Source: Oscillospiraceae bacterium
Lineage (GTDB): Bacteria; Bacillota; Clostridia; Oscillospirales; Oscillospiraceae
Direction of reading: 5' to 3'
NCBI GenBank assembly: GCA_017398685.1
Contig: JAFQFH010000005.1
Coordinates: 1 to 50,478, forward strand
Length of the DNA: 50,478 bases
In this document: piece by piece, positions 1-50,478 of the stretch
Numbering within the stretch: the stretch's first letter is position 1
Layout: every line of letters starts with the position of its first letter
Translations under genes and position numbers: made by a program
The notes under the pieces: generated by a model
Told to the model about the DNA's origin: nothing
Database searches by the model: none
What the model saw: only the letters and a program-made list of their open reading frames with translations

Positions 1-599
1 CCGGCTACGGCCGCAACAAGGTTCCTTTCGCAGATGAAAATATCTCCGAGATAAGCTGCCACGCAATGGGCGTGCACGTCACAAACCCCGCAGTCAAGGC
101 CATCATCGACATTGGCGGCCAGGACGTCAAGGGCATCAGCATTGACACTGACGGCACAGTCAAGAACTTCGCCATGAACGACAAGTGCTCTGCCGGTACA
201 GGCCGCTTCTTTGAGGCCATGGCCAGAAGCTTTGAGATGAGCCTTGAGGACTTCTCCAAGCTGTCTCTTAGCGCAAAGAACGTAATCCCCATCACCGCAC
301 AGTGCACCGTTTTTGCAGAGTCTGAGGTCATCACCCTTGTTGGTGAAGGCAAGCCCACCGACGAGATCGCAGCAGGCATCGAGATGGCAGTTGCAAAGCG
401 CTGCTTCGTCATGGCAAAGAAGGCCGGCGCTGTTGACTCCATCACTCTCACCGGCGGCTGCGCCAAGAACGACGGCCTGAAGGACGCAATCGAGCACGTT
501 CTCAAGCTGAAGGTTGTCAACCTGGACACCGATCCCCAGCTGATGGGCGCACTGGGTGCTGCTGAATATGCACGCCAGAAGGGTCTTGCCAAAAAATAA
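1..599 (+). CDS. Activator of 2-hydroxyacyl-CoA dehydratase (HgdC/BadF family), 3' part
   Basis: The gene is cut by the left edge; the reading frame is open from base 3. Proteins of this family are ATPases with a [4Fe-4S] cluster that pass a high-energy electron to 2-hydroxyacyl-CoA dehydratases (glutamate, lactate and amino-acid fermentation). The visible part has the ASKHA-fold phosphate segment DIGGQDVKGI, the motif CSAGTGRFFE with a cluster-type Cys, a second Cys in ITAQCTVFAESE, and a C-terminal TGGCAKNDG. All are typical of HgdC. The dehydratase subunits are not visible and may lie to the left. Two small genes follow on the same strand after an intercistronic hairpin. The family is confident; the substrate of the partner dehydratase is unknown. 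Confidence 0.9.
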   Translation, partial: GYGRNKVPFADENISEISCHAMGVHVTNPAVKAIIDIGGQDVKGISIDTDGTVKNFAMNDKCSAGTGRFFEAMARSFEMSLEDFSKLSLSAKNVIPITAQCTVFAESEVITLVGEGKPTDEIAAGIEMAVAKRCFVMAKKAGAVDSITLTGGCAKNDGLKDAIEHVLKLKVVNLDTDPQLMGALGAAEYARQKGLAKK

Positions 600-602
600 T
601 TG

Positions 603-647
603 ACCGCTGATTTGGGCAGCGGTATAATCACCATATATACCGCTGCC
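603..647 (+). other. Intercistronic overlapping inverted repeats
   Basis: GGCAGCGGTATA (615-626) pairs perfectly with TATACCGCTGCC (636-647). The upstream ACCGCTG (603-609) can instead pair with CAGCGGT (617-623), so two mutually exclusive hairpins are possible. The downstream tract on the + strand is A-rich, not T-rich, so this is not a normal terminator for the activator gene. It may be an mRNA-processing or stabilising hairpin between the activator gene and the small gene at 677. Confidence 0.5.
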
Positions 648-676
648 AAAAAAGAAGAAAGGAGCATATCTATAAT

Positions 677-835
677 ATGTGGAAATTCCTGAAGAAAATT
701 TTTGTGGTGCTTCTTGTTACGGTCATAGCTCTCTTTGTAGTCTATTTCTGGAACCTTGACCAGAAGCTTCTGGGCTGGCTGTACAAGCAGGTCAACACCA
801 TGTTCGACCGCAAGAAAGTGGACCTTCTTTTCTAA
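677..835 (+). CDS. Small single-pass membrane protein, 52 aa
   Basis: An ORF of 52 codons starts at ATG 677, with an AAAGGAG ribosome-binding site about 13 bases upstream, and ends with TAA at 833-835. It has a short basic N-terminus (MWKFLKK), one hydrophobic helix at about residues 8-25, then a hydrophilic tail rich in Lys and Asp. It lies between the dehydratase activator and the gene at 839, only 3 bases from the latter, so it is probably co-transcribed and translationally coupled. I do not recognise a family. The codon-scale spacing and good ribosome-binding site support a real gene. Confidence 0.6.
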   Translation: MWKFLKKIFVVLLVTVIALFVVYFWNLDQKLLGWLYKQVNTMFDRKKVDLLF

Positions 836-838
836 AAT

Positions 839-1570
839 ATGGAGCTTTATAATCACCTTATCAACGAAACCTGTGAGCTTCTGAAGGGCGATGCCACGGT
901 CTGGGATTATTCCGGGCTGAAAAAGTGGAAGGACCTGGGTGCAAGCGAGCTGGTTTTGCAGAAGGACGCAGCTTATGAGCTGGGTGCCCAGGGCAAGGGT
1001 AGTGCAAACTACGTGCTCTTCACCTCCAATGCGGAGCTTGTCAGTGAAGACAAGGTCATGCTCTACGGCCCCGACCTCGGCGAAATAAAGGGCGACTGTG
1101 ACTTTGCCCGTATCGTACTTTTGCGCCTTGGCGTACTGGACGATGACGACGAAACCGTCTACCGCACCCTTAAGGACATAGAGTTTGCAAAGTACCATGT
1201 GTATCCGGAAGGCTACATGGTGCGCATGTCCCCGGAGTCTTCCCGTGAGCAGGTGCGTGTCAGCAAAACTGCTCTCCGTCAGGGCATAAGCTTCAAATCC
1301 ATCGGTGCAAATTACATCGAGGAGTATAAGAAGGATCATAATGTCCTTGCCGCAACCGTCATCTTTGTCACGGCCCCCGGCTATGACTATAAGCAGATGC
1401 AGGCACTAGCCAAAAAGTCCACAGCTGTTACCGGTACTCTCACCCATATTCTGGAGGGTCTGCCGACTGACTGCTCCATCTGTGCACTCAAGGACGTGTG
1501 CGACGAGGTGGAAGGCATGAAGGAACTGCACTTTGGCGTAGGCGACAAAGGCAGCGGATCCAAACACTGA
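839..1570 (+). CDS. Uncharacterised 243-aa protein with C-terminal CxxCx5C motif
   Basis: A soluble acidic protein with no signal peptide or membrane helix. The only clear signature is near the C-terminus: CSICALKDVCDEVEG, giving C-x2-C-x5-C, which could hold a metal or iron-sulfur cluster. The motif with its following DEVEG resembles a Cys segment found in CO dehydrogenase/acetyl-CoA synthase beta-type proteins, but the rest is too short for that enzyme, so this is only a hint. It starts 3 bases after the small membrane protein gene and is the last gene before a bidirectional terminator. A redox role beside the dehydratase activator is plausible but unproven. Confidence 0.65.
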   Translation: MELYNHLINETCELLKGDATVWDYSGLKKWKDLGASELVLQKDAAYELGAQGKGSANYVLFTSNAELVSEDKVMLYGPDLGEIKGDCDFARIVLLRLGVLDDDDETVYRTLKDIEFAKYHVYPEGYMVRMSPESSREQVRVSKTALRQGISFKSIGANYIEEYKKDHNVLAATVIFVTAPGYDYKQMQALAKKSTAVTGTLTHILEGLPTDCSICALKDVCDEVEGMKELHFGVGDKGSGSKH

Positions 1571-1600
1571 AACGAATTATAGCATAACAAAATAAATAAA

Positions 1601-1636
1601 GATGACCGCAGAGACTTTCCTCTGTGGTCATCTTTA
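1601..1636. terminator. Bidirectional intrinsic terminator
   Basis: GATGACCGCAGAG (1601-1613) pairs with CTCTGTGGTCATC (1621-1633), separated by a short loop. It is followed by TTTATTAT on the + strand and by a TTTATTTATT-like tract on the - strand. It sits between the convergent 3' ends of the 839 gene and the RpiR regulator and can serve both. Confidence 0.8.
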
Positions 1637-1644
1637 TTATGCCC

Positions 1645-2502
1645 TCATACGCAGCGCTCACTTTCCGTGTGCCTGTCTATGAAATCCAACTGTTCCTGAA
1701 TAAAGTCATTTTCTTCATTATTCTTAATCCTTATAAGCAGGTATTCAGCAATCGCCAAGATGCCAACCATTGAATTGAAATAGCTCAAGCCGTCTACCTT
1801 AGCCCTGAGTACATGATCGGCGTACCCAGAAATTACAGAGGGAACCAAATCAGTTATAAGAATGATGGGTATATCCTTACTGTGTGCGGCCTGACATATA
1901 TGTACATCAGTCTCATAAAACCGGGATACACAAAAAAATACCAGAACATCCTCCGGACCACTGTAGGCCAGAGCGGGATGAACATCATCATAGTGCTCAA
2001 GAAAAACAACATTTCCCCGAATATATCTCAGACACCGGGCAAAATGTCTCGCCTCATCAAGTGTGCCGCGACATCCGTAAATTATAATCCTTCTGCTTCT
2101 GTTTATGGTTGAAACAGCATCATCATAGGCATTCGGAGAATTTTGCTGCAATGTGCTTTCAACGTTATGCTTGGTGTTTTCGATTACAAGCGGCAGAAGG
2201 AGAAGGTCACCAGAGGGCGTGTCAGAGAGCCTGTCTTTAAGATTTTTTCTGGTAGACACAGGAGCGCCTGCCTGCTGCACAAGCTTATCATAAAGCTCTC
2301 TCTTAAAATCATTATAGCCATCAAAACCTACCAATCGGACAAGCCTCAGAACAGAAGCATCGCTGACACCTACAGCTTTGGATACATCCATCAGAGACAT
2401 CTGACAAAGCTCATACTCGTTGTCCATCATGAATTGAGCAATCATGCGCTGACTTTTTGTGAAATTAACATTTTTGAAACGTTCAAAAAGGATACTATCC
2501 AT
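1645..2502 (-). CDS. RpiR/MurR-family transcriptional regulator (HTH + SIS)
   Basis: A 285-aa regulator. I chose the ATG at 2502 (MDSILFERFK) because GGGTGG lies just upstream; a longer frame to 2574 adds residues not typical of the family. Residues 1 to about 77 form the HTH_6 domain (KSQRMIAQFMMDN, then helix-turn-helix MDVSKAVGVSDASVLRLVRLVGF). Residues of about 115-250 form a SIS sugar-phosphate-binding domain (IIIYGCRGTLDEARHFARCL, with the later segment DVLVFFCVSRFYETD). It is divergent from the TRAP/aldolase operon and probably controls it, with a phosphorylated or acidic metabolite as ligand. A half-site overlapping its own -35 suggests autoregulation. Confidence 0.92.
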   Translation of the reverse strand: MDSILFERFKNVNFTKSQRMIAQFMMDNEYELCQMSLMDVSKAVGVSDASVLRLVRLVGFDGYNDFKRELYDKLVQQAGAPVSTRKNLKDRLSDTPSGDLLLLPLVIENTKHNVESTLQQNSPNAYDDAVSTINRSRRIIIYGCRGTLDEARHFARCLRYIRGNVVFLEHYDDVHPALAYSGPEDVLVFFCVSRFYETDVHICQAAHSKDIPIILITDLVPSVISGYADHVLRAKVDGLSYFNSMVGILAIAEYLLIRIKNNEENDFIQEQLDFIDRHTESERCV

Positions 2503-2518
2503 AAAACCACCCGTATGT

Positions 2519-2547
2519 ATCTTACTACAAAGCATAAATATTGTAAA
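2519..2547 (-). promoter_or_regulatory. Promoter of the rpiR-type gene with overlapping half-site
   Basis: Read on the - strand: -35 TTTACA (2542-2547), 17-base spacer, -10 TAAGAT (2519-2524). The 9-mer GTAAACACT (+ strand, 2543-2551) overlaps the -35 and recurs at the operator of the divergent operon, which suggests regulator binding at both. Confidence 0.65.
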
Positions 2548-2674
2548 CACTTTTTTGCGACGTAAATACGACATTGATGTTTAAAAAACGAAAAAAGGGA
2601 GAATTTGTAAAATAATTGAATTTTTAGTTGAGCTTATACAAAAAAGACATACCAAATTTATATGAACTGACATA

Positions 2675-2703
2675 TTGACGAAATGAATACTTCAGTATAA
2701 AAT
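2675..2703 (+). promoter_or_regulatory. Promoter of the TRAP/aldolase operon
   Basis: TTGACG (2675-2680), 17-base spacer, TAAAAT (2698-2703). It lies about 70 bases upstream of the dctP start and immediately upstream of a palindrome where a repressor could block initiation. Confidence 0.7.
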
Positions 2704-2714
2704 CAAATCAAGTA

Positions 2715-2735
2715 AACACTACATAAAGTGGTGTT
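2715..2735. promoter_or_regulatory. Candidate RpiR operator palindrome
   Basis: AACACTAC (2715-2722), 5-base spacer ATAAA, GTGGTGTT (2728-2735): 7 of 8 positions are symmetric. It starts about 12 bases after the -10 box, around the transcription start. Its left arm with flank, GTAAACACT, also occurs at 2543-2551 in the promoter of the divergent regulator. The position is right for repression by the neighbouring RpiR protein. Confidence 0.55.
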
Positions 2736-2772
2736 AAAAAAGTGAAAACAACAAAAAGAAAAGGAGAACAAC

Positions 2773-3804
2773 ATGAAAAAAACAGTAGCTCTCATCCTCT
2801 GTGCACTCATGTGCATCGGACTCTTTGCTGCCTGTGGTAGCTCTTCTTCAACTCCAGATAGCACAGATTCATCTGCTGCAGAACCAGTGGTTATTCAGCT
2901 TGGACATGCGGATGCTGAAAATGAAGAGGCGATTCACCACAAGATGGCTTTGCTTTTTCAGAAATATGTAGATGAGATGTCCAACGGCGCCATTCAGATC
3001 CAGATAGTTGGCAGTGGACAGTTGGGCGGCGAACGTGACATGGTTGAAGGTATGCAGCTTGGCACAATTGAGATGGCATCCACCGCAAACATGGTGCTTT
3101 CCAACTTTATGCCTGAATTTGCAGTACTTGATCTCCCCTATGTATTCAGTGACTATGCCAGTGCATACAAAGCTCTGGACAGCGAGGCCATGAGCGAAGT
3201 CATAGAGCGTTTTGCCTCTGAGAAGGGTGTGCGTGTTCTGGCTTTTGCACAGGGCGGATATCGTCAGGTTGTGGGCAACACCGCTGTCAACAGTGTTGAG
3301 GATATGAAGGGGATAAAGGTCCGTGTTCCCGAAAGTGACATCTATATCGACACCTTTAATGCACTTGATGCTGCGCCCACACCTCTTGCTTGGGCAGAGA
3401 CCTTCACCGCGATGCAGCAGAAAACTGTAGACGCATTTGAAATTACTCCCGCAGTTGTCCTTTCCAATGGTTTTTATGAGGTTTGCAGTGATATTTCCAT
3501 CACAAATCATCTTTTCAGCCCCAATCCTTTGATGATCGCCGAGAGTCTCTATAAGAGCCTTACTGCCGAGCAGCAGCAGGTACTCAATGATGCTGCAAAG
3601 AAAGCAGCAGATGAGCAGCGCGCATGGATAGAGGCAAGCATTGAAGAGGTTCTTGCGGCTCTTGAGGAAAAAGGCATGACCGTCAATCATCCGGACCTCA
3701 GCGCCTTTCAGGCTGTTGTTGAGGAAGCCGGCCTTTACGAAAAGTATTCAGAGACTATCGGAAGTGAGCTTATTGCAGCTGTAATGGAAGCTGCAGCGCA
3801 GTAA
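2773..3804 (+). CDS. dctP: TRAP transporter solute-binding lipoprotein (DctP family)
   Basis: A 343-aa extracytoplasmic binding protein that delivers a carboxylate substrate to the DctQM permease. It has a lipoprotein signal peptide (MKKTVALILCALMCIGL, lipobox FAAC with the modified Cys at about 21), then a Ser/Thr linker. The mature part shows DctP landmarks: IQLGHADAENE near the start, GQLGGERDMVEGMQLGTIEMA, and the region VRVPESDIYIDTFNALDAAPTPLAWAETFTAMQQKTVDA, which contains the conserved Arg that binds the substrate carboxylate. First gene of the operon, with a strong AAAAGGAG ribosome-binding site. The substrate is not predictable beyond an organic, probably hydroxy or keto, acid. Confidence 0.93.
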   Translation: MKKTVALILCALMCIGLFAACGSSSSTPDSTDSSAAEPVVIQLGHADAENEEAIHHKMALLFQKYVDEMSNGAIQIQIVGSGQLGGERDMVEGMQLGTIEMASTANMVLSNFMPEFAVLDLPYVFSDYASAYKALDSEAMSEVIERFASEKGVRVLAFAQGGYRQVVGNTAVNSVEDMKGIKVRVPESDIYIDTFNALDAAPTPLAWAETFTAMQQKTVDAFEITPAVVLSNGFYEVCSDISITNHLFSPNPLMIAESLYKSLTAEQQQVLNDAAKKAADEQRAWIEASIEEVLAALEEKGMTVNHPDLSAFQAVVEEAGLYEKYSETIGSELIAAVMEAAAQ

Positions 3805-3813
3805 TATGGTGTT

Positions 3814-4317
3814 ATGAAGACTTACGATAAAATATGCGAGACCTTGTGTCGAATCTTGATGGCATTCTGCGCGGTTTTGGCATTGATTTGTTTGATTAGT
3901 TCTTTCCTTCAGGTATTCAGCCGTTACATATTGGGCAGCTCTTTCACATGGACTGATGAATGTTCAAGGTATTGCTATATCTGGCTTGACCTCCTTGGTT
4001 CAGCAGTTCTTGTGTATCGCGGGGGTCATGCTGCGGTAGACCTGTTTTCAAAGAAGATCGGTGGAGTGAGCAAAAAAATATATGACACTCTGGTGTACTT
4101 GTTTCTCGGCTATGTAGGTGTCATTTTCGCGGTGTTTGGATATAAGCTTTCTACAGTTACATTTGCACAGACAAGCCCTGCCTTGAAACTTTCCATGGGT
4201 CTTGTATACGGCGTTTTGCCGGTTAGCGGTGTTCTTATCGGCTTTTTTGTAATAAATCGGATTTTGAATGTCTGGCTGATTGCCAAAGAGACCGAGGAAG
4301 GGGGAACGGCCGGATGA
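3814..4317 (+). CDS. dctQ: TRAP transporter small membrane subunit (DctQ)
   Basis: A 167-aa integral membrane protein with four predicted helices, at about residues 13-35, 50-65 (with the DctQ signature FTWTDECSRYCYIWLDLLGSAV), 88-110 and 127-150. It forms the permease together with the large subunit encoded next. It starts 9 bases after dctP with a weak ribosome-binding site. Its stop overlaps the start of dctM (ATGA), indicating translational coupling and one-to-one production of the two subunits. Confidence 0.93.
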   Translation: MKTYDKICETLCRILMAFCAVLALICLISSFLQVFSRYILGSSFTWTDECSRYCYIWLDLLGSAVLVYRGGHAAVDLFSKKIGGVSKKIYDTLVYLFLGYVGVIFAVFGYKLSTVTFAQTSPALKLSMGLVYGVLPVSGVLIGFFVINRILNVWLIAKETEEGGTAG

Positions 4318-5588
4318 GTATTATGCTGTTTGCGCTTTTGCTTGTTTTTATCTTTGTAGGTATGCCAATAGGCTTTGCAATTTTGTCATCAAGCGCCCTT
4401 TTCCTGCAGATAACTGAATTAAAGCCTCTTGTTGTCGTAGCTCAGAAGCTGTTTCTCGGTCTTGATTCAACTACGCTCCTTGCCATTCCTCTTTTTACCA
4501 TGATGGGATATATAATGGAAAGCTGCGGGTTGAGCAAGCGCCTTGTGGATTGGGTTTATGCAATTTTCGGCCGCATACACGGTTCCCTTGGTATAGTCAC
4601 CGTTATATGCTGCACCATATTTGCTGCACTCTCCGGTTCGGGGCCTGCAACTGTTGTGGCTATTGGTTCACTCCTCATTCCTGCCATGGTGGAGAACGGC
4701 TATCCACCCCGCAGTGCGGCTGGACTTACTGCCATGGCCGGTGCTCTGGGTCCAGTTATTCCGCCCAGTATCGTTATGATAGTGTATAGCACCACCATGG
4801 GCACATCTATAACCAAAATGTTTATGGGCGGCGTTTTGCCAGGGCTGTTGATGGCAACTCTGATGATAGTTGCCAATCAGATATGTGCCCGAAATTGGCC
4901 TCTCAAGACCAATGATGTGCGTTATTCATTCAAGGATATAGTCACAGTGACATGGAAAGCTCTGCCGGTACTGCTCTTGCCCGTAATTATCCTTGGTGGT
5001 ATTTACGGCGGCATTATCACTCCTACCGAATCCGCCACTGTCGGCTGTGTTTATTCCCTTGTGCTGGCTCTGTTCTACAAAAAAATAACCGTCAGTTCAT
5101 TTTATGAAATACTCAAAAAGACGGTTGAAACATCGGCATATATTGCCATGCTGACAGGTTCTGCGGCTGTGTTCGGGTGGATTCTTTCCACAACTCAGAT
5201 TCCCGCTAAAGTGGCGGCAGTTATTGTTCCTTTGCTGGGCGGCAGTAAACTGCTTTATTGGATCATGCTCCTTATCATTCTGGTTTTTATCGGCTGCCTC
5301 ATGGACGCACTTGCCAGCATTGTTATGCTTGCACCAATCCTTGCGCCAATAGGCTTGCAGTTGGGAATAGATGAGCTGCATCTTGGCATTGTATTCTGCC
5401 TTACTTTGGTATGTGGCTTTGTGACGCCTCCCTTTGGAGGAAATCTTTTTGCCGTGGTTGGTCTTACAAAGCAACCGTTTGGAGATGTGGTCAAGGGTGT
5501 TTTGCCCTTCCTTGCAGCGTCTCTTATAGCATTGCTGCTGGTAGTTTTAATCCCGCAGATTGCAACGTTTTTGCCGGGACTGCTATAA
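4314..5588 (+). CDS. dctM: TRAP transporter large permease subunit (DctM)
   Basis: A 424-aa protein with about 12 hydrophobic helices and family landmarks: GMPIGFAILSSSALF near the N-terminus, LLAIPLFTMMGYIMESCG, the hairpin segment FAALSGSGPATVVAIGSLLIPAM, and TAMAGALGPVIPPSIVMIVYS. The C-terminal half holds the matching GFVTPPFGGNLF repeat. It drives sodium-coupled uptake of the substrate captured by DctP. It overlaps dctQ by 4 bases and is followed after 15 bases by the catabolic genes, which supports one transcript for uptake and breakdown. Confidence 0.95.
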   Translation: MSIMLFALLLVFIFVGMPIGFAILSSSALFLQITELKPLVVVAQKLFLGLDSTTLLAIPLFTMMGYIMESCGLSKRLVDWVYAIFGRIHGSLGIVTVICCTIFAALSGSGPATVVAIGSLLIPAMVENGYPPRSAAGLTAMAGALGPVIPPSIVMIVYSTTMGTSITKMFMGGVLPGLLMATLMIVANQICARNWPLKTNDVRYSFKDIVTVTWKALPVLLLPVIILGGIYGGIITPTESATVGCVYSLVLALFYKKITVSSFYEILKKTVETSAYIAMLTGSAAVFGWILSTTQIPAKVAAVIVPLLGGSKLLYWIMLLIILVFIGCLMDALASIVMLAPILAPIGLQLGIDELHLGIVFCLTLVCGFVTPPFGGNLFAVVGLTKQPFGDVVKGVLPFLAASLIALLLVVLIPQIATFLPGLL

Positions 5589-5603
5589 ACAGGGGTGTGC
5601 GCT

Positions 5604-6476
5604 GTGGAAAACTATCTTTTAGACGCATATGACCTTCATATTCATTGTGCGCCGGACGTGGTGGAGCGGTCAGTAACCGGCCTTGAAATGACAAAAATAG
5701 CATGTGAATGCGGTATGCGTGGTTTTGCTTTCAAGGCTCATTATGGCTCCACCGCCTCTCAGGCGGCGATGTTAAGGGCAATGTATCCTGAATGCAATGT
5801 GCTGGGCGGCATTACTCTAAATTCCGCTGTAGGTGGCATAAATCCCATGGCGGTCGAAAATGCGGCACGTCTTGGAGCAAAAATTGTCTGGTGCCCGACG
5901 TTTGACTCTCCCGGACAACTGAAATACTATCTTGAAAACCATCCGCAGTATATGGTGCTGCACACAAGTCTTATGGACAGAGGCGTGGACATATCAAGCC
6001 ATAAGATTATAGACGAAGATGGTAAGCTTACAAAGGCCATGTCGGACGTTTTGGATATAGTCAGGGATTACGGGATGATGCTGGGCACCGGACACATCAG
6101 CCACGAGGAGACCTTTGCGCTTGCACGTGAGTCAAAAAGGCGAGGCTATAAAAAACTTGTTATTACCCATGCAGATTGGAATTTCACATATTATTCGCTG
6201 GATGAGCAGATGGCTCTTGCACAGATGGGAGCTACGATTGAACATTCCTATACTTCTCCTGCTGAGGGGGCAGTAGCTTGGGAAACAGTTTTTGAACAGA
6301 TCAGGAAGGTCGGGGTAGAAAATACAATTCTATCTACAGATCTTGGTCAAAAGCGCAATGTGTATCCCAATGTTGGCTTTCAGCGCTTTGCATGTAAGCT
6401 TGCGGAAAACGGCTTTAGCCGGGATGAGCTACGCAGTATGATGGTGTATAAGCCTGCAATGCTGGTAGAGGAGTAG
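5604..6476 (+). CDS. DUF6282-type amidohydrolase-like protein
   Basis: A 290-aa predicted TIM-barrel metal hydrolase. The start is taken at GTG 5604 (MENYLLDAYDLHIHC) because AGGGG (5591-5595) is correctly spaced for it; a GTG at 5595 lies inside that site. Metal-binding features resemble amidohydrolases: HIH at residues 12-14, a His in GTGHISHEET, another in VITHADWNF, and an Asp in LSTDLGQ. It may open a lactone, lactam or amide in the imported compound. It lies between the TRAP permease and an aldolase gene. The fold is fairly sure; the reaction is unknown. Confidence 0.75.
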   Translation: MENYLLDAYDLHIHCAPDVVERSVTGLEMTKIACECGMRGFAFKAHYGSTASQAAMLRAMYPECNVLGGITLNSAVGGINPMAVENAARLGAKIVWCPTFDSPGQLKYYLENHPQYMVLHTSLMDRGVDISSHKIIDEDGKLTKAMSDVLDIVRDYGMMLGTGHISHEETFALARESKRRGYKKLVITHADWNFTYYSLDEQMALAQMGATIEHSYTSPAEGAVAWETVFEQIRKVGVENTILSTDLGQKRNVYPNVGFQRFACKLAENGFSRDELRSMMVYKPAMLVEE

Positions 6477-6499
6477 ATCAATAAACACAGGAGAACTAA

Positions 6500-7492
6500 A
6501 TGAAAATATTTGACTGCACTCTCAGGGATGGGGCCAATGTGGTCGGTAACGGGTTTTCTCCCGAACTTACTGAGAGTATGATATCCAATCTTATTTCCTG
6601 CGGTATTACCGATATAGAATTCGGCAATGCCAAGGGTGTGGGCTCTCATGAGAAGGGTTCTGCTGCACCGATGAGCGACCTTGAATATATGCGTCTGGCC
6701 AGGCCGTATTGTGACAAGGCCAATCTGGGTATGTTTCTTCTGGCAGGACAGGCCAGTGAAGAGAAAGTAAAAGAAGCAGCGGAAAACGGCCTTACGTTTT
6801 TGCGTGTGGGAATTGCTGCCGGAGATGGAGCAAAGGCAGTGAACGCTGTAAAACTTGTAAAAGCAGCGGGGCTTACCTGTCGCTTTTCGATGATGAAGGC
6901 CTATCTTCTGGACGCCAAAGCTCTTGCGGCAGAAGCGAAAATGCTTGAGAATGAGGGCGTAGACGCTATAACCATTATGGATTCTGCCGGATATATGTAC
7001 CCGGATGAAGTAGCAGAATATGTGCGTGAAATGAAAGCCGCAGTTTCCATTCCAGTCGGCTTTCATGGCCATAATAACCTTGGACTCTCTCAAGCCAATG
7101 CACTTGCAGCAATGGAGGCTGGAGTTGATGAGATTGACACAGGTCTTCTTGGCATGGCACGCAGTGCCGGTAATTGCTCCACTGAACTCACGGCTGCTCT
7201 TTTGCTGAAAAAGGGTCTGATAGAAGAAGAAAATTTTTACAGGCTGCTTGCGTATCTTGATGCAGAGCTTATCCCCGCTATGAAGGAGTATGACTACCAT
7301 GTATCGGTATGTCCCGAAGACCTTATTCTGGGCATGTCAGGCTGTCATTCCTCTTTCCTGAAGCTGTTTCATAAGGTAGCTCAAGAGGAAGCAGTGGACG
7401 TATATCGATTAATTGTTGAGGTATCCGCAAAAAATAAAAAGTCTCCCGATGAGGAACTTATACGTTCGACTGCGAGAGCGCTTAGGGCATGA
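6500..7492 (+). CDS. HMGL-like pyruvate/acyl-CoA aldolase family protein
   Basis: A 330-aa DRE-TIM metallolyase. The N-terminus has the catalytic motif FDCTLRDGANVVGNGF. The metal site is seen in GFHGHNNLGLSQANALAAMEAGVDEIDTG, with the paired His of the HxH motif. Relatives include 4-hydroxy-2-oxovalerate aldolase and 3-hydroxy-3-methylglutaryl-CoA lyase. The short size and the LRDG-ANVVG variant fit 4-hydroxy-2-oxoacid aldolases better than the condensing synthases, but this is not decisive. The start has a good AGGAG site. It probably cleaves a C-C bond in the imported acid. The next gene overlaps or abuts it. Confidence 0.8.
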   Translation: MKIFDCTLRDGANVVGNGFSPELTESMISNLISCGITDIEFGNAKGVGSHEKGSAAPMSDLEYMRLARPYCDKANLGMFLLAGQASEEKVKEAAENGLTFLRVGIAAGDGAKAVNAVKLVKAAGLTCRFSMMKAYLLDAKALAAEAKMLENEGVDAITIMDSAGYMYPDEVAEYVREMKAAVSIPVGFHGHNNLGLSQANALAAMEAGVDEIDTGLLGMARSAGNCSTELTAALLLKKGLIEEENFYRLLAYLDAELIPAMKEYDYHVSVCPEDLILGMSGCHSSFLKLFHKVAQEEAVDVYRLIVEVSAKNKKSPDEELIRSTARALRA

Positions 7493-7503
7493 GGGGGAAG
7501 AGA

Positions 7504-8430
7504 ATGACTATATATATAAAAGAGCAATTCCACCCGGATGCCATGAAGCGGCTGCGTGAGCTGGCAACAGTTGTTGACAATTTCGATGATCCGGATTCTA
7601 TTGAAGCGGTTCTTGTACGCCGTGACAAGGTGAACAGAGCTACTATTGAAATGCTGCCTAATCTTAAAGCTATAGGACGACATGGTGCGGGCTATGAGGG
7701 TGTGGATCTTGCGGCGGCAAAAGAGCATGGCGTAACTGTAGTAAATGTTCCCGGAGGAAACGCTGATTCTGTAGCTGAGCTCATTGTAGGCTTGGCTTTG
7801 AACATGGAGCGGCGCATAAGTGAGGCCAATGTGATATGCCGTGATGGTGGCTTTAAGTGCATAGCACCTCCGGATTTTCAAGGGACAGAACTTCGCGGGA
7901 AGACATTTGGCTCCATAGGTATGGGCAATATTGCTACTAAGGCTGCCAAAATACTCGTTGATGGTTTTGGCATGACCGCAATAGGATACGATCGACATTC
8001 CACACCTGAACAGGCCCTTGAAAAAGGCTTTTTAAAGGCTGATACCATAGAAGAGCTTTTGGAACGTTCTGATGTTGTAAATGTCAGTGTACCTCTCAAT
8101 GACGGCACAAGAAACATGATTTCTGGTGATAAGTTTGACCATTTCAAGTCTGGTGCCATCCTCATAAACTGCGCCCGTGGCGGTGTGGTAAATGAAGACG
8201 ATCTTTATGATGCCCTTGTAAGTGGAAAACTTGCAGCTGCGGCCTGTGACACCTTCGTTTCTGAGCCACCCTCAAAAGATCATAAACTTCTTGGACTGCC
8301 GAATTTCAGCGCAACTCCGCATATCGGCGGAAATACCGATGATGCTATACGTCGTACAGGTTTGCAGCTTGTTGAGAACGTGGTACGTGTCATAAAGGGA
8401 GAACCCGCAGTGGGTATAGTACCAATGTAA
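7504..8430 (+). CDS. D-isomer-specific 2-hydroxyacid dehydrogenase
   Basis: A 308-aa NAD(P)-dependent enzyme of the phosphoglycerate/glycerate/lactate dehydrogenase superfamily. The start is ATG 7504, served by GGGGGA (an ATG at 7489 overlapping the aldolase stop is possible). The substrate domain has HGAGYEGVDLAAAKEHG. The Rossmann fold has GSIGMGNIA. The catalytic triad is seen as Arg in INCARGGVV, Glu in FVSEPP and His in ATPHIGGN. Last gene of the operon, before a strong terminator. It probably reduces an oxoacid or oxidises a D-hydroxyacid made by its neighbours; it should not be annotated as serA on this context. Confidence 0.88.
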   Translation: MTIYIKEQFHPDAMKRLRELATVVDNFDDPDSIEAVLVRRDKVNRATIEMLPNLKAIGRHGAGYEGVDLAAAKEHGVTVVNVPGGNADSVAELIVGLALNMERRISEANVICRDGGFKCIAPPDFQGTELRGKTFGSIGMGNIATKAAKILVDGFGMTAIGYDRHSTPEQALEKGFLKADTIEELLERSDVVNVSVPLNDGTRNMISGDKFDHFKSGAILINCARGGVVNEDDLYDALVSGKLAAAACDTFVSEPPSKDHKLLGLPNFSATPHIGGNTDDAIRRTGLQLVENVVRVIKGEPAVGIVPM

Positions 8431-8456
8431 TTCTGAACTAATAATGCGCTCCACAT

Positions 8457-8502
8457 AAAATATGGCCTCAGGGGACATTCCCTGTGGCCATATTTTCATT
8501 TT
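8457..8502 (+). terminator. Intrinsic terminator of the TRAP/aldolase operon
   Basis: AAAATATGGCC (8457-8467) with TCAGGG continues as the left arm and pairs with CCCTG and GGCCATATTTT ending at 8496, with a short loop. The right arm ends in TTTTCATTTT. It separates the catabolic operon from the sporulation operon. Confidence 0.85.
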
Positions 8503-8544
8503 GCCTGATGTATGGGCATATACTCTCCCAAGGGGGTGAAACCG

Positions 8545-8823
8545 ATGTCCTATGAGCATTCCGAGGCATCAGCCCAGCACAGTCTGAGTCTTGAAGGACG
8601 CAATAAAATGAGCATTACGGGAGTGCTGGATGTAAACGGCTTTGATGACAGTACAGTGATACTTACTACCAGTCAGGGAGAGCTTCATATAAGAGGTGAG
8701 TCCTTGCGCGTAGACAGGATAGATCCGGACATGGGGCAGGTCCTCATAAACGGGCTTGTGCAGGAACTCAGATATGATGAAGCTGCGCCGGCCCGATCTT
8801 TATGGTCAAGGCTTTTTGGCTGA
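8545..8823 (+). CDS. yabP: Sporulation protein YabP
   Basis: A 92-aa protein. The start is ATG 8545, preceded by AGGGGGTG at 8531-8538. It shows the YabP/YqfC core: HSLSLEGRNKMSITGVLDVNGFDDSTVILTTSQGELHIRGESLRVDRID. In Bacillus subtilis yabP is a mother-cell (sigma-E) gene next to yabQ and divIC, and the same order is kept here. It is followed at once by yabQ. Confidence 0.93.
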   Translation: MSYEHSEASAQHSLSLEGRNKMSITGVLDVNGFDDSTVILTTSQGELHIRGESLRVDRIDPDMGQVLINGLVQELRYDEAAPARSLWSRLFG

Positions 8824-8824
8824 T

Positions 8825-9214
8825 ATGGAAATACAGGTTTATACACAGCTGAAGGCTTTGGGCTTTGCGTTTATACTGGGCTTTGTACTGGGCCTGGTGT
8901 ATGACCTTGTTCGCCCGGCACGCCGCAGAAGCAGCACATGGGGAGAAAGGGTGCTGGATATATTATATGCACTTTTCTCAGGCAGTGCGGTTTTCCTCTA
9001 TGTACTCGCTGCCCCCGGTGGAAGACTTGGGGTGTGGGAGCTTCTTTTTACACTATGCGGTTTTCTTTCATACCTTCATCTTCTGTCAGACCGGGTGTTC
9101 ACCTTCACGGACAAATTTTTTGTGGTGGTCATAGCGCTGTTCAGGCGGACAAAAAATTTTATTAAAAAAATTCTTGATATGACAAAAATGTACTTCCAAA
9201 ATGTGCAAAAATGA
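8825..9214 (+). CDS. yabQ: Spore cortex biosynthesis protein YabQ
   Basis: A 129-aa membrane protein. The start is ATG 8825, one base after the yabP stop (a longer frame from 8756 runs inside yabP). Three to four hydrophobic helices are visible, with the YabQ signature FAFILGFVLGLVYDLVR near the N-terminus. It is needed for the spore cortex in Bacillus subtilis. Its end overlaps the putative divIC start (ATGA at 9211-9214). Confidence 0.9.
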   Translation: MEIQVYTQLKALGFAFILGFVLGLVYDLVRPARRRSSTWGERVLDILYALFSGSAVFLYVLAAPGGRLGVWELLFTLCGFLSYLHLLSDRVFTFTDKFFVVVIALFRRTKNFIKKILDMTKMYFQNVQK

Positions 9215-9582
9215 TTTATTATAAGTTTTGGATGGTACAAAATATGCAGACACATTCCGTATTACTCCGCATAGTGGCGCTGTCTGTGCTGCTTTATTCT
9301 CTGTGGCTTTTCACCTCATCGATGGATGAACTGAGGCAAAGTGAAAGCATGGCAGATGAAAAAAGGAGCTTGCTTTCCCAATTGCAGGAAGAAAATATCA
9401 GGCTGCAGGAAAAGCTTGCTGCAATTGAAAGCGGCGCAGGAATGGAAGCGCTGGCGCGGGAGCGCCTGGGGCTTGTTATGCCGGATGAGCGGGTATTTTA
9501 TTTTACAACAGGCAGTGCAGGAGAAGAGCAGATATATCCTGCAGGAGAGGAAAAAGAATGGGACTGGAACCAGGCGCAATAG
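9211..9582 (+). CDS. divIC: Septum formation initiator DivIC/FtsB-like protein
   Basis: Up to 123 aa. It has a short cytoplasmic N-terminus, one membrane helix at about residues 19-37 (LLRIVALSVLLYSLWLF), a coiled coil (MADEKRSLLSQLQEENIRLQEKLAAIESG) and the conserved segment LARERLGLVMPDERVFYF. This is the DivIC/FtsL architecture of the divisome. The start is uncertain: ATG 9211 overlaps the yabQ stop, but ATG 9232 or 9244 would also give a complete protein. The end overlaps the S1-domain gene by 25 bases. Confidence 0.88.
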   Translation: MIYYKFWMVQNMQTHSVLLRIVALSVLLYSLWLFTSSMDELRQSESMADEKRSLLSQLQEENIRLQEKLAAIESGAGMEALARERLGLVMPDERVFYFTTGSAGEEQIYPAGEEKEWDWNQAQ

Positions 9583-9998
9583 TTGAAGCCAAAGTTACCG
9601 CGATAACCAAGTTCGGGGCTTTTGTGTCCCTGCCGGAGGGCAAAAATGGTCTTGTCCATATCTCGGAGCTGTCAGACTCCTACGTGAACGATGTAAATGA
9701 GCATGTGAGCGTAGGCCAGCAGGTCAGAGTGTATGTGATGAATATTGCCCCGGACGGAAAAATAAATCTTTCAATAAAGCGGGCCATACCGCAGGCAGAA
9801 AGAAACTCCACTCCAGCTCCCCGTCAGGAACGCAGCCGGAAAAGTGCTCCTGCAGCTGTAGTTTTGCAGAAGGAGAGCCGTCCGGAGGCGGAAGAAAGCT
9901 TTGAGGACAGACTGAAAAAATTTATGCGTGAGTCGGACAGCCGCATAGCCGACAACAGGATGTATTCCGAACACAGGCAGCGCAGCCGCCGAAGATAA
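9558..9998 (+). CDS. yabR: S1 RNA-binding domain protein (YabR-like)
   Basis: A 146-aa protein. Residues of about 4-72 are one S1 domain: GAIVEAKVTAITKFGAFVSL, NGLVHISELSDSYV, then KINLSIKRA. The remainder is a low-complexity basic tail rich in Arg, Ser and Glu ending in RQRSRRR, as in general-stress/YabR proteins that bind ribosomes or RNA. GGAGAGGAAAAAG serves the ATG at 9558, inside the end of divIC. The yabP-yabQ-divIC-yabR order matches Bacillus subtilis. Confidence 0.9.
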   Translation: MGLEPGAIVEAKVTAITKFGAFVSLPEGKNGLVHISELSDSYVNDVNEHVSVGQQVRVYVMNIAPDGKINLSIKRAIPQAERNSTPAPRQERSRKSAPAAVVLQKESRPEAEESFEDRLKKFMRESDSRIADNRMYSEHRQRSRRR

Positions 9999-10014
9999 AG
10001 AAAGGAATTATATT

Positions 10015-11322
10015 ATGACAGATTATACTTCTCTTTACCGCAATAAGCTTATGAGTGCACAGCAGGTGGCTCAGTGCGTACAGAACGGATGGGTCATCGG
10101 TACCGATGCCGGAGCCGCTCAGCCGGTGTCTCTCTTCACGGCTCTGGCGGAGCGCGCCTATAAGGATGAGCTTTCCGGTGTTAAAGTGCATATTATGCTG
10201 GATGTCTATCCCTTTGAGTTTTATGCCGACCCTCAGCTTAACGGAAAAATAAACGGCGTATCGTGGTTTTCCAGCGGTGGTGCCCGCAAGGCGGTAAACG
10301 GCGGCTGGGCCACCTTTGTCCCCAACTATTACAGGGATATTCCCCGGCATCTGGCAGCAGGCTATGATTTTGACGCAGTTTTTCTGGAAGTATCTCCCAT
10401 GGATAAGCATGGCTACTTCAGCCTTGCCACGGTTGCCTCTATAAGTGATGTGATGATCTCAAAATCCAGACGGGTCTACGTGGTGGTAAACGACAAGCAG
10501 CCCCGTGCGGTCTGCGGCAGCATGCTGCACATTTCTCAGGTGGACGGTATCAGTGAGCACAGCCACGAGCTGCCTGTGCTGCCCGCCGCCACTCTGGACG
10601 ATGTGAGCGTTGCCATAGGCAATATCATCGCTGAGCAGATACCTGACGGTGCATGCATACAGCTTGGTATCGGCGCCATCCCCGACGCTACCGGCATGGC
10701 TTTGAAAAACAAGAAAGATCTGGGCATCCACACTGAGATGTTTACCGATTCCATGGTGGAGCTTATTGAGTGCGGCGCTGTCAACAACAGCCGCAAGCAG
10801 ATCCACAGAGGTCAGTCCGTCACCACTTTTGCCTACGGCTCAAAGCGCATATATGACTATATCGACGATAACCCCGGCATAGCCCTTATGCCTGTGGACT
10901 ATGTGAACGATCCCAACGTTATCTGCAAAAACGACAATATGATCTCCATCAATGCCGCCATCGAGGTGGACCTTTTCGGTCAGGTCTGTGCCGAGAGCGT
11001 TGGCACAAAGCATATGTCCGGCACCGGCGGCCAGGTGGACTATGTGCGCGGCGCATGCCAGTCCAAAGGCGGCATGAGCTTTATCGCCTTTGCCTCTACT
11101 GCCAAAAACGGCACCATCAGCAAGATTTCTCCCATCCTTACCCCCGGCGCAGTCTGTACCACCGGCAAGAACGATGTGGACCATATCGTCACTGAGTACG
11201 GCATTGCAAAGCTCCGCGGCAGACCCATGAGCGAGCGTGTAAAAGCCCTTATTGCCATTGCCCACCCCAATTTCCGGGACGAGCTGACATTTGAGGCAAA
11301 AAAGAGGGGCCTTATAGTATAA
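10015..11322 (+). CDS. Acetyl-CoA hydrolase/transferase family CoA-transferase
   Basis: A 435-aa family I-type CoA-transferase that exchanges CoA between acetate or acetyl-CoA and another acid, such as butyrate or 4-hydroxybutyrate. The catalytic Glu is most likely E241 in LGIHTEMFTDSMVELI. The glycine loop MSGTGGQVDYVRGA and the final ITEYG-like segment VTEYGIAKLRGR fit the 4-hydroxybutyrate/butyryl-CoA:acetate group. AAAGGAATTATATT precedes the ATG. It follows the sporulation operon by 16 bases but has its own terminator, so it may be transcribed from within or read through. The exact acid is not predictable; a fermentative role is likely. Confidence 0.9.
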   Translation: MTDYTSLYRNKLMSAQQVAQCVQNGWVIGTDAGAAQPVSLFTALAERAYKDELSGVKVHIMLDVYPFEFYADPQLNGKINGVSWFSSGGARKAVNGGWATFVPNYYRDIPRHLAAGYDFDAVFLEVSPMDKHGYFSLATVASISDVMISKSRRVYVVVNDKQPRAVCGSMLHISQVDGISEHSHELPVLPAATLDDVSVAIGNIIAEQIPDGACIQLGIGAIPDATGMALKNKKDLGIHTEMFTDSMVELIECGAVNNSRKQIHRGQSVTTFAYGSKRIYDYIDDNPGIALMPVDYVNDPNVICKNDNMISINAAIEVDLFGQVCAESVGTKHMSGTGGQVDYVRGACQSKGGMSFIAFASTAKNGTISKISPILTPGAVCTTGKNDVDHIVTEYGIAKLRGRPMSERVKALIAIAHPNFRDELTFEAKKRGLIV

Positions 11323-11337
11323 TCCATACGGACACAA

Positions 11338-11371
11338 GGGCAGACTACCTGTGGTGGTCTGCCCTTTTTTC
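11338..11371 (+). terminator. Intrinsic terminator after CoA-transferase
   Basis: GGGCAGAC (11338-11345) pairs with GTCTGCCC (11357-11364) over an 11-base loop, followed by TTTTTTCT. Confidence 0.9.
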
Positions 11372-11445
11372 TATAAAAATTTGTGGAACTTTCTGACAGG
11401 ACGGCAGTCTAATAATCGAAAATAAAAAAAGCTTCGGAGGACAAT

Positions 11446-11910
11446 ATGAAAAAAATTGTACTTATGATGTGTGCCATGGCGATGCTTGTGAACCTTTGCG
11501 CCTGCGGGGCAAAGGGCTTTGACAAAAAGGATATGAGTCTCAGCGAGTATGACGGTGTTGCCGTAAACGAGCTTGTGCAGATGTTCATAAAGCAGAAAAC
11601 CGTCACCGATGCCACAGAGCAAGTGACACTGTTCATCGAAAATCTCAGCGACAAGGACTTCAGCTTTGATGCCGCAAGTCGCCTTGAAGTCAATATTGAC
11701 GGCAGCTGGTATCTTATTCCGCCCAAGTCTGACGCTATGACCATGCAGCTTTATCACCTGACGGCAAACGGCAGCGAGGAGACTGTGTTCAATTTTGCCG
11801 GTAACTACGACAAGCTCCCCGAGGGCAGCTACCGTATAGTCAAGCTCTTTGTGGACACTGACGGCAATCAGGCCCTTGCGGAAGCCCAGTTCAGTATCGG
11901 AAGGGGATAA
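11446..11910 (+). CDS. Lipoprotein with bacterial Ig-like (Big_14-type) domain
   Basis: A 154-aa protein. The signal peptide MKKIVLMMCAMAMLVN ends in the lipobox LCAC, with the lipidated Cys at about 20. The mature part contains the pattern VTLFIENLSDKDFSF, then the DGSWYLIPP segment and EGSYRIVKLF, which is typical of clostridial Ig-like surface lipoproteins. GGAGGACAAT precedes the ATG. It is followed after 1 base by a second lipoprotein gene, so the two probably form a pair. The function is unknown. Confidence 0.75.
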   Translation: MKKIVLMMCAMAMLVNLCACGAKGFDKKDMSLSEYDGVAVNELVQMFIKQKTVTDATEQVTLFIENLSDKDFSFDAASRLEVNIDGSWYLIPPKSDAMTMQLYHLTANGSEETVFNFAGNYDKLPEGSYRIVKLFVDTDGNQALAEAQFSIGRG

Positions 11911-11911
11911 T

Positions 11912-12376
11912 ATGAAAAAACTGCCTTTTATTCTGCTTTTGGTATTGTGCCTGTGTCTTTGTGCCTGCACCAATGAAAAAGCCGTCCCTGCCGATACCGC
12001 AGCCGAAATAACTGTATACTACAGCGACGAGAATTGTGAAAATCTCCTCAGCGAGAGTGTAAGCATCCCGGAGCTGAGCCCTGAGAATATAATGGCAGCT
12101 CTGCTTGAAAAGGGAGCTATATCCCAGAGCGTTTCAGTCAACAGCTTTCTCATGGACAAGACCGGTGTCATCCGCCTTGATCTGGGGAAAGAATTTGGCG
12201 GCATGATAAGTGCCATGGGCACCAGCGGCGAGTATATGATGATGGGCGCTCTGGTAAATACCTTCCTTGATGCCTACAGCGCCAGCGGCCTCATGCTTCA
12301 GGTGGACGGCAAGACCCTTGAGACGGGGCACAGCATCTATGACTTCACCCTTGAATATTTCCCTCTGGAACCCTGA
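11912..12376 (+). CDS. GerMN-domain lipoprotein
   Basis: A 154-aa protein. The start is ATG 11912, with AAGGGG upstream (a longer frame from 11849 runs inside the previous gene). The signal MKKLPFILLLVLCLCLCAC carries a lipobox. Residues of about 30-145 form one GerMN domain: ITVYYSDENCENLLSES, LSPENIMAALLEKG, GVIRLDLGKEF, MMMGALVNTFLDAY. GerMN domains occur in spore germination and sporulation lipoproteins, so a cell-envelope or spore role is likely. The following hairpin ends the unit. Confidence 0.82.
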   Translation: MKKLPFILLLVLCLCLCACTNEKAVPADTAAEITVYYSDENCENLLSESVSIPELSPENIMAALLEKGAISQSVSVNSFLMDKTGVIRLDLGKEFGGMISAMGTSGEYMMMGALVNTFLDAYSASGLMLQVDGKTLETGHSIYDFTLEYFPLEP

Positions 12377-12382
12377 TAACAA

Positions 12383-12413
12383 AAGCCTCTGCACTTTTTG
12401 GGTGCAGAGGCTT
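12383..12413. terminator. Bidirectional terminator
   Basis: AAGCCTCTGCA (12383-12393) pairs perfectly with TGCAGAGGCTT (12403-12413). It is followed by GAAATTTTTTAT on the + strand and by TTTTGTTATC on the - strand. It lies between the convergent GerMN lipoprotein and alpha/beta hydrolase genes. Confidence 0.85.
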
Positions 12414-12421
12414 GAAATTTT

Positions 12422-13369
12422 TTATCTCACGCTTTCGTGGGAACATTCTTCACCGAAAAATTCTCTCAGAGCGTTCAGGTATTTTTCCGGTGCCGCCGGA
12501 TAGCTCAGCCCGTGTCCGGCTCCAGGTACAGTCAGTATGGCTTTCCGGGAGGCACAGGCCTCAAAATTTATCCGGCTCATCTCACAAGGCACATAGTCGT
12601 CGCTCTCCCCATGTATGAATATTATGGGAAGGCGGCTTTTTTTCATGGCCTCAAGAGCGGAGTGCTCCTCCAGATCGAAATGGCCGAAAACTCTTGCCGC
12701 CAGCTTCACAAAGGGATAGATCACGGCTGCGGGCAGGTGCATCTGCCGGATAACCTTTTTGATAATGTCCCTTGCAGTAGAAAAACCGCAGTCAGCCAGT
12801 ATCCCAACAACATTGTCCGGCATGGGCTTGTCCGCCGTCATCAATACGGTGCTTGCCCCCATGGAAATGCCTGTAAGGATTATTTTCACATCCGGCCCGA
12901 AGCGATTTACCACATGATTTACCCATAAAAGGCAGTCTCTGTGCTCGTTTATTCCAAAACTAATGGTGTTGCCGCCGCTTTTGCCGCTGCATCGCTGATC
13001 CACCAGCACCACGGAGCGCCCCAATTTAAAGGCGCGCTGTATTCCCCCAGCCAGATCCCGCTCGGAAGTGCCCCTGTAGCCGTGGAACATTATCTCAATG
13101 GGCGCACCCTCAGCGTACTCATAGTACTTGGCGTACAGGTCCAGCCCGTCAAAGGAACGTATCTTCAGCTCCTCGTAGGGCATGGCCCGGGCTTCTCTTA
13201 TCCACTGGGCGATAAGATCCCGGTACTGCTCATATATATGCCCCTTGGGAAGCTCCGCAGGCTTTGAGCCGCCGGTCTTTCTGTCAGGCACATAAAAGGC
13301 CATACGGTAGCATATGAAGCTGAGAACAAGTGCCAGAACCGCAATTATAAGTACAGCAAGAAAAATCAT
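12422..13369 (-). CDS. Membrane-anchored alpha/beta hydrolase
   Basis: A 315-aa protein. I chose the ATG at 13369 (MIFLAVLIIAV) because GGAG lies about 9 bases upstream; an ATG at 13378 sits too close to it. An N-terminal membrane helix (residues 1 to about 22) is followed by an alpha/beta-hydrolase fold: FHGYRGTSERD, the nucleophile elbow LTGISMGAST (Ser in GISMG), the acid region PIIFIHGESDDYVP, and the catalytic His in PGAGHGLSYP. It resembles the YqkD/BAAT-like extracytoplasmic or membrane-associated hydrolases. The substrate is unknown. It is divergent from the patatin gene. Confidence 0.88.
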   Translation of the reverse strand: MIFLAVLIIAVLALVLSFICYRMAFYVPDRKTGGSKPAELPKGHIYEQYRDLIAQWIREARAMPYEELKIRSFDGLDLYAKYYEYAEGAPIEIMFHGYRGTSERDLAGGIQRAFKLGRSVVLVDQRCSGKSGGNTISFGINEHRDCLLWVNHVVNRFGPDVKIILTGISMGASTVLMTADKPMPDNVVGILADCGFSTARDIIKKVIRQMHLPAAVIYPFVKLAARVFGHFDLEEHSALEAMKKSRLPIIFIHGESDDYVPCEMSRINFEACASRKAILTVPGAGHGLSYPAAPEKYLNALREFFGEECSHESVR

Positions 13370-13512
13370 CAATTTCATCTCCGGAAAAGTATGGACTGAT
13401 TGTACCACCAATTCCAAAAAAGTAAAAGTCACATTCTGTTTACAAAGATGTGATTGACTTAACCGACCACTGGGCCTTAAAATACCCATATCAAACCAAA
13501 GGAGCAAGTAAC

Positions 13513-14373
13513 TTGAGCAAAACAGGACTTGTACTGGAGGGCGGCGGATTTCGCGGCATATATACGGCGGGCGTGCTGGATGTTTTCATGGAAGAGGGAT
13601 TAAGCTTTGACGGGCTCATCGGTGTCTCGGCCGGGGCCATTCACGGCTGTTCCTTTATCTCCGGGCAGAAGGGGAGAAGCATCCGCTACTACCGCAAATA
13701 CTGTGGCGATCCCCGCTTTATGAGCATAAGAAGCTGGCTCACCACCGGAAATGTTGTGGGTGTGGACTTTTGCTACCATGAGCTGCCCGAGGTGTTGGAC
13801 AAGTTTGACGATGAGGCTTTCATGAAAAACCCCAGCCACTACTATGTGGTGTGCACCAATGTGGAGACGGGCAAGCCTGAATATATACGCCTTACCGATA
13901 TGCGAAAGGAGATAGACTATCTTCGCGCTTCTGCGTCGCTGCCGTATTTTTCAAAAATAGTGGAGATAGACGGTAAAAAATATCTGGACGGCGGCTGCAC
14001 CGACTCTGTACCCTTGGAAGCCTTTGAAGACCTGGGTTACGGGCGCAACGTAGTGGTGCTGACAGAGCCGGAGGACTACAGGAAAAAGCCGGAACTGCGC
14101 CTGCTTGCAAAAACCGTCTACCGCCGCTATCCCGATTTTGCCAGAGCACTTGTAAACCGGCATGAGAGCTATAACAATATGCTGGATATGCTCAAAGAAA
14201 AGGAACGGCAGGGGAGCATTTTCATCATCCGCCCCTCAGAGCATATGGAAATAGGGCGCATGGAGTCAGACGTGAACAAGGTGCAGGCCGCCTATGATCT
14301 GGGCGTGAAAGATGCAAAAGCGCGCCTTGCTGCGCTCAGAGACTGGCTTTCAAAAGGAGAAAACAATGGTTAA
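13513..14373 (+). CDS. Patatin-like phospholipase (RssA family)
   Basis: A 286-aa predicted Ser-Asp acyl hydrolase. The TTG at 13513 is preferred as start, with GGAG at 13501-13504; the open frame extends to 13450 but without family residues. Motifs: oxyanion loop LEGGGFRGIYTAGVLD, nucleophile GVSAGAIHG (GxSxG), and the dyad Asp in YLDGGCTDSVPLE. The family hydrolyses lipid acyl esters, but many members have no known substrate. Its stop overlaps the start of the deformylase-like gene by 8 bases, so the two are coupled. Confidence 0.88.
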   Translation: MSKTGLVLEGGGFRGIYTAGVLDVFMEEGLSFDGLIGVSAGAIHGCSFISGQKGRSIRYYRKYCGDPRFMSIRSWLTTGNVVGVDFCYHELPEVLDKFDDEAFMKNPSHYYVVCTNVETGKPEYIRLTDMRKEIDYLRASASLPYFSKIVEIDGKKYLDGGCTDSVPLEAFEDLGYGRNVVVLTEPEDYRKKPELRLLAKTVYRRYPDFARALVNRHESYNNMLDMLKEKERQGSIFIIRPSEHMEIGRMESDVNKVQAAYDLGVKDAKARLAALRDWLSKGENNG

Positions 14374-14776
14374 AGATATAGTGCACGACCCCATATTTCT
14401 CGCTCAGAAGTCTCTGCCCGCCGAGCCCTGCGATATGCAGACAGCGCAGGATCTGCTGGACACCCTTGAGGCCAACAGGGAAGGCTGCGTGGGCATGGCG
14501 GCCAATATGATAGGGGTATTGAAGCGCATAATCGTATTTGACAACGAGGGTAAAATTGAGCTTATGTTCAACCCTGAGATTATTAAAAAGTCCGAAAGCT
14601 ACGAAACGGAAGAAGGCTGCCTGTCCTTGAGCGGCGTGAGGAAAACCACACGCTATAAAAAGATAAAGGTGCAGTATCAGAATAAGGACTTTCAGACAAG
14701 GCTCAAAACCTACACCGGCTTTACCGCCCAGATAATCCAGCACGAGCTGGATCACTGCAACGGTATTCTGATATAA
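14366..14776 (+). CDS. Peptide deformylase family protein with altered motif I
   Basis: A 136-aa protein, shorter than the usual 150-190. The start is ATG 14366 with AAAAGGAG, overlapping the patatin gene. Motif II EGCLS (83-87) and the metal motif HELDH (126-130) are intact, giving the Cys and two His ligands. Motif I, normally GxGxAAxQ, reads CVGMAANM (41-48): the first Gly is Cys and the active-site Gln is Met. This variant is seen in a small clostridial deformylase-like group. It may act on formyl-Met or on another formylated or acylated substrate. Confidence 0.82.
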   Translation: MVKDIVHDPIFLAQKSLPAEPCDMQTAQDLLDTLEANREGCVGMAANMIGVLKRIIVFDNEGKIELMFNPEIIKKSESYETEEGCLSLSGVRKTTRYKKIKVQYQNKDFQTRLKTYTGFTAQIIQHELDHCNGILI

Positions 14777-14868
14777 TGTGATAAAATCACGGAAAAGGCA
14801 AAGACTATTGCTTATAATGAGGCCACAAGATAAATAAAGACGGCCTTAAGGCCAGGGAGGATAAAAAT

Positions 14869-15177
14869 ATGTCAGTTATCACCATAACCAAAGCAAATTT
14901 CAATGATGAAGTTATAAACAGTGAAAAGCCCGTCCTGCTGGACTTCTGGGCAAGCTGGTGCGGCCCCTGCCGCATGGTGGCCCCCATTGTGGACGAGATC
15001 GCCGATGAGAGAGCCGATGTGAAGGTGGGCAAGGTCAATGTGGATGATGAGCCTGAGCTTGCTTCCAAATTCGGCGTAATGAGCATCCCCACTCTGGTGG
15101 TCATGGAAAACGGCAAGATCAAAAACCAGGTGGTTGGTGCCAGACCCAAAAACCAGATTGAGGCCATGTTTGACTGA
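14869..15177 (+). CDS. trxA: Thioredoxin
   Basis: A 102-aa classical thioredoxin with active site WCGPC at residues 30-34, cis-Pro in SIPTLVV and the buried Asp in LLDFWA. It is a disulfide reductant in the cytoplasm. GGGAGGATAAAA precedes the ATG. A TATAAT at 14813-14818 could be its -10 box, but no good -35 is seen. The next gene, beyond a GC-rich hairpin, encodes a CoA-disulfide reductase, so this is a small thiol-redox neighbourhood. Confidence 0.96.
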   Translation: MSVITITKANFNDEVINSEKPVLLDFWASWCGPCRMVAPIVDEIADERADVKVGKVNVDDEPELASKFGVMSIPTLVVMENGKIKNQVVGARPKNQIEAMFD

Positions 15178-15187
15178 AAAATGTTAT

Positions 15188-15208
15188 AAGCCCGCCGCAG
15201 GCGGGCTT
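15188..15208 (+). terminator. Hairpin after trxA
   Basis: AAGCCCGCC (15188-15196) pairs with GGCGGGCTT (15200-15208) over a 3-base loop. The following T-tract is weak (TAGTCCTATAATAATTTT), so termination may be partial and the reductase gene may be partly co-transcribed. Confidence 0.65.
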
Positions 15209-15241
15209 TAGTCCTATAATAATTTTGAAAGGCGGAAAGAG

Positions 15242-16933
15242 ATGAAAGTTATCATCGTTGGCGGAGTTGCAGGGGGAGCTTCCTGCGCCGCAAGACTCAG
15301 AAGACTGGACGAGAAGGCTGAGATAGTGGTCTTTGAACGCTCCGGATATATTTCTTACGCAAACTGCGGCCTGCCCTACTACATAGGCGGCGCTATCACC
15401 GACCCTGAGGAGCTGACACTCCAGACTCCCCAGAGCTTTAACGCCCGCTTCAACGTGGCTATGAAGGTAAACCACGAGGTCACAGCCATTGACCCTGTAA
15501 AAAAGACTGTTACCGTGAAAAATCTTCTCAGCGGGGAAGTATTTGAAGAAAACTATGACAAGCTTGTTCTCTCTCCCGGCGCAAAGCCCACAAGACCCGC
15601 TCTCAGCGGCGTGGAGCTTGACAGGGTATTTACCCTTCGCACTGTGGAGGACACTTTCCGCATAAAGAAATTTATTGAGGAAAAGTCCCCCAAATCAGCG
15701 GTTCTGGCAGGCGGCGGCTTTATAAGCCTTGAGCTTGCCGAAAACCTGATGGAGCTGGGCATGGATGTCACGATAGTTCAGCGCCCCAGACAGCTCATGA
15801 ACCCGCTGGATTGGGATATGGCCGCTTTTGTCCACGCAAAGGCCAGAAAGCAGGGCATGAATCTCAAACTGGGCTATACTGTTGAGGGCTTTGAGGCCAG
15901 GGGAGACAGGGTAGATGTTCTCATAAAGGACAATGCCCCCCTCACAGCCGATATGGTGGTGCTGGCCATAGGTGTCAGCCCCGATACCAGGATTGCAGCC
16001 GATGCAGGCATCCAGCTTGGCATAAAGGGCAGCATCCTTGTAAATGACCGGATGGAGACTTCCGCGCCTGACATCTATGCCGTGGGCGATGCGGTGCAGG
16101 TGAAAAACTTTGTCAGCGGTGAGCCTGCCCATATCCCCCTTGCAGGCCCTGCCAACAAGCAAGGGCGCATCGCGGCGGACAATATTGCCGGAGGCGACAG
16201 CCGCTACAAGGGCTCTCAGGGCTCATCCGTGGTGAAGCTTTTTGACATGACCATCGCTTCCACCGGCCTCAATGAGACAAATGCCAAAAAGTCCGGTATC
16301 GACTGCGACAAGATAGTCCTTGCACCTGCAAACCACGCAGGCTATTACCCCGGCGGCAAGATCATGACCATGAAGATTGTCTATGACAAAAATAGCTATA
16401 TGCTCCTCGGCGCTCAGATAGTGGGTCACGAAGGCGTTGACAAGCGCATTGACGTTCTGGCAACCGCCATACGCGCCGGTATGACCGTGCCCGAGCTTGC
16501 CGAGCTGGAGCTGGCTTACGCGCCTCCCTATTCCTCCGCAAAGGATCCTGTCAATCTGGCAGGCTTCATGGTGGAGAACATCAAAAACGGCTATATGAAG
16601 CAGTTCCACTGGCACGATATTGACACTCTGCCCCGTGACGGCTCTGTGACACTTCTTGACACCAGAACCGTGGGTGAGTACAGCCGCGGCCATATTCCCG
16701 GCTTTATCAATATCCCGCTCCATGAGCTTCGCAACAGGATAGGCGAGCTGCCCGAAGGCAAACCCGTTTATATCAACTGCCAGAGCGGTCTTCGCAGCTA
16801 TGTGGCCTGCCGCATGGTCAGTCAGTACGGCTTTGATTGCTACAATTTCTCCGGCGGCTACCGTATGTATGAGAGCGTGGCTCTGGAAAAATGTGCCGCT
16901 GATGAGGCTTATCCCTGCGGCATAGAAAAATGA
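15242..16933 (+). CDS. CoA-disulfide reductase with C-terminal rhodanese domain
   Basis: A 563-aa fusion. Residues 1-450 form a flavin-dependent pyridine-nucleotide disulfide reductase: FAD motif VGGVAGGASCAARLRR, single redox Cys at 42 in SYANCGLPYYIGG, NAD motif AVLAGGGFISLELAENL, and FAD segment DIYAVGDAV. Residues of about 465-555 form a rhodanese domain with LLDTRTVGEYSRGHIPG and the catalytic Cys in INCQSGLRSY. This is the CoADR-RHD type, which reduces CoA disulfide, persulfide or polysulfide with NAD(P)H. AAGGCGGAAAGAG precedes the ATG. It ends in a strong terminator. Confidence 0.92.
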   Translation: MKVIIVGGVAGGASCAARLRRLDEKAEIVVFERSGYISYANCGLPYYIGGAITDPEELTLQTPQSFNARFNVAMKVNHEVTAIDPVKKTVTVKNLLSGEVFEENYDKLVLSPGAKPTRPALSGVELDRVFTLRTVEDTFRIKKFIEEKSPKSAVLAGGGFISLELAENLMELGMDVTIVQRPRQLMNPLDWDMAAFVHAKARKQGMNLKLGYTVEGFEARGDRVDVLIKDNAPLTADMVVLAIGVSPDTRIAADAGIQLGIKGSILVNDRMETSAPDIYAVGDAVQVKNFVSGEPAHIPLAGPANKQGRIAADNIAGGDSRYKGSQGSSVVKLFDMTIASTGLNETNAKKSGIDCDKIVLAPANHAGYYPGGKIMTMKIVYDKNSYMLLGAQIVGHEGVDKRIDVLATAIRAGMTVPELAELELAYAPPYSSAKDPVNLAGFMVENIKNGYMKQFHWHDIDTLPRDGSVTLLDTRTVGEYSRGHIPGFINIPLHELRNRIGELPEGKPVYINCQSGLRSYVACRMVSQYGFDCYNFSGGYRMYESVALEKCAADEAYPCGIEK

Positions 16934-16948
16934 TCCTTAAAATCTCTG

Positions 16949-16979
16949 ACTGCCGGCATGAAAGTGCCGGCAGTTTTTT
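16949..16979 (+). terminator. Intrinsic terminator after the CoA-disulfide reductase
   Basis: ACTGCCGGCA (16949-16958) pairs perfectly with TGCCGGCAGT (16965-16974), with a 6-base loop and a TTTTTTG tail. Confidence 0.92.
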
Positions 16980-17011
16980 GTGCAAAAATTTTGTTCACTT
17001 TTCAGGCGGCA

Positions 17012-17040
17012 TTTACAATAGTACAGAAATTTGATATAAT
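17012..17040 (+). promoter_or_regulatory. Promoter of the DUF819-reductase-aminotransferase operon
   Basis: TTTACA (17012-17017), 17-base spacer, TATAAT (17035-17040), about 33 bases upstream of the DUF819 start codon. The -10 matches the consensus exactly. Confidence 0.8.
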
Positions 17041-17073
17041 CCCAGCTGTGATATACAGAAAGAAGGGAATAAT

Positions 17074-18249
17074 ATGGTACTGACCATCCTTATGATATTG
17101 CTTATCCTTTTCGTTCCCATGCTCATGACGAGACTTGCCGAAAAGGTCACTTTTCTTGGCAAGCTTGGCAGCGTATTTCTATCATATGCAGCGGGCATCA
17201 TTTTAAGCTTTCCCATGAAGGCCATGGGCGCACAGTTGGGTCTGGCCTCTGATGTTTCATCGGTTCTGGTGTGTATTGCAATGCCGCTCATCCTTTTCTC
17301 GGCGGATCTTCTCTCCTTGCGCTCTCTGGCAAAGCCCATGCTCACAAGCTTTCTTCTCAACGCAGTTGCTGTGGTAATAACCTCGTTTATAAGCTTTTTC
17401 ATATTCAAGAACGCCGTTGCAGGCATGGAAAAGGTGTCCGCCATGCTTATCGGCACCTACACCGGCGGTACCCCCAATATGTTTGCCATCGGTCACGGTA
17501 TGGACGCAAGCTCAGAGCAGCTTCTCATGGTCCAGACCTCTGACATGATAGCAGGCGGTATATACTTTTTCTGCCTTGTGTCCTTCATGCCCCGGCTTTT
17601 GAAAAAGTTCATGGCAGAATATAAGTATGTAGACCAAAGCAAGGCTATCAGTGCAGATGAGCACCCGGTATACGGCAGAAAGCAGGGCAAACCCGGGCTT
17701 AAAAACTACATTTTCGGCGTTGGTCTTGCGGTGCTGTGCGCCGGAGCAGCAATGGGTATATGCATCCTTATCCCCAGCAAGTTCGGTAATGCCGGTCTTG
17801 CAAAGCTGGGTGAACATACGGCTATAATCATGCTGCTTGTCACCACCTTCGGCATTGCGCTCTCTTTTGTAAAAAAGGTGCGCCGCTGCCCGGGAACATA
17901 CTATGCAGGGCAGTATTGCATCCTGATGTTCTCCGTTGCCATGGGTCTTTGCTTTGATGTGAAGGCTGTGAGCGGCGCATCGCTCATGATATTTGCATCT
18001 TTGATGGCCATCCAGTTCAGCACGGTGATCCTCCATTTCATCCTTGCAAAGCTCTGCAGGATAGACTATCACACCGCTGCCATCACATCCACTGCCGGTA
18101 TCTTCGGCCCGGCCTTCATAATCCCTGTGGCGAAGGCCCTGAAAAACGATGAGATAATCCTGCCCGGCATAATCTGCGGCATTTTCGGCTATGCCATAGG
18201 CAACTATCTGGGGCTGGGCTTCGGAGCACTGCTGACGATGCTGGGCTGA
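17074..18249 (+). CDS. DUF819-family membrane transporter-like protein
   Basis: A 391-aa protein with about 10-11 hydrophobic helices. The DUF819 (YjcL-like) signature is GTYTGGTPNMFAIGHGM in the middle of the protein, and the C-terminus has STAGIFGPAFIIPVAKAL. The fold is related to sodium-coupled transporters with inverted repeats, but the substrate is not known. First gene of a three-gene operon with a reductase and an aminotransferase, so the substrate may be an amino acid or an oxo/hydroxy acid processed by them. Confidence 0.88.
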   Translation: MVLTILMILLILFVPMLMTRLAEKVTFLGKLGSVFLSYAAGIILSFPMKAMGAQLGLASDVSSVLVCIAMPLILFSADLLSLRSLAKPMLTSFLLNAVAVVITSFISFFIFKNAVAGMEKVSAMLIGTYTGGTPNMFAIGHGMDASSEQLLMVQTSDMIAGGIYFFCLVSFMPRLLKKFMAEYKYVDQSKAISADEHPVYGRKQGKPGLKNYIFGVGLAVLCAGAAMGICILIPSKFGNAGLAKLGEHTAIIMLLVTTFGIALSFVKKVRRCPGTYYAGQYCILMFSVAMGLCFDVKAVSGASLMIFASLMAIQFSTVILHFILAKLCRIDYHTAAITSTAGIFGPAFIIPVAKALKNDEIILPGIICGIFGYAIGNYLGLGFGALLTMLG

Positions 18250-18269
18250 GACTCCCGGGAGGTTAAAAT

Positions 18270-19283
18270 ATGCGTTTTCTTATATTAGGTGCAGGTGCCA
18301 TAGGCGGCAGCACGGCGGCCTTCATGACCAAAGCGGGCTTGGATGTCAGCGTGTTGTGCCGTAGCGAAAAAACTGCAAAAACCCTTTGCGAAAAGGGAAT
18401 GCACATAAGCGGTGTCCGCGGTGAGATGGATGTGCCGCTGAAAGCTGTATGCGGTGCGGAAAAGCTTGAAGGAGACTTTGATTACTGTATTGTTTCCACC
18501 AAGGCCTACGATACCATCCCCGCTGTAAACTCTGTGCTGCCTCTTCTCAAAGAGAATGGGCTGGTACTGGTGCTGCAAAACGGCATATGTGTGGACGAGC
18601 TTTTGAAGGCTGCGGGGGAGAGCCGCTCTGCCTGCGGTGTCACCAGCTTCAGCTGCACAATGATAAGCCCCACTCATATGAAAATAACCGGAGAAGGAGC
18701 TTTCCAGATAGGCATGGCGGCGGGTCACTACGATGTAAGGCTTGAAGCGCTGCGGGAGGCGCTCGGCTCCATGGTTCCAACCACCGTAGAAACGCCCATA
18801 CTGCCATACATGTACTCAAAGCTCATCATAAACTCCGGCATAACCTGCGGCGGTGCGCTGACAGGTCAGCTTCTGGGGGATATGCTGAAATCCCCGCTGG
18901 CAAGGGAGTTTTTCATCGGCCTTGTGTATGAGGATATGGCACTGGCGGAAAAAATGGGCATAAAAGTGCCTCCCTTCGGCGGAAAGCTTAATTATTATAA
19001 GTTTATCTCCGGTAAGTCCAAATTGGATAAACTGCGCCGCACTCTTATGATATTTGTGGTTGGCCTGAAATACAAAAATCTCAAGTCCTCCTCACTTACC
19101 TCTCTTGAGCGGGGCAAGCCCACCGAGGTTCAGGTACTCAACGGCTGGATATCCAGAAAGGCAAAGGAATACGGGGTGCGGACCCCCATAAACGATAAGC
19201 TGGCAGAGCTTATTGCCCAGATAGAAGCCGGACAGCGCAAGAGCTGCCCTGAAAATATACAGGAAATAATGAAAAACATATAA
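18270..19283 (+). CDS. Ketopantoate reductase family (PanE/ApbA-like) dehydrogenase
   Basis: A 337-aa NADP-dependent 2-oxoacid reductase. The N-terminal Rossmann motif is LILGAGAIGGSTAAFM, followed by SVLCRSEKTAK. The family catalytic Lys is seen in VSTKAYDT or YMYSKLIINSGI, where the NSG segment is also conserved. GGGAGGTTAAAAT precedes the ATG. Its place between a transporter and an aminotransferase, far from any panBC genes, argues for catabolism of an oxoacid other than ketopantoate. It is longer than typical PanE (about 300). Confidence 0.85.
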   Translation: MRFLILGAGAIGGSTAAFMTKAGLDVSVLCRSEKTAKTLCEKGMHISGVRGEMDVPLKAVCGAEKLEGDFDYCIVSTKAYDTIPAVNSVLPLLKENGLVLVLQNGICVDELLKAAGESRSACGVTSFSCTMISPTHMKITGEGAFQIGMAAGHYDVRLEALREALGSMVPTTVETPILPYMYSKLIINSGITCGGALTGQLLGDMLKSPLAREFFIGLVYEDMALAEKMGIKVPPFGGKLNYYKFISGKSKLDKLRRTLMIFVVGLKYKNLKSSSLTSLERGKPTEVQVLNGWISRKAKEYGVRTPINDKLAELIAQIEAGQRKSCPENIQEIMKNI

Positions 19284-19297
19284 AGGGAGGAAGAAAA

Positions 19298-20644
19298 ATG
19301 GACAGCACTCTGGAAAAAATCTATTCCATTACACCTGAGCAGGCCGCTCAGTACAATGACATGGTCATGCTTGGCAGCGGCGGTCACGGCATCTGCTTTG
19401 AGAAGGGCAAAGGTGTCAGACTCTGGGATATAAACGGCAAAAGCTATCTGGACTGCACCTCTCAGGGCTGGGCCATGTACCTTGGCCACGCCAACGAGGA
19501 GATACGCCAGACCGTGTACGAGCATATGGGCAATCTGGGCCATCTTAACCAGAACAGTGACCATCTGGCCCGTTACGCTCTGGCAAAGCGGCTTACCGAG
19601 CTTGCTCCCGAAGGGATGAACCGGGTGCTCTTTGCCATCGGCGGCAGCTCCGCCATTGAAGCTGCCATGAAGATTGCAGTAAAAAATGTGCCCGGTGCAA
19701 GGCACTTTATCTCCCTGCAGGACGGCTATCACGGTTCTTCTCTCACTACCGGCGCAGCCTCATGGCTTTCCACCAAATCCGCCGGTATGTTCACCGGTTT
19801 CAATAGTTTTCTCAGCATCCTCAACGATGTTTTCATCCGTGTACCCAATCCCTTCATGTACCGCTGGGACGGTTCCGATAACCCGGAGGACTGCATAGAC
19901 TTCTGCCTCAAGGTCACCCGTGACACTATCCTCCGCTCCACCAGCGGCCCGGTTGCCGGTATTATCGTTGAGCCCCTGCAGGCCAGCGGCGGTCAGATAC
20001 CTCTGCCCAAGCGCTACCTTCAGGGCCTTCGCAAGATTTGTGACGCTTTCGGCTGCCTTCTCATCTTTGACGAGCTTCAGACCTACTGCCGCATAGGTGA
20101 GTATTTTGCCGCCAATAAGTACGAAGTGAAGCCTGATATCATTTGTCTTGGCAAGGCGCTGGGCGCAGGACTGCCCATGGCAGCCATCCTCATCCGTGAC
20201 GGGCTTGAGGGCTTCGGCCCTCTGGGCGAGGAAGTACATACTTTTGCCAATAACTCAATAGCTCAGGTTGCGGCCCTCAAGCAGCTTGATATAATCGAGC
20301 GGGACAATATCCTTGAAAATGTCAACACTCAGGGCGATTATATGGGCGCAAGGCTCAAGGCGCTCCAGCAGCAGTTCCCCCAGATAGGCGATGTGCGTCA
20401 GGTGGGTCTGCATATCGGCATCGAGTTTGTTACAAACCCCCTTACAAAGGAGCCGGATCTGGAGTTTGCCCAGACTGTCAAGGCCATTGCCCTGCATATG
20501 GGCCTCATCCTTGGCGAAGCCGGGTACCGAATGAACGTTCTCAAGATAAAGCCGCCTCTCATAATCACAAGGGAAGAGTGCGACGAGGTTATGAATATCT
20601 TCACCGCCGCCGTGGCTGCTGCATCCCAGAAACTGGGCAGATAA
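19298..20644 (+). CDS. Class III PLP-dependent aminotransferase
   Basis: A 448-aa enzyme of the omega-amino acid/GABA/ornithine aminotransferase class. It shows LWDINGKSYLDCTSQGWAM near the N-terminus, GSSAIEAAMKIA (phosphate-binding region), LQDGYHGSS, the cofactor-nitrogen Asp in LIFDELQTYCRIG, and the Schiff-base Lys in IICLGKALGAGLPMAA. The partner amine is unknown. AGGGAGGAAG precedes the ATG. Last gene of the operon with the DUF819 and PanE-like genes. Confidence 0.92.
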   Translation: MDSTLEKIYSITPEQAAQYNDMVMLGSGGHGICFEKGKGVRLWDINGKSYLDCTSQGWAMYLGHANEEIRQTVYEHMGNLGHLNQNSDHLARYALAKRLTELAPEGMNRVLFAIGGSSAIEAAMKIAVKNVPGARHFISLQDGYHGSSLTTGAASWLSTKSAGMFTGFNSFLSILNDVFIRVPNPFMYRWDGSDNPEDCIDFCLKVTRDTILRSTSGPVAGIIVEPLQASGGQIPLPKRYLQGLRKICDAFGCLLIFDELQTYCRIGEYFAANKYEVKPDIICLGKALGAGLPMAAILIRDGLEGFGPLGEEVHTFANNSIAQVAALKQLDIIERDNILENVNTQGDYMGARLKALQQQFPQIGDVRQVGLHIGIEFVTNPLTKEPDLEFAQTVKAIALHMGLILGEAGYRMNVLKIKPPLIITREECDEVMNIFTAAVAAASQKLGR

Positions 20645-20645
20645 T

Positions 20646-20678
20646 AAAAAATCAGGGAGTAAATCTCCCTGATTTTTT
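20646..20678. terminator. Bidirectional terminator
   Basis: AAAAAATCAGGGAG (20646-20659) pairs perfectly with CTCCCTGATTTTTT (20665-20678). It lies between convergent genes and works in both directions. The stop of the - strand gene lies inside its right edge. Confidence 0.92.
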
Positions 20679-21030
20679 ATTTCAGCTTTTCCCATTCACT
20701 TTCTTTAAAACCGGTAAGAACAATGTCCTCTGTCACAAGCAAAGGCCTTTTTACCAGCATCCCGTCACCGGCGAGAAGCTCATACTGCTCATCCTCGCTC
20801 ATACCGCCGATTTTATCTTTCAGCCCCAGTTCCTTATACAAAAGGCCGCTGGTGTTGTAAAAGCGCTTAAGGGGCAGACCGCTCTTTTCGTGCCAGCTTT
20901 TAAGCTCGGCTGCGGAGGGCTTTTGCTCCTTTATAGGGCGGAGCGTATACTCAATATTGTTGTCATCAAGCCACTTCAGGGCCTTTTTGCAGGTAGTGCA
21001 TTTTTCGTAGCACAGTACGGTAATACTCAC
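20677..21030 (-). CDS. ArsC/Spx-family thioredoxin-fold protein
   Basis: A 117-aa protein. The start is taken at the GTG at 21030 because AAAGGA is spaced 10 bases from it; the GTG at 21039 lies too close. The N-terminal motif is CYEKCTTCKKALKWLDDNNIEY: the CTTC pair matches the redox site of the YffB/Spx branch. Further segments are SGLPLKRFYNTSG and LVKRPLLV. Members are arsenate reductases or Spx-type RNA-polymerase-binding redox regulators; this length and the RPLLV motif fit the whole family. The exact role is open. Confidence 0.85.
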   Translation of the reverse strand: MSITVLCYEKCTTCKKALKWLDDNNIEYTLRPIKEQKPSAAELKSWHEKSGLPLKRFYNTSGLLYKELGLKDKIGGMSEDEQYELLAGDGMLVKRPLLVTEDIVLTGFKESEWEKLK

Positions 21031-21106
21031 GCAGGTCACATCCTTTGCCTTTTTTATATATTATATACCGGCGGCAAAAACAATACAATATTTTCTCTCC
21101 TGCCCC

Positions 21107-21135
21107 TTGCAAAAATAAGAAAGCTGTGCTATTCT
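21107..21135 (+). promoter_or_regulatory. Promoter of the T-box-controlled symporter
   Basis: TTGCAA (21107-21112), 17-base spacer, TATTCT (21130-21135). Transcription would start near 21142, just before the first stem of the T-box leader. Confidence 0.7.
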
Positions 21136-21146
21136 TTTCACTGTAA

Positions 21147-21420
21147 AAATGACGTTGAAGGAAACCAGTAGGGTCGATAAGGCTTTTCAGAGAGCGTCCG
21201 TTTGGTGTGAGGGCGTAAGGACTGTCGGCTTGAATGCATTCCGGAGTTGCTTTCTGAAAGCTTATTGCGAGTATGGAAGACGGGTGCTCCCGTTACAGGG
21301 CGCGGCGTGTGATGGCACGCTTTGAGCTGCACGGTGCGAGCCGTGCAGGTTTCAGAGGTGGAACCGCAATTATGTACTAATTGCCCTCTGTCCCCAAGTG
21401 GGGGACAGAGGGTTTTATTT
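21147..21420 (+). ncRNA. T-box leader, predicted cysteine (UGC) specific
   Basis: The T-box sequence AGAGGTGGAACCGCA is at 21354-21368. Stem I has the AGTA bulge (21167-21170) and AGAGAGC (21189-21195). The specifier loop is closed below by GGAA (21160-21163) with TTCC (21239-21242), and above by GTCGAT (21173-21178) with GTCGGC (21224-21229). The 3' side of this loop reads GAA, TGC, A (21232-21238), so the specifier is TGC (Cys). The variable base of the UGGN bulge is A, which fits a tRNA with discriminator U, as in tRNA-Cys. Stem III is 21327-21348. Antiterminator (CAGAGG 21353-21358 with CCTCTG 21385-21390) and terminator overlap. When uncharged tRNA binds, the downstream symporter is expressed. 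Confidence 0.92.
21384..21420 (+). terminator. T-box-regulated terminator
   Basis: CCCTCTGTCCCC (21384-21395) pairs with GGGGACAGAGGG (21401-21412), followed by TTTTATTTTT. Its left arm is shared with the antiterminator, so the two are mutually exclusive. Confidence 0.92.
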
Positions 21421-21432
21421 TTGGAGGTAAAT

Positions 21433-22623
21433 ATGAAAAAAGTTCTCAACAGTCTGCCGTTCAGACTCATTCTTGCCCTTGCCATAGGCATTGCCTTGGG
21501 CCAGCTTTTTGGCGAAGGCGCCATGAAGGTTGTGGTATCCTTGCAGTATGTCATGGGTCAGCTCATCACCTTCTGTGTACCTCTCATCGTCATCGGCTTT
21601 ATTGCTCCCTCCATCACCCGCATGGGCAGTAACGCCAGCAAGATGCTGGGTATCTCCATAGTTCTGGCCTATGCTTCCTCCGTGCTGGCAGCGCTTCTCA
21701 GCACCGGCGCAGGCTATGTGCTTATCCCGGGCCTGTCCATCGCAACTGAGGTTGAGGGCCTCAAAGCTTTGCCCGAAGTGGTCTTTGAGCTCAGCATTCC
21801 TCAGATAATGCCCGTCATGAGCGCTCTGGCATTCAGTGTGCTTATCGGCCTTGCCGCAGTCTGGACAAAGAGCAGCACCACTACCACTCTCCTTGAGGAG
21901 TTCCAGAACATAGTTCTCAAGATAGTTGAGCGCGTTGTCATCCCCGTGCTGCCCTTCTACATTGCAGCCACCTTCTGCAACCTCAGCTATGAGGGTATGA
22001 TAACCCACCAGCTGCCTGCCTTCATCCAGATAATCCTCATCGTTATGGCAGGTCACTATCTGTGGCTTGCTGTCCTTTACCTTGTGGCCGGTGCATACTC
22101 CGGCAAGAACCCCCTTGAGGTTCTGCGCCACTACGGCCCCGCATACCTTACCGCCGTCGGCACCATGTCCAGCGCTGCAACCCTCTCCGTTGCTCTCAGC
22201 GGAGCCAGAAAGAGCAAGGTGCTCCGCCGTGACATGGTGGACTTCGGCGTGCCCCTCTTTGCAAATATCCATCTTTGCGGTTCTGTTCTGACCGAGGTGT
22301 TCTTCTGCATGGCTATATCCAAAATGCTCTACGGTCAGCTGCCCTCTGTCGGCACAATGATCCTTTTCTGCGCCCTGCTTGCTATCTTCGCCATCGGCGC
22401 ACCCGGTGTCCCCGGCGGTACTGTCATGGCCTCTCTGGGGCTTATCTCCGGCGTTCTGATGTTTGACGACAACGGCATCGCCCTGATGCTGGCCATCTTC
22501 GCCCTTCAGGACAGCTTCGGTACTGCCTGCAACGTAACCGGCGACGGCGCACTGACCCTTATCATCTCCAGCTACGCCGAAAAGCACGGTATTGAAGGCA
22601 AAGCCGCCGCAGATATTGAGTAA
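21433..22623 (+). CDS. SDF-family amino acid:cation symporter, probably cysteine/cystine
   Basis: A 396-aa membrane protein. The start is ATG 21433 with GGAGG at 21423-21427. It shows the hallmarks of glutamate-transporter-fold proteins: hairpin 1 serine motif TMSSAATLSVALSG, hairpin 2 GAPGVPGGTVMA, and helix 8 DSFGTACNVTGDG. In that helix the Asp, Thr, Asn and Asp that bind cation and the amino-acid backbone are kept. The Arg that binds the side-chain carboxylate of Asp/Glu substrates is Gly (DxxRT becomes DSFGT). Loss of this Arg is known in neutral amino-acid carriers. With the cysteine T-box this points to cysteine, cystine or a similar amino acid. Confidence 0.88.
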   Translation: MKKVLNSLPFRLILALAIGIALGQLFGEGAMKVVVSLQYVMGQLITFCVPLIVIGFIAPSITRMGSNASKMLGISIVLAYASSVLAALLSTGAGYVLIPGLSIATEVEGLKALPEVVFELSIPQIMPVMSALAFSVLIGLAAVWTKSSTTTTLLEEFQNIVLKIVERVVIPVLPFYIAATFCNLSYEGMITHQLPAFIQIILIVMAGHYLWLAVLYLVAGAYSGKNPLEVLRHYGPAYLTAVGTMSSAATLSVALSGARKSKVLRRDMVDFGVPLFANIHLCGSVLTEVFFCMAISKMLYGQLPSVGTMILFCALLAIFAIGAPGVPGGTVMASLGLISGVLMFDDNGIALMLAIFALQDSFGTACNVTGDGALTLIISSYAEKHGIEGKAAADIE

Positions 22624-22637
22624 ATAACGTATATAAA

Positions 22638-22674
22638 TAGCTGCTTCCGATTTTTTCGGAAGCAGCTATTTTTT
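22638..22674 (+). terminator. Intrinsic terminator after the symporter
   Basis: TAGCTGCTTCCGA (22638-22650) pairs perfectly with TCGGAAGCAGCTA (22656-22668), followed by TTTTTTG. Confidence 0.92.
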
Positions 22675-22728
22675 GTTGGAAACATTTGCCCTTTTGAAGC
22701 GTCCTATACACATGAGGAGCGTGATAAT

Positions 22729-23940
22729 ATGAAAAACCGCGATATTTTAAGACACACAAAATTTGTTCTGTGTTGTGCACTATTTGCTTTTATCTGTGTT
22801 TGCGGCAGTGCCGCGGCCTTTGCGGACAGTGATGAGAACGTGCCTGCTCTCATGGATAGAAACGGCCTTGCTCTCAGCTTTGAAAATTTCATGTATTATA
22901 ACAGTGCACGGGACGCTTTTTCAAATTATCTTGACTCCGGCAGCAGTATAAAACTGACAATAGATACAGCTTTGCAGACTCAGGCGGAAGCCATCCTCAG
23001 CGAGGCTCTTGAGGACTATGAAGCTGCGGCAGGCTGCGCGGCACTGTTGGATATAAAAACCGGTGAGCCCTTGCTGCTCGTCTCAACGGACCGGAAGCTT
23101 GACCCAATAAACAGCGTGTTTGCGCCTGAACAGCTTTTTTATCCTGCCACTGCCCTTGCTGCGCTCAATTACGGAATAGTGGACGCGGATACCGCTATAC
23201 CCTGCGAGGGCGTTTTTACCCGGTACGAGGATGAGGGCATAGCCCCTGAGTGCTGGATATGGGATGCCGCTCCCGGACAGAATCTCAGTCACCCGGAGGA
23301 AAACGTGACCACGGCCCTGAGAGACAGCTGCCAGTATTATTTCTATTGCCTGGGAAATGACCTGGGCATAGATGCACTTGCAAACTATGCCCGCTCACTC
23401 GGCCTGGGAGAGACGGGAGGAATAGAGCTGCCTGCAAGCGCAGGTGTTCTCGCCCAAAGAGGAACTCTCCCTGAGGGAAGCCAATGGCGTATTGGCGACA
23501 CCCTTGAAGCTGCGGTGGGCCGCTCCACCAACACTTTTACAGCCTTCCAGTTTGCCCGCTATTGTGCTGCAATTGCAAATAACGGCATCGGCTGCTCCTC
23601 ATCTGTCATTTATGAAATCACGGACATAAACGGCAATATACAAAGCCGCGAGGCCGAGGTGGTTGATCTTACATCCACGATGGATGAGAAAAACTGGGCT
23701 GCCGTGAAAGGGGGCATGTACCTTAAAACCAATGACGCTTTGAACATAAACGCAAATCCTCAAACTGAGCTTGGCTGGGAGATGCCCGGAATGAGCAGCT
23801 ATGAGGATAACTGCGGCCTTTTCATGGGCTATGCCCCTTATGACGAGCCCCTCTATGCCATAGCCGTCGCCGTCACGGATATATCATCCGTAAGCCCTGT
23901 GCAGCAGGCGGCGTACGATATAATGTCACTGCTGATTTAA
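22729..23940 (+). CDS. Penicillin-binding-protein-like protein lacking transpeptidase motifs
   Basis: A 403-aa protein. The N-terminal signal or anchor is at residues 10-31 (VLCCALFAFICVCGSAAAF). The rest follows the class B/SpoVD transpeptidase domain: LTIDTALQTQAEAILSEAL, AAGCAALLDIKTGEPLLLVS, VTTALRDSCQYYFYCLGNDLG, LGLGETGGIELPAS, IGDTLEAAVGRSTNTFTAFQFARYCAAIANNG and GLFMGYAP. The three active-site motifs are absent: SxxK is replaced by YPATALA, SxN reads SCQ, and KTG reads SSYED. It is therefore probably a non-catalytic, extracytoplasmic peptidoglycan or PBP-binding protein. GAGGAGCG precedes the ATG. Single gene between terminators. Confidence 0.82.
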   Translation: MKNRDILRHTKFVLCCALFAFICVCGSAAAFADSDENVPALMDRNGLALSFENFMYYNSARDAFSNYLDSGSSIKLTIDTALQTQAEAILSEALEDYEAAAGCAALLDIKTGEPLLLVSTDRKLDPINSVFAPEQLFYPATALAALNYGIVDADTAIPCEGVFTRYEDEGIAPECWIWDAAPGQNLSHPEENVTTALRDSCQYYFYCLGNDLGIDALANYARSLGLGETGGIELPASAGVLAQRGTLPEGSQWRIGDTLEAAVGRSTNTFTAFQFARYCAAIANNGIGCSSSVIYEITDINGNIQSREAEVVDLTSTMDEKNWAAVKGGMYLKTNDALNINANPQTELGWEMPGMSSYEDNCGLFMGYAPYDEPLYAIAVAVTDISSVSPVQQAAYDIMSLLI

Positions 23941-23961
23941 TAAAATAGAACAATGAATAAC

Positions 23962-23997
23962 AAAAAGGCTTTCCACAGAGGAAAGCCTTTTATGTTT
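23962..23997. terminator. Bidirectional terminator
   Basis: AAAAGGCTTTCC (23963-23974) pairs with GGAAAGCCTTTT (23980-23991), followed by ATGTTTTTAC on the + strand and an A/T tract in reverse. It ends the PBP-like gene and the convergent etf operon. Confidence 0.85.
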
Positions 23998-24972
23998 TTA
24001 CTTTTCCAGTGCTTTGATAAGCTCGTCGAGAATAATTCCGCTGTCACTTACCACCTTGTAGTTGGAAGCGGCAAAGCACTCAGCCTTCTCGTTTGTGTTG
24101 ACGTTGATTATAAGTCCGCTGTCCTTCATACCACAAAGATGCTGTGCAGCGCCGGACACGCCAAAGCCTAAGTACAGCTTGGGTTTTACCATTTTGCCGC
24201 TTGAGCCGATCATGGAATTTTCATTTTCAATGTAGCCCATATCCACCATAGGACGGGTATAGCCCATGGAGGCCTTGAGTATGGAAGCGAGTTTTCTGGC
24301 CTTGGCCAGATTATCCTCATTGCCTATGCCAAGACCGGCGCATACGATTACATCGGCCTTTTCCACAGGCTGCTCCGTGAGCTCAACTACAGTGCGGTTG
24401 ACAAACTCAACACCGCCTTCGGCATCATCAAGGAAACTTGCGTCCACTGTGATTATCTCAGCGTTTTTGGAGGGCAACTCAGCCTTTTCAAATACGCCTG
24501 CCTTTATGGAGGCCATCACAGGAAGTGTGTTGGGGATAAAATACTCGCCCAGAAGCTTTCCGCCAAAGGCAGGAGCTATCATGATAAGCTCGCCCTTATC
24601 GTCCAGTGCAAGCTCTGTGCAGTGTGCGGCAAGACCGGTACGCAGCGCACAGGCCACGCCGGGAGCCATTTCCGAACCAATAACAGAGGCTGCCACGAAT
24701 ACCACATCGGGCTTTTCATCGGATATTAGCTTGACAAGGGCGGTGGTGTAGCTCATAGGCTCGTATTCTGCAAGCTTTTTGCTCTCAAGCACGTAGACCT
24801 TGTCTGCACCACTTTCTTTCAGCGCCTCAACGGGGATATTGCCATAGCCAAATACCACAGCTGAAACGAAGGCTCTGTCACCGTAGAGCTTTATTGTCTC
24901 AGAGAGCATTTCATAGTATGCGGAGCTGACAACGCCATCTCTCTGCTCTGCGAAGATAAAAATGTTTTTCAT
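23998..24972 (-). CDS. etfA: Electron transfer flavoprotein alpha subunit
   Basis: A 324-aa protein. The C-terminal FAD-binding domain is clear: VCAGLGIGNEDNLAKARKLASIL, MIGSSGKMVKPKLYLGFGVSGAAQHL, then IINVNTNEKAECFAASNYKVV. It accepts electrons from the acyl-CoA dehydrogenase encoded upstream, as a dimer with EtfB. Last gene of the - strand operon, 17 bases after etfB, with AAAGGAGAGC as ribosome-binding site. Whether this ETF is of the electron-bifurcating type cannot be decided by eye. Confidence 0.95.
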   Translation of the reverse strand: MKNIFIFAEQRDGVVSSAYYEMLSETIKLYGDRAFVSAVVFGYGNIPVEALKESGADKVYVLESKKLAEYEPMSYTTALVKLISDEKPDVVFVAASVIGSEMAPGVACALRTGLAAHCTELALDDKGELIMIAPAFGGKLLGEYFIPNTLPVMASIKAGVFEKAELPSKNAEIITVDASFLDDAEGGVEFVNRTVVELTEQPVEKADVIVCAGLGIGNEDNLAKARKLASILKASMGYTRPMVDMGYIENENSMIGSSGKMVKPKLYLGFGVSGAAQHLCGMKDSGLIINVNTNEKAECFAASNYKVVSDSGIILDELIKALEK

Positions 24973-24989
24973 TCAAATGCTCTCCTTTC

Positions 24990-25787
24990 TCAAGCCTTGA
25001 TATAGCTGCTGAGTATTTTGGCAAGCTGAGCGGCTTTTTCGGCGTCCTTGCCCTCTATCTCCACGCAGTCGCGGCCGAATGCCACATCGCGGTAGCCTGC
25101 GGCCTGGGTTGGAGAGCCTGCAAGACCTATGCACTTTTCGTCAAGACCGTCAAGATCTGCGGCAGAGAGGACGGTAAGGGGCTTGTTCTTGGCCTGAAAG
25201 ATACCCATTACACTGGGGTGGCGCACCTTGTTCAGGCGCTTTGTTACGCCTATAACGGCAGGGAGCTTGACCTTATATTCGTTTACGCCGTTGTCCAGCT
25301 CCTTCTTCACGCTGGCGCAGTCGGGCGTGTCCATCTCAAAGGCCAGCACATCAGTCACGTGGGGCAGACCCAGCCACTGACCCAACTGAGAGGGGACATG
25401 AGCTGTAGAACCGTCATCACTGGCATTGCCCAGCAGCACAAGGTCATAGCCGCCGTTTTTCTCAATGCCTTTATAGAGAGTATAAGAGGTTGCCAGTGCG
25501 TCAGCGCCGCCCAGCTTGCGGTCAGAGAGCAGAAAAGCTTCATCACAGCCGTAGGAAAGGCCTTCGAGTAGCTGCTTTGCATTGGAGGGAGGTCCCATGG
25601 AGATAAGTGAGATAGTTCCGCCGAACTTTGCCTTCAGCTGAAGGGCCAGCTCGATGGCGTGAAGATCGGTGCTGCTGATGACGGAATCTATACCCTCACG
25701 GATGAGAGTTTTGGTTTCCGGGTCGAGCTTTATGAGGTTATATTGGTCGGGATTTGGTGCGACCTTAAGACATACAGCTATTTTCAT
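24990..25787 (-). CDS. etfB: Electron transfer flavoprotein beta subunit
   Basis: A 265-aa protein with MKIAVCLKVAPNPD, DLHAIELALQLKAKFGGTISLISMGPP, and the nucleotide-binding stretch YDLVLLGNASDDGSTAHVPSQLGQWLG. The last carries the usual DGST-type segment of EtfB. The late segment LPAVIGVTKRLNKVRHPSVMGI is also typical. It pairs with EtfA from the next gene; the acyl-CoA dehydrogenase gene lies 12 bases upstream. Confidence 0.95.
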   Translation of the reverse strand: MKIAVCLKVAPNPDQYNLIKLDPETKTLIREGIDSVISSTDLHAIELALQLKAKFGGTISLISMGPPSNAKQLLEGLSYGCDEAFLLSDRKLGGADALATSYTLYKGIEKNGGYDLVLLGNASDDGSTAHVPSQLGQWLGLPHVTDVLAFEMDTPDCASVKKELDNGVNEYKVKLPAVIGVTKRLNKVRHPSVMGIFQAKNKPLTVLSAADLDGLDEKCIGLAGSPTQAAGYRDVAFGRDCVEIEGKDAEKAAQLAKILSSYIKA

Positions 25788-25799
25788 CTTTAAATCACC

Positions 25800-26936
25800 T
25801 TAAAGCTGGCTTGCAACCACGTCGGTCAGGTGGTAGATAGACATACCGCCGATGGCGGTGACCTTTGCATCGCGGTAGTAACGCTCAATATCGTTTTCGA
25901 CGATGGTGCCGTTGCCACCCATAAGGACAATGCACTCGCTGGCCACGTGCTCGAAAATACGGGAGCCCTTGACCTTGGCAGTCAAAGCACGCTCGGAGAT
26001 GTTATAGTCACCCTTGTCCAGGTCTTCAAGAACACCGAAGATAAGACTGCGGAGCAGCTCAATTTCCATCTTCAGCTCTGCAAAGGTGTGGCGCATGGCC
26101 TGATACTTCTGGAAAATGGGGGTGTCGCCATGCTTGCGCTCCTTGCAGTAGGCAAGGGTCTTTTCGTATACGCCTTCTGCACCGCCCAGCATGCAGCAGG
26201 CCGTAGTGATAGCGGGACCGAAGGCACCGGCTGCGGTCATGCTCTCGTCCATGTCCATGGTCATCATCAGGTTGCTCATGGGAACGCGGCAGTCCTGGAA
26301 ATAAAGCTGGCCGGTGGATGAGCCGTGCCAGCCCACCTTGTTTTCAATGTGGCCTATCTTCAGACCGGGAGTGTTTGCAGGAACAAGCACAAGGCAGGAG
26401 GAACCGAAAGGAGCGGAGTAGGGGGGCTTGGTCTTGCAGTTGACGGTGTAGTAGTCAGCCTGACCTGCGTTGGTGCAGAAAATCTTGCCGCCGTTGATGA
26501 CCAGCTCATCGCCCTCTATGGCAGCGGTGCAGGTGAAGTCCTGAATACGGGTGCCGCCCACAGGCTCGGACTGTGCAGAGGCTGGAACCATCTGGCCCAT
26601 CATGGTGGGGATAACATACTGACCGATAAGGTCAGGCTTGCCGCAGGAAAGAAGCAGACTGGTGCCTGCGGGGATTGAGGCAAAGCAGTTGCCTACGCAG
26701 TTGGAAATCTTGGAGACTTCCTCAAGGAAAAGACCGTAGTCAAGCCATTTGCCCATACCGCCTATCTGCTCGGGGAACCAAAGGGCGATGAGACCCAGTT
26801 CACCGGCCTTGCGGATTATCTCGTGGGGGAAGGCATCGGTTTCTTCCATGGTTTTTACAAAGGGACGGATTTCGCTCTCGGCGAAGTCCTTTATCATTTT
26901 AACGAGCTGTTCGCGCTCTTCATTCATGTACCACAT
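25800..26936 (-). CDS. Acyl-CoA dehydrogenase family protein
   Basis: A 378-aa flavoprotein. The start is ATG 26936 (MWYMNEEREQL) with AGGAGATAT upstream; the open frame to 26993 is not needed. The three ACAD domains are seen: N-terminal helices (ERE to SIPAGTSLLLSCG), middle barrel (VPASAQSEPVGGTRIQDFTCTAA), and C-terminal helices (IFQKYQAMRHTFAELKMEIELLRS). The usual catalytic Glu in the YEGT region near the C-terminus is Gly here (RDAKVTAIGGMSIYH). A Glu in MDMDESMTAAG could correspond to the alternative base used by isovaleryl-CoA dehydrogenase. Middle gene of an operon with two VOC proteins and EtfBA. The substrate is unknown. Confidence 0.88.
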   Translation of the reverse strand: MWYMNEEREQLVKMIKDFAESEIRPFVKTMEETDAFPHEIIRKAGELGLIALWFPEQIGGMGKWLDYGLFLEEVSKISNCVGNCFASIPAGTSLLLSCGKPDLIGQYVIPTMMGQMVPASAQSEPVGGTRIQDFTCTAAIEGDELVINGGKIFCTNAGQADYYTVNCKTKPPYSAPFGSSCLVLVPANTPGLKIGHIENKVGWHGSSTGQLYFQDCRVPMSNLMMTMDMDESMTAAGAFGPAITTACCMLGGAEGVYEKTLAYCKERKHGDTPIFQKYQAMRHTFAELKMEIELLRSLIFGVLEDLDKGDYNISERALTAKVKGSRIFEHVASECIVLMGGNGTIVENDIERYYRDAKVTAIGGMSIYHLTDVVASQL

Positions 26937-27006
26937 AAATATATCTCCTTTAAATATTTGTTGTGTAATTATCGGGGCGAAGCATTGCTTCACCCTGATT
27001 GTGTTT

Positions 27007-27441
27007 TTACTGCTGAGCCATCATGGCGCTCATGGCGCGAAGATCGTCAAAGGGAGTCTCCACCAGCTCAATGTAGATGCCCATGTCTGCCTTGGTGTCG
27101 AAGAGAGCCTCGAGAATGGGGGCGTTGTCGATGTACTCAAGCATCTTCCAGCCCTTTTCCTCCATTTCTTTTATGGCCTCGGCAAGATTTTCAACTCTGA
27201 AGCTCAGGCAGAATACGCCGGGATTTTCGGATGCAACCTTGGCAGAAACGCTCTTTGTTGTATCAGTCACCTGAAAAGCCTCAACACCGATGGGGAAAGG
27301 CTCATAGGCCACCTTGGTGCCGTACTGGTCCATTGGCATATTCATAAGATAGTCATAACCCATGAACTTTTGAAAGCTCTCGTTGAATTTGCCGAAATCT
27401 GCGGGGCTCAGGTGCAAATGGTCAAAGCGAAGAATTTTCAT
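27007..27441 (-). CDS. VOC/glyoxalase-fold protein (second of two)
   Basis: A 144-aa protein with the vicinal-oxygen-chelate fold: RFDHLHLSPADFGKFNESFQKFMGYD at the start, then VFCLSFRVENLAEAIKEMEEKGWKML and the metal-ligand-type Glu in IYIELVETP. His in DHLH and the late Glu could bind a metal. It lies between the first VOC gene and the acyl-CoA dehydrogenase gene; AAAGGAGC precedes the ATG. Reactions of the family include glyoxalase, epimerase and dioxygenase types, and the role here is unknown. Confidence 0.8.
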   Translation of the reverse strand: MKILRFDHLHLSPADFGKFNESFQKFMGYDYLMNMPMDQYGTKVAYEPFPIGVEAFQVTDTTKSVSAKVASENPGVFCLSFRVENLAEAIKEMEEKGWKMLEYIDNAPILEALFDTKADMGIYIELVETPFDDLRAMSAMMAQQ

Positions 27442-27471
27442 GTCAGTGCTCCTTTCAAAAGAATGTACAAC

Positions 27472-28044
27472 TTACTTGTAGGTCTTCTCGGCCATTGCCT
27501 TCTGTTCGGGAGAACGGAAGTCCATACCCACAGGCATACCGGGGACAGAAGTCCATGCGGGGATAGCGGGCTGAGCGGGATCCTCGTAAAGCTGGATGAT
27601 GTTGCCTTCCTTGTCATAGAACACGAAAGTGTAGCAGCCGGGAGCAGCTTCCCAGGGCTTGCTCTGGGGCACGTAGCCGTTTTCCACTATCCAGTCGTAC
27701 CAACCGTTGATATCTTCAACAGCGAAGCCCTGTTCGGTGTGGCCGGTGAAGCCGTAGTCGGTGGTTTTGTCTACGAGCACAACGGGGGGATAAATAGGAT
27801 GGCACAGCTCAATGGGTGCACCCTTGCCGTTGTCAAGAGTGGCGATCTCCCACACGTTCTGGGAACCGTCGCCCCAGACCTCATCACCACCTACGGATGA
27901 GGGGAGAGCGTCGTTTGGAACAATTATGCGGCTCATCAGGTCAAGACCCAGAACGTCACGGTAAAGGTGGATTGCCTCGTCCATATCCTTGACTGTGGTC
28001 ATCTGGTGATGGAAAGAACCTACTGCGAATTTCTTGTCTGCCAT
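27472..28044 (-). CDS. VOC/glyoxalase-fold protein (first of two)
   Basis: A 190-aa protein. The pattern is VGSFHHQMTTVKDMDEAIHLYRDVLGLDL (one long VOC start), APIELCHPIYPP, then HTEQGFAVEDINGWYDWIVENGYV and GNIIQLYEDP. The His near the start, Glu in IELCHP, His in HTEQG and Glu in QLYEDP form the usual metal set. First gene of the - strand operon; AGGAGGAAACAAAA precedes the ATG. It is similar in layout to methylmalonyl-CoA epimerase-like and glyoxalase I-like proteins, but no substrate can be assigned. Confidence 0.82.
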   Translation of the reverse strand: MADKKFAVGSFHHQMTTVKDMDEAIHLYRDVLGLDLMSRIIVPNDALPSSVGGDEVWGDGSQNVWEIATLDNGKGAPIELCHPIYPPVVLVDKTTDYGFTGHTEQGFAVEDINGWYDWIVENGYVPQSKPWEAAPGCYTFVFYDKEGNIIQLYEDPAQPAIPAWTSVPGMPVGMDFRSPEQKAMAEKTYK

Positions 28045-28125
28045 TTTTGTTTCCTCCTAATTTTTTCTTGTCAGAATTTTTTGATTTGCCTCAAGCTGAA
28101 CGGACTTTGGCTTCCCATTAAAACA

Positions 28126-28154
28126 TTGACAGCTCAACGGCTTTCTGCTAATAT
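28126..28154 (+). promoter_or_regulatory. Promoter of the LysR-type gene
   Basis: TTGACA (28126-28131), 17-base spacer, TAATAT (28149-28154). The -35 is the exact consensus. Confidence 0.78.
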
Positions 28155-28162
28155 GATAGCAG
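28145..28162. promoter_or_regulatory. Palindrome over the lysR -10, candidate operator
   Basis: CTGCTA (28145-28150), 6-base spacer, TAGCAG (28157-28162), a perfect palindrome covering the -10 box of the LysR gene in the divergent intergenic region. It could be the autoregulatory site of the regulator and also act on the VOC/acyl-CoA dehydrogenase operon. Confidence 0.5.
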
Positions 28163-28233
28163 GATGATTGTTAAAATTAAAACAGTTTTATTGGAACAGA
28201 GTAGTAAGTTTTGACTTGTTACAGGGGGATAAA

Positions 28234-29124
28234 ATGAACAACAAATGGCTACAATCTTTTATAACAGTTGCACAAGCGGGCAGCGTTACGGCTGCCGCTG
28301 CGGAGCTATTTATCTCGCCGCAGGCTCTTTTGCAGCAGATGAATTTGCTGGAAGAGGAAGTGGGCAGTAAGCTGCTTTTAAGGGATAAAAAAGGCATCCG
28401 TCTCACTGTTTCCGGAAAGGAGTTTCTCACCGGAGCAAAACAGATGCTTGAAATATATGAGCATACCCTTATGCGCTGTGGGCTTGCCAGCCGCGCGGAG
28501 ACAACCGTACGTATTCCGGCCTCCAACAACGTGGTGGTACCCAAGCTAATGGAGCGCACAAGCGCAGAGTTTACCCGCCAGACTGGTATAACGGTGGAGT
28601 TTGTCCCGGATGACCATTATGAACAATGGTTTGAAGATTTTATGAATTTGCGGTATGACATTATAGAGCATCACACTGTTGACGGACTTTGCCCAAAGGG
28701 GATACACTTTGAGCATCTTTCAGATGTACAGACCTGCTATATCATGAGTGAGTATCACCCTTTGGCGAGAAGGAAAAGTATATTGCCGGAAGACCTTGAG
28801 GGCTGCCGTATAATGGTGCAGAAAAATGCCGGAAATCTCACTGCGTATATAAAGTTGTATCTGGACAGTGTGGGAATTAACATTCAACTTGATTATGTGG
28901 AGAATGACCGCTTTGCCGTCATAGATGGCATGAACAACTTTGCAATTTATTCCGGCACTGAAGAAATAGCCCAGGGCTTTCCCGGCTATGTGGGTGTGCC
29001 ACTTGATTTTGACACTCACGTTCAGCACGGCTTTGTGTGCCGTGAGGAGATGTATGAAACCTATAAGCCCTTTTTCCAGATTGCCCGAAGTGTGAACGAA
29101 GAACTTAAAACGAAAAAAATCTGA
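28234..29124 (+). CDS. LysR-family transcriptional regulator
   Basis: A 296-aa regulator. The start is ATG 28234 (MNNKWLQSF) with AGGGGGAT upstream; a longer frame from 28168 is not supported. Residues 1-60 form the winged HTH: FITVAQAGSVTAAAAELFISPQALLQQMNLLEEEVGSKLLLR. Residues of about 88-290 form the effector-binding domain. It is divergent from the VOC/ACAD/Etf operon and probably regulates it in response to a pathway metabolite. The end forms part of a terminator shared with the convergent HD gene. Confidence 0.93.
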   Translation: MNNKWLQSFITVAQAGSVTAAAAELFISPQALLQQMNLLEEEVGSKLLLRDKKGIRLTVSGKEFLTGAKQMLEIYEHTLMRCGLASRAETTVRIPASNNVVVPKLMERTSAEFTRQTGITVEFVPDDHYEQWFEDFMNLRYDIIEHHTVDGLCPKGIHFEHLSDVQTCYIMSEYHPLARRKSILPEDLEGCRIMVQKNAGNLTAYIKLYLDSVGINIQLDYVENDRFAVIDGMNNFAIYSGTEEIAQGFPGYVGVPLDFDTHVQHGFVCREEMYETYKPFFQIARSVNEELKTKKI

Positions 29125-29147
29125 TGGTTCAGCCATCAGATTTTTTT
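29113..29147. terminator. Bidirectional terminator overlapping two gene ends
   Basis: AAAAAAATCTGATGG (29113-29127) pairs perfectly with CCATCAGATTTTTTT (29133-29147), loop TTCAG. The stop codons of the LysR gene (+) and the HD gene (-) both lie inside it, so coding and terminator sequences are shared. Confidence 0.92.
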
Positions 29148-29635
29148 ATGTACATACTGTATAAAAGCTTTTTTCCGGTTTTTGTGCGGAAAAAATCTTC
29201 TTCCGCCTTTCTTATCTTTTCCGGGCTGTACCCGCTCTCGTGGGCATTTACAAGGAAGTCCGCCTCAAGAAGTATCCGGTGCTCAATACGCTGGACACAA
29301 TCTGTTTGGTGATGGTGTCCAACAAGCCATACAACTTGCTCCACAAAACTCTCCGGCAGGGCAAATTCGGCCAAAAAGTCCTCCGTCATGGGCATACCCT
29401 CCGCCTCCTGCAAATCGCCCCTTGCGCTGCCGTACTTTTCCCGGCACAGGGGGCAGGCGATATCATGCACTATTGCGGCACACTCAAGAATATCCATAGC
29501 CTCGCCGCAAAGCCCCTCTTTTTCACCGATAAACTTTGCAAAGCTGTGTACCTTTATGAAATGGTTTATATCGTGCAGGCTGCCCTCGTAAAAGTGCAGC
29601 ATTTTGATCCAGATATCAGCTGTTATTCCGTTCAT
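29129..29635 (-). CDS. HD-domain phosphohydrolase-like protein
   Basis: A 168-aa protein with the HD metal motif: HDINHFIKVHSFAKFIG (His), AAIVHDIACPLC (His-Asp pair), and the later VGHHHQTDCV and DFLVNAHE. HD proteins act on nucleotides or phosphate esters. GGAGGGTCTGGC precedes the ATG. It is divergent from the BioY fusion gene and shares no clear context. The substrate is unknown. Confidence 0.85.
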   Translation of the reverse strand: MNGITADIWIKMLHFYEGSLHDINHFIKVHSFAKFIGEKEGLCGEAMDILECAAIVHDIACPLCREKYGSARGDLQEAEGMPMTEDFLAEFALPESFVEQVVWLVGHHHQTDCVQRIEHRILLEADFLVNAHESGYSPEKIRKAEEDFFRTKTGKKLLYSMYIKKSDG

Positions 29636-29722
29636 GCCAGACCCTCCTGTTGGACGTTGAGGATATCATAAGCTTATCCTGCAAGCTTGACAAGAGGCAA
29701 GTTTTATTTTACATTCTAGCTT

Positions 29723-30745
29723 ATGAAAGATAGGCTTGATATACGGGAAATTACATATATTGCCTTGGGTACGGCGCTCATATGCGTATGTGCGTGGTTG
29801 AGTATTCCTCTTAGTGTGCCTGTTACCATGCAGAGCTTTGCCGTCTGCCTTCTGGCGGCGCTTCTGGGGCTTCGGGGAGGGCTATGGTGCGTTTTGCTTT
29901 ATATCCTCCTTGGCACTGTGGGGCTGCCGGTGTTTTCCCTTTTCAGGGGCGGCATGGGTGTGCTGCTGGGTGCAGGCGGGGGATATATCCTCGGCTTTCT
30001 CCTCACTGCGGCAGTGGTAGGCTACGCGGCAGAGAAGCATGGCAGAACAATGCCCGCGCTTATTTTGTCAATGGCTCTGGGGATTGTTCTTTGTTATATG
30101 AGCGGGACCGCTTGGTACGCGCTGGTGTACACTCAGGGGGAGAGCAGCCTTGGGGCTATTCTTGCGCTGTGCGTACTTCCCTATGTTTTCCCGGACGGGG
30201 TGAAGGTATTTCTCGCAGCCATGCTTGCTGTGCGGCTCTATCCGATTTTGAATTTCAGGAGAGAAGATAAAATGCTGAAAAAATCAGATATGCTTTTGCA
30301 AATAACAGCCCAAAAAGACCCCGGACCATATGTGAGCTTTACAAACGTTGTCACTTGGCTTGAAAATGGGAAAGCGGCAAGGCAGCCTCAGGAGAGTGTA
30401 CATGAATTTACGGTGGACTCCGGTTTTGAGGCGGCGGGAAAAAAGTACGAGACTATTCATCAGCTCAGCTCCGAAAAGGGTGAAAAAGATGAATTTTACC
30501 GGGATATATACGGCCGTCAGGTCTTTGAGGTGAAAGAGCGCTTTCCCTGCTTTGACAGCTACGATTACCTGAACGAAGACCGCTATTATCGCTGGTTTTA
30601 CATTCAGGAGGATGGAAAGCTCTGCTGCGTGTATCATGCCGACAGCCGTAAGGAGATAAAGGTCACAGAGGACATGGAAAAAGTCAATGACCGCAGCTTC
30701 AAGGCCATGAAGGAAGCGGACTACTGTATATGTATTGAAGAATAA
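29723..30745 (+). CDS. bioY: BioY biotin transporter S component fused to an unknown C-terminal domain
   Basis: A 340-aa ORF. Residues 1-183 are a complete BioY: about six helices with ALGTALICVCAWLSIPLSVPVTMQSFAVCLLAALLG and LYILLGTVGLPVFSLFRGGMGVLLGAGGGYILGF. BioY binds biotin and normally works with an ECF ATPase module. Residues 184-340 form a soluble, charged, aromatic-rich domain I do not recognise (ending in EADYCICIEE). At the junction the DNA reads AGGAGAGAAGATAAA before ATG 30272, a good ribosome-binding site in frame. So this may be two genes joined by loss of a stop, or a fusion that also makes the short protein. Confidence 0.82.
   Translation: MKDRLDIREITYIALGTALICVCAWLSIPLSVPVTMQSFAVCLLAALLGLRGGLWCVLLYILLGTVGLPVFSLFRGGMGVLLGAGGGYILGFLLTAAVVGYAAEKHGRTMPALILSMALGIVLCYMSGTAWYALVYTQGESSLGAILALCVLPYVFPDGVKVFLAAMLAVRLYPILNFRREDKMLKKSDMLLQITAQKDPGPYVSFTNVVTWLENGKAARQPQESVHEFTVDSGFEAAGKKYETIHQLSSEKGEKDEFYRDIYGRQVFEVKERFPCFDSYDYLNEDRYYRWFYIQEDGKLCCVYHADSRKEIKVTEDMEKVNDRSFKAMKEADYCICIEE
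30272..30745 (+). CDS. Possible separate product: unknown 157-aa C-terminal part of the BioY ORF
   Basis: An in-frame internal start. ATG 30272 is preceded by AGGAGAGAAGATAAA and lies exactly where a normal BioY would end. The resulting 157-aa soluble protein starts MLKKSDMLLQ. It is listed as an alternative to read with the 29723-30745 entry, not as an additional certain gene. No family is recognised; it is rich in Asp, Glu, Lys and Tyr and has no hydrophobic helix. Confidence 0.4.
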   Translation: MLKKSDMLLQITAQKDPGPYVSFTNVVTWLENGKAARQPQESVHEFTVDSGFEAAGKKYETIHQLSSEKGEKDEFYRDIYGRQVFEVKERFPCFDSYDYLNEDRYYRWFYIQEDGKLCCVYHADSRKEIKVTEDMEKVNDRSFKAMKEADYCICIEE

Positions 30746-30759
30746 AAAGATCAGGCACA

Positions 30760-30794
30760 TTGAACCGCACAATCTGGTGCGGTTCAAGTTTTTT
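30760..30794 (+). terminator. Intrinsic terminator after the BioY ORF
   Basis: TTGAACCGCAC (30760-30770) pairs with GTGCGGTTCAA (30777-30787), followed by GTTTTTTG. It also lies beyond the 3' end of the convergent MFS gene. Confidence 0.9.
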
Positions 30795-30808
30795 GACAGT
30801 CTCGTATT

Positions 30809-32008
30809 TCAGCTTTTTACGGAACTTCTCTCCGATTTAAGATATTTTACAATAAGCAGGATGCTCGCTGTGGCGGCGGCAGCCACCCACACAAGGGCCA
30901 TCGCCTCCACTCCGCGCCCTTCCATCAGCGAACCCAGCACATAGGTGGACAGAGCCGCACCCATGTACGAGCAGAAGTCAAAAAGCCCAACAAGAGAGCT
31001 GACTGCATCCTCGCTGAGGTAGTGCATGGGAATAAAGGACAAAAGCACAGTGTTTGCACAGCAGGCCAGCGCCGACACAAGGCACAAGGGCAAAAGCACG
31101 AAAGCGCCCAAGGGGATAAGGCAGAGCGCACATACAGGTATCATGATAATAAAGCTCATCCGCACGACTGTGTATGGCCTGTGGCTGAGCACCTTCAAAA
31201 GCCGCTTTGCCGCCAGCGTACCGGCAAAGCTTGCCAGAGGCAGCAGCGCCAGTGCTGCCGTGGTGTAGGACGCGCCCTTTGAAAAGCTGCGTATAATGGT
31301 CGGCACCCAAAAGGTTATGCCCTCTTTTACAAGCCCAAGGCATATGAGCACTGCGGGCAGCAGCAAAAGCCGCTCTCTTTTCAAAAGTGCAAAAATACGC
31401 CTGAGATCTGCGCTCAGAGAATTTGCAGAGAGGGGAAGCGTGTGACCGGTGGGTAAAAGCGGAGCTTTATTTGTCCATAAAAGCATCATGGGCAGCGCCG
31501 TGACGGCGGGGATAAGAAAGAAAAGCGCAACGTTCATATTTCCGAACACCGGCGCCAGCACGCACCATGAAATAAGATAGCCTGTGGGATTGGCGCAGGA
31601 CATCAGAACCGATGCGCTGCCAAAAGCTTCCTCATCGGTCACCATGGAAAGAAGCCTTATGAGGATGCACCAGAATACCGACTGGAAATAGCCGTTTGCC
31701 GCCCAGAAGATGAGTATAAGAAAGTAGCTCTTTGCAAAGGCCACGGCGATGTTGCAGGCGGCAGTACCGATCAGAGCAATAATGATAAAACGCACCGGGT
31801 GCAGATGGTCGCCAAGAAAGCCGTTGAACAACTGACCCACGGCGTACACGGCGAAAAAGGCCGCACCGGCTGTACCCAAAAGCTCATAGTCCAGCCCACG
31901 TGCAAGGCTCAGCGAAGTGAGGGCAGCTGAGAAGTTAACCCGGCACAGATACGCGGAAAGATAGGTCAGAAAGCAGATAAGACTCCAACGTACAGCTCTC
32001 TTTTTCAT
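30809..32008 (-). CDS. Major facilitator superfamily transporter
   Basis: A 399-aa protein with 12 predicted membrane helices in two halves. Segments typical of the superfamily are YAVGQLFNGFLGDHLHPVRF after helix 2 (loop 2-3 motif with G and D) and the long middle loop around residues 185-210. The N-terminus, SLICFLTYLSAYLCRVNFSAALTSL, resembles organophosphate/sugar-phosphate-type carriers, though without decisive residues. CAGGAGGCGG precedes the ATG. It has its own promoter at 32043-32071. Substrate unknown. Confidence 0.9.
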   Translation of the reverse strand: MKKRAVRWSLICFLTYLSAYLCRVNFSAALTSLSLARGLDYELLGTAGAAFFAVYAVGQLFNGFLGDHLHPVRFIIIALIGTAACNIAVAFAKSYFLILIFWAANGYFQSVFWCILIRLLSMVTDEEAFGSASVLMSCANPTGYLISWCVLAPVFGNMNVALFFLIPAVTALPMMLLWTNKAPLLPTGHTLPLSANSLSADLRRIFALLKRERLLLLPAVLICLGLVKEGITFWVPTIIRSFSKGASYTTAALALLPLASFAGTLAAKRLLKVLSHRPYTVVRMSFIIMIPVCALCLIPLGAFVLLPLCLVSALACCANTVLLSFIPMHYLSEDAVSSLVGLFDFCSYMGAALSTYVLGSLMEGRGVEAMALVWVAAAATASILLIVKYLKSERSSVKS

Positions 32009-32042
32009 TTTTCCGCCTCCTGCTCCAGATTCTTACCGGCAC

Positions 32043-32071
32043 AGTATACTCCAATAAAAAACAAATGTAAA
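32043..32071 (-). promoter_or_regulatory. Promoter of the MFS transporter gene
   Basis: Read on the - strand: TTTACA (32066-32071), 17-base spacer, TATACT (32043-32048), about 35 bases upstream of the start codon. Confidence 0.78.
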
Positions 32072-32081
32072 GAAATCGCAA

Positions 32082-32110
32082 AAAACAGGCTGTCAGAAAC
32101 AGCCTGTTTT
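32082..32110. terminator. Bidirectional terminator between cysS side and MFS gene
   Basis: AAAACAGGCTGT (32082-32093) pairs perfectly with ACAGCCTGTTTT (32099-32110). On the - strand it is followed by TTTTTTGCG. It ends transcripts coming from cysS or from the structured element at 32109-32391. Confidence 0.88.
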
Positions 32111-32391
32111 AGTCCAACGGGAGTTGAACCCGTATCGGTTTTTGTCGGGCGGATTTACGTCCATACTTCGTTATTGCCCTTGCAAATACGTCAAGTATTC
32201 ACTGCGGCCAATGCCTCGTCTGGCCGAAAATCCGCTCCGAAAAAACTGCTTTGCACATTTCGGCGTGAATTGTTCGGATGATTTTGGATGCAGAGGACGC
32301 AGGCTTACTGACGTAAGTCAAGGACGATAAGTCCAAAAGCGCCGGACAAGGCCGCCGAAATGCGGTGCGTGTTCGACTCCCGTTGGACTAA
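32109..32391. other. Structured element with 29-position inverted-repeat ends (candidate ncRNA or MITE)
   Basis: No protein is encoded here. The ends are inverted repeats: TTAGTCCAACGGGAGT at 32109-32124 and its complement at 32376-32391. The match extends to 29 positions: 25 Watson-Crick pairs, 3 G-U pairs if read as + strand RNA, 1 mismatch. Inner stems are 32147-32156 with 32228-32237 (10 pairs, one G-U), CGGCCA 32205-32210 with TGGCCG 32221-32226, and TTGTTCGG 32270-32277 with CCGGACAA 32342-32349 (one U-G). All these wobbles are allowed only on the + strand. Each end resembles a tRNA T arm (GTTCRACTCCCG). The TA at each tip also fits a small transposable element. A terminator abuts the left end. 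Confidence 0.6.
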
Positions 32392-32405
32392 GCGTAAACC
32401 CTATA

Positions 32406-33860
32406 TCAAACTCTCTTCCACTTTGCGCCGTTGGGGATATCGGTTATCTCAATGCCCTCGGCCTTCAGCTCGTCACGGATGCGGTCGGCTTCGGCAAAGT
32501 TCTTGGCCTTCTTTGCGTCCTGACGTGCCTGAATTTTTGCGGTGATCTCGGCGTTTTCTTCGCCGGACTCGGAGATGATGGAGAAGCTTGCGGCGGTGGC
32601 GGCAGCTTCCTTCTTCATGGCCTCCCGCTTGGCATCTGCCTTTGCAAGCAGATCAAGACTCAGCACGGTGTCAAAGCTTGCGATAAGGGCCAGCTTGGTG
32701 GCGTCGTTGGTCTTGGCCTTGAGCACATCGTAAAGTGCGGTGACGGCAAGGGAGCTGTTCAGGTCATTGTCCATAGCGGCGGAGAACTTCTCCTTCAGCT
32801 GGGAGTAGACCTCCACATCTATAGTACCCTCGCCGGGCTTGAGGGAGGCAATACGGCTTATGAGCTTGTTGTAGCTGGTCTGGGCGTTGTCCAGATTTTC
32901 CCAGGAGAACACAAGGCTCTTGCGGTAGTGGCTCTGCAGGCAGAAGAAGCGGTAGGCCAGAGGATCGTAGCCCTTTTCCTCAAGCAGGGAAACGGTGAGA
33001 AATTCACCCTTGGACTTGCTCATCTTGCCGGAGTTGGTGTTCAGGTGGAGCACGTGCATCCAGTATTTGCACCATTTGTGGCCCAGAAATGCCTCGGACT
33101 GGGCAATTTCATTGGTGTGGTGGGGGAATGCATTATCAATGCCGCCGCAGTGGATGTCCAGATCCTCGCCCAGATGCTTCATGGAAATGCCGGAGCACTC
33201 AATGTGCCATCCGGGATAGCCCACGCCCCAGGGGGAGTCCCACTTCAAAGCCTGATCTTCAAACTTGGACTTAGTGAACCAGAGCACAAAGTCATTCTTG
33301 TTGCGCTTGTTGCTGTCTTCCTCAACACCCTCGCGCACGCCAACGGCCAGGTCTTCCTCGTTGAAGTCGTTGAAAACATAGTATTTATCAAGCTTGGAGG
33401 AATCAAAGTACACATTTCCGCCTGCAATATAGGCAAATTCCTTTTCAAGCAGACCATTGATGATGTTGATGTACTCGTCAATGCAGTTGGTGGCAGGCTC
33501 TACCACATCGGGGGTCTTGATGTTGAGCTTTTCACAGTCGGCAAAGAAAGCGTCGGTGTAGAATTTTGCAATCTCCATGACCGACTTGTTCTCGCGCTTT
33601 GCGCCCTTGAGCATCTTGTCCTCACCCTCGTCAGCGTCGGAGGAAAGGTGGCCCACGTCGGTGATGTTCATGACGCGCTTTACGTTGTAGCCGGCGAAGC
33701 GCAGGTACTTTTCAAGAATGTCCTCCATGATGTAGGAGCGCAGATTGCCTATATGAGCAAAATGGTACACGGTAGGACCGCAGGTGTACATCTTGACCAG
33801 ATTGGGATCATTGGGGATAAATTCCTCTTTTTTACGGCTTGCGGAATTGTATATATACAT
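32406..33860 (-). CDS. cysS: Cysteinyl-tRNA synthetase
   Basis: A 484-aa class I synthetase. The start is ATG 33860 (MYIYNSASRKKEEF), with GGAGGACAAT upstream. Motifs: CGPTVYHFAHIGNLRSYI holds the first Zn-binding Cys and the HIGH-type HIGN; further ligands are in HIECSGIS and HTNEIAQSEAF; KMSKSKGEF is the KMSKS loop. The C-terminal helical region ends with the conserved DELKAEGIEITDIPNG segment. Last gene of the long - strand operon, 13 bases after pgsA. The structured element lies 15 bases past its stop. Confidence 0.97.
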   Translation of the reverse strand: MYIYNSASRKKEEFIPNDPNLVKMYTCGPTVYHFAHIGNLRSYIMEDILEKYLRFAGYNVKRVMNITDVGHLSSDADEGEDKMLKGAKRENKSVMEIAKFYTDAFFADCEKLNIKTPDVVEPATNCIDEYINIINGLLEKEFAYIAGGNVYFDSSKLDKYYVFNDFNEEDLAVGVREGVEEDSNKRNKNDFVLWFTKSKFEDQALKWDSPWGVGYPGWHIECSGISMKHLGEDLDIHCGGIDNAFPHHTNEIAQSEAFLGHKWCKYWMHVLHLNTNSGKMSKSKGEFLTVSLLEEKGYDPLAYRFFCLQSHYRKSLVFSWENLDNAQTSYNKLISRIASLKPGEGTIDVEVYSQLKEKFSAAMDNDLNSSLAVTALYDVLKAKTNDATKLALIASFDTVLSLDLLAKADAKREAMKKEAAATAASFSIISESGEENAEITAKIQARQDAKKAKNFAEADRIRDELKAEGIEITDIPNGAKWKRV

Positions 33861-33873
33861 ATATTGTCCTCCT

Positions 33874-34392
33874 TCACTGGGCGTTTTTGAAAACGTCCTT
33901 ATTTTTCCAGAAATATTCAATACCGGAATACACCGTGCTTATCAGAATAAGCGCGGTGGAACCGATGCGTACAAACTCATAGCGCCAGAAAAGAAGCATG
34001 GCGCAAAGGCAAATCATGGTGCAGGCGGTCTTTATCTTACCGGACCAGGCAGCGGCAATCACCTTGCCCTGCTCCACGGCGATAAGGCGCATACCGGAAA
34101 CGGCAAACTCGCGGAAGAGAACTATGGCCACAGCCCAGCCGGGCATAAAGCCAAAGTCCACAAAATAGCACATGGCTGCCAGTACCAGCACTTTGTCGGC
34201 CAGAGGATCCATGAACTTGCCGAAATTCGTGGTCTGATTATAATTTCTTGCGATGTATCCGTCAAGAAAATCAGTGATGCAAGCAGTTATGTAAACCACA
34301 AAGGTCCATGTGTTCTGCCCGGAATAGGCCAGCACCAGAAACACGGGGATTAGAACGACCCTGAGCATTGTAAGCTTGTTGGCAGTGTTCAT
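33874..34392 (-). CDS. pgsA: CDP-diacylglycerol-glycerol-3-phosphate 3-phosphatidyltransferase
   Basis: A 172-aa membrane enzyme that makes phosphatidylglycerol phosphate. The start is ATG 34392 with GGAGGTCTGAA; the open frame to 34470 runs inside rimO. The CDP-alcohol phosphatidyltransferase motif is complete: FLDGYIARNYNQTTNFGKFMDPLADK (D-G-x2-A-R-x8-G-x3-D-x3-D). About five helices are visible. It follows rimO after 2 bases, an order common in Firmicutes. Confidence 0.95.
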   Translation of the reverse strand: MNTANKLTMLRVVLIPVFLVLAYSGQNTWTFVVYITACITDFLDGYIARNYNQTTNFGKFMDPLADKVLVLAAMCYFVDFGFMPGWAVAIVLFREFAVSGMRLIAVEQGKVIAAAWSGKIKTACTMICLCAMLLFWRYEFVRIGSTALILISTVYSGIEYFWKNKDVFKNAQ

Positions 34393-34394
34393 TT

Positions 34395-35711
34395 TCAGAC
34401 CTCCTCGCCGTACAAAAGCCCGTATTCGGCCTTTGTAATAAGCACGTCTGTAATCTCGCCCTCTTTGCATACACCGGAGAAGAGCACCTGCCCGTCAATA
34501 TCCGGGGAGTCTGCATAACTTCTGCCCACGTGGTAGCCGCTCTCTTCGTCGTAGTACTCATAGAGCACCCGGATGGTCTGTCCAACAAAGCTCTGGCAGA
34601 AGTCCTCCATTATGGGGTCCTGAAGCTCCATGATAAGCGAGGCGCGCTTTTCGGCAGTATCGCTGTCCACATGGGCCATCTTCGCTGCCGGTGTACCCTC
34701 TTCCGGGGAGAAGGGGAACACCCCTACCCGCTGTATTCTGGCTTCCTTCAAAAACTCGCACAGCTCTTCAAATTCTTTTTCGCCCTCTCCGGGGAGCCCG
34801 GCGATAAGGCTGGTGCGCAGCACAAGGCCGGGAATGCGCTCTTTCAGCGTTTTGAAAAGCTCCCTTATCTCCTGACCCGTACCCTTGCGGTTCATGGTCT
34901 TGAGGATGCCGTCATTTATGTGCTGGATGGGAATATCCAGATATTTTACTATTTTGTCGTTCGTGGCGATCTCATTGATAAGTTCGTCATCAAACTGGTC
35001 TGGGTAGAGGTAGTGGAGCCTTATCCACTCAATGCCCTCAATCTCCGAAAGCTTGCGGCAAAGCTCAGCCAGAGAGCGCTTGCCGTATATATCCGTGCCG
35101 TAGCGGGTAATGTCCTGAGCTATTACGATAATTTCCTTTATGCCCCTTGCTGCCAGCTCCCTTGCTTCTTCAAGGATGTTTTCCATCTTCCTTGAGCGGT
35201 AACGGCCGCGGATGTAAGGGATGGCGCAGAAGGCGCAGAAGTTGTTGCAGCCCTCGGCAATTCGCAGATATGCCCAGCCCGGCCCGGTGGATACCACACG
35301 GGGAATCTCGTCTATTGCAGCGCTGTTGTCGGCAAAGAGGCTGAGGCTTCTGCCCTCGATAACGGTGTTGGCTGCCGCCACTATATCCGCAAAGCTGCCC
35401 ACGCCCAGAACGGCGTCGATTTCCGGCAGCTCTTTTAATATGCTGTCCTTATATCTTTCCGGGAGACAGCCGGTGACGATTATGCCGCCAAGACTGCCTT
35501 CTCTTTTAAGCTCTGCCATTTCCAGAATGGTATCAATGGCTTCGCTCTTTGCAGCGTCTATGAAGCCGCAGGTGTTGATTATCACAAGGTCTGCTCCCTC
35601 GGCCTCCGGCACAAGGTGGAAACCGGCCTCGTCCATTAGGTAGAGCATCTGCTCACTGTTGACAAGGTTTTTGGCACAGCCCAGCGACACCAAAGCAAAA
35701 GTATTTTCCAT
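34395..35711 (-). CDS. rimO: Ribosomal protein S12 methylthiotransferase
   Basis: A 438-aa radical SAM enzyme that methylthiolates the conserved Asp of ribosomal protein S12. The N-terminal UPF0004 domain has its three cluster Cys in SLGCAKNLVNSEQ, NTCGFIDAAK and GCLPERY. The radical SAM domain has the CxxxCxxC motif in GCNNFCAFCAIPYIRGRYRSR, followed by VIAQDITRYGTD. A C-terminal TRAM domain begins near residue 370. GAGGAACGC precedes the ATG. It lies between recX and pgsA in the operon. Confidence 0.96.
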   Translation of the reverse strand: MENTFALVSLGCAKNLVNSEQMLYLMDEAGFHLVPEAEGADLVIINTCGFIDAAKSEAIDTILEMAELKREGSLGGIIVTGCLPERYKDSILKELPEIDAVLGVGSFADIVAAANTVIEGRSLSLFADNSAAIDEIPRVVSTGPGWAYLRIAEGCNNFCAFCAIPYIRGRYRSRKMENILEEARELAARGIKEIIVIAQDITRYGTDIYGKRSLAELCRKLSEIEGIEWIRLHYLYPDQFDDELINEIATNDKIVKYLDIPIQHINDGILKTMNRKGTGQEIRELFKTLKERIPGLVLRTSLIAGLPGEGEKEFEELCEFLKEARIQRVGVFPFSPEEGTPAAKMAHVDSDTAEKRASLIMELQDPIMEDFCQSFVGQTIRVLYEYYDEESGYHVGRSYADSPDIDGQVLFSGVCKEGEITDVLITKAEYGLLYGEEV

Positions 35712-35730
35712 TGCGTTCCTCTATTGAAAA

Positions 35731-36345
35731 CTAATCTTCAAACTCCGCCTCGCACTCAAAGCGGCTGAGTGCAGCGCGTATCTCGTCCCATGAGTGACCA
35801 CGGCGGAAAAGAGCTGCGCTTACTTTGCGCACCTGTTCTCTGTCCGTGGGGTCTTTAAGCCTTGCGGCGATGAACTTATCTATCTTAGCCTCATTTACGG
35901 GCATACTCTCAAGGGTATCCTCCCAAATCTCCCGGTCTATGCCCCGCTTTGAAAGTTCCGCTTTCAATCGGCCCGGGCCAAAGCCCTTTGCGGCATAGTG
36001 CCTGCCAAGAGCCTGTGCATAGGACTCATCATTTATAAGTCCGTTGTCAGAAAGCCATGCGGCGCAGTACTCGGCAATATCCTCATCCTCGCCTTTTTCA
36101 ATGAGCTTCTTTTTAAGCTCATAGCGGCTCATGGAGCGGCGGGACAGTATTTCCAAAGCCCGCTCTCTGGCAAGGGAGCGGCGGGAGGAGAGGAGAAATT
36201 CCTCATAGAGTTCATCTTTCATATCCCGCCCGGAGAAAAGCCGCAGGTCGGTTACAGTGCCGAGCGTGGTCTTTACCTCGCTGCCGTCCTCAAAAGTGAC
36301 AGTCAGCCTGCCGGGGGAGGTCTGGCGAATGTTGGTTATAAACAT
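35731..36345 (-). CDS. recX: RecX regulatory protein
   Basis: A 204-aa protein. The start is ATG 36345 (MFITNIRQTSPGR); an upstream TTG at 36369 falls in the recA-recX hairpin and is less likely. RecX three-helix repeats are seen: ALEILSRRSMSRYELKKKLIEKG, YAQALGRHYAAKGFGPGRLKAELSKRG, and VSAALFRRGHSWDEIRAALSRF. RecX limits RecA filament growth. It lies directly downstream of recA, as in many bacteria. Confidence 0.92.
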   Translation of the reverse strand: MFITNIRQTSPGRLTVTFEDGSEVKTTLGTVTDLRLFSGRDMKDELYEEFLLSSRRSLARERALEILSRRSMSRYELKKKLIEKGEDEDIAEYCAAWLSDNGLINDESYAQALGRHYAAKGFGPGRLKAELSKRGIDREIWEDTLESMPVNEAKIDKFIAARLKDPTDREQVRKVSAALFRRGHSWDEIRAALSRFECEAEFED

Positions 36346-36357
36346 AAAATATATTTC

Positions 36358-36380
36358 AGTCAGGGGCAAAGCCCCTGACT
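36358..36380 (-). terminator. Hairpin between recA and recX
   Basis: AGTCAGGGGC (36358-36367) pairs perfectly with GCCCCTGACT (36371-36380) over a 3-base loop. On the - strand it starts 3 bases after the recA stop and is followed by GAAATATATTTT, a poor T-tract. A partial terminator that lowers recX relative to recA, as known in other bacteria, is the likely role. Confidence 0.6.
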
Positions 36381-36383
36381 ATT

Positions 36384-37484
36384 TTACTCTTCAAAATCTG
36401 CGGCGCTCACATCCACAGCCTTGGCAGCGGCCTTTGCGGCGGCCTTCTGTGCTCTGGGGCTGAGCTTGTATGCGTTGTCGCGCACTTCCTGCTCAATCTG
36501 GTCACAGACATCGGGATTGTTGATAAGGTACTCCTTCACAGCATCCTTGCCCTGAACACGCTGACCATTGACAGTAAACCACGCGCCGGCTTTGTCGATT
36601 ATCTCAAGCTTTACAGCCAGATCAACGATTTCGCCCAGCTTGGAAATACCCTCGCCGTACATGATGTCAAACTCGGCCTCACGGAAGGGGGGAGCAACCT
36701 TGTTCTTTACCACCTTTGCGCGGGTACGGTTGCCTATCATCTCGCCGTTGGCCTTCAAAGTCTCAATACGGCGCACGTCAATGCGGACACTGGCGTAGTA
36801 TTTGAGAGCCAGACCGCCGGGGGTAGTCTCGGGGTTGCCGTACATGACACCTATCTTCTGCCTGAGCTGGTTTATGAAGATGACGGTGCAGTTATTCTTG
36901 GAGATGGCACCGGCAAGTCTTCTCATGGCCTGGCTCATCAGTCTTGCAAGAGCGCCCACCACAGTGTCGCCAACTTCGCCTTCAAGCTCCACTCTGGGGA
37001 TAAGAGCGGCAACGGAGTCCACAACCACTATATCCACAGCGCCGGAACGCACCAGAGACTCGGCAATGTCCAGTGCCTGCTCACCGGTATCCGGCTGGGA
37101 GATAAGAAGACTGTTTATATCCACACCCAGCTGCTGGGCGTAGGCGGGCTCAAGGGCGTGCTCAACGTCGATATAGGCAGCGTCGCCGCCGGCCTTCTGG
37201 GCGGAGGCAACGGCGTGCAGGGCCAGAGTGGTCTTACCGGAGGCCTCAGGCCCATATATTTCAATGATACGGCCCTTGGGAAGACCGCCGATACCCAGCG
37301 CCAGATCCAGCGCCAGAGAGCCGGTGGAGAGGGCCTCCACATTGACGGAGATATCATCGCCAAGGCGCATGATGGTTCCCTTGCCGTAATCCTTTTCTAT
37401 CTTTGCAATAGCGGTTTCAAGAGCTTTTTTTCTGTCGCTTCCGGCACCTACAGCAACTGCCGGCACTTTTTTCTTCTCTGCCAT
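36384..37484 (-). CDS. recA: Recombinase RecA
   Basis: A 366-aa protein. Walker [10 protein letters not shown] is at residues 78-86, and the Walker B type [13 protein letters not shown] follows. The L1 and L2 loops are present ([40 protein letters not shown]). GAGGAGGATAAAAG precedes the ATG. It lies 17 bases after prmC with no visible LexA-type operator in the gap, so it is transcribed from an upstream operon promoter or one inside prmC. The C-terminus is Ala/Lys-rich and acidic at the end. Confidence 0.98.
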
Positions 37485-37501
37485 CTTTTATCCTCCTCTA
37501 C

Positions 37502-38356
37502 TCACATTCTGCCGAAAACGGCTCTTTCCACTCCGAGAGTGTCTTTTCTTGTGCCCACATGGTCAAAACCGGCATAGCGCAGCATTTCTGCCACATCTGC
37601 TGCCTGACCCTCGCCCACCTCGAAAATGAGGTGCCCACCGGGGCGCAGTATGGATTTCCAGTATTTTATGATAGCCTTGTAAAACTTCAAGCCGTCCTCG
37701 CCGCCGTCCAGTGCCCAAGTAGGCTCATGGTCACGTACGGAAGTGTCCAGCGTAAGTATTTCCTTGCTTGCTATGTAAGGCGGGTTTGAAATTATCATGT
37801 CAAACTCACCGATGCCCATCGGGGGAGAGGAGAGTGCGTCGGTCTGGATGCAGATGACTCTGCCATCCATGCGGTTTGCTGCTATGTTCTTTTTGCATAT
37901 GTCAAGGGCGTTTGCGCTGATATCCACAGCCACAAGGCGGCTTGCGGGCAGCTCATGACCTATGGCGCAGGTGATGCAGCCGCTGCCGCAGCAAAGATCC
38001 AGTATCCTCGCGTCCATCTTCACGCCCACAAGCAGCTCTTTTGCCAGATCTATGAGCACTTCCGTGTCCATGCGTGGAATGAGCACGTCGGGCGTGGTGA
38101 TAATGGGCAGGCCGTAAAACTCCCACACGCCTGTAATGTAAGCTACGGGCTCACCCTTGAGGCGTCGGGCTGTATACTCCATCACCTTTTCCTCGATAGC
38201 CTTGCTGGTGTAAAGGTTCATATCCCGGAGCATCTGGGCCACGGTCTTGCCGGAGGCGGCAGCCACCAAAAGCTTTGCCTCGAGATTGTAGCCCTCGATG
38301 CCGCTTTGACGCAGCAGGTTTCTGGTGGAGAGATAAATGTCGTTATATGTGTTCAT
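37502..38356 (-). CDS. prmC: Peptide chain release factor glutamine methyltransferase
   Basis: A 284-aa SAM-dependent enzyme that methylates the Gln of the GGQ motif in release factors. The N-terminal helical domain covers residues 1-80. The SAM-binding motif is ARILDLCCGSGCITCAIG, and the catalytic NPPY is present in DMIISNPPYIASKE. GAGGATATGCA precedes the ATG. It follows the DUF1385 gene after 9 bases, as in many Firmicutes, but here recA comes next instead of prfA. Confidence 0.95.
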   Translation of the reverse strand: MNTYNDIYLSTRNLLRQSGIEGYNLEAKLLVAAASGKTVAQMLRDMNLYTSKAIEEKVMEYTARRLKGEPVAYITGVWEFYGLPIITTPDVLIPRMDTEVLIDLAKELLVGVKMDARILDLCCGSGCITCAIGHELPASRLVAVDISANALDICKKNIAANRMDGRVICIQTDALSSPPMGIGEFDMIISNPPYIASKEILTLDTSVRDHEPTWALDGGEDGLKFYKAIIKYWKSILRPGGHLIFEVGEGQAADVAEMLRYAGFDHVGTRKDTLGVERAVFGRM

Positions 38357-38365
38357 TGCATATCC

Positions 38366-39319
38366 TCAATTACCCCACTCGTCGCTGCCCTCTTCCTCGG
38401 GTATGACAAGCTCCATTGCGCGGATGGCGCACTCTATCATCTTATCATCCGGCTCATAGGTGGTGATGTGCTGAAGCCACTTGCCCGGCGCAGAGAGAAC
38501 TGCGGAGAGTATGTTGTCGTGCTTGCCGCACCAGCGGTTTATCTCATAGCTGATGCCTACCACGACGGGCAGCAGCAGAAGATGGCAGCCCATGCGGGCA
38601 AAGGTGTTGTCCACACGGACAACGGAGTTTACAAGAATACTTACCACTACCACGACCAGCAGAAAGCTTGTGCCGCAGCGGGGGTGGAAGCGGGACTCGC
38701 CCCGCACATTTTCAACAGTCAGCTCCTTGCCGTGCTCATAGCAGAAAATGGTCTTATGCTCGGCACCGTGGTAGGAGAACATACGCTTCACATCCGGCAC
38801 CATGCAGCAAAGCTTCATGTAGATAAGCAGTATCACAACGCGCACAAGACCTTCGGACAGGTTCCTGATCACGTAGTTTTCAGTCAGCGGCTCGATGATG
38901 CCAACAATGAAGGCGGGCAGGAAAATGAAGAGGAAAAGTGACAATGCAATACCCATTACAACGGCAACACCGATTATGATGTCCTTGGCCTTTTCCTCGG
39001 AAAAGTGGGCTTCTATCCACTGGTCCAGCTTGTCCGGCTCACCGGCCTGCTCTATGGGGATAAGGTCGGCAGAGTACATAAGCGCCCTCATACCGTTTAT
39101 CATGGAAGAGAGAAAAACGAAAAGACCGCGTATGAAGGGCCAGCCAAGTATGGGAAATTTTTCCTTTACTACTTTAAGTTCTTCCACCTTTTCCACAAGC
39201 CCCTCAGCGGTGCAGCATACGATGGCCTGCTTTTTGGGACCGCGCATAAGAATACCTTCCATAAGAGCCTGACCGCCTATGGAAGTGCGGAAGGAACAGG
39301 AATTTTGATTTTTTGACAT
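38366..39319 (-). CDS. DUF1385 family membrane protein
   Basis: A 317-aa protein. The start is ATG 39319 (MSKNQNSCSF) with AAGGTG upstream; a GTG at 39328 overlaps that site. DUF1385 landmarks: SIGGQALMEGILMRGPKK near the N-terminus, helices around residues 105-130, 140-165, 205-225 and 230-250, and the segment FSYHGAEHKTIFCYEHG followed by HPRCGTSFLLVVV. The His and Cys in these segments might bind a metal. First gene of the recA operon. The function is unknown across the family. Confidence 0.93.
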   Translation of the reverse strand: MSKNQNSCSFRTSIGGQALMEGILMRGPKKQAIVCCTAEGLVEKVEELKVVKEKFPILGWPFIRGLFVFLSSMINGMRALMYSADLIPIEQAGEPDKLDQWIEAHFSEEKAKDIIIGVAVVMGIALSLFLFIFLPAFIVGIIEPLTENYVIRNLSEGLVRVVILLIYMKLCCMVPDVKRMFSYHGAEHKTIFCYEHGKELTVENVRGESRFHPRCGTSFLLVVVVVSILVNSVVRVDNTFARMGCHLLLLPVVVGISYEINRWCGKHDNILSAVLSAPGKWLQHITTYEPDDKMIECAIRAMELVIPEEEGSDEWGN

Positions 39320-39398
39320 TAAATTCACCTTGTATATAAAAAGATTAGCCTATATTACTATAACTGCCGTTTGCAGTATAAAACAAATTGAAAACAAT

Positions 39399-40391
39399 TC
39401 AGCCTGCGGTAAGAGGCAGCAGTATTGACACCTGACAGCCGCCGTCTTCTGGTGTGCGTATATCCAGCACACCGCCGTGGCGGGTAATTATCTCATCGCA
39501 CACGGAAAGACCTATGCCGGTGCCGCGGTTTTTGGAGCTGCCCTTGTAGAATTTTTCCTTCACGTGACTCAGCTCACCTTCGGGAATGCCGTGGCCGTAG
39601 TCACGGAAAACAATGTGCACGCCGGAAGACACCGCGCTGATGGACACATCCAGCTTTGCCCCTTCGTTGCCGTGCTTTGCAGCATTGTCAAGAAGATTGA
39701 GGAAAACCTGCTTGAGCCTTTCGGGATCACCGGGAATGAGCGGGATCTCTGAGGGGGGCTCGGTGTAGTTTATCTCCATACCGGCCTGACGCACAAGCTC
39801 ACCATAGGTGAAAAGGGCGTCCTCAAGCTCTGCGGTGATGTCGATAAGCTCCACATTCAGATTGAAGCGCCCGTCCTGAATTCTGGTAAACTCCAGAAGC
39901 TCAGCCACCATGCCTGTGAGTCTTTCGGCTTCCTTGGAAATTATGTTTATGCCCCTGAGAGAGTCGTTCTGCACAGCGGGATCGTAGGCAATAGTCTCCG
40001 CCCAGCCTGTGATGGCGGTCAGCGGGGTGCGCAGCTCGTGGGAGACTTGCGAGATAAACTCAACGCGGGACTTTTCCGCCATGGCAACCTTTTCGGACAT
40101 GTTGTTTATCTCGGCGGTCAAGGAGCCAAGCTCGTTGACATACTTGTCCTCCATCTGCAAACCATAGCGGCCTTCAGCGATTTTCTTTGCAAAAACCGTA
40201 AGCTCACTGATGGGGCCGGAAACGCACACATAAAACCAGATGTTGAGCAGCACAAGGTAAGAGCAGCTGAGCATCATAACGATTATGCCCAGCGCACTGT
40301 AGCCTCTTGTGGTGAACACAATGCCGAGGATAAGCAGCACCACGGCAATGGCAGACGACACAAAAAGCTGACTTCTAAGTGATTTGAACAT
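39399..40391 (-). CDS. Sensor histidine kinase
   Basis: A 330-aa membrane kinase. Two helices at about residues 10-27 and 33-55 enclose only a short loop, so there is no large extracytoplasmic sensor domain. A HAMP linker (VSGPISELTVFAKKIAEG) follows. The HisKA site is H118 in ISQVSHELRTPLTAITGW. The ATPase domain has LLDNAAKHGNEG (N box), RDYGHGIPEGE (G1) and NRGTGIGLSVCDEI (G2). It pairs with the response regulator encoded 29 bases upstream. The small sensing loop suggests it senses the membrane or a partner protein. Confidence 0.94.
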   Translation of the reverse strand: MFKSLRSQLFVSSAIAVVLLILGIVFTTRGYSALGIIVMMLSCSYLVLLNIWFYVCVSGPISELTVFAKKIAEGRYGLQMEDKYVNELGSLTAEINNMSEKVAMAEKSRVEFISQVSHELRTPLTAITGWAETIAYDPAVQNDSLRGINIISKEAERLTGMVAELLEFTRIQDGRFNLNVELIDITAELEDALFTYGELVRQAGMEINYTEPPSEIPLIPGDPERLKQVFLNLLDNAAKHGNEGAKLDVSISAVSSGVHIVFRDYGHGIPEGELSHVKEKFYKGSSKNRGTGIGLSVCDEIITRHGGVLDIRTPEDGGCQVSILLPLTAG

Positions 40392-40420
40392 TTAAGTCTA
40401 CTTCCTGAAAAAGAATAATA

Positions 40421-41110
40421 TCAATAGCCCCACTTATAACCGTAGCCCCAGACGGTGGTCAGGTACTCAGGCTCGGTGGGATCGCTCTCGATCTTGATGC
40501 GAAGTCTGCGGATGTTCACGTCCACGGTCTTGAGCTCACCCGTGAAGGTGTTGCCCCAGACAGCGGTGAGTATATCCTCTCTGGACATGGCCTTGCCGGG
40601 ATTTTCCATGAAAAGCTTCATCAGCATATACTCTATCTGGGTAAGCTTCAGGCGCTGACCGTCCTTCTCAAGAGTGCGGTTTCTGGTGTTGAGCAGGAAA
40701 GGACCGCTTACGATCTCAGAACTGGCCTTCTCGTCGTCGCCCACGCCCAGACGGCGGATAAGAGCATCCACGCGGGCGGTAAGCTCAGCGGGGGAGAAGG
40801 GCTTAGTCACATAGTCGTCGGCACCGGTCATAAGTCCGGTGACCTTGTCTATCTCCTGACTCTTGGCGGTCAGCATTATAATGCCCATCTTGGAGCCGGT
40901 GGCGCGGATGCGGCGGCAAACCTCAAAGCCGTCAATATCCGGCAGCATAACATCCAGCAGAGCAAGGCAGATATCGGGATTGACCTTCAGCTTCTCCAGT
41001 GCCATTGCACCGTTTTCCGCCTCAATAGGCTCATAGCCGCTGCGCCGCAGGTTTATCACCACAAAACTGCGGATATTGGATTCATCCTCAAGAACCAGAA
41101 TTTTCTTCAT
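40421..41110 (-). CDS. OmpR/PhoB-family response regulator
   Basis: A 229-aa protein. The receiver domain covers residues 1-120, with phospho-acceptor D53 in LALLDVMLPDIDG, the acidic pair ED at 8-9, and Lys in YVTKPFSPAEL. The C-terminal winged-helix covers about residues 130-228: LTQIEYMLMKLFMENPGKAMSREDILTAVWG, then VDVNIRRLRIKIE. GAGGAGGAC precedes the ATG. It heads a two-gene operon with the histidine kinase. TTAACA hexamers in its upstream region could be autoregulatory sites. Confidence 0.94.
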   Translation of the reverse strand: MKKILVLEDESNIRSFVVINLRRSGYEPIEAENGAMALEKLKVNPDICLALLDVMLPDIDGFEVCRRIRATGSKMGIIMLTAKSQEIDKVTGLMTGADDYVTKPFSPAELTARVDALIRRLGVGDDEKASSEIVSGPFLLNTRNRTLEKDGQRLKLTQIEYMLMKLFMENPGKAMSREDILTAVWGNTFTGELKTVDVNIRRLRIKIESDPTEPEYLTTVWGYGYKWGY

Positions 41111-41182
41111 GATATATAAGTCCTCCTCCTGTTAAGAAGATCGTTTCCTTGAAATGTAATGAGACATAATTATAGATACTAA

Positions 41183-41191
41183 ATTATAACA
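41183..41191 (-). promoter_or_regulatory. Extended -10 of the two-component operon
   Basis: On the - strand it reads TGTTATAAT (TGn plus TATAAT), about 73 bases upstream of the response regulator start. No well-spaced -35 is present, as is normal for extended -10 promoters. Confidence 0.55.
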
Positions 41192-41385
41192 CACATTTTA
41201 CAAAATGGGTAGTCAAAGTTTCAAGAAAATTTAAATTATTTTCATACAGTTAACAGATTATGTTAACTCCCCAGAGAACAGGCCATTAACATGGTGAAAA
41301 ATGAAACGTTTCTGTAATTATAGTGAAATGTCAAGTGCATAGGGAGATTATAACCATGTATCCGACTTAAGTGTACTTTCATATC

Positions 41386-41414
41386 TCGACTATTTTGTGC
41401 TATTATGATATAAT
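41386..41414 (+). promoter_or_regulatory. Promoter of the GTPase-NYN/ylmH operon
   Basis: TCGACT (41386-41391, 4 of 6 matches), 17-base spacer, TATAAT (41409-41414). The TTG start codon of the first gene lies about 37 bases downstream. Confidence 0.65.
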
Positions 41415-41450
41415 ACATAGGTTAAATTTGACCAAGAGGGGAACTTTCCG

Positions 41451-44051
41451 TTGGATACGAAGAAAGAGGGCGCAAAAAAGAATATCTGTGTCGGTATCCT
41501 TGCCCATGTGGACGCGGGGAAAACCACTCTCAGCGAAGCCATGCTCTATCTTTCCGGCAGGATAAAAAAGCTGGGCCGGGTTGACCACAGGGACAGCTTT
41601 CTCGATACCCATGAGCTTGAGCGTGAGCGGGGCATAACCATCTTTTCAAAGCAGGCCATGCTTGAAGTGGGTGACACCGCCATAACATTGCTGGATACTC
41701 CCGGTCATGTGGACTTTTCCGGCGAGGCGGAGCGGGCCTTGCAGGTAATGGACTATGCAGTGCTGGCCCTCAGCGGCACGGCGGGTGTTCAGGCCCATAC
41801 CCGTACCCTCTGGCAGCTCCTTGAAAGCTACCACATTCCCACCTTCATATTTATAACAAAGATGGATCTGCCCGTCTGTGACAGAAAGGCCATTACGGCG
41901 GATATTCTGGCGCAGCTTGGAGAAAGCTGCGTGGATTTTGGCACGGACGAAGAGGTATGGATGGAGAGCGCCGCCATGTGCAGTGAAAAGGCCATGGAGC
42001 GCTATCTTGAAAAAGGTATGCTGGATGACAGTGACATTGCCGAGCTTGTGCGCGACTGTAAGCTCCACCCCTGCTTCTTTGGCTCGGGGCTTAAAACCGA
42101 CGGTGTGGATGCACTTTTGTACGCTCTTGATAAATATACCCTTGCGCAGGATTACGGCGATGAGTTCGGCGCAAAGGTTTTCAAAATAGCAAGGGACACA
42201 CAGGGCCAGCGCATGAGCTTTGTGAAAGTCACCGGCGGGGAGCTTAAAGTCCGCTCCCTGTTGAAATATAAAAACGAGCAGGGCGAGGAAAAGGAAGAGA
42301 AAGTAAACCAGCTTCGCCTATATTCCGGCAGTAAATTTACTGCGGTTGACAGTGTTGGCGCAGGGCAGGTCTGCGCGGTGCTGGGCCTTGGCGAAAGCTG
42401 GCCCGGTCAGGGTCTGGGCATTGAAAAGGATGCGCCTGCACCTATTCTTGAGCCTGTCATGAGCTACAATGTTATACTGCCTCCAAAAGTGGACCACAGG
42501 CTTTTTCTCCCAAAGCTGATGCTTTTGCAGGAGGAAGAACCCCTTTTCCGCATTTTGTGGGATGCAAGGCGCGGCGGCATCTGCGTCCATCTTATGGGCC
42601 GCGTGCAGCAGGAGATATTCAAAAGCCTTGTGAAGGACCGCTTTGATGTGGAGGTCACACTGGACGCAGGGCGCGTACTTTATAAGGAAACTATTGCGGA
42701 CAAGGTAGAGGGCGTGGGCCATTTTGAACCCTTGCGCCACTATGCGGAGGTCCACCTTATCATGGAGCCCCTGCCACGTGGCAGCGGCATCGTGGTGGAT
42801 ACTCTTTGCAGCGAGGACGAGCTGGACCGCAACTGGCAGCGGCTGATCCTCACCCACGTGCTGGAGCGAAGCCACCCCGGCGTACTGACAGGCTCCGCCA
42901 TAACCGACATGAAAATAAGCCTTGCCGCAGGCCGCGCCCATATAAAGCACACCGAGGGCGGGGACTTCCGTCAGGCAACTTACAGGGCCATACGTCAGGG
43001 ACTCATGCAGGCCAAAAGCGTGCTGCTGGAGCCTTATTATGCCTTTACCATGGACCTGCCGCCCGAGCAGATAGGCCGCGCCATATCGGATATCCGCGCC
43101 ATGAACGGGCATATCGAACCTTCCGAGGACGCAGGCGATATGACAAGGCTTACAGGTTATGCCCCTGTTGCCGCCATGAGCGACTATATGGAGGAGCTTG
43201 TGGCCTATACCCACGGCAGAGGCCGCCTCTCTCTCAAGCCTGACGGCTATAGACCATGCAAAAACCAGCAGGCCATCGTGGACGCTATCGGCTACAGTGC
43301 CGAGGCTGATGTGGACAACCCGGCAGACTCTGTATTCTGCTCCCACGGTGCAGGCGTGAATATAAAGTGGGACAAGGTGCGCGAGTATATGCACCTTGAA
43401 AGCGTGCTTTCGTCCAGACCCGCCGAAGTTCCTGTGCTGCGGCAGCGGCGCAGTCTTGATATAGACGAGCGGGAGCTGGAAGCTATCATGGAGCGGGAAT
43501 TTGGCCCTATCAAAAGGCCGGAATACAAAACCCAATTCAGAAACGAAGCTCCTGCAAAACCTGTAACTATAAGCCAGAAGCGGGACTACATCATAGTTGA
43601 CGGCTATAACCTTATCTTTGCCTGGGATGAGCTCAAAGCGCTGGCCAAAGAGCGCCTTGACCTTGCCCGTGGCAGGCTTATGGATATGCTTTCAAACTAC
43701 GCTGGCTTTACAAAGGCAAAGCTTGTACTGGTCTTTGACGGTTACAGAAATCCCGGCAGTACCGGCTCCAAAACGGATTACCACAATATCCACGTGGCCT
43801 ATACAAAAGACGGAGAGACGGCGGACGCCTATATAGAGCGGCTGCTGGACGAGATAGGCAAAAACTACTCGGTCCGCGTTATTACAAGCGACAATCTTAT
43901 CCGCGTCTCCGCCATGCGCTCCGGCGTACTGCGCACCTCATCCGGTGAATTTTCCAAGGAATTGGAGTGGACTTTGGAGCAGATAGAGCAGGTTTTGAAC
44001 AAGACCAATCTCTCTGCCCACAAAACCTTGTTGAAAGATGGAAAACAGTGA
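41451..44051 (+). CDS. Ribosomal-protection-type translational GTPase fused to a Rae1/YacP-like NYN nuclease
   Basis: An 866-aa two-part protein. The TTG start at 41451 follows GAGGGG at good spacing. Residues 1 to about 690 are a TetM/EF-G-like GTPase: P-loop AHVDAGKTT at 18-26, RERGITI, DTPGH at 82-86, G4 as TKMD (136-139) instead of NKxD, then EF-G domains II-V. Residues of about 710-855 are a NYN/PIN-like RNase domain like Bacillus subtilis Rae1 (YacP): YIIVDGYNLIFAWDELK, LVLVFDGYRN, DGETADAYIERLL, VITSDNLIR and the G-x3-R-x-S pattern. Rae1 cuts mRNA in the ribosomal A site. This is probably a ribosome-targeted factor, not necessarily tetracycline resistance. It overlaps a ylmH-like gene. 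Confidence 0.88.
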   Translation: MDTKKEGAKKNICVGILAHVDAGKTTLSEAMLYLSGRIKKLGRVDHRDSFLDTHELERERGITIFSKQAMLEVGDTAITLLDTPGHVDFSGEAERALQVMDYAVLALSGTAGVQAHTRTLWQLLESYHIPTFIFITKMDLPVCDRKAITADILAQLGESCVDFGTDEEVWMESAAMCSEKAMERYLEKGMLDDSDIAELVRDCKLHPCFFGSGLKTDGVDALLYALDKYTLAQDYGDEFGAKVFKIARDTQGQRMSFVKVTGGELKVRSLLKYKNEQGEEKEEKVNQLRLYSGSKFTAVDSVGAGQVCAVLGLGESWPGQGLGIEKDAPAPILEPVMSYNVILPPKVDHRLFLPKLMLLQEEEPLFRILWDARRGGICVHLMGRVQQEIFKSLVKDRFDVEVTLDAGRVLYKETIADKVEGVGHFEPLRHYAEVHLIMEPLPRGSGIVVDTLCSEDELDRNWQRLILTHVLERSHPGVLTGSAITDMKISLAAGRAHIKHTEGGDFRQATYRAIRQGLMQAKSVLLEPYYAFTMDLPPEQIGRAISDIRAMNGHIEPSEDAGDMTRLTGYAPVAAMSDYMEELVAYTHGRGRLSLKPDGYRPCKNQQAIVDAIGYSAEADVDNPADSVFCSHGAGVNIKWDKVREYMHLESVLSSRPAEVPVLRQRRSLDIDERELEAIMEREFGPIKRPEYKTQFRNEAPAKPVTISQKRDYIIVDGYNLIFAWDELKALAKERLDLARGRLMDMLSNYAGFTKAKLVLVFDGYRNPGSTGSKTDYHNIHVAYTKDGETADAYIERLLDEIGKNYSVRVITSDNLIRVSAMRSGVLRTSSGEFSKELEWTLEQIEQVLNKTNLSAHKTLLKDGKQ

Positions 44052-44784
44052 ACTTTTAAAACGTGCGGAAGACCTCCGCGCCCGCTGTGAAAAAAGCTGC
44101 ACCCTGACACATACGAATTTTCTCACCCCCGCCGAAAGCTATGAGATAAGCCTCTGGGCAAAGCACCGAAGCGACTGCAGCCTGGTTTTCTCCGGCGGAC
44201 AGGCGGACTGCGAGCGCACAGCAGCTTTCTTTCTGCCATACTATATGGATGAGGAAAGCTTTGACGCGGCAGAGTACATTTCTGCCATGAAGATCACAGC
44301 CCATTTTGGCACACCCGGACATCGGGACTATATGGGCGCCATTCTTGGCATGGGCATTGGCCGGGAATGGCTGGGCGATATCCGCGTGGTGGACAATGTT
44401 GCCTATGTGCTGTGTTTGCCCAGCGTACTTGAGCATCTTCTGGGCATTGAAAAAGTGGGCCGCTGCGGTGTAAAGACCGAAAAACTGGAGCTTTCTCAAC
44501 TGCCGGCAATAGAGCGGAAGGTGAAGAAAGTCAGCTTTTCGGTTATGAGCATGCGCCTTGATGCGGTGGCGGCGGGCTTATTCAGTCTGAGTCGCTCTGA
44601 TTGTGCCCGGCAGATAAATGAGGGCAGGCTGATGCTCAATTACAGGGAGACAACAAAGGTAGACGCACCGGTGCGTGAGGGGGATATCCTCTCCCTTCGC
44701 GGCAGTGGAAAAGGCAAGATAACAGGCACGGGCGGCTCATCACGCAAAGGGCGGCTTTTCGTGTACGGTGAGGTATACAAATAG
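44038..44784 (+). CDS. S4-domain RNA-binding protein, YlmH-like
   Basis: A 248-aa protein with the YlmH layout: N-terminal domain with FLTPAESYEISLWAK, LVFSGGQADCERTAAFFLP, middle YmlH-type segment HFGTPGHRDYMGAILGMGIGREWLGDI, and an S4 domain at about residues 180-240 (SMRLDAVAAGLFSLSRSDCARQINEGRLMLNY). YlmH in Bacillus subtilis acts in ribosome-associated quality control on 50S-peptidyl-tRNA complexes. The start lies 14 bases inside the GTPase-nuclease gene, so the two are translationally coupled. This gene is usually in the dcw/division region, which makes the present position informative. Confidence 0.9.
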   Translation: MENSELLKRAEDLRARCEKSCTLTHTNFLTPAESYEISLWAKHRSDCSLVFSGGQADCERTAAFFLPYYMDEESFDAAEYISAMKITAHFGTPGHRDYMGAILGMGIGREWLGDIRVVDNVAYVLCLPSVLEHLLGIEKVGRCGVKTEKLELSQLPAIERKVKKVSFSVMSMRLDAVAAGLFSLSRSDCARQINEGRLMLNYRETTKVDAPVREGDILSLRGSGKGKITGTGGSSRKGRLFVYGEVYK

Positions 44785-44803
44785 AGGAAAGGAAGCAGTA
44801 TAT

Positions 44804-46090
44804 ATGGCTTCAAAACTGGGCTTTAAAAAGTGGCTTGCCCTTGTGCTTATAGGGCTTTTCGGTCAGTTCGCGTGGACTATCGAGAATATGTATTTCAATG
44901 TGTTTTTATATAACACTATCTCAACAGATCCGGGCTATATAGCTTCAATGGTGGCATGGTCCGCCTTTGCGGCAACTGCAACCACGCTTATAATGGGCGC
45001 ACTCTCCGACAGAGTCGGCAGGCGCAAGCTTTTTATATCGGCGGGCTACATACTATGGGGTCTGGCAACGGCTCTTTTCGGCCTTATAACACCGGAGAAT
45101 GCCCAGCGCCTTTTCCCCGGAGCCAACGCAGCGGCTGCGGCTGCCGTAATGGTTATTGTGCTCGACTGCGTTATGACCTTTTTTGGCAGTACTGCCAACG
45201 ACGCGGCCTTCAACGCCTATGTCACCGATGTTACAGACAACACCAACCGGGGCCGTGTGGAAAGCGTGCTGGCCATTTTGCCTCTCATCTCCATGCTGGT
45301 CATTTTCGGGCTTTTTGACGGCCTTACCCAGCAGGGCAGGTGGAAGGAATTTTTCGCCATCTTTGGCTGTGCCGTCACCGTGGTGGGCGTTTTGTCAATC
45401 TTTCTTGTCAAGGATGCGCCGGAACTTCGACCCAGACGGGATGACTATTTCAAAAACCTTGTGTACGGCCTTCGCCCCGATGTAGTAAGAGATAATCCCC
45501 AGCTATACCTCTCCTTTGCCGCATTCTGCCTTTTCTCCGTGGCGGTGCAGGTGTTTTTCCCCTACCTTATTATCTACATCCAAAACTATCTGGGCATCAG
45601 TGATTACGCCATTATTTTGGGCGTTGTGTTGATTTTGGCGTCGGTTTTCAGTGTAATTTCGGGAAAATTCATTGACAAAATCGGAAAAATGAGGTTTACT
45701 GTACCGGCGGCAGTTGTTATGCTGGCGGGGCTTGTGGGCATGTATTTTGTCCGTGAGAGCGTACCCGTGATGATAGCCGGCACAGTTATGATGAGCGGCT
45801 ACATGATGATGACAGCGGCACTTGGCGCCAACATAAGGGACTGGACTCCCAAAGACAAGGTGGGCCATTTTCAGGGCATACGCATGATATTTGCGGTGCT
45901 TCTGCCCATGATAATCGGCCCTGCCATCGGCGCTGCGGTCATTCGCGGCAGCGACAGCACGTACATAGAGCTGGGTCAGGTCAAATCAGTGCCCACGCCC
46001 GCCATATACCTTGCGGCGGCGGTGGTACTTCTGACTGTGGCGGTTCCTGTGCTGCTGCTGAATAAAAGCGAAAAGGCCGGCAAAATATAA
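44804..46090 (+). CDS. MFS transporter (SLC45/GPH-like)
   Basis: A 428-aa protein. The start is ATG 44804 (MASKLGFKKW) with GAGGAAAGGAAG; a longer frame from 44768 runs into ylmH. Twelve helices are visible. The loop 2-3 motif is LIMGALSDRVGRRKLFISAG, and the N-terminal ENMYFNVFLYNTISTDP segment resembles sugar-type SLC45/GPH carriers. The downstream kinase gene suggests the substrate is a sugar or amino-sugar. It lies 19 bases after ylmH, perhaps as part of the same transcript. Confidence 0.9.
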   Translation: MASKLGFKKWLALVLIGLFGQFAWTIENMYFNVFLYNTISTDPGYIASMVAWSAFAATATTLIMGALSDRVGRRKLFISAGYILWGLATALFGLITPENAQRLFPGANAAAAAAVMVIVLDCVMTFFGSTANDAAFNAYVTDVTDNTNRGRVESVLAILPLISMLVIFGLFDGLTQQGRWKEFFAIFGCAVTVVGVLSIFLVKDAPELRPRRDDYFKNLVYGLRPDVVRDNPQLYLSFAAFCLFSVAVQVFFPYLIIYIQNYLGISDYAIILGVVLILASVFSVISGKFIDKIGKMRFTVPAAVVMLAGLVGMYFVRESVPVMIAGTVMMSGYMMMTAALGANIRDWTPKDKVGHFQGIRMIFAVLLPMIIGPAIGAAVIRGSDSTYIELGQVKSVPTPAIYLAAAVVLLTVAVPVLLLNKSEKAGKI

Positions 46091-46115
46091 ATAAGAGAGA
46101 ACAGAGGGACAGGGA

Positions 46116-47210
46116 ATGCAGGAAGCTATATTTCATTTTCCTACCGACGGAACTCCGGTAAAATGTGAGCAGATAAAAAGCGGACACATCAATCAGACCT
46201 ATCTTATTACCACCGATACCGGCGCAAAATACATACTTCAGTGGGTGAACCAGTTTGTTTTCCCCAAGGTGGATGCCATCATGAGCAACATGGCCGCCAT
46301 CAGCAGCTTCCTTCGGGAGCATCAAAGCGGCAAAATGGCCATGATAAGCTATATAGATACGGTTGAGGGAAAAAACTACTACGATGATGAGCACGGCGGC
46401 TGCTGGCGTGCCTATCGTTTTGTGGACAACAGCATATGCCTTCAGCATGCAGAGACTGCTGAGGACTTTGAGGAGAGTGCCCGTGCTTTCGGCAATTTCC
46501 AGTATGCTCTAAATAAGTTCCCGGCTGAGACACTTGAGGAAACCATTGCAAACTTCCACAACACTGTTGATCGCTACCGCCTTTTCCGCGAGGCTATAGA
46601 TTCCGACTGCAAGGGTCGGCTTGCCCAGGTTGCAAAGGAAGTTGCCTTCGTCCTTGAAAGGGAAGAAAAGGCCTGCCATCTCCAGCACATGAGAGAGCGC
46701 GGGGAGCTGCCTGTCCGCGCCACCCACAACGACACCAAGATAAACAATGTCCTTCTTGATGCCGACACCCACAAGGCCCTTTGCGTCATCGACCTTGACA
46801 CCGTCATGCCCGGACTCTCCGTGCATGATTTCGGCGATGCCATACGATTCGGCGCCAGCACTGCCGCCGAGGATGAAACTGACCTTTCCAGGGTCAATCT
46901 GGATCTTGATTTTTTCCGTTCCTTTGCAAGAGGATTTATGGAAGCCTGCCCCAGTCTTACCGAAAATGAGATCAATATGCTGCCCATGGGCGCGTATAAT
47001 ATGACCATTGAGTGCGGCATGCGTTTTCTTACCGACTATCTCAACGGTGACGTGTACTTTTCCATCGACAGGGAAAGCCACAACCTTGACCGCTGCCGTA
47101 CCCAGTTCAAACTCATCTCCGATATGGAGGAGCACTGGGAGGAAATGGAGCGCATTATCGCAGAGGAACACCAGCGTCTTGAGAATGGCGTGTGCTGCCA
47201 GAATAGTTAA
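46116..47210 (+). CDS. Phosphotransferase (APH superfamily), N-acetylhexosamine kinase-like
   Basis: A 364-aa kinase of the aminoglycoside/choline kinase fold. Landmarks: INQTYLITTDTGAKYILQWVN (phosphate loop and Lys), the Brenner motif RATHNDTKINNVLLDADTHK (catalytic Asp), and CVIDLDTVMPGLSVHDFGDAIRFG (metal-binding DLD). The HNDTKINN with DLDTVMPG pattern matches N-acetylhexosamine 1-kinase (NahK)-type enzymes more than resistance enzymes. Together with the preceding transporter it could take up and phosphorylate a hexosamine from host glycans. GAGGGACAGGGA precedes the ATG. A terminator follows. Confidence 0.82.
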   Translation: MQEAIFHFPTDGTPVKCEQIKSGHINQTYLITTDTGAKYILQWVNQFVFPKVDAIMSNMAAISSFLREHQSGKMAMISYIDTVEGKNYYDDEHGGCWRAYRFVDNSICLQHAETAEDFEESARAFGNFQYALNKFPAETLEETIANFHNTVDRYRLFREAIDSDCKGRLAQVAKEVAFVLEREEKACHLQHMRERGELPVRATHNDTKINNVLLDADTHKALCVIDLDTVMPGLSVHDFGDAIRFGASTAAEDETDLSRVNLDLDFFRSFARGFMEACPSLTENEINMLPMGAYNMTIECGMRFLTDYLNGDVYFSIDRESHNLDRCRTQFKLISDMEEHWEEMERIIAEEHQRLENGVCCQNS

Positions 47211-47219
47211 CATAATTTA

Positions 47220-47258
47220 GAGCAACTATCCTTATATCTGGATGGTTGCTCTTTTTTT
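47220..47258 (+). terminator. Intrinsic terminator after the kinase gene
   Basis: GAGCAACTATCC (47220-47231) pairs with GGATGGTTGCTC (47240-47251, one G-T), followed by TTTTTTTAT. Confidence 0.9.
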
Positions 47259-47390
47259 ATAAAATACAATATACATAAAATAACTTACATATTATTGTTA
47301 ACATATATTGGTAAACATATTTTGGGTTACATATATTAAATTACATAATTATATATACGTAATATAGTATACATAATATCTAAAAGCGCA
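47259..47390. repeat. AT-rich degenerate tandem repeat
   Basis: A very AT-rich spacer in which a motif like TTRACATATWTT recurs about five times at 14-16-base intervals: ACTTACATATT, GTTAACATATATT, GTAAACATATTTT, GTTACATATATT, ATTACATAATT, then a TATACGTAATATAGTATAC palindrome-like part. The composition differs sharply from its surroundings. It lies between two terminators of convergent genes, where no regulation is expected. It may be a simple-sequence expansion or a protein-binding array. Confidence 0.5.
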
Positions 47391-47419
47391 ATAAAAAACT
47401 CCCGCGTTCACGGGAGTTT
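47391..47419 (-). terminator. Terminator of the FMN-dependent dehydrogenase gene
   Basis: AAACTCCCG (47396-47404) pairs perfectly with CGGGAGTTT (47411-47419). Read on the - strand it is followed by TTTTTTATTG. Confidence 0.9.
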
Positions 47420-47429
47420 ACATGAAAAT

Positions 47430-48455
47430 TTATTTTTCCAGCCAGATCTTGCTGCGGTCTATATCCTTGAGAGAGGCAGCGCCGCACATGGTCATGGTGG
47501 ACTTGAGCTCACCGACAATCTTGTCCATGTAGATCTTGAAGCCTTCCTCAGCAGCACCGTAAATTGCGGTCAGCACCGGGCGGCCTATGAGCACTGCATC
47601 AGCGCCCAGAGCCAAAGCGCGGAAAACGTCCACACCGGAGCGGATACCGCCGTCAACGAATATGGTCAGCTTTCCCTTGACTGCGTCCACTATTGCGGGC
47701 AATACCTCGGCGGTGGAGGGCACGCCGCCCTGAACGCGGCCGCCGTGGTTGGACACCACGATACCGGCAGCACCGGCTTCAACGGCCTTTTTGGCGCCGG
47801 CTACGGTCATGATGCCTTTGATTATAAAGGGACGGCCTGCATAGTCTATTATCTCGCGCATCTCGTCAACGCTCTTACTGCCTGCGTTGGGGTTGATAGC
47901 CTTCAGGAAGGGGAGACCTGCACCGTCCACGTCCATTGCGGCGGCAAAAATGTCCTTCTCCTTGAGAATGTCCAGCTTGGAGAAGACGGCTTCCTTGTTC
48001 CAGGGCTTGATGGTGGGGCAGCCGATACCGCCAACCTTAACCATGTCGTCGGTGGCATTGCTTATCACGTTGGGGTCGGGGCCGTCACCGGTAAGGGCCA
48101 TAATGCCGTATTCGGCAGCGGCCTTTACAAGAATGGAGTTATAGGCGCTCTCGGTGTACTTATCACCGTAGTGCATAAGCTGTGCGCCCAGAGGAGCAAC
48201 GAATATGGGGGCTGCAAACTTGTGGCCGAAAAGCTCAAAGCTGATATCGGGATCGGCGTAATTGGGGCAAAGAGTGTCCATGTTGACGCAGATTTCCTGC
48301 CACTTGTCATAGTTGCGGGCTGCCACATTACCGGGGAACTTGCTGCCGGGTCCGGGCATGGAGTTGCCGCAGGCGCGGCCGTTGCATACGGGGCAGGCTT
48401 TGCAGTAAGGGCCGCTGCACTCTCTTGCTGCGGCGAGAACTTCGTTGTAATTCAT
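47430..48455 (-). CDS. FMN-dependent alpha-hydroxyacid dehydrogenase with Cys-rich N-terminus
   Basis: A 341-aa TIM-barrel flavoprotein of the lactate/glycolate oxidase family. Catalytic His and the adjacent Arg are in VVSNHGGRVQGG. FMN contacts are in IFVDGGIRSGVDVFRALALGADAVLIGRP. APIFVAPLGAQLM is the N-terminal FMN side. Unusually, the N-terminus has five Cys close together: CSGPYCKACPVCNGRAC (C-x4-C-x2-C-x2-C-x4-C), which could hold an iron-sulfur cluster or metal. In an anaerobe it is more likely a dehydrogenase than an oxidase. AGGAGGTAATCC precedes the ATG. Single gene. Confidence 0.88.
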   Translation of the reverse strand: MNYNEVLAAARECSGPYCKACPVCNGRACGNSMPGPGSKFPGNVAARNYDKWQEICVNMDTLCPNYADPDISFELFGHKFAAPIFVAPLGAQLMHYGDKYTESAYNSILVKAAAEYGIMALTGDGPDPNVISNATDDMVKVGGIGCPTIKPWNKEAVFSKLDILKEKDIFAAAMDVDGAGLPFLKAINPNAGSKSVDEMREIIDYAGRPFIIKGIMTVAGAKKAVEAGAAGIVVSNHGGRVQGGVPSTAEVLPAIVDAVKGKLTIFVDGGIRSGVDVFRALALGADAVLIGRPVLTAIYGAAEEGFKIYMDKIVGELKSTMTMCGAASLKDIDRSKIWLEK

Positions 48456-48559
48456 GGATTACCTCCTGATTATTGAATACTGTCTGCAAAAACATTATCC
48501 AACAGTAAAAGACTAAAGTCAACAAATGTTTGAATGTTTCATACGGACAAATTTGCCCT

Positions 48560-49447
48560 TTATACGCCTGTGCCGTCAAAGTCCGGTATTTCCTCCTCAC
48601 CGGCGGACTCAAGACCCTGCCAGTAACCGTTCACGATGCCCCGGCGCTCCATGTATGCTCGCAGAAGCTCACTTTCATCCTCGTTTACCGTCCTTTCAAG
48701 ACCTGCCACGGCTCTGCTGCCAGGCATGGGCGTATACTGGCTCATCAGGGAGAAAAGCACAGCATCCTCCTCAAATTCTTCGGCCACAAAGTCGATAACG
48801 TCCATGGAATTGAGCTCCTGCCCGGGGAGAATAAGATGGCGGATAAGTACACCGGAAGTGAGCATACCCTCATCATCCAGTACAAAATTGCCACGCTGGC
48901 GGTACATTTCCTTTATAGCAGCCGCCGCCACCTGGGGATAGTCCTCCGCAGCAGAGCAGAGCTTTGCAAGCTCACGCTTTGCGTACTTATAATCCGGCAT
49001 GTATATCTGCACAAGACCATCCAGCATTTTAAGCGTCTCCACGCTTTCATAGCCGGAGGAGTTCCAAACCACCGGGATGCCCAGCTCAAGCCCATCTAGG
49101 GCCTTGGCTACGGGGAGGGCGAAATGTGTGGCCGTCACAAGATTAATGTTGTGTACTCCCTCATCCCGCAGTCTCAGCATTATATCCCGCAGTTTCGCAA
49201 CACTGACGGTTTCGCCTGTAAGCCCCCGGCTTATCTCGTGGTTCTGGCAGAAAACGCACTTTAAATTGCAGCCTGTGAAGAATATGGCTCCCGAGCCTCT
49301 CACGCCGCTGATGCATGGCTCTTCACCGAAATGGGGAGCCGCCCGGGCAATGCGTGGCAGGGAAGGGCTCATGCATATACCGCCGGCTTTTTCGGCTGTT
49401 CTCAGTGCGCCGCACTGCCTTGGACAAACTGTGCATCTATACTCCAT
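48560..49447 (-). CDS. Radical SAM protein, PflA/PflX-like
   Basis: A 295-aa protein. The start is ATG 49447 (MEYRCTVCPRQCGALR) with AAGGAGC upstream; the open frame to 49531 is not needed. Extra Cys at the N-terminus (CTVCPRQC, then GICMSP) precede the radical SAM motif CxxxCxxC in FTGCNLKCVFCQNHEIS. Later segments VWNSSGYESVETLKMLDG and YMPDYKYAKREL match the COG1313 group related to pyruvate formate-lyase activases. The target is unknown. No glycyl radical enzyme gene is nearby. Confidence 0.9.
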   Translation of the reverse strand: MEYRCTVCPRQCGALRTAEKAGGICMSPSLPRIARAAPHFGEEPCISGVRGSGAIFFTGCNLKCVFCQNHEISRGLTGETVSVAKLRDIMLRLRDEGVHNINLVTATHFALPVAKALDGLELGIPVVWNSSGYESVETLKMLDGLVQIYMPDYKYAKRELAKLCSAAEDYPQVAAAAIKEMYRQRGNFVLDDEGMLTSGVLIRHLILPGQELNSMDVIDFVAEEFEEDAVLFSLMSQYTPMPGSRAVAGLERTVNEDESELLRAYMERRGIVNGYWQGLESAGEEEIPDFDGTGV

Positions 49448-49697
49448 TTTTGCTCCTTCAAAACCCTTTGAAATCCATTTGTGGCGCGGTATTACGAACA
49501 ATTTGTGCATCATGCCGGAGAGCATATGCAAAATGACAAAAAAGCGCCATCTACAGGACTGATTATAGCTTGAATTTGTCTAATATGCAAGAAAACGAAA
49601 AAATCTAAAAAAAGTACATGAAATTTGGAAAATTTGTGATAAAATGTTCTGGAACGTGAAAAAGATATGATATTTTTGTGACAATAGAGGCTTCGCC

Positions 49698-50180
49698 ATG
49701 CTGGACATAGTTCTGGTCGAGCCGGAAATCCCACATAATACCGGGGCCATAGCCCGCACCTGTGCAGCAAGCGGCGCAAGGCTGCATCTTATCAGGCCCC
49801 TTGGTTTTGAGATATCCGACAAGCACCTTAAACGCTGCGGTCTGGATTACTGGTATCTGGTGGATATCCGCATCTACGATAATCTCAGCGAGTTTTTTGA
49901 AAAAAACGGCGATAATAACATATATCTCGCCACAACAAAGGCGCCAAAAGCCTATCATCAGGCGGATATGAGCGGCGATGTGACGCTTATGTTCGGCAAG
50001 GAGACGGCGGGGCTGCCTGAGTGGCTTCGTGAAAAGTACAGGGACCGCTGCATACGTATTCCCATGATAGATGAGGCCAGAAGCCTGAACCTGTCAAACT
50101 CCGTTGCGATCCTTGCCTATGAGGCACTGCGCCAGCAGGGCTTTCCCGGCCTTCTGGAGCGAGGCTCCATGGCAGAGTAA
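49698..50180 (+). CDS. trmL: tRNA (cytidine/uridine 34-2'-O)-methyltransferase
   Basis: A 160-aa SPOUT (trefoil-knot) enzyme that methylates the wobble ribose of certain tRNAs. MLDIVLVEPEIPHNTGAIARTC at the start contains the conserved Asn and Arg. LMFGKETAGLPEWLR and RSLNLSNSVAILAYEALRQ form the SAM-binding knot. The length is typical. GAGG about 11 bases upstream serves the ATG. It is the first + strand gene after a 250-base AT-rich spacer with no clear consensus promoter. Confidence 0.94.
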   Translation: MLDIVLVEPEIPHNTGAIARTCAASGARLHLIRPLGFEISDKHLKRCGLDYWYLVDIRIYDNLSEFFEKNGDNNIYLATTKAPKAYHQADMSGDVTLMFGKETAGLPEWLREKYRDRCIRIPMIDEARSLNLSNSVAILAYEALRQQGFPGLLERGSMAE

Positions 50181-50269
50181 AATCATCATGTTTTTCCCGG
50201 GCCGGATGCCCGTTTCCCCCGGAATGGGGCATAAAATTTGTTTTATAAATTCATTATAGGAGGCATCTC

Positions 50270-50478
50270 ATGAACTACAACAAGAAGACCGTTTACGATG
50301 TAGATCTTAAAGGCAAGAAGGTTCTGCTCCGCTGCGACTTCAACGTCCCCCAGGACAAGAAGACCGGTGAGATCACCAGCGACAAGCGCATCAAGGCCGC
50401 TATCCCCACCATCAAGTACCTGCTCGAGCAGGGTGCTGCCGTTATCGCCTGCTCCCATCTGGGCAAGCCCGTTGCCAC
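50270..50478 (+). CDS. pgk: Phosphoglycerate kinase, 5' part
   Basis: The gene runs off the right edge after 69 codons. The start ATG 50270 has TAGGAGGC at 50257-50264. [29 protein letters not shown] holds the conserved substrate-binding RCDFNVP, followed by [18 protein letters not shown] and the HLGKP motif at the edge (CSHLGKPVA). It transfers phosphate between 1,3-bisphosphoglycerate and ADP in glycolysis. Confidence 0.97.

Follow-up and report, generated by a model that had tools for sequence, protein, structure and literature searches.

A TetM/EF-G-like GTPase fused to a Rae1-like NYN domain in an Oscillospiraceae bacterium, a candidate ribosome-directed mRNase overlapping a ylmH-like gene

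The closest described systems are the ribosomal protection proteins TetM, TetO and TetW, elongation factor EF-G, and Rae1/YacP, which in Bacillus subtilis has a role in translation-dependent mRNA decay. A fusion of the two kinds of protein is not new, its domain layout having been in print since 2015. In Atkinson 2015 (PMC4342817), a Tet-NYN fusion is described in ten clostridial (Clostridiales) species, with a Tet-like GTPase followed by a C-terminal YacP-like NYN domain, and drug resistance is suggested as its function. The same paper states that the NYN domain had earlier been proposed to mature rRNA and tRNA. The protein analyzed here fits this domain order. Beyond that paper, the present analysis provides a class-wide survey, the lack of the tip proline of TetM, a genus in which the fusion overlaps ylmH, and a changed S-D-x-x-E-Q motif. 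Apart from Atkinson 2015, no mention of the fusion was found in the open-licence literature searched, the main text of PMC8547433 included.

We analyzed a stretch of 50,478 nucleotides (the window) from an Oscillospiraceae bacterium, contig JAFQFH010000005.1. An earlier note, made from the sequence alone, had described an 866-aa reading frame joining a TetM/EF-G-like GTPase to a NYN domain. Its coordinates, 41451-44784, cover two genes, the fusion (P0001) and a YlmH-like gene (P0002). The features of the locus are collected in Table 1. The fusion was borne out, since the open-frame reading of the window revealed no internal stop, Pfam recognized both parts, and the same single frame was common to 20/20 fetched relatives. 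A frameshift between the two parts, which the note had named as grounds against its own reading, was not found, and on the same evidence frameshift and chance fusion are ruled out. Of 60 genomes searched, 34 (own included) had a NYN_YacP match, every time in a frame no shorter than 619 aa. The gene was not found in four genomes of the genus that are 93-99% complete (G012, G015, G026, G034), and it therefore looks dispensable, a point against the mRNase reading given below. A promoter-like scan of the region returned 11 sites against 5.0 expected, among them the consensus match listed in Table 1.

Table 1. Features of the fusion locus (coordinates in the window)
Feature	Coordinates	Strand	Basis or remark
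Promoter-like site TCGACT, spacing 17, TATAAT, TG preceding second hexamer	41386..41414	+	10/12 matches, consensus match only
Shine-Dalgarno-like GAGGGG ahead of the TTG start	41436..41441	+	read from sequence
Fused translational GTPase - NYN nuclease gene (P0001)	41451..44051	+	single open frame, 866 aa, TTG start
G domain, residues 10-230	41478..42140	+	PF00009 (GTP_EFTU), 158.8 bits, E 1.5e-46
Domain IV, residues 407-522	42669..43016	+	PF03764 (EFG_IV), E 7.1e-17
Domain IV tip loop GRAHIKHTEGGDF, residues 494-506	42930..42968	+	K499 in TetM tip-proline column; H497 in EF-G tip-His column
Domain V, residues 524-606	43020..43268	+	PF00679 (EFG_C), 69.7 bits, E 2.2e-19
Linker, residues 607-713	43269..43589	+	holds DSVFCSHGAG (626-635) and ELEAIMEREFGPI (675-687)
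NYN_YacP (Rae1-like) domain, residues 714-858	43590..44024	+	acids D717, D763, D792, D814
I817-R818, genus-specific, at the stand-alone YacP E-Q position	43899..43904	+	NYN alignment
Overlap of P0001 end and ylmH start, 14 bases	44038..44051	+	frame coordinates
YlmH-like, putative S4-domain protein P0002, 248 aa, divergent	44038..44784	+	YlmH_RBD match

By Pfam, P0001 consists of an EF-G/TetM-type GTPase (about residues 10-606), a linker of about 107 aa and a YacP/Rae1-type NYN domain. The EF-G-like domain set is present: EF-G_D2 matched with E 8.1e-8, and domain III (EFG_III) was found with E 9.1e-4, though at 19.7 bits it stays under its cut-off of 27. The linker had no Pfam match over residues 607-713, and its two stretches named in Table 1 were both well conserved in a 16-sequence alignment. 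A pattern search missed the first of them in some fusions.

The relationship of the C-terminal part to Rae1/YacP, which the earlier note had placed from about residue 710, was confirmed by a NYN_YacP match of 142.6 bits (cut-off 24.6; E 1.5e-41). All the motifs named in the note are present: VDGYN, ETAD and ITSD line up with the Bacillus YacP structure (PDB 5mq8/5mq9, E 7.6e-19), and its R-x-S reads R-T-S at residues 828-830. The catalytic acids, whose loss would have spoken against a nuclease, are retained; D717, D763, D792 and D814 were invariant in 55/55 fused sequences (the window counted once) and in 24/24 stand-alone NYN sequences. P0001 thus shares with Rae1/YacP of B. subtilis the NYN_YacP family, the four acidic positions and the ETAD and TSD motifs. 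In contrast to the small stand-alone Rae1/YacP, its NYN domain sits behind a GTPase at the C-terminus of an 866-aa chain. In addition, the profile match ends at position 147 of 166, and the E-Q pair of stand-alone YacP is replaced by I-R in the genus. At this pair stand-alone sequences carry E in 23/24 and Q in 24/24 cases, whereas the genus fusions have I at position 817 in 17/17 and R at 818 in 15/17; the S-D-x-x-E-Q criterion is a pattern seen in this comparison, not one taken from the literature. Because the pair is lost and the Pfam match stops early, specificity or activity of the NYN domain in this genus may differ from that of Rae1. In the NYN tree, which contains the window twice (as L001 and W), 55 of the 56 fused entries fell on one side (support 0.97), and the 24 stand-alone sequences together with one fused sequence (L089) on the other (support 0.40).

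NYN_YacP was present in 192 of 293 genomes of the class, with one match per genome in 188 and two in just 4. Among the 150 matches listed, the frame reached 600 aa or more in 85 cases and was no longer than 220 aa in 60, with 5 of intermediate length. Fusion and stand-alone Rae1 nearly exclude each other in this one class sample (raw genome counts, kinship among genomes ignored), and most genomes that carry the fusion seem to use it instead of stand-alone Rae1.

We favour, at about even chances, the reading that P0001 is a GTPase-delivered, ribosome-directed mRNase that acts where the A site is open or blocked. Judged from its family, the EF-G/TetM-like part would bind the factor site and bring the tip of domain IV to the decoding centre of ribosomes whose A site stands empty or obstructed. 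By analogy with Rae1, the tethered NYN domain would then cleave the message at the A site or directly beside it; cleavage on a stalled or drug-blocked ribosome, as the earlier note proposed, is plausible. Destruction of the stalled message could make rescue of the ribosome possible, and in this genus the overlapping YlmH-like protein might conceivably act on the 50S-peptidyl-tRNA product. A detailed docking model exists for Rae1. A point against the reading is that a Rae1-type nuclease, once docked, would need the place that domain IV takes up, so that the NYN domain would have to work alongside domain IV or follow it in a later step. A passage of PMC6613710 was counted in favour of a ribosome-directed endoribonuclease.

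Alternatively, P0001 could protect against tetracycline or another A-site drug and owe a novel mode of resistance to its added RNase domain, the suggestion published in 2015. P0001 has the domain order of EF-G and TetM, and it shares GTPase motifs and about 29-32% identity with TetM/TetO/TetW. TetO and TetM are its best profile matches among solved structures, and the general tetracycline-protection model NF012153 (tet_protect) is its best NCBIfam family. A fusion copy of Agathobacter rectalis is publicly annotated as a TetM/TetW/TetO/TetS resistance protein, a label that counts for drug protection. P0001 scored 402.4 bits with the tet_protect model, below the cut-off of 775; this score and the Agathobacter label support the mis-annotation that the earlier note had considered possible. 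P0001 has the linker and the NYN domain in addition, and the tip of its domain IV differs, reading AHIKHTEGG and not the YYSPVSTPA of the protection proteins. At the position of Pro509, the tip proline of TetM, 50/51 fusions carry K and 17/18 Tet-like sequences P, the Tet-like clade being made up of 17 unannotated viral-contig loci and one Paenibacillus sequence without that proline. The GTPase tree places the 51 fusions in a clade separate from this 18-member clade and from a 38-member EF-G-like clade, both names having been assigned in this analysis. From the GTPase and NYN trees, sequences with fewer than 500 GTPase or 100 NYN positions covered and identical copies were excluded, which retained 115 and 80 entries. 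The single NYN_YacP match in most class genomes with the domain and the rarity of long plasmid matches (2 of 1344 matching records reach 80% query cover or more) likewise argue against drug protection, which we regard as quite improbable. Tip loop, tree position and model score make a dedicated role in tetracycline protection improbable for P0001, though some resistance effect is compatible with these findings. It could instead be an EF-G-like remodelling or translocation-assist GTPase, the NYN domain performing separate rRNA/tRNA maturation or decay and the fusion merely co-localizing both on ribosomes. P0001 has the EF-G layout, and its H497 aligns with the tip histidine of EF-G, His583, a column where 34/38 EF-G-like sequences have H. 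Relatives lacking the NYN domain in Neobacillus, Intestinibacter, Collinsella, Bifidobacterium and Ligilactobacillus (644 aa) show that such a GTPase can work alone; one entry, L091, was scored as lacking NYN solely because its contig ends. The rRNA/tRNA maturation earlier proposed for the NYN domain (PMC4342817) would also fit. Against this stands the near exclusion with stand-alone YacP, which suggests that the fused NYN domain covers the role of Rae1, and we hold the assist-factor explanation to be unlikely, if less so than drug protection. P0001 itself differs from EF-G: the EF-G model TIGR00484 gave 266.3 bits (cut-off 659.4 not reached), and EF-G-sized frames with far better EFG_IV scores coexist with the fusion in related genomes. 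Replacement of EF-G by P0001 was considered on account of the one EFG_IV match in the window's genome; it is unlikely, many fusion-bearing relatives in the genus having one or two stronger EF-G-sized matches. In G007, G011, G014 and the window's genome the fusion provides the only EFG_IV match, for which assembly gaps are the likelier cause.

The mRNase reading is compatible with a further alternative that concerns the YlmH step only, namely that the ylmH overlap is a genus-level gene rearrangement without functional meaning. Like YlmH of B. subtilis, P0002 has about 250 aa and a YlmH RNA-binding domain (YlmH_RBD 29.7 bits, above the cut-off of 23); its C-terminus resembles an S4 domain, whose profile gave 20.2 bits, below 22.8. 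P0002 has weaker domain scores and follows the fusion gene rather than lying in the ylm/dcw region described in PMC11317155. Its start 14 bases before the fusion ends was confirmed as the earlier note had it, and ylmH overlap is a trait of the genus. There, ylmH adjoins the fusion in 14/16 loci, the overlap measures 14-32 bases in all 14 adjacent pairs examined, and reading by eye places it in 25 of the 29 genus genomes in which YlmH matched, the window's own genome counted. YlmH matches occurred in 29/31 genus genomes with the GTPase and in 0/6 without it, counts that linkage or assembly gaps alone could produce. Overlap and co-occurrence speak against a meaningless rearrangement, as does a separate adjacency in Lachnospiraceae bacterium AC2029 (L096), and the 14-base overlap suggests translational coupling of the two genes. 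The genus cases share ancestry, and the genes 3' of ylmH, judged by eye, resemble those of an MFS transporter and a sugar kinase; both points favour rearrangement. The survey proposed in the earlier note thus gave a divided answer: the fusion recurs and the overlap holds in the genus, but in the class sample none of the 60 fusions with a listed YlmH (among 85 listed) had it within 6 kb, 14 sharing a contig at 17 kb or more, a distance that likewise favours rearrangement. Nor was ylmH found beside the fusion in 20 class loci, where the query was the divergent window protein, which a distant ylmH may escape. We place rearrangement just short of an even call, and the hand-off of 50S-peptidyl-tRNA to YlmH is weakly suggested. 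A complete cut-and-rescue module in the genus, in which the GTPase would probe or clear the A site, the altered-motif nuclease cut and the co-translated YlmH take the peptidyl-tRNA-50S, the YlmH link having arisen at least twice, appears doubtful. NFACT_N, the RqcH domain, was detected in 18/23 same-genus relatives searched, which counts for the mRNase reading with its YlmH step; against it, the search of the 94%-complete genome that holds the window gave no RqcH.

If P0001 is a ribosome-directed mRNase, stall recognition and mRNA cleavage would be joined in one bacterial chain, and the many class genomes without stand-alone Rae1 would be explained. Such a function would also put right the listing of these genes under tetracycline resistance, an annotation that can mislead resistome surveys. 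The difference in the domain IV tip loop offers a simple sequence rule for separating the fusions from tetracycline-resistance genes.

Membership in a defence system was considered, and PADLOC gave no match for P0001 or P0002 at E 0.001. A mobile-element gene was set aside on the long matches to plasmids (the two records given above, both larger than 250 kb) and phages (2 of 104 matching records at 80% query cover or more, both unannotated faecal 'Bacteriophage sp.'). None of 49 viral-contig loci matched past residue 656 of P0001. A Subdoligranulum plasmid record matches P0001 up to residue 680.

The fusion gene is an intact frame in the window. GAGGGG, a Shine-Dalgarno-like sequence, lies before the start codon, and a promoter-like site (consensus match only) ends 36 bases upstream of the start. 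The earlier note had read the product as a ribosomal GTPase joined to a Rae1-type nuclease, and the Pfam search bore this out: it matched EF-G/TetM-type domains of a translational GTPase, and residues 714-858 matched NYN_YacP, the family of the A-site enzyme Rae1 (E 1.5e-41). The nuclease domain also aligns to the solved Bacillus YacP (Rae1) (E 7.6e-19). A frameshift does not lie behind the fusion, which is a single frame in 20/20 fetched relatives (16 from the genus, 4 from the order). Named best relatives come from Lawsonibacter, Merdimonas, Oscillospiraceae and Lachnospiraceae, and on this ground the window's genome is assigned to the class Clostridia. The linker carries a conserved stretch, DSVFCxHGAG, also present in some relatives without the nuclease; as a guess, it might bind metal or rRNA.

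Positions of features in the window and in related loci (L numbers)
Feature	Position	Strand	Remark
T-box leader	21146-21391		RF00230, 107.1 bits
Fusion gene	41451-44051	+	866 codons, TTG start
Linker of fusion	43269-43589		no match in Pfam search
YlmH-like gene	44038-44784	+	248 aa
Agathobacter rectalis fused GTPase-NYN	L233:5983-8784		252-kb record
Ligilactobacillus salivarius GTPase-only relative	L234:2526-4917		248-kb plasmid record
Lachnospiraceae bacterium AC2029 ylmH and fusion	L096:5245-8955		YlmH_RBD 63.6 bits, S4 35.1 bits

NYN_YacP was found in 34 of 60 genomes searched, and in all 34 the frame that carries it is no shorter than 619 aa; in the window's genome the fusion gene is the only match. 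The survey of clostridial genomes called for earlier gave matches in 192 of 293 genomes of the class (both counts include the window's own), with two matches in only 4 of the 192. Among the 150 matches listed, 85 frames had at least 600 aa, 60 had at most 220 aa and 5 lay between. Because matches are mostly single and frame lengths mostly fall into two classes, a genome usually has one NYN_YacP, either fused or stand-alone, a near exclusion in which class genomes are counted regardless of relatedness.

Tree, tip loop and model score make it unlikely that the GTPase part is a TetM. In a tree of 115 sequences, 51 fusions form a group separate from the clades that we call Tet-like (n=18) and EF-G-like (n=38). 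Sisters without the nuclease (Neobacillus, Intestinibacter, one viral contig) join them with support of 0.98, and four further members without it (Collinsella, Bifidobacterium, two viral contigs) are nested among the fusions. One fusion event with later nuclease loss is the best reading; several inner nodes are weak. At its domain IV tip, the window protein has the sequence GRAHIKHTEGGDF. The column of the TetM tip proline holds K in 50/51 fusions, whereas 17/18 Tet-like sequences have P; the EF-G tip His is kept in 50/51 fusions, as in 34/38 EF-G-like sequences. The NCBIfam tetracycline model scores 402 bits, against 775 required. The suspected misannotation does occur: the A. rectalis fusion is labelled TetM/TetW/TetO/TetS resistance. 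A Monoglobus copy is annotated translation factor GTPase family protein. The L. salivarius relative adjoins rpsN (S14) and transposase genes.

The active-site acids D717, D763, D792 and D814 are kept in 55/55 fused and 24/24 stand-alone sequences. Three and four residues past the last acid, the window's genus has I (17/17) and R (15/17). At these places, fusions outside the genus have E (23/38), Q (12/38) or others, followed by Q (38/38), and stand-alone sequences have E (23/24) and Q (24/24). The I-R change may alter specificity; no description of it was found in literature coverage that excluded the main Rae1 papers.

Most likely, by analogy, this is a GTPase-delivered nuclease, a proposal that starts from the observed domains, acids, near exclusion and clade. 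We infer that the GTPase part would bind ribosomes with an open or blocked A site, bringing the nuclease, which would then cleave the mRNA at that A site in a rescue reaction. Such cutting is proposed for Rae1 in two papers (PMC10100781, PMC6613710). Domain IV and docked Rae1 would compete for one place, so the linker must allow the nuclease to act from beside or in a second step. A YlmH step is suggested less strongly than the GTPase-nuclease part. The Tet-NYN fusion itself was reported in 2015, with drug resistance via RNase activity suggested (PMC4342817). New relative to that report are the distribution of the fusion and its near exclusion with stand-alone YacP, a tip loop and a tree that speak against simple tetracycline protection, the motif change in the genus and, also at genus level, the overlap with ylmH.

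The ylmH linkage holds in most of the genus but was not seen in the class sample. The 14-base overlap of the window belongs to an arrangement seen in 14/16 genus loci; the overlap measures 14-32 bases there and is exactly 14 in 9 of the 14 adjacent pairs. Read by eye, ylmH adjoins the fusion in 25/29 genus genomes with a YlmH match (own included); in one of the four exceptions, G014, the fusion stops at a contig end. YlmH was matched in 29/31 genus genomes with the GTPase vs 0/6 without, for which linkage or assembly gaps could suffice alone. Neither a separate EF-G domain IV nor an RqcH domain (NFACT_N) was matched in the window's own 94%-complete assembly, both likely assembly gaps; 18/23 same-genus relatives have the RqcH domain. 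Of the 60 class fusions for which YlmH was among the matches listed, not one had ylmH within 6 kb (14/60 shared a contig, smallest distance 17 kb), and ylmH was found in 0 of 20 class loci. In AC2029, ylmH lies 3 bases upstream of the fused gene, a second, separate arrangement.
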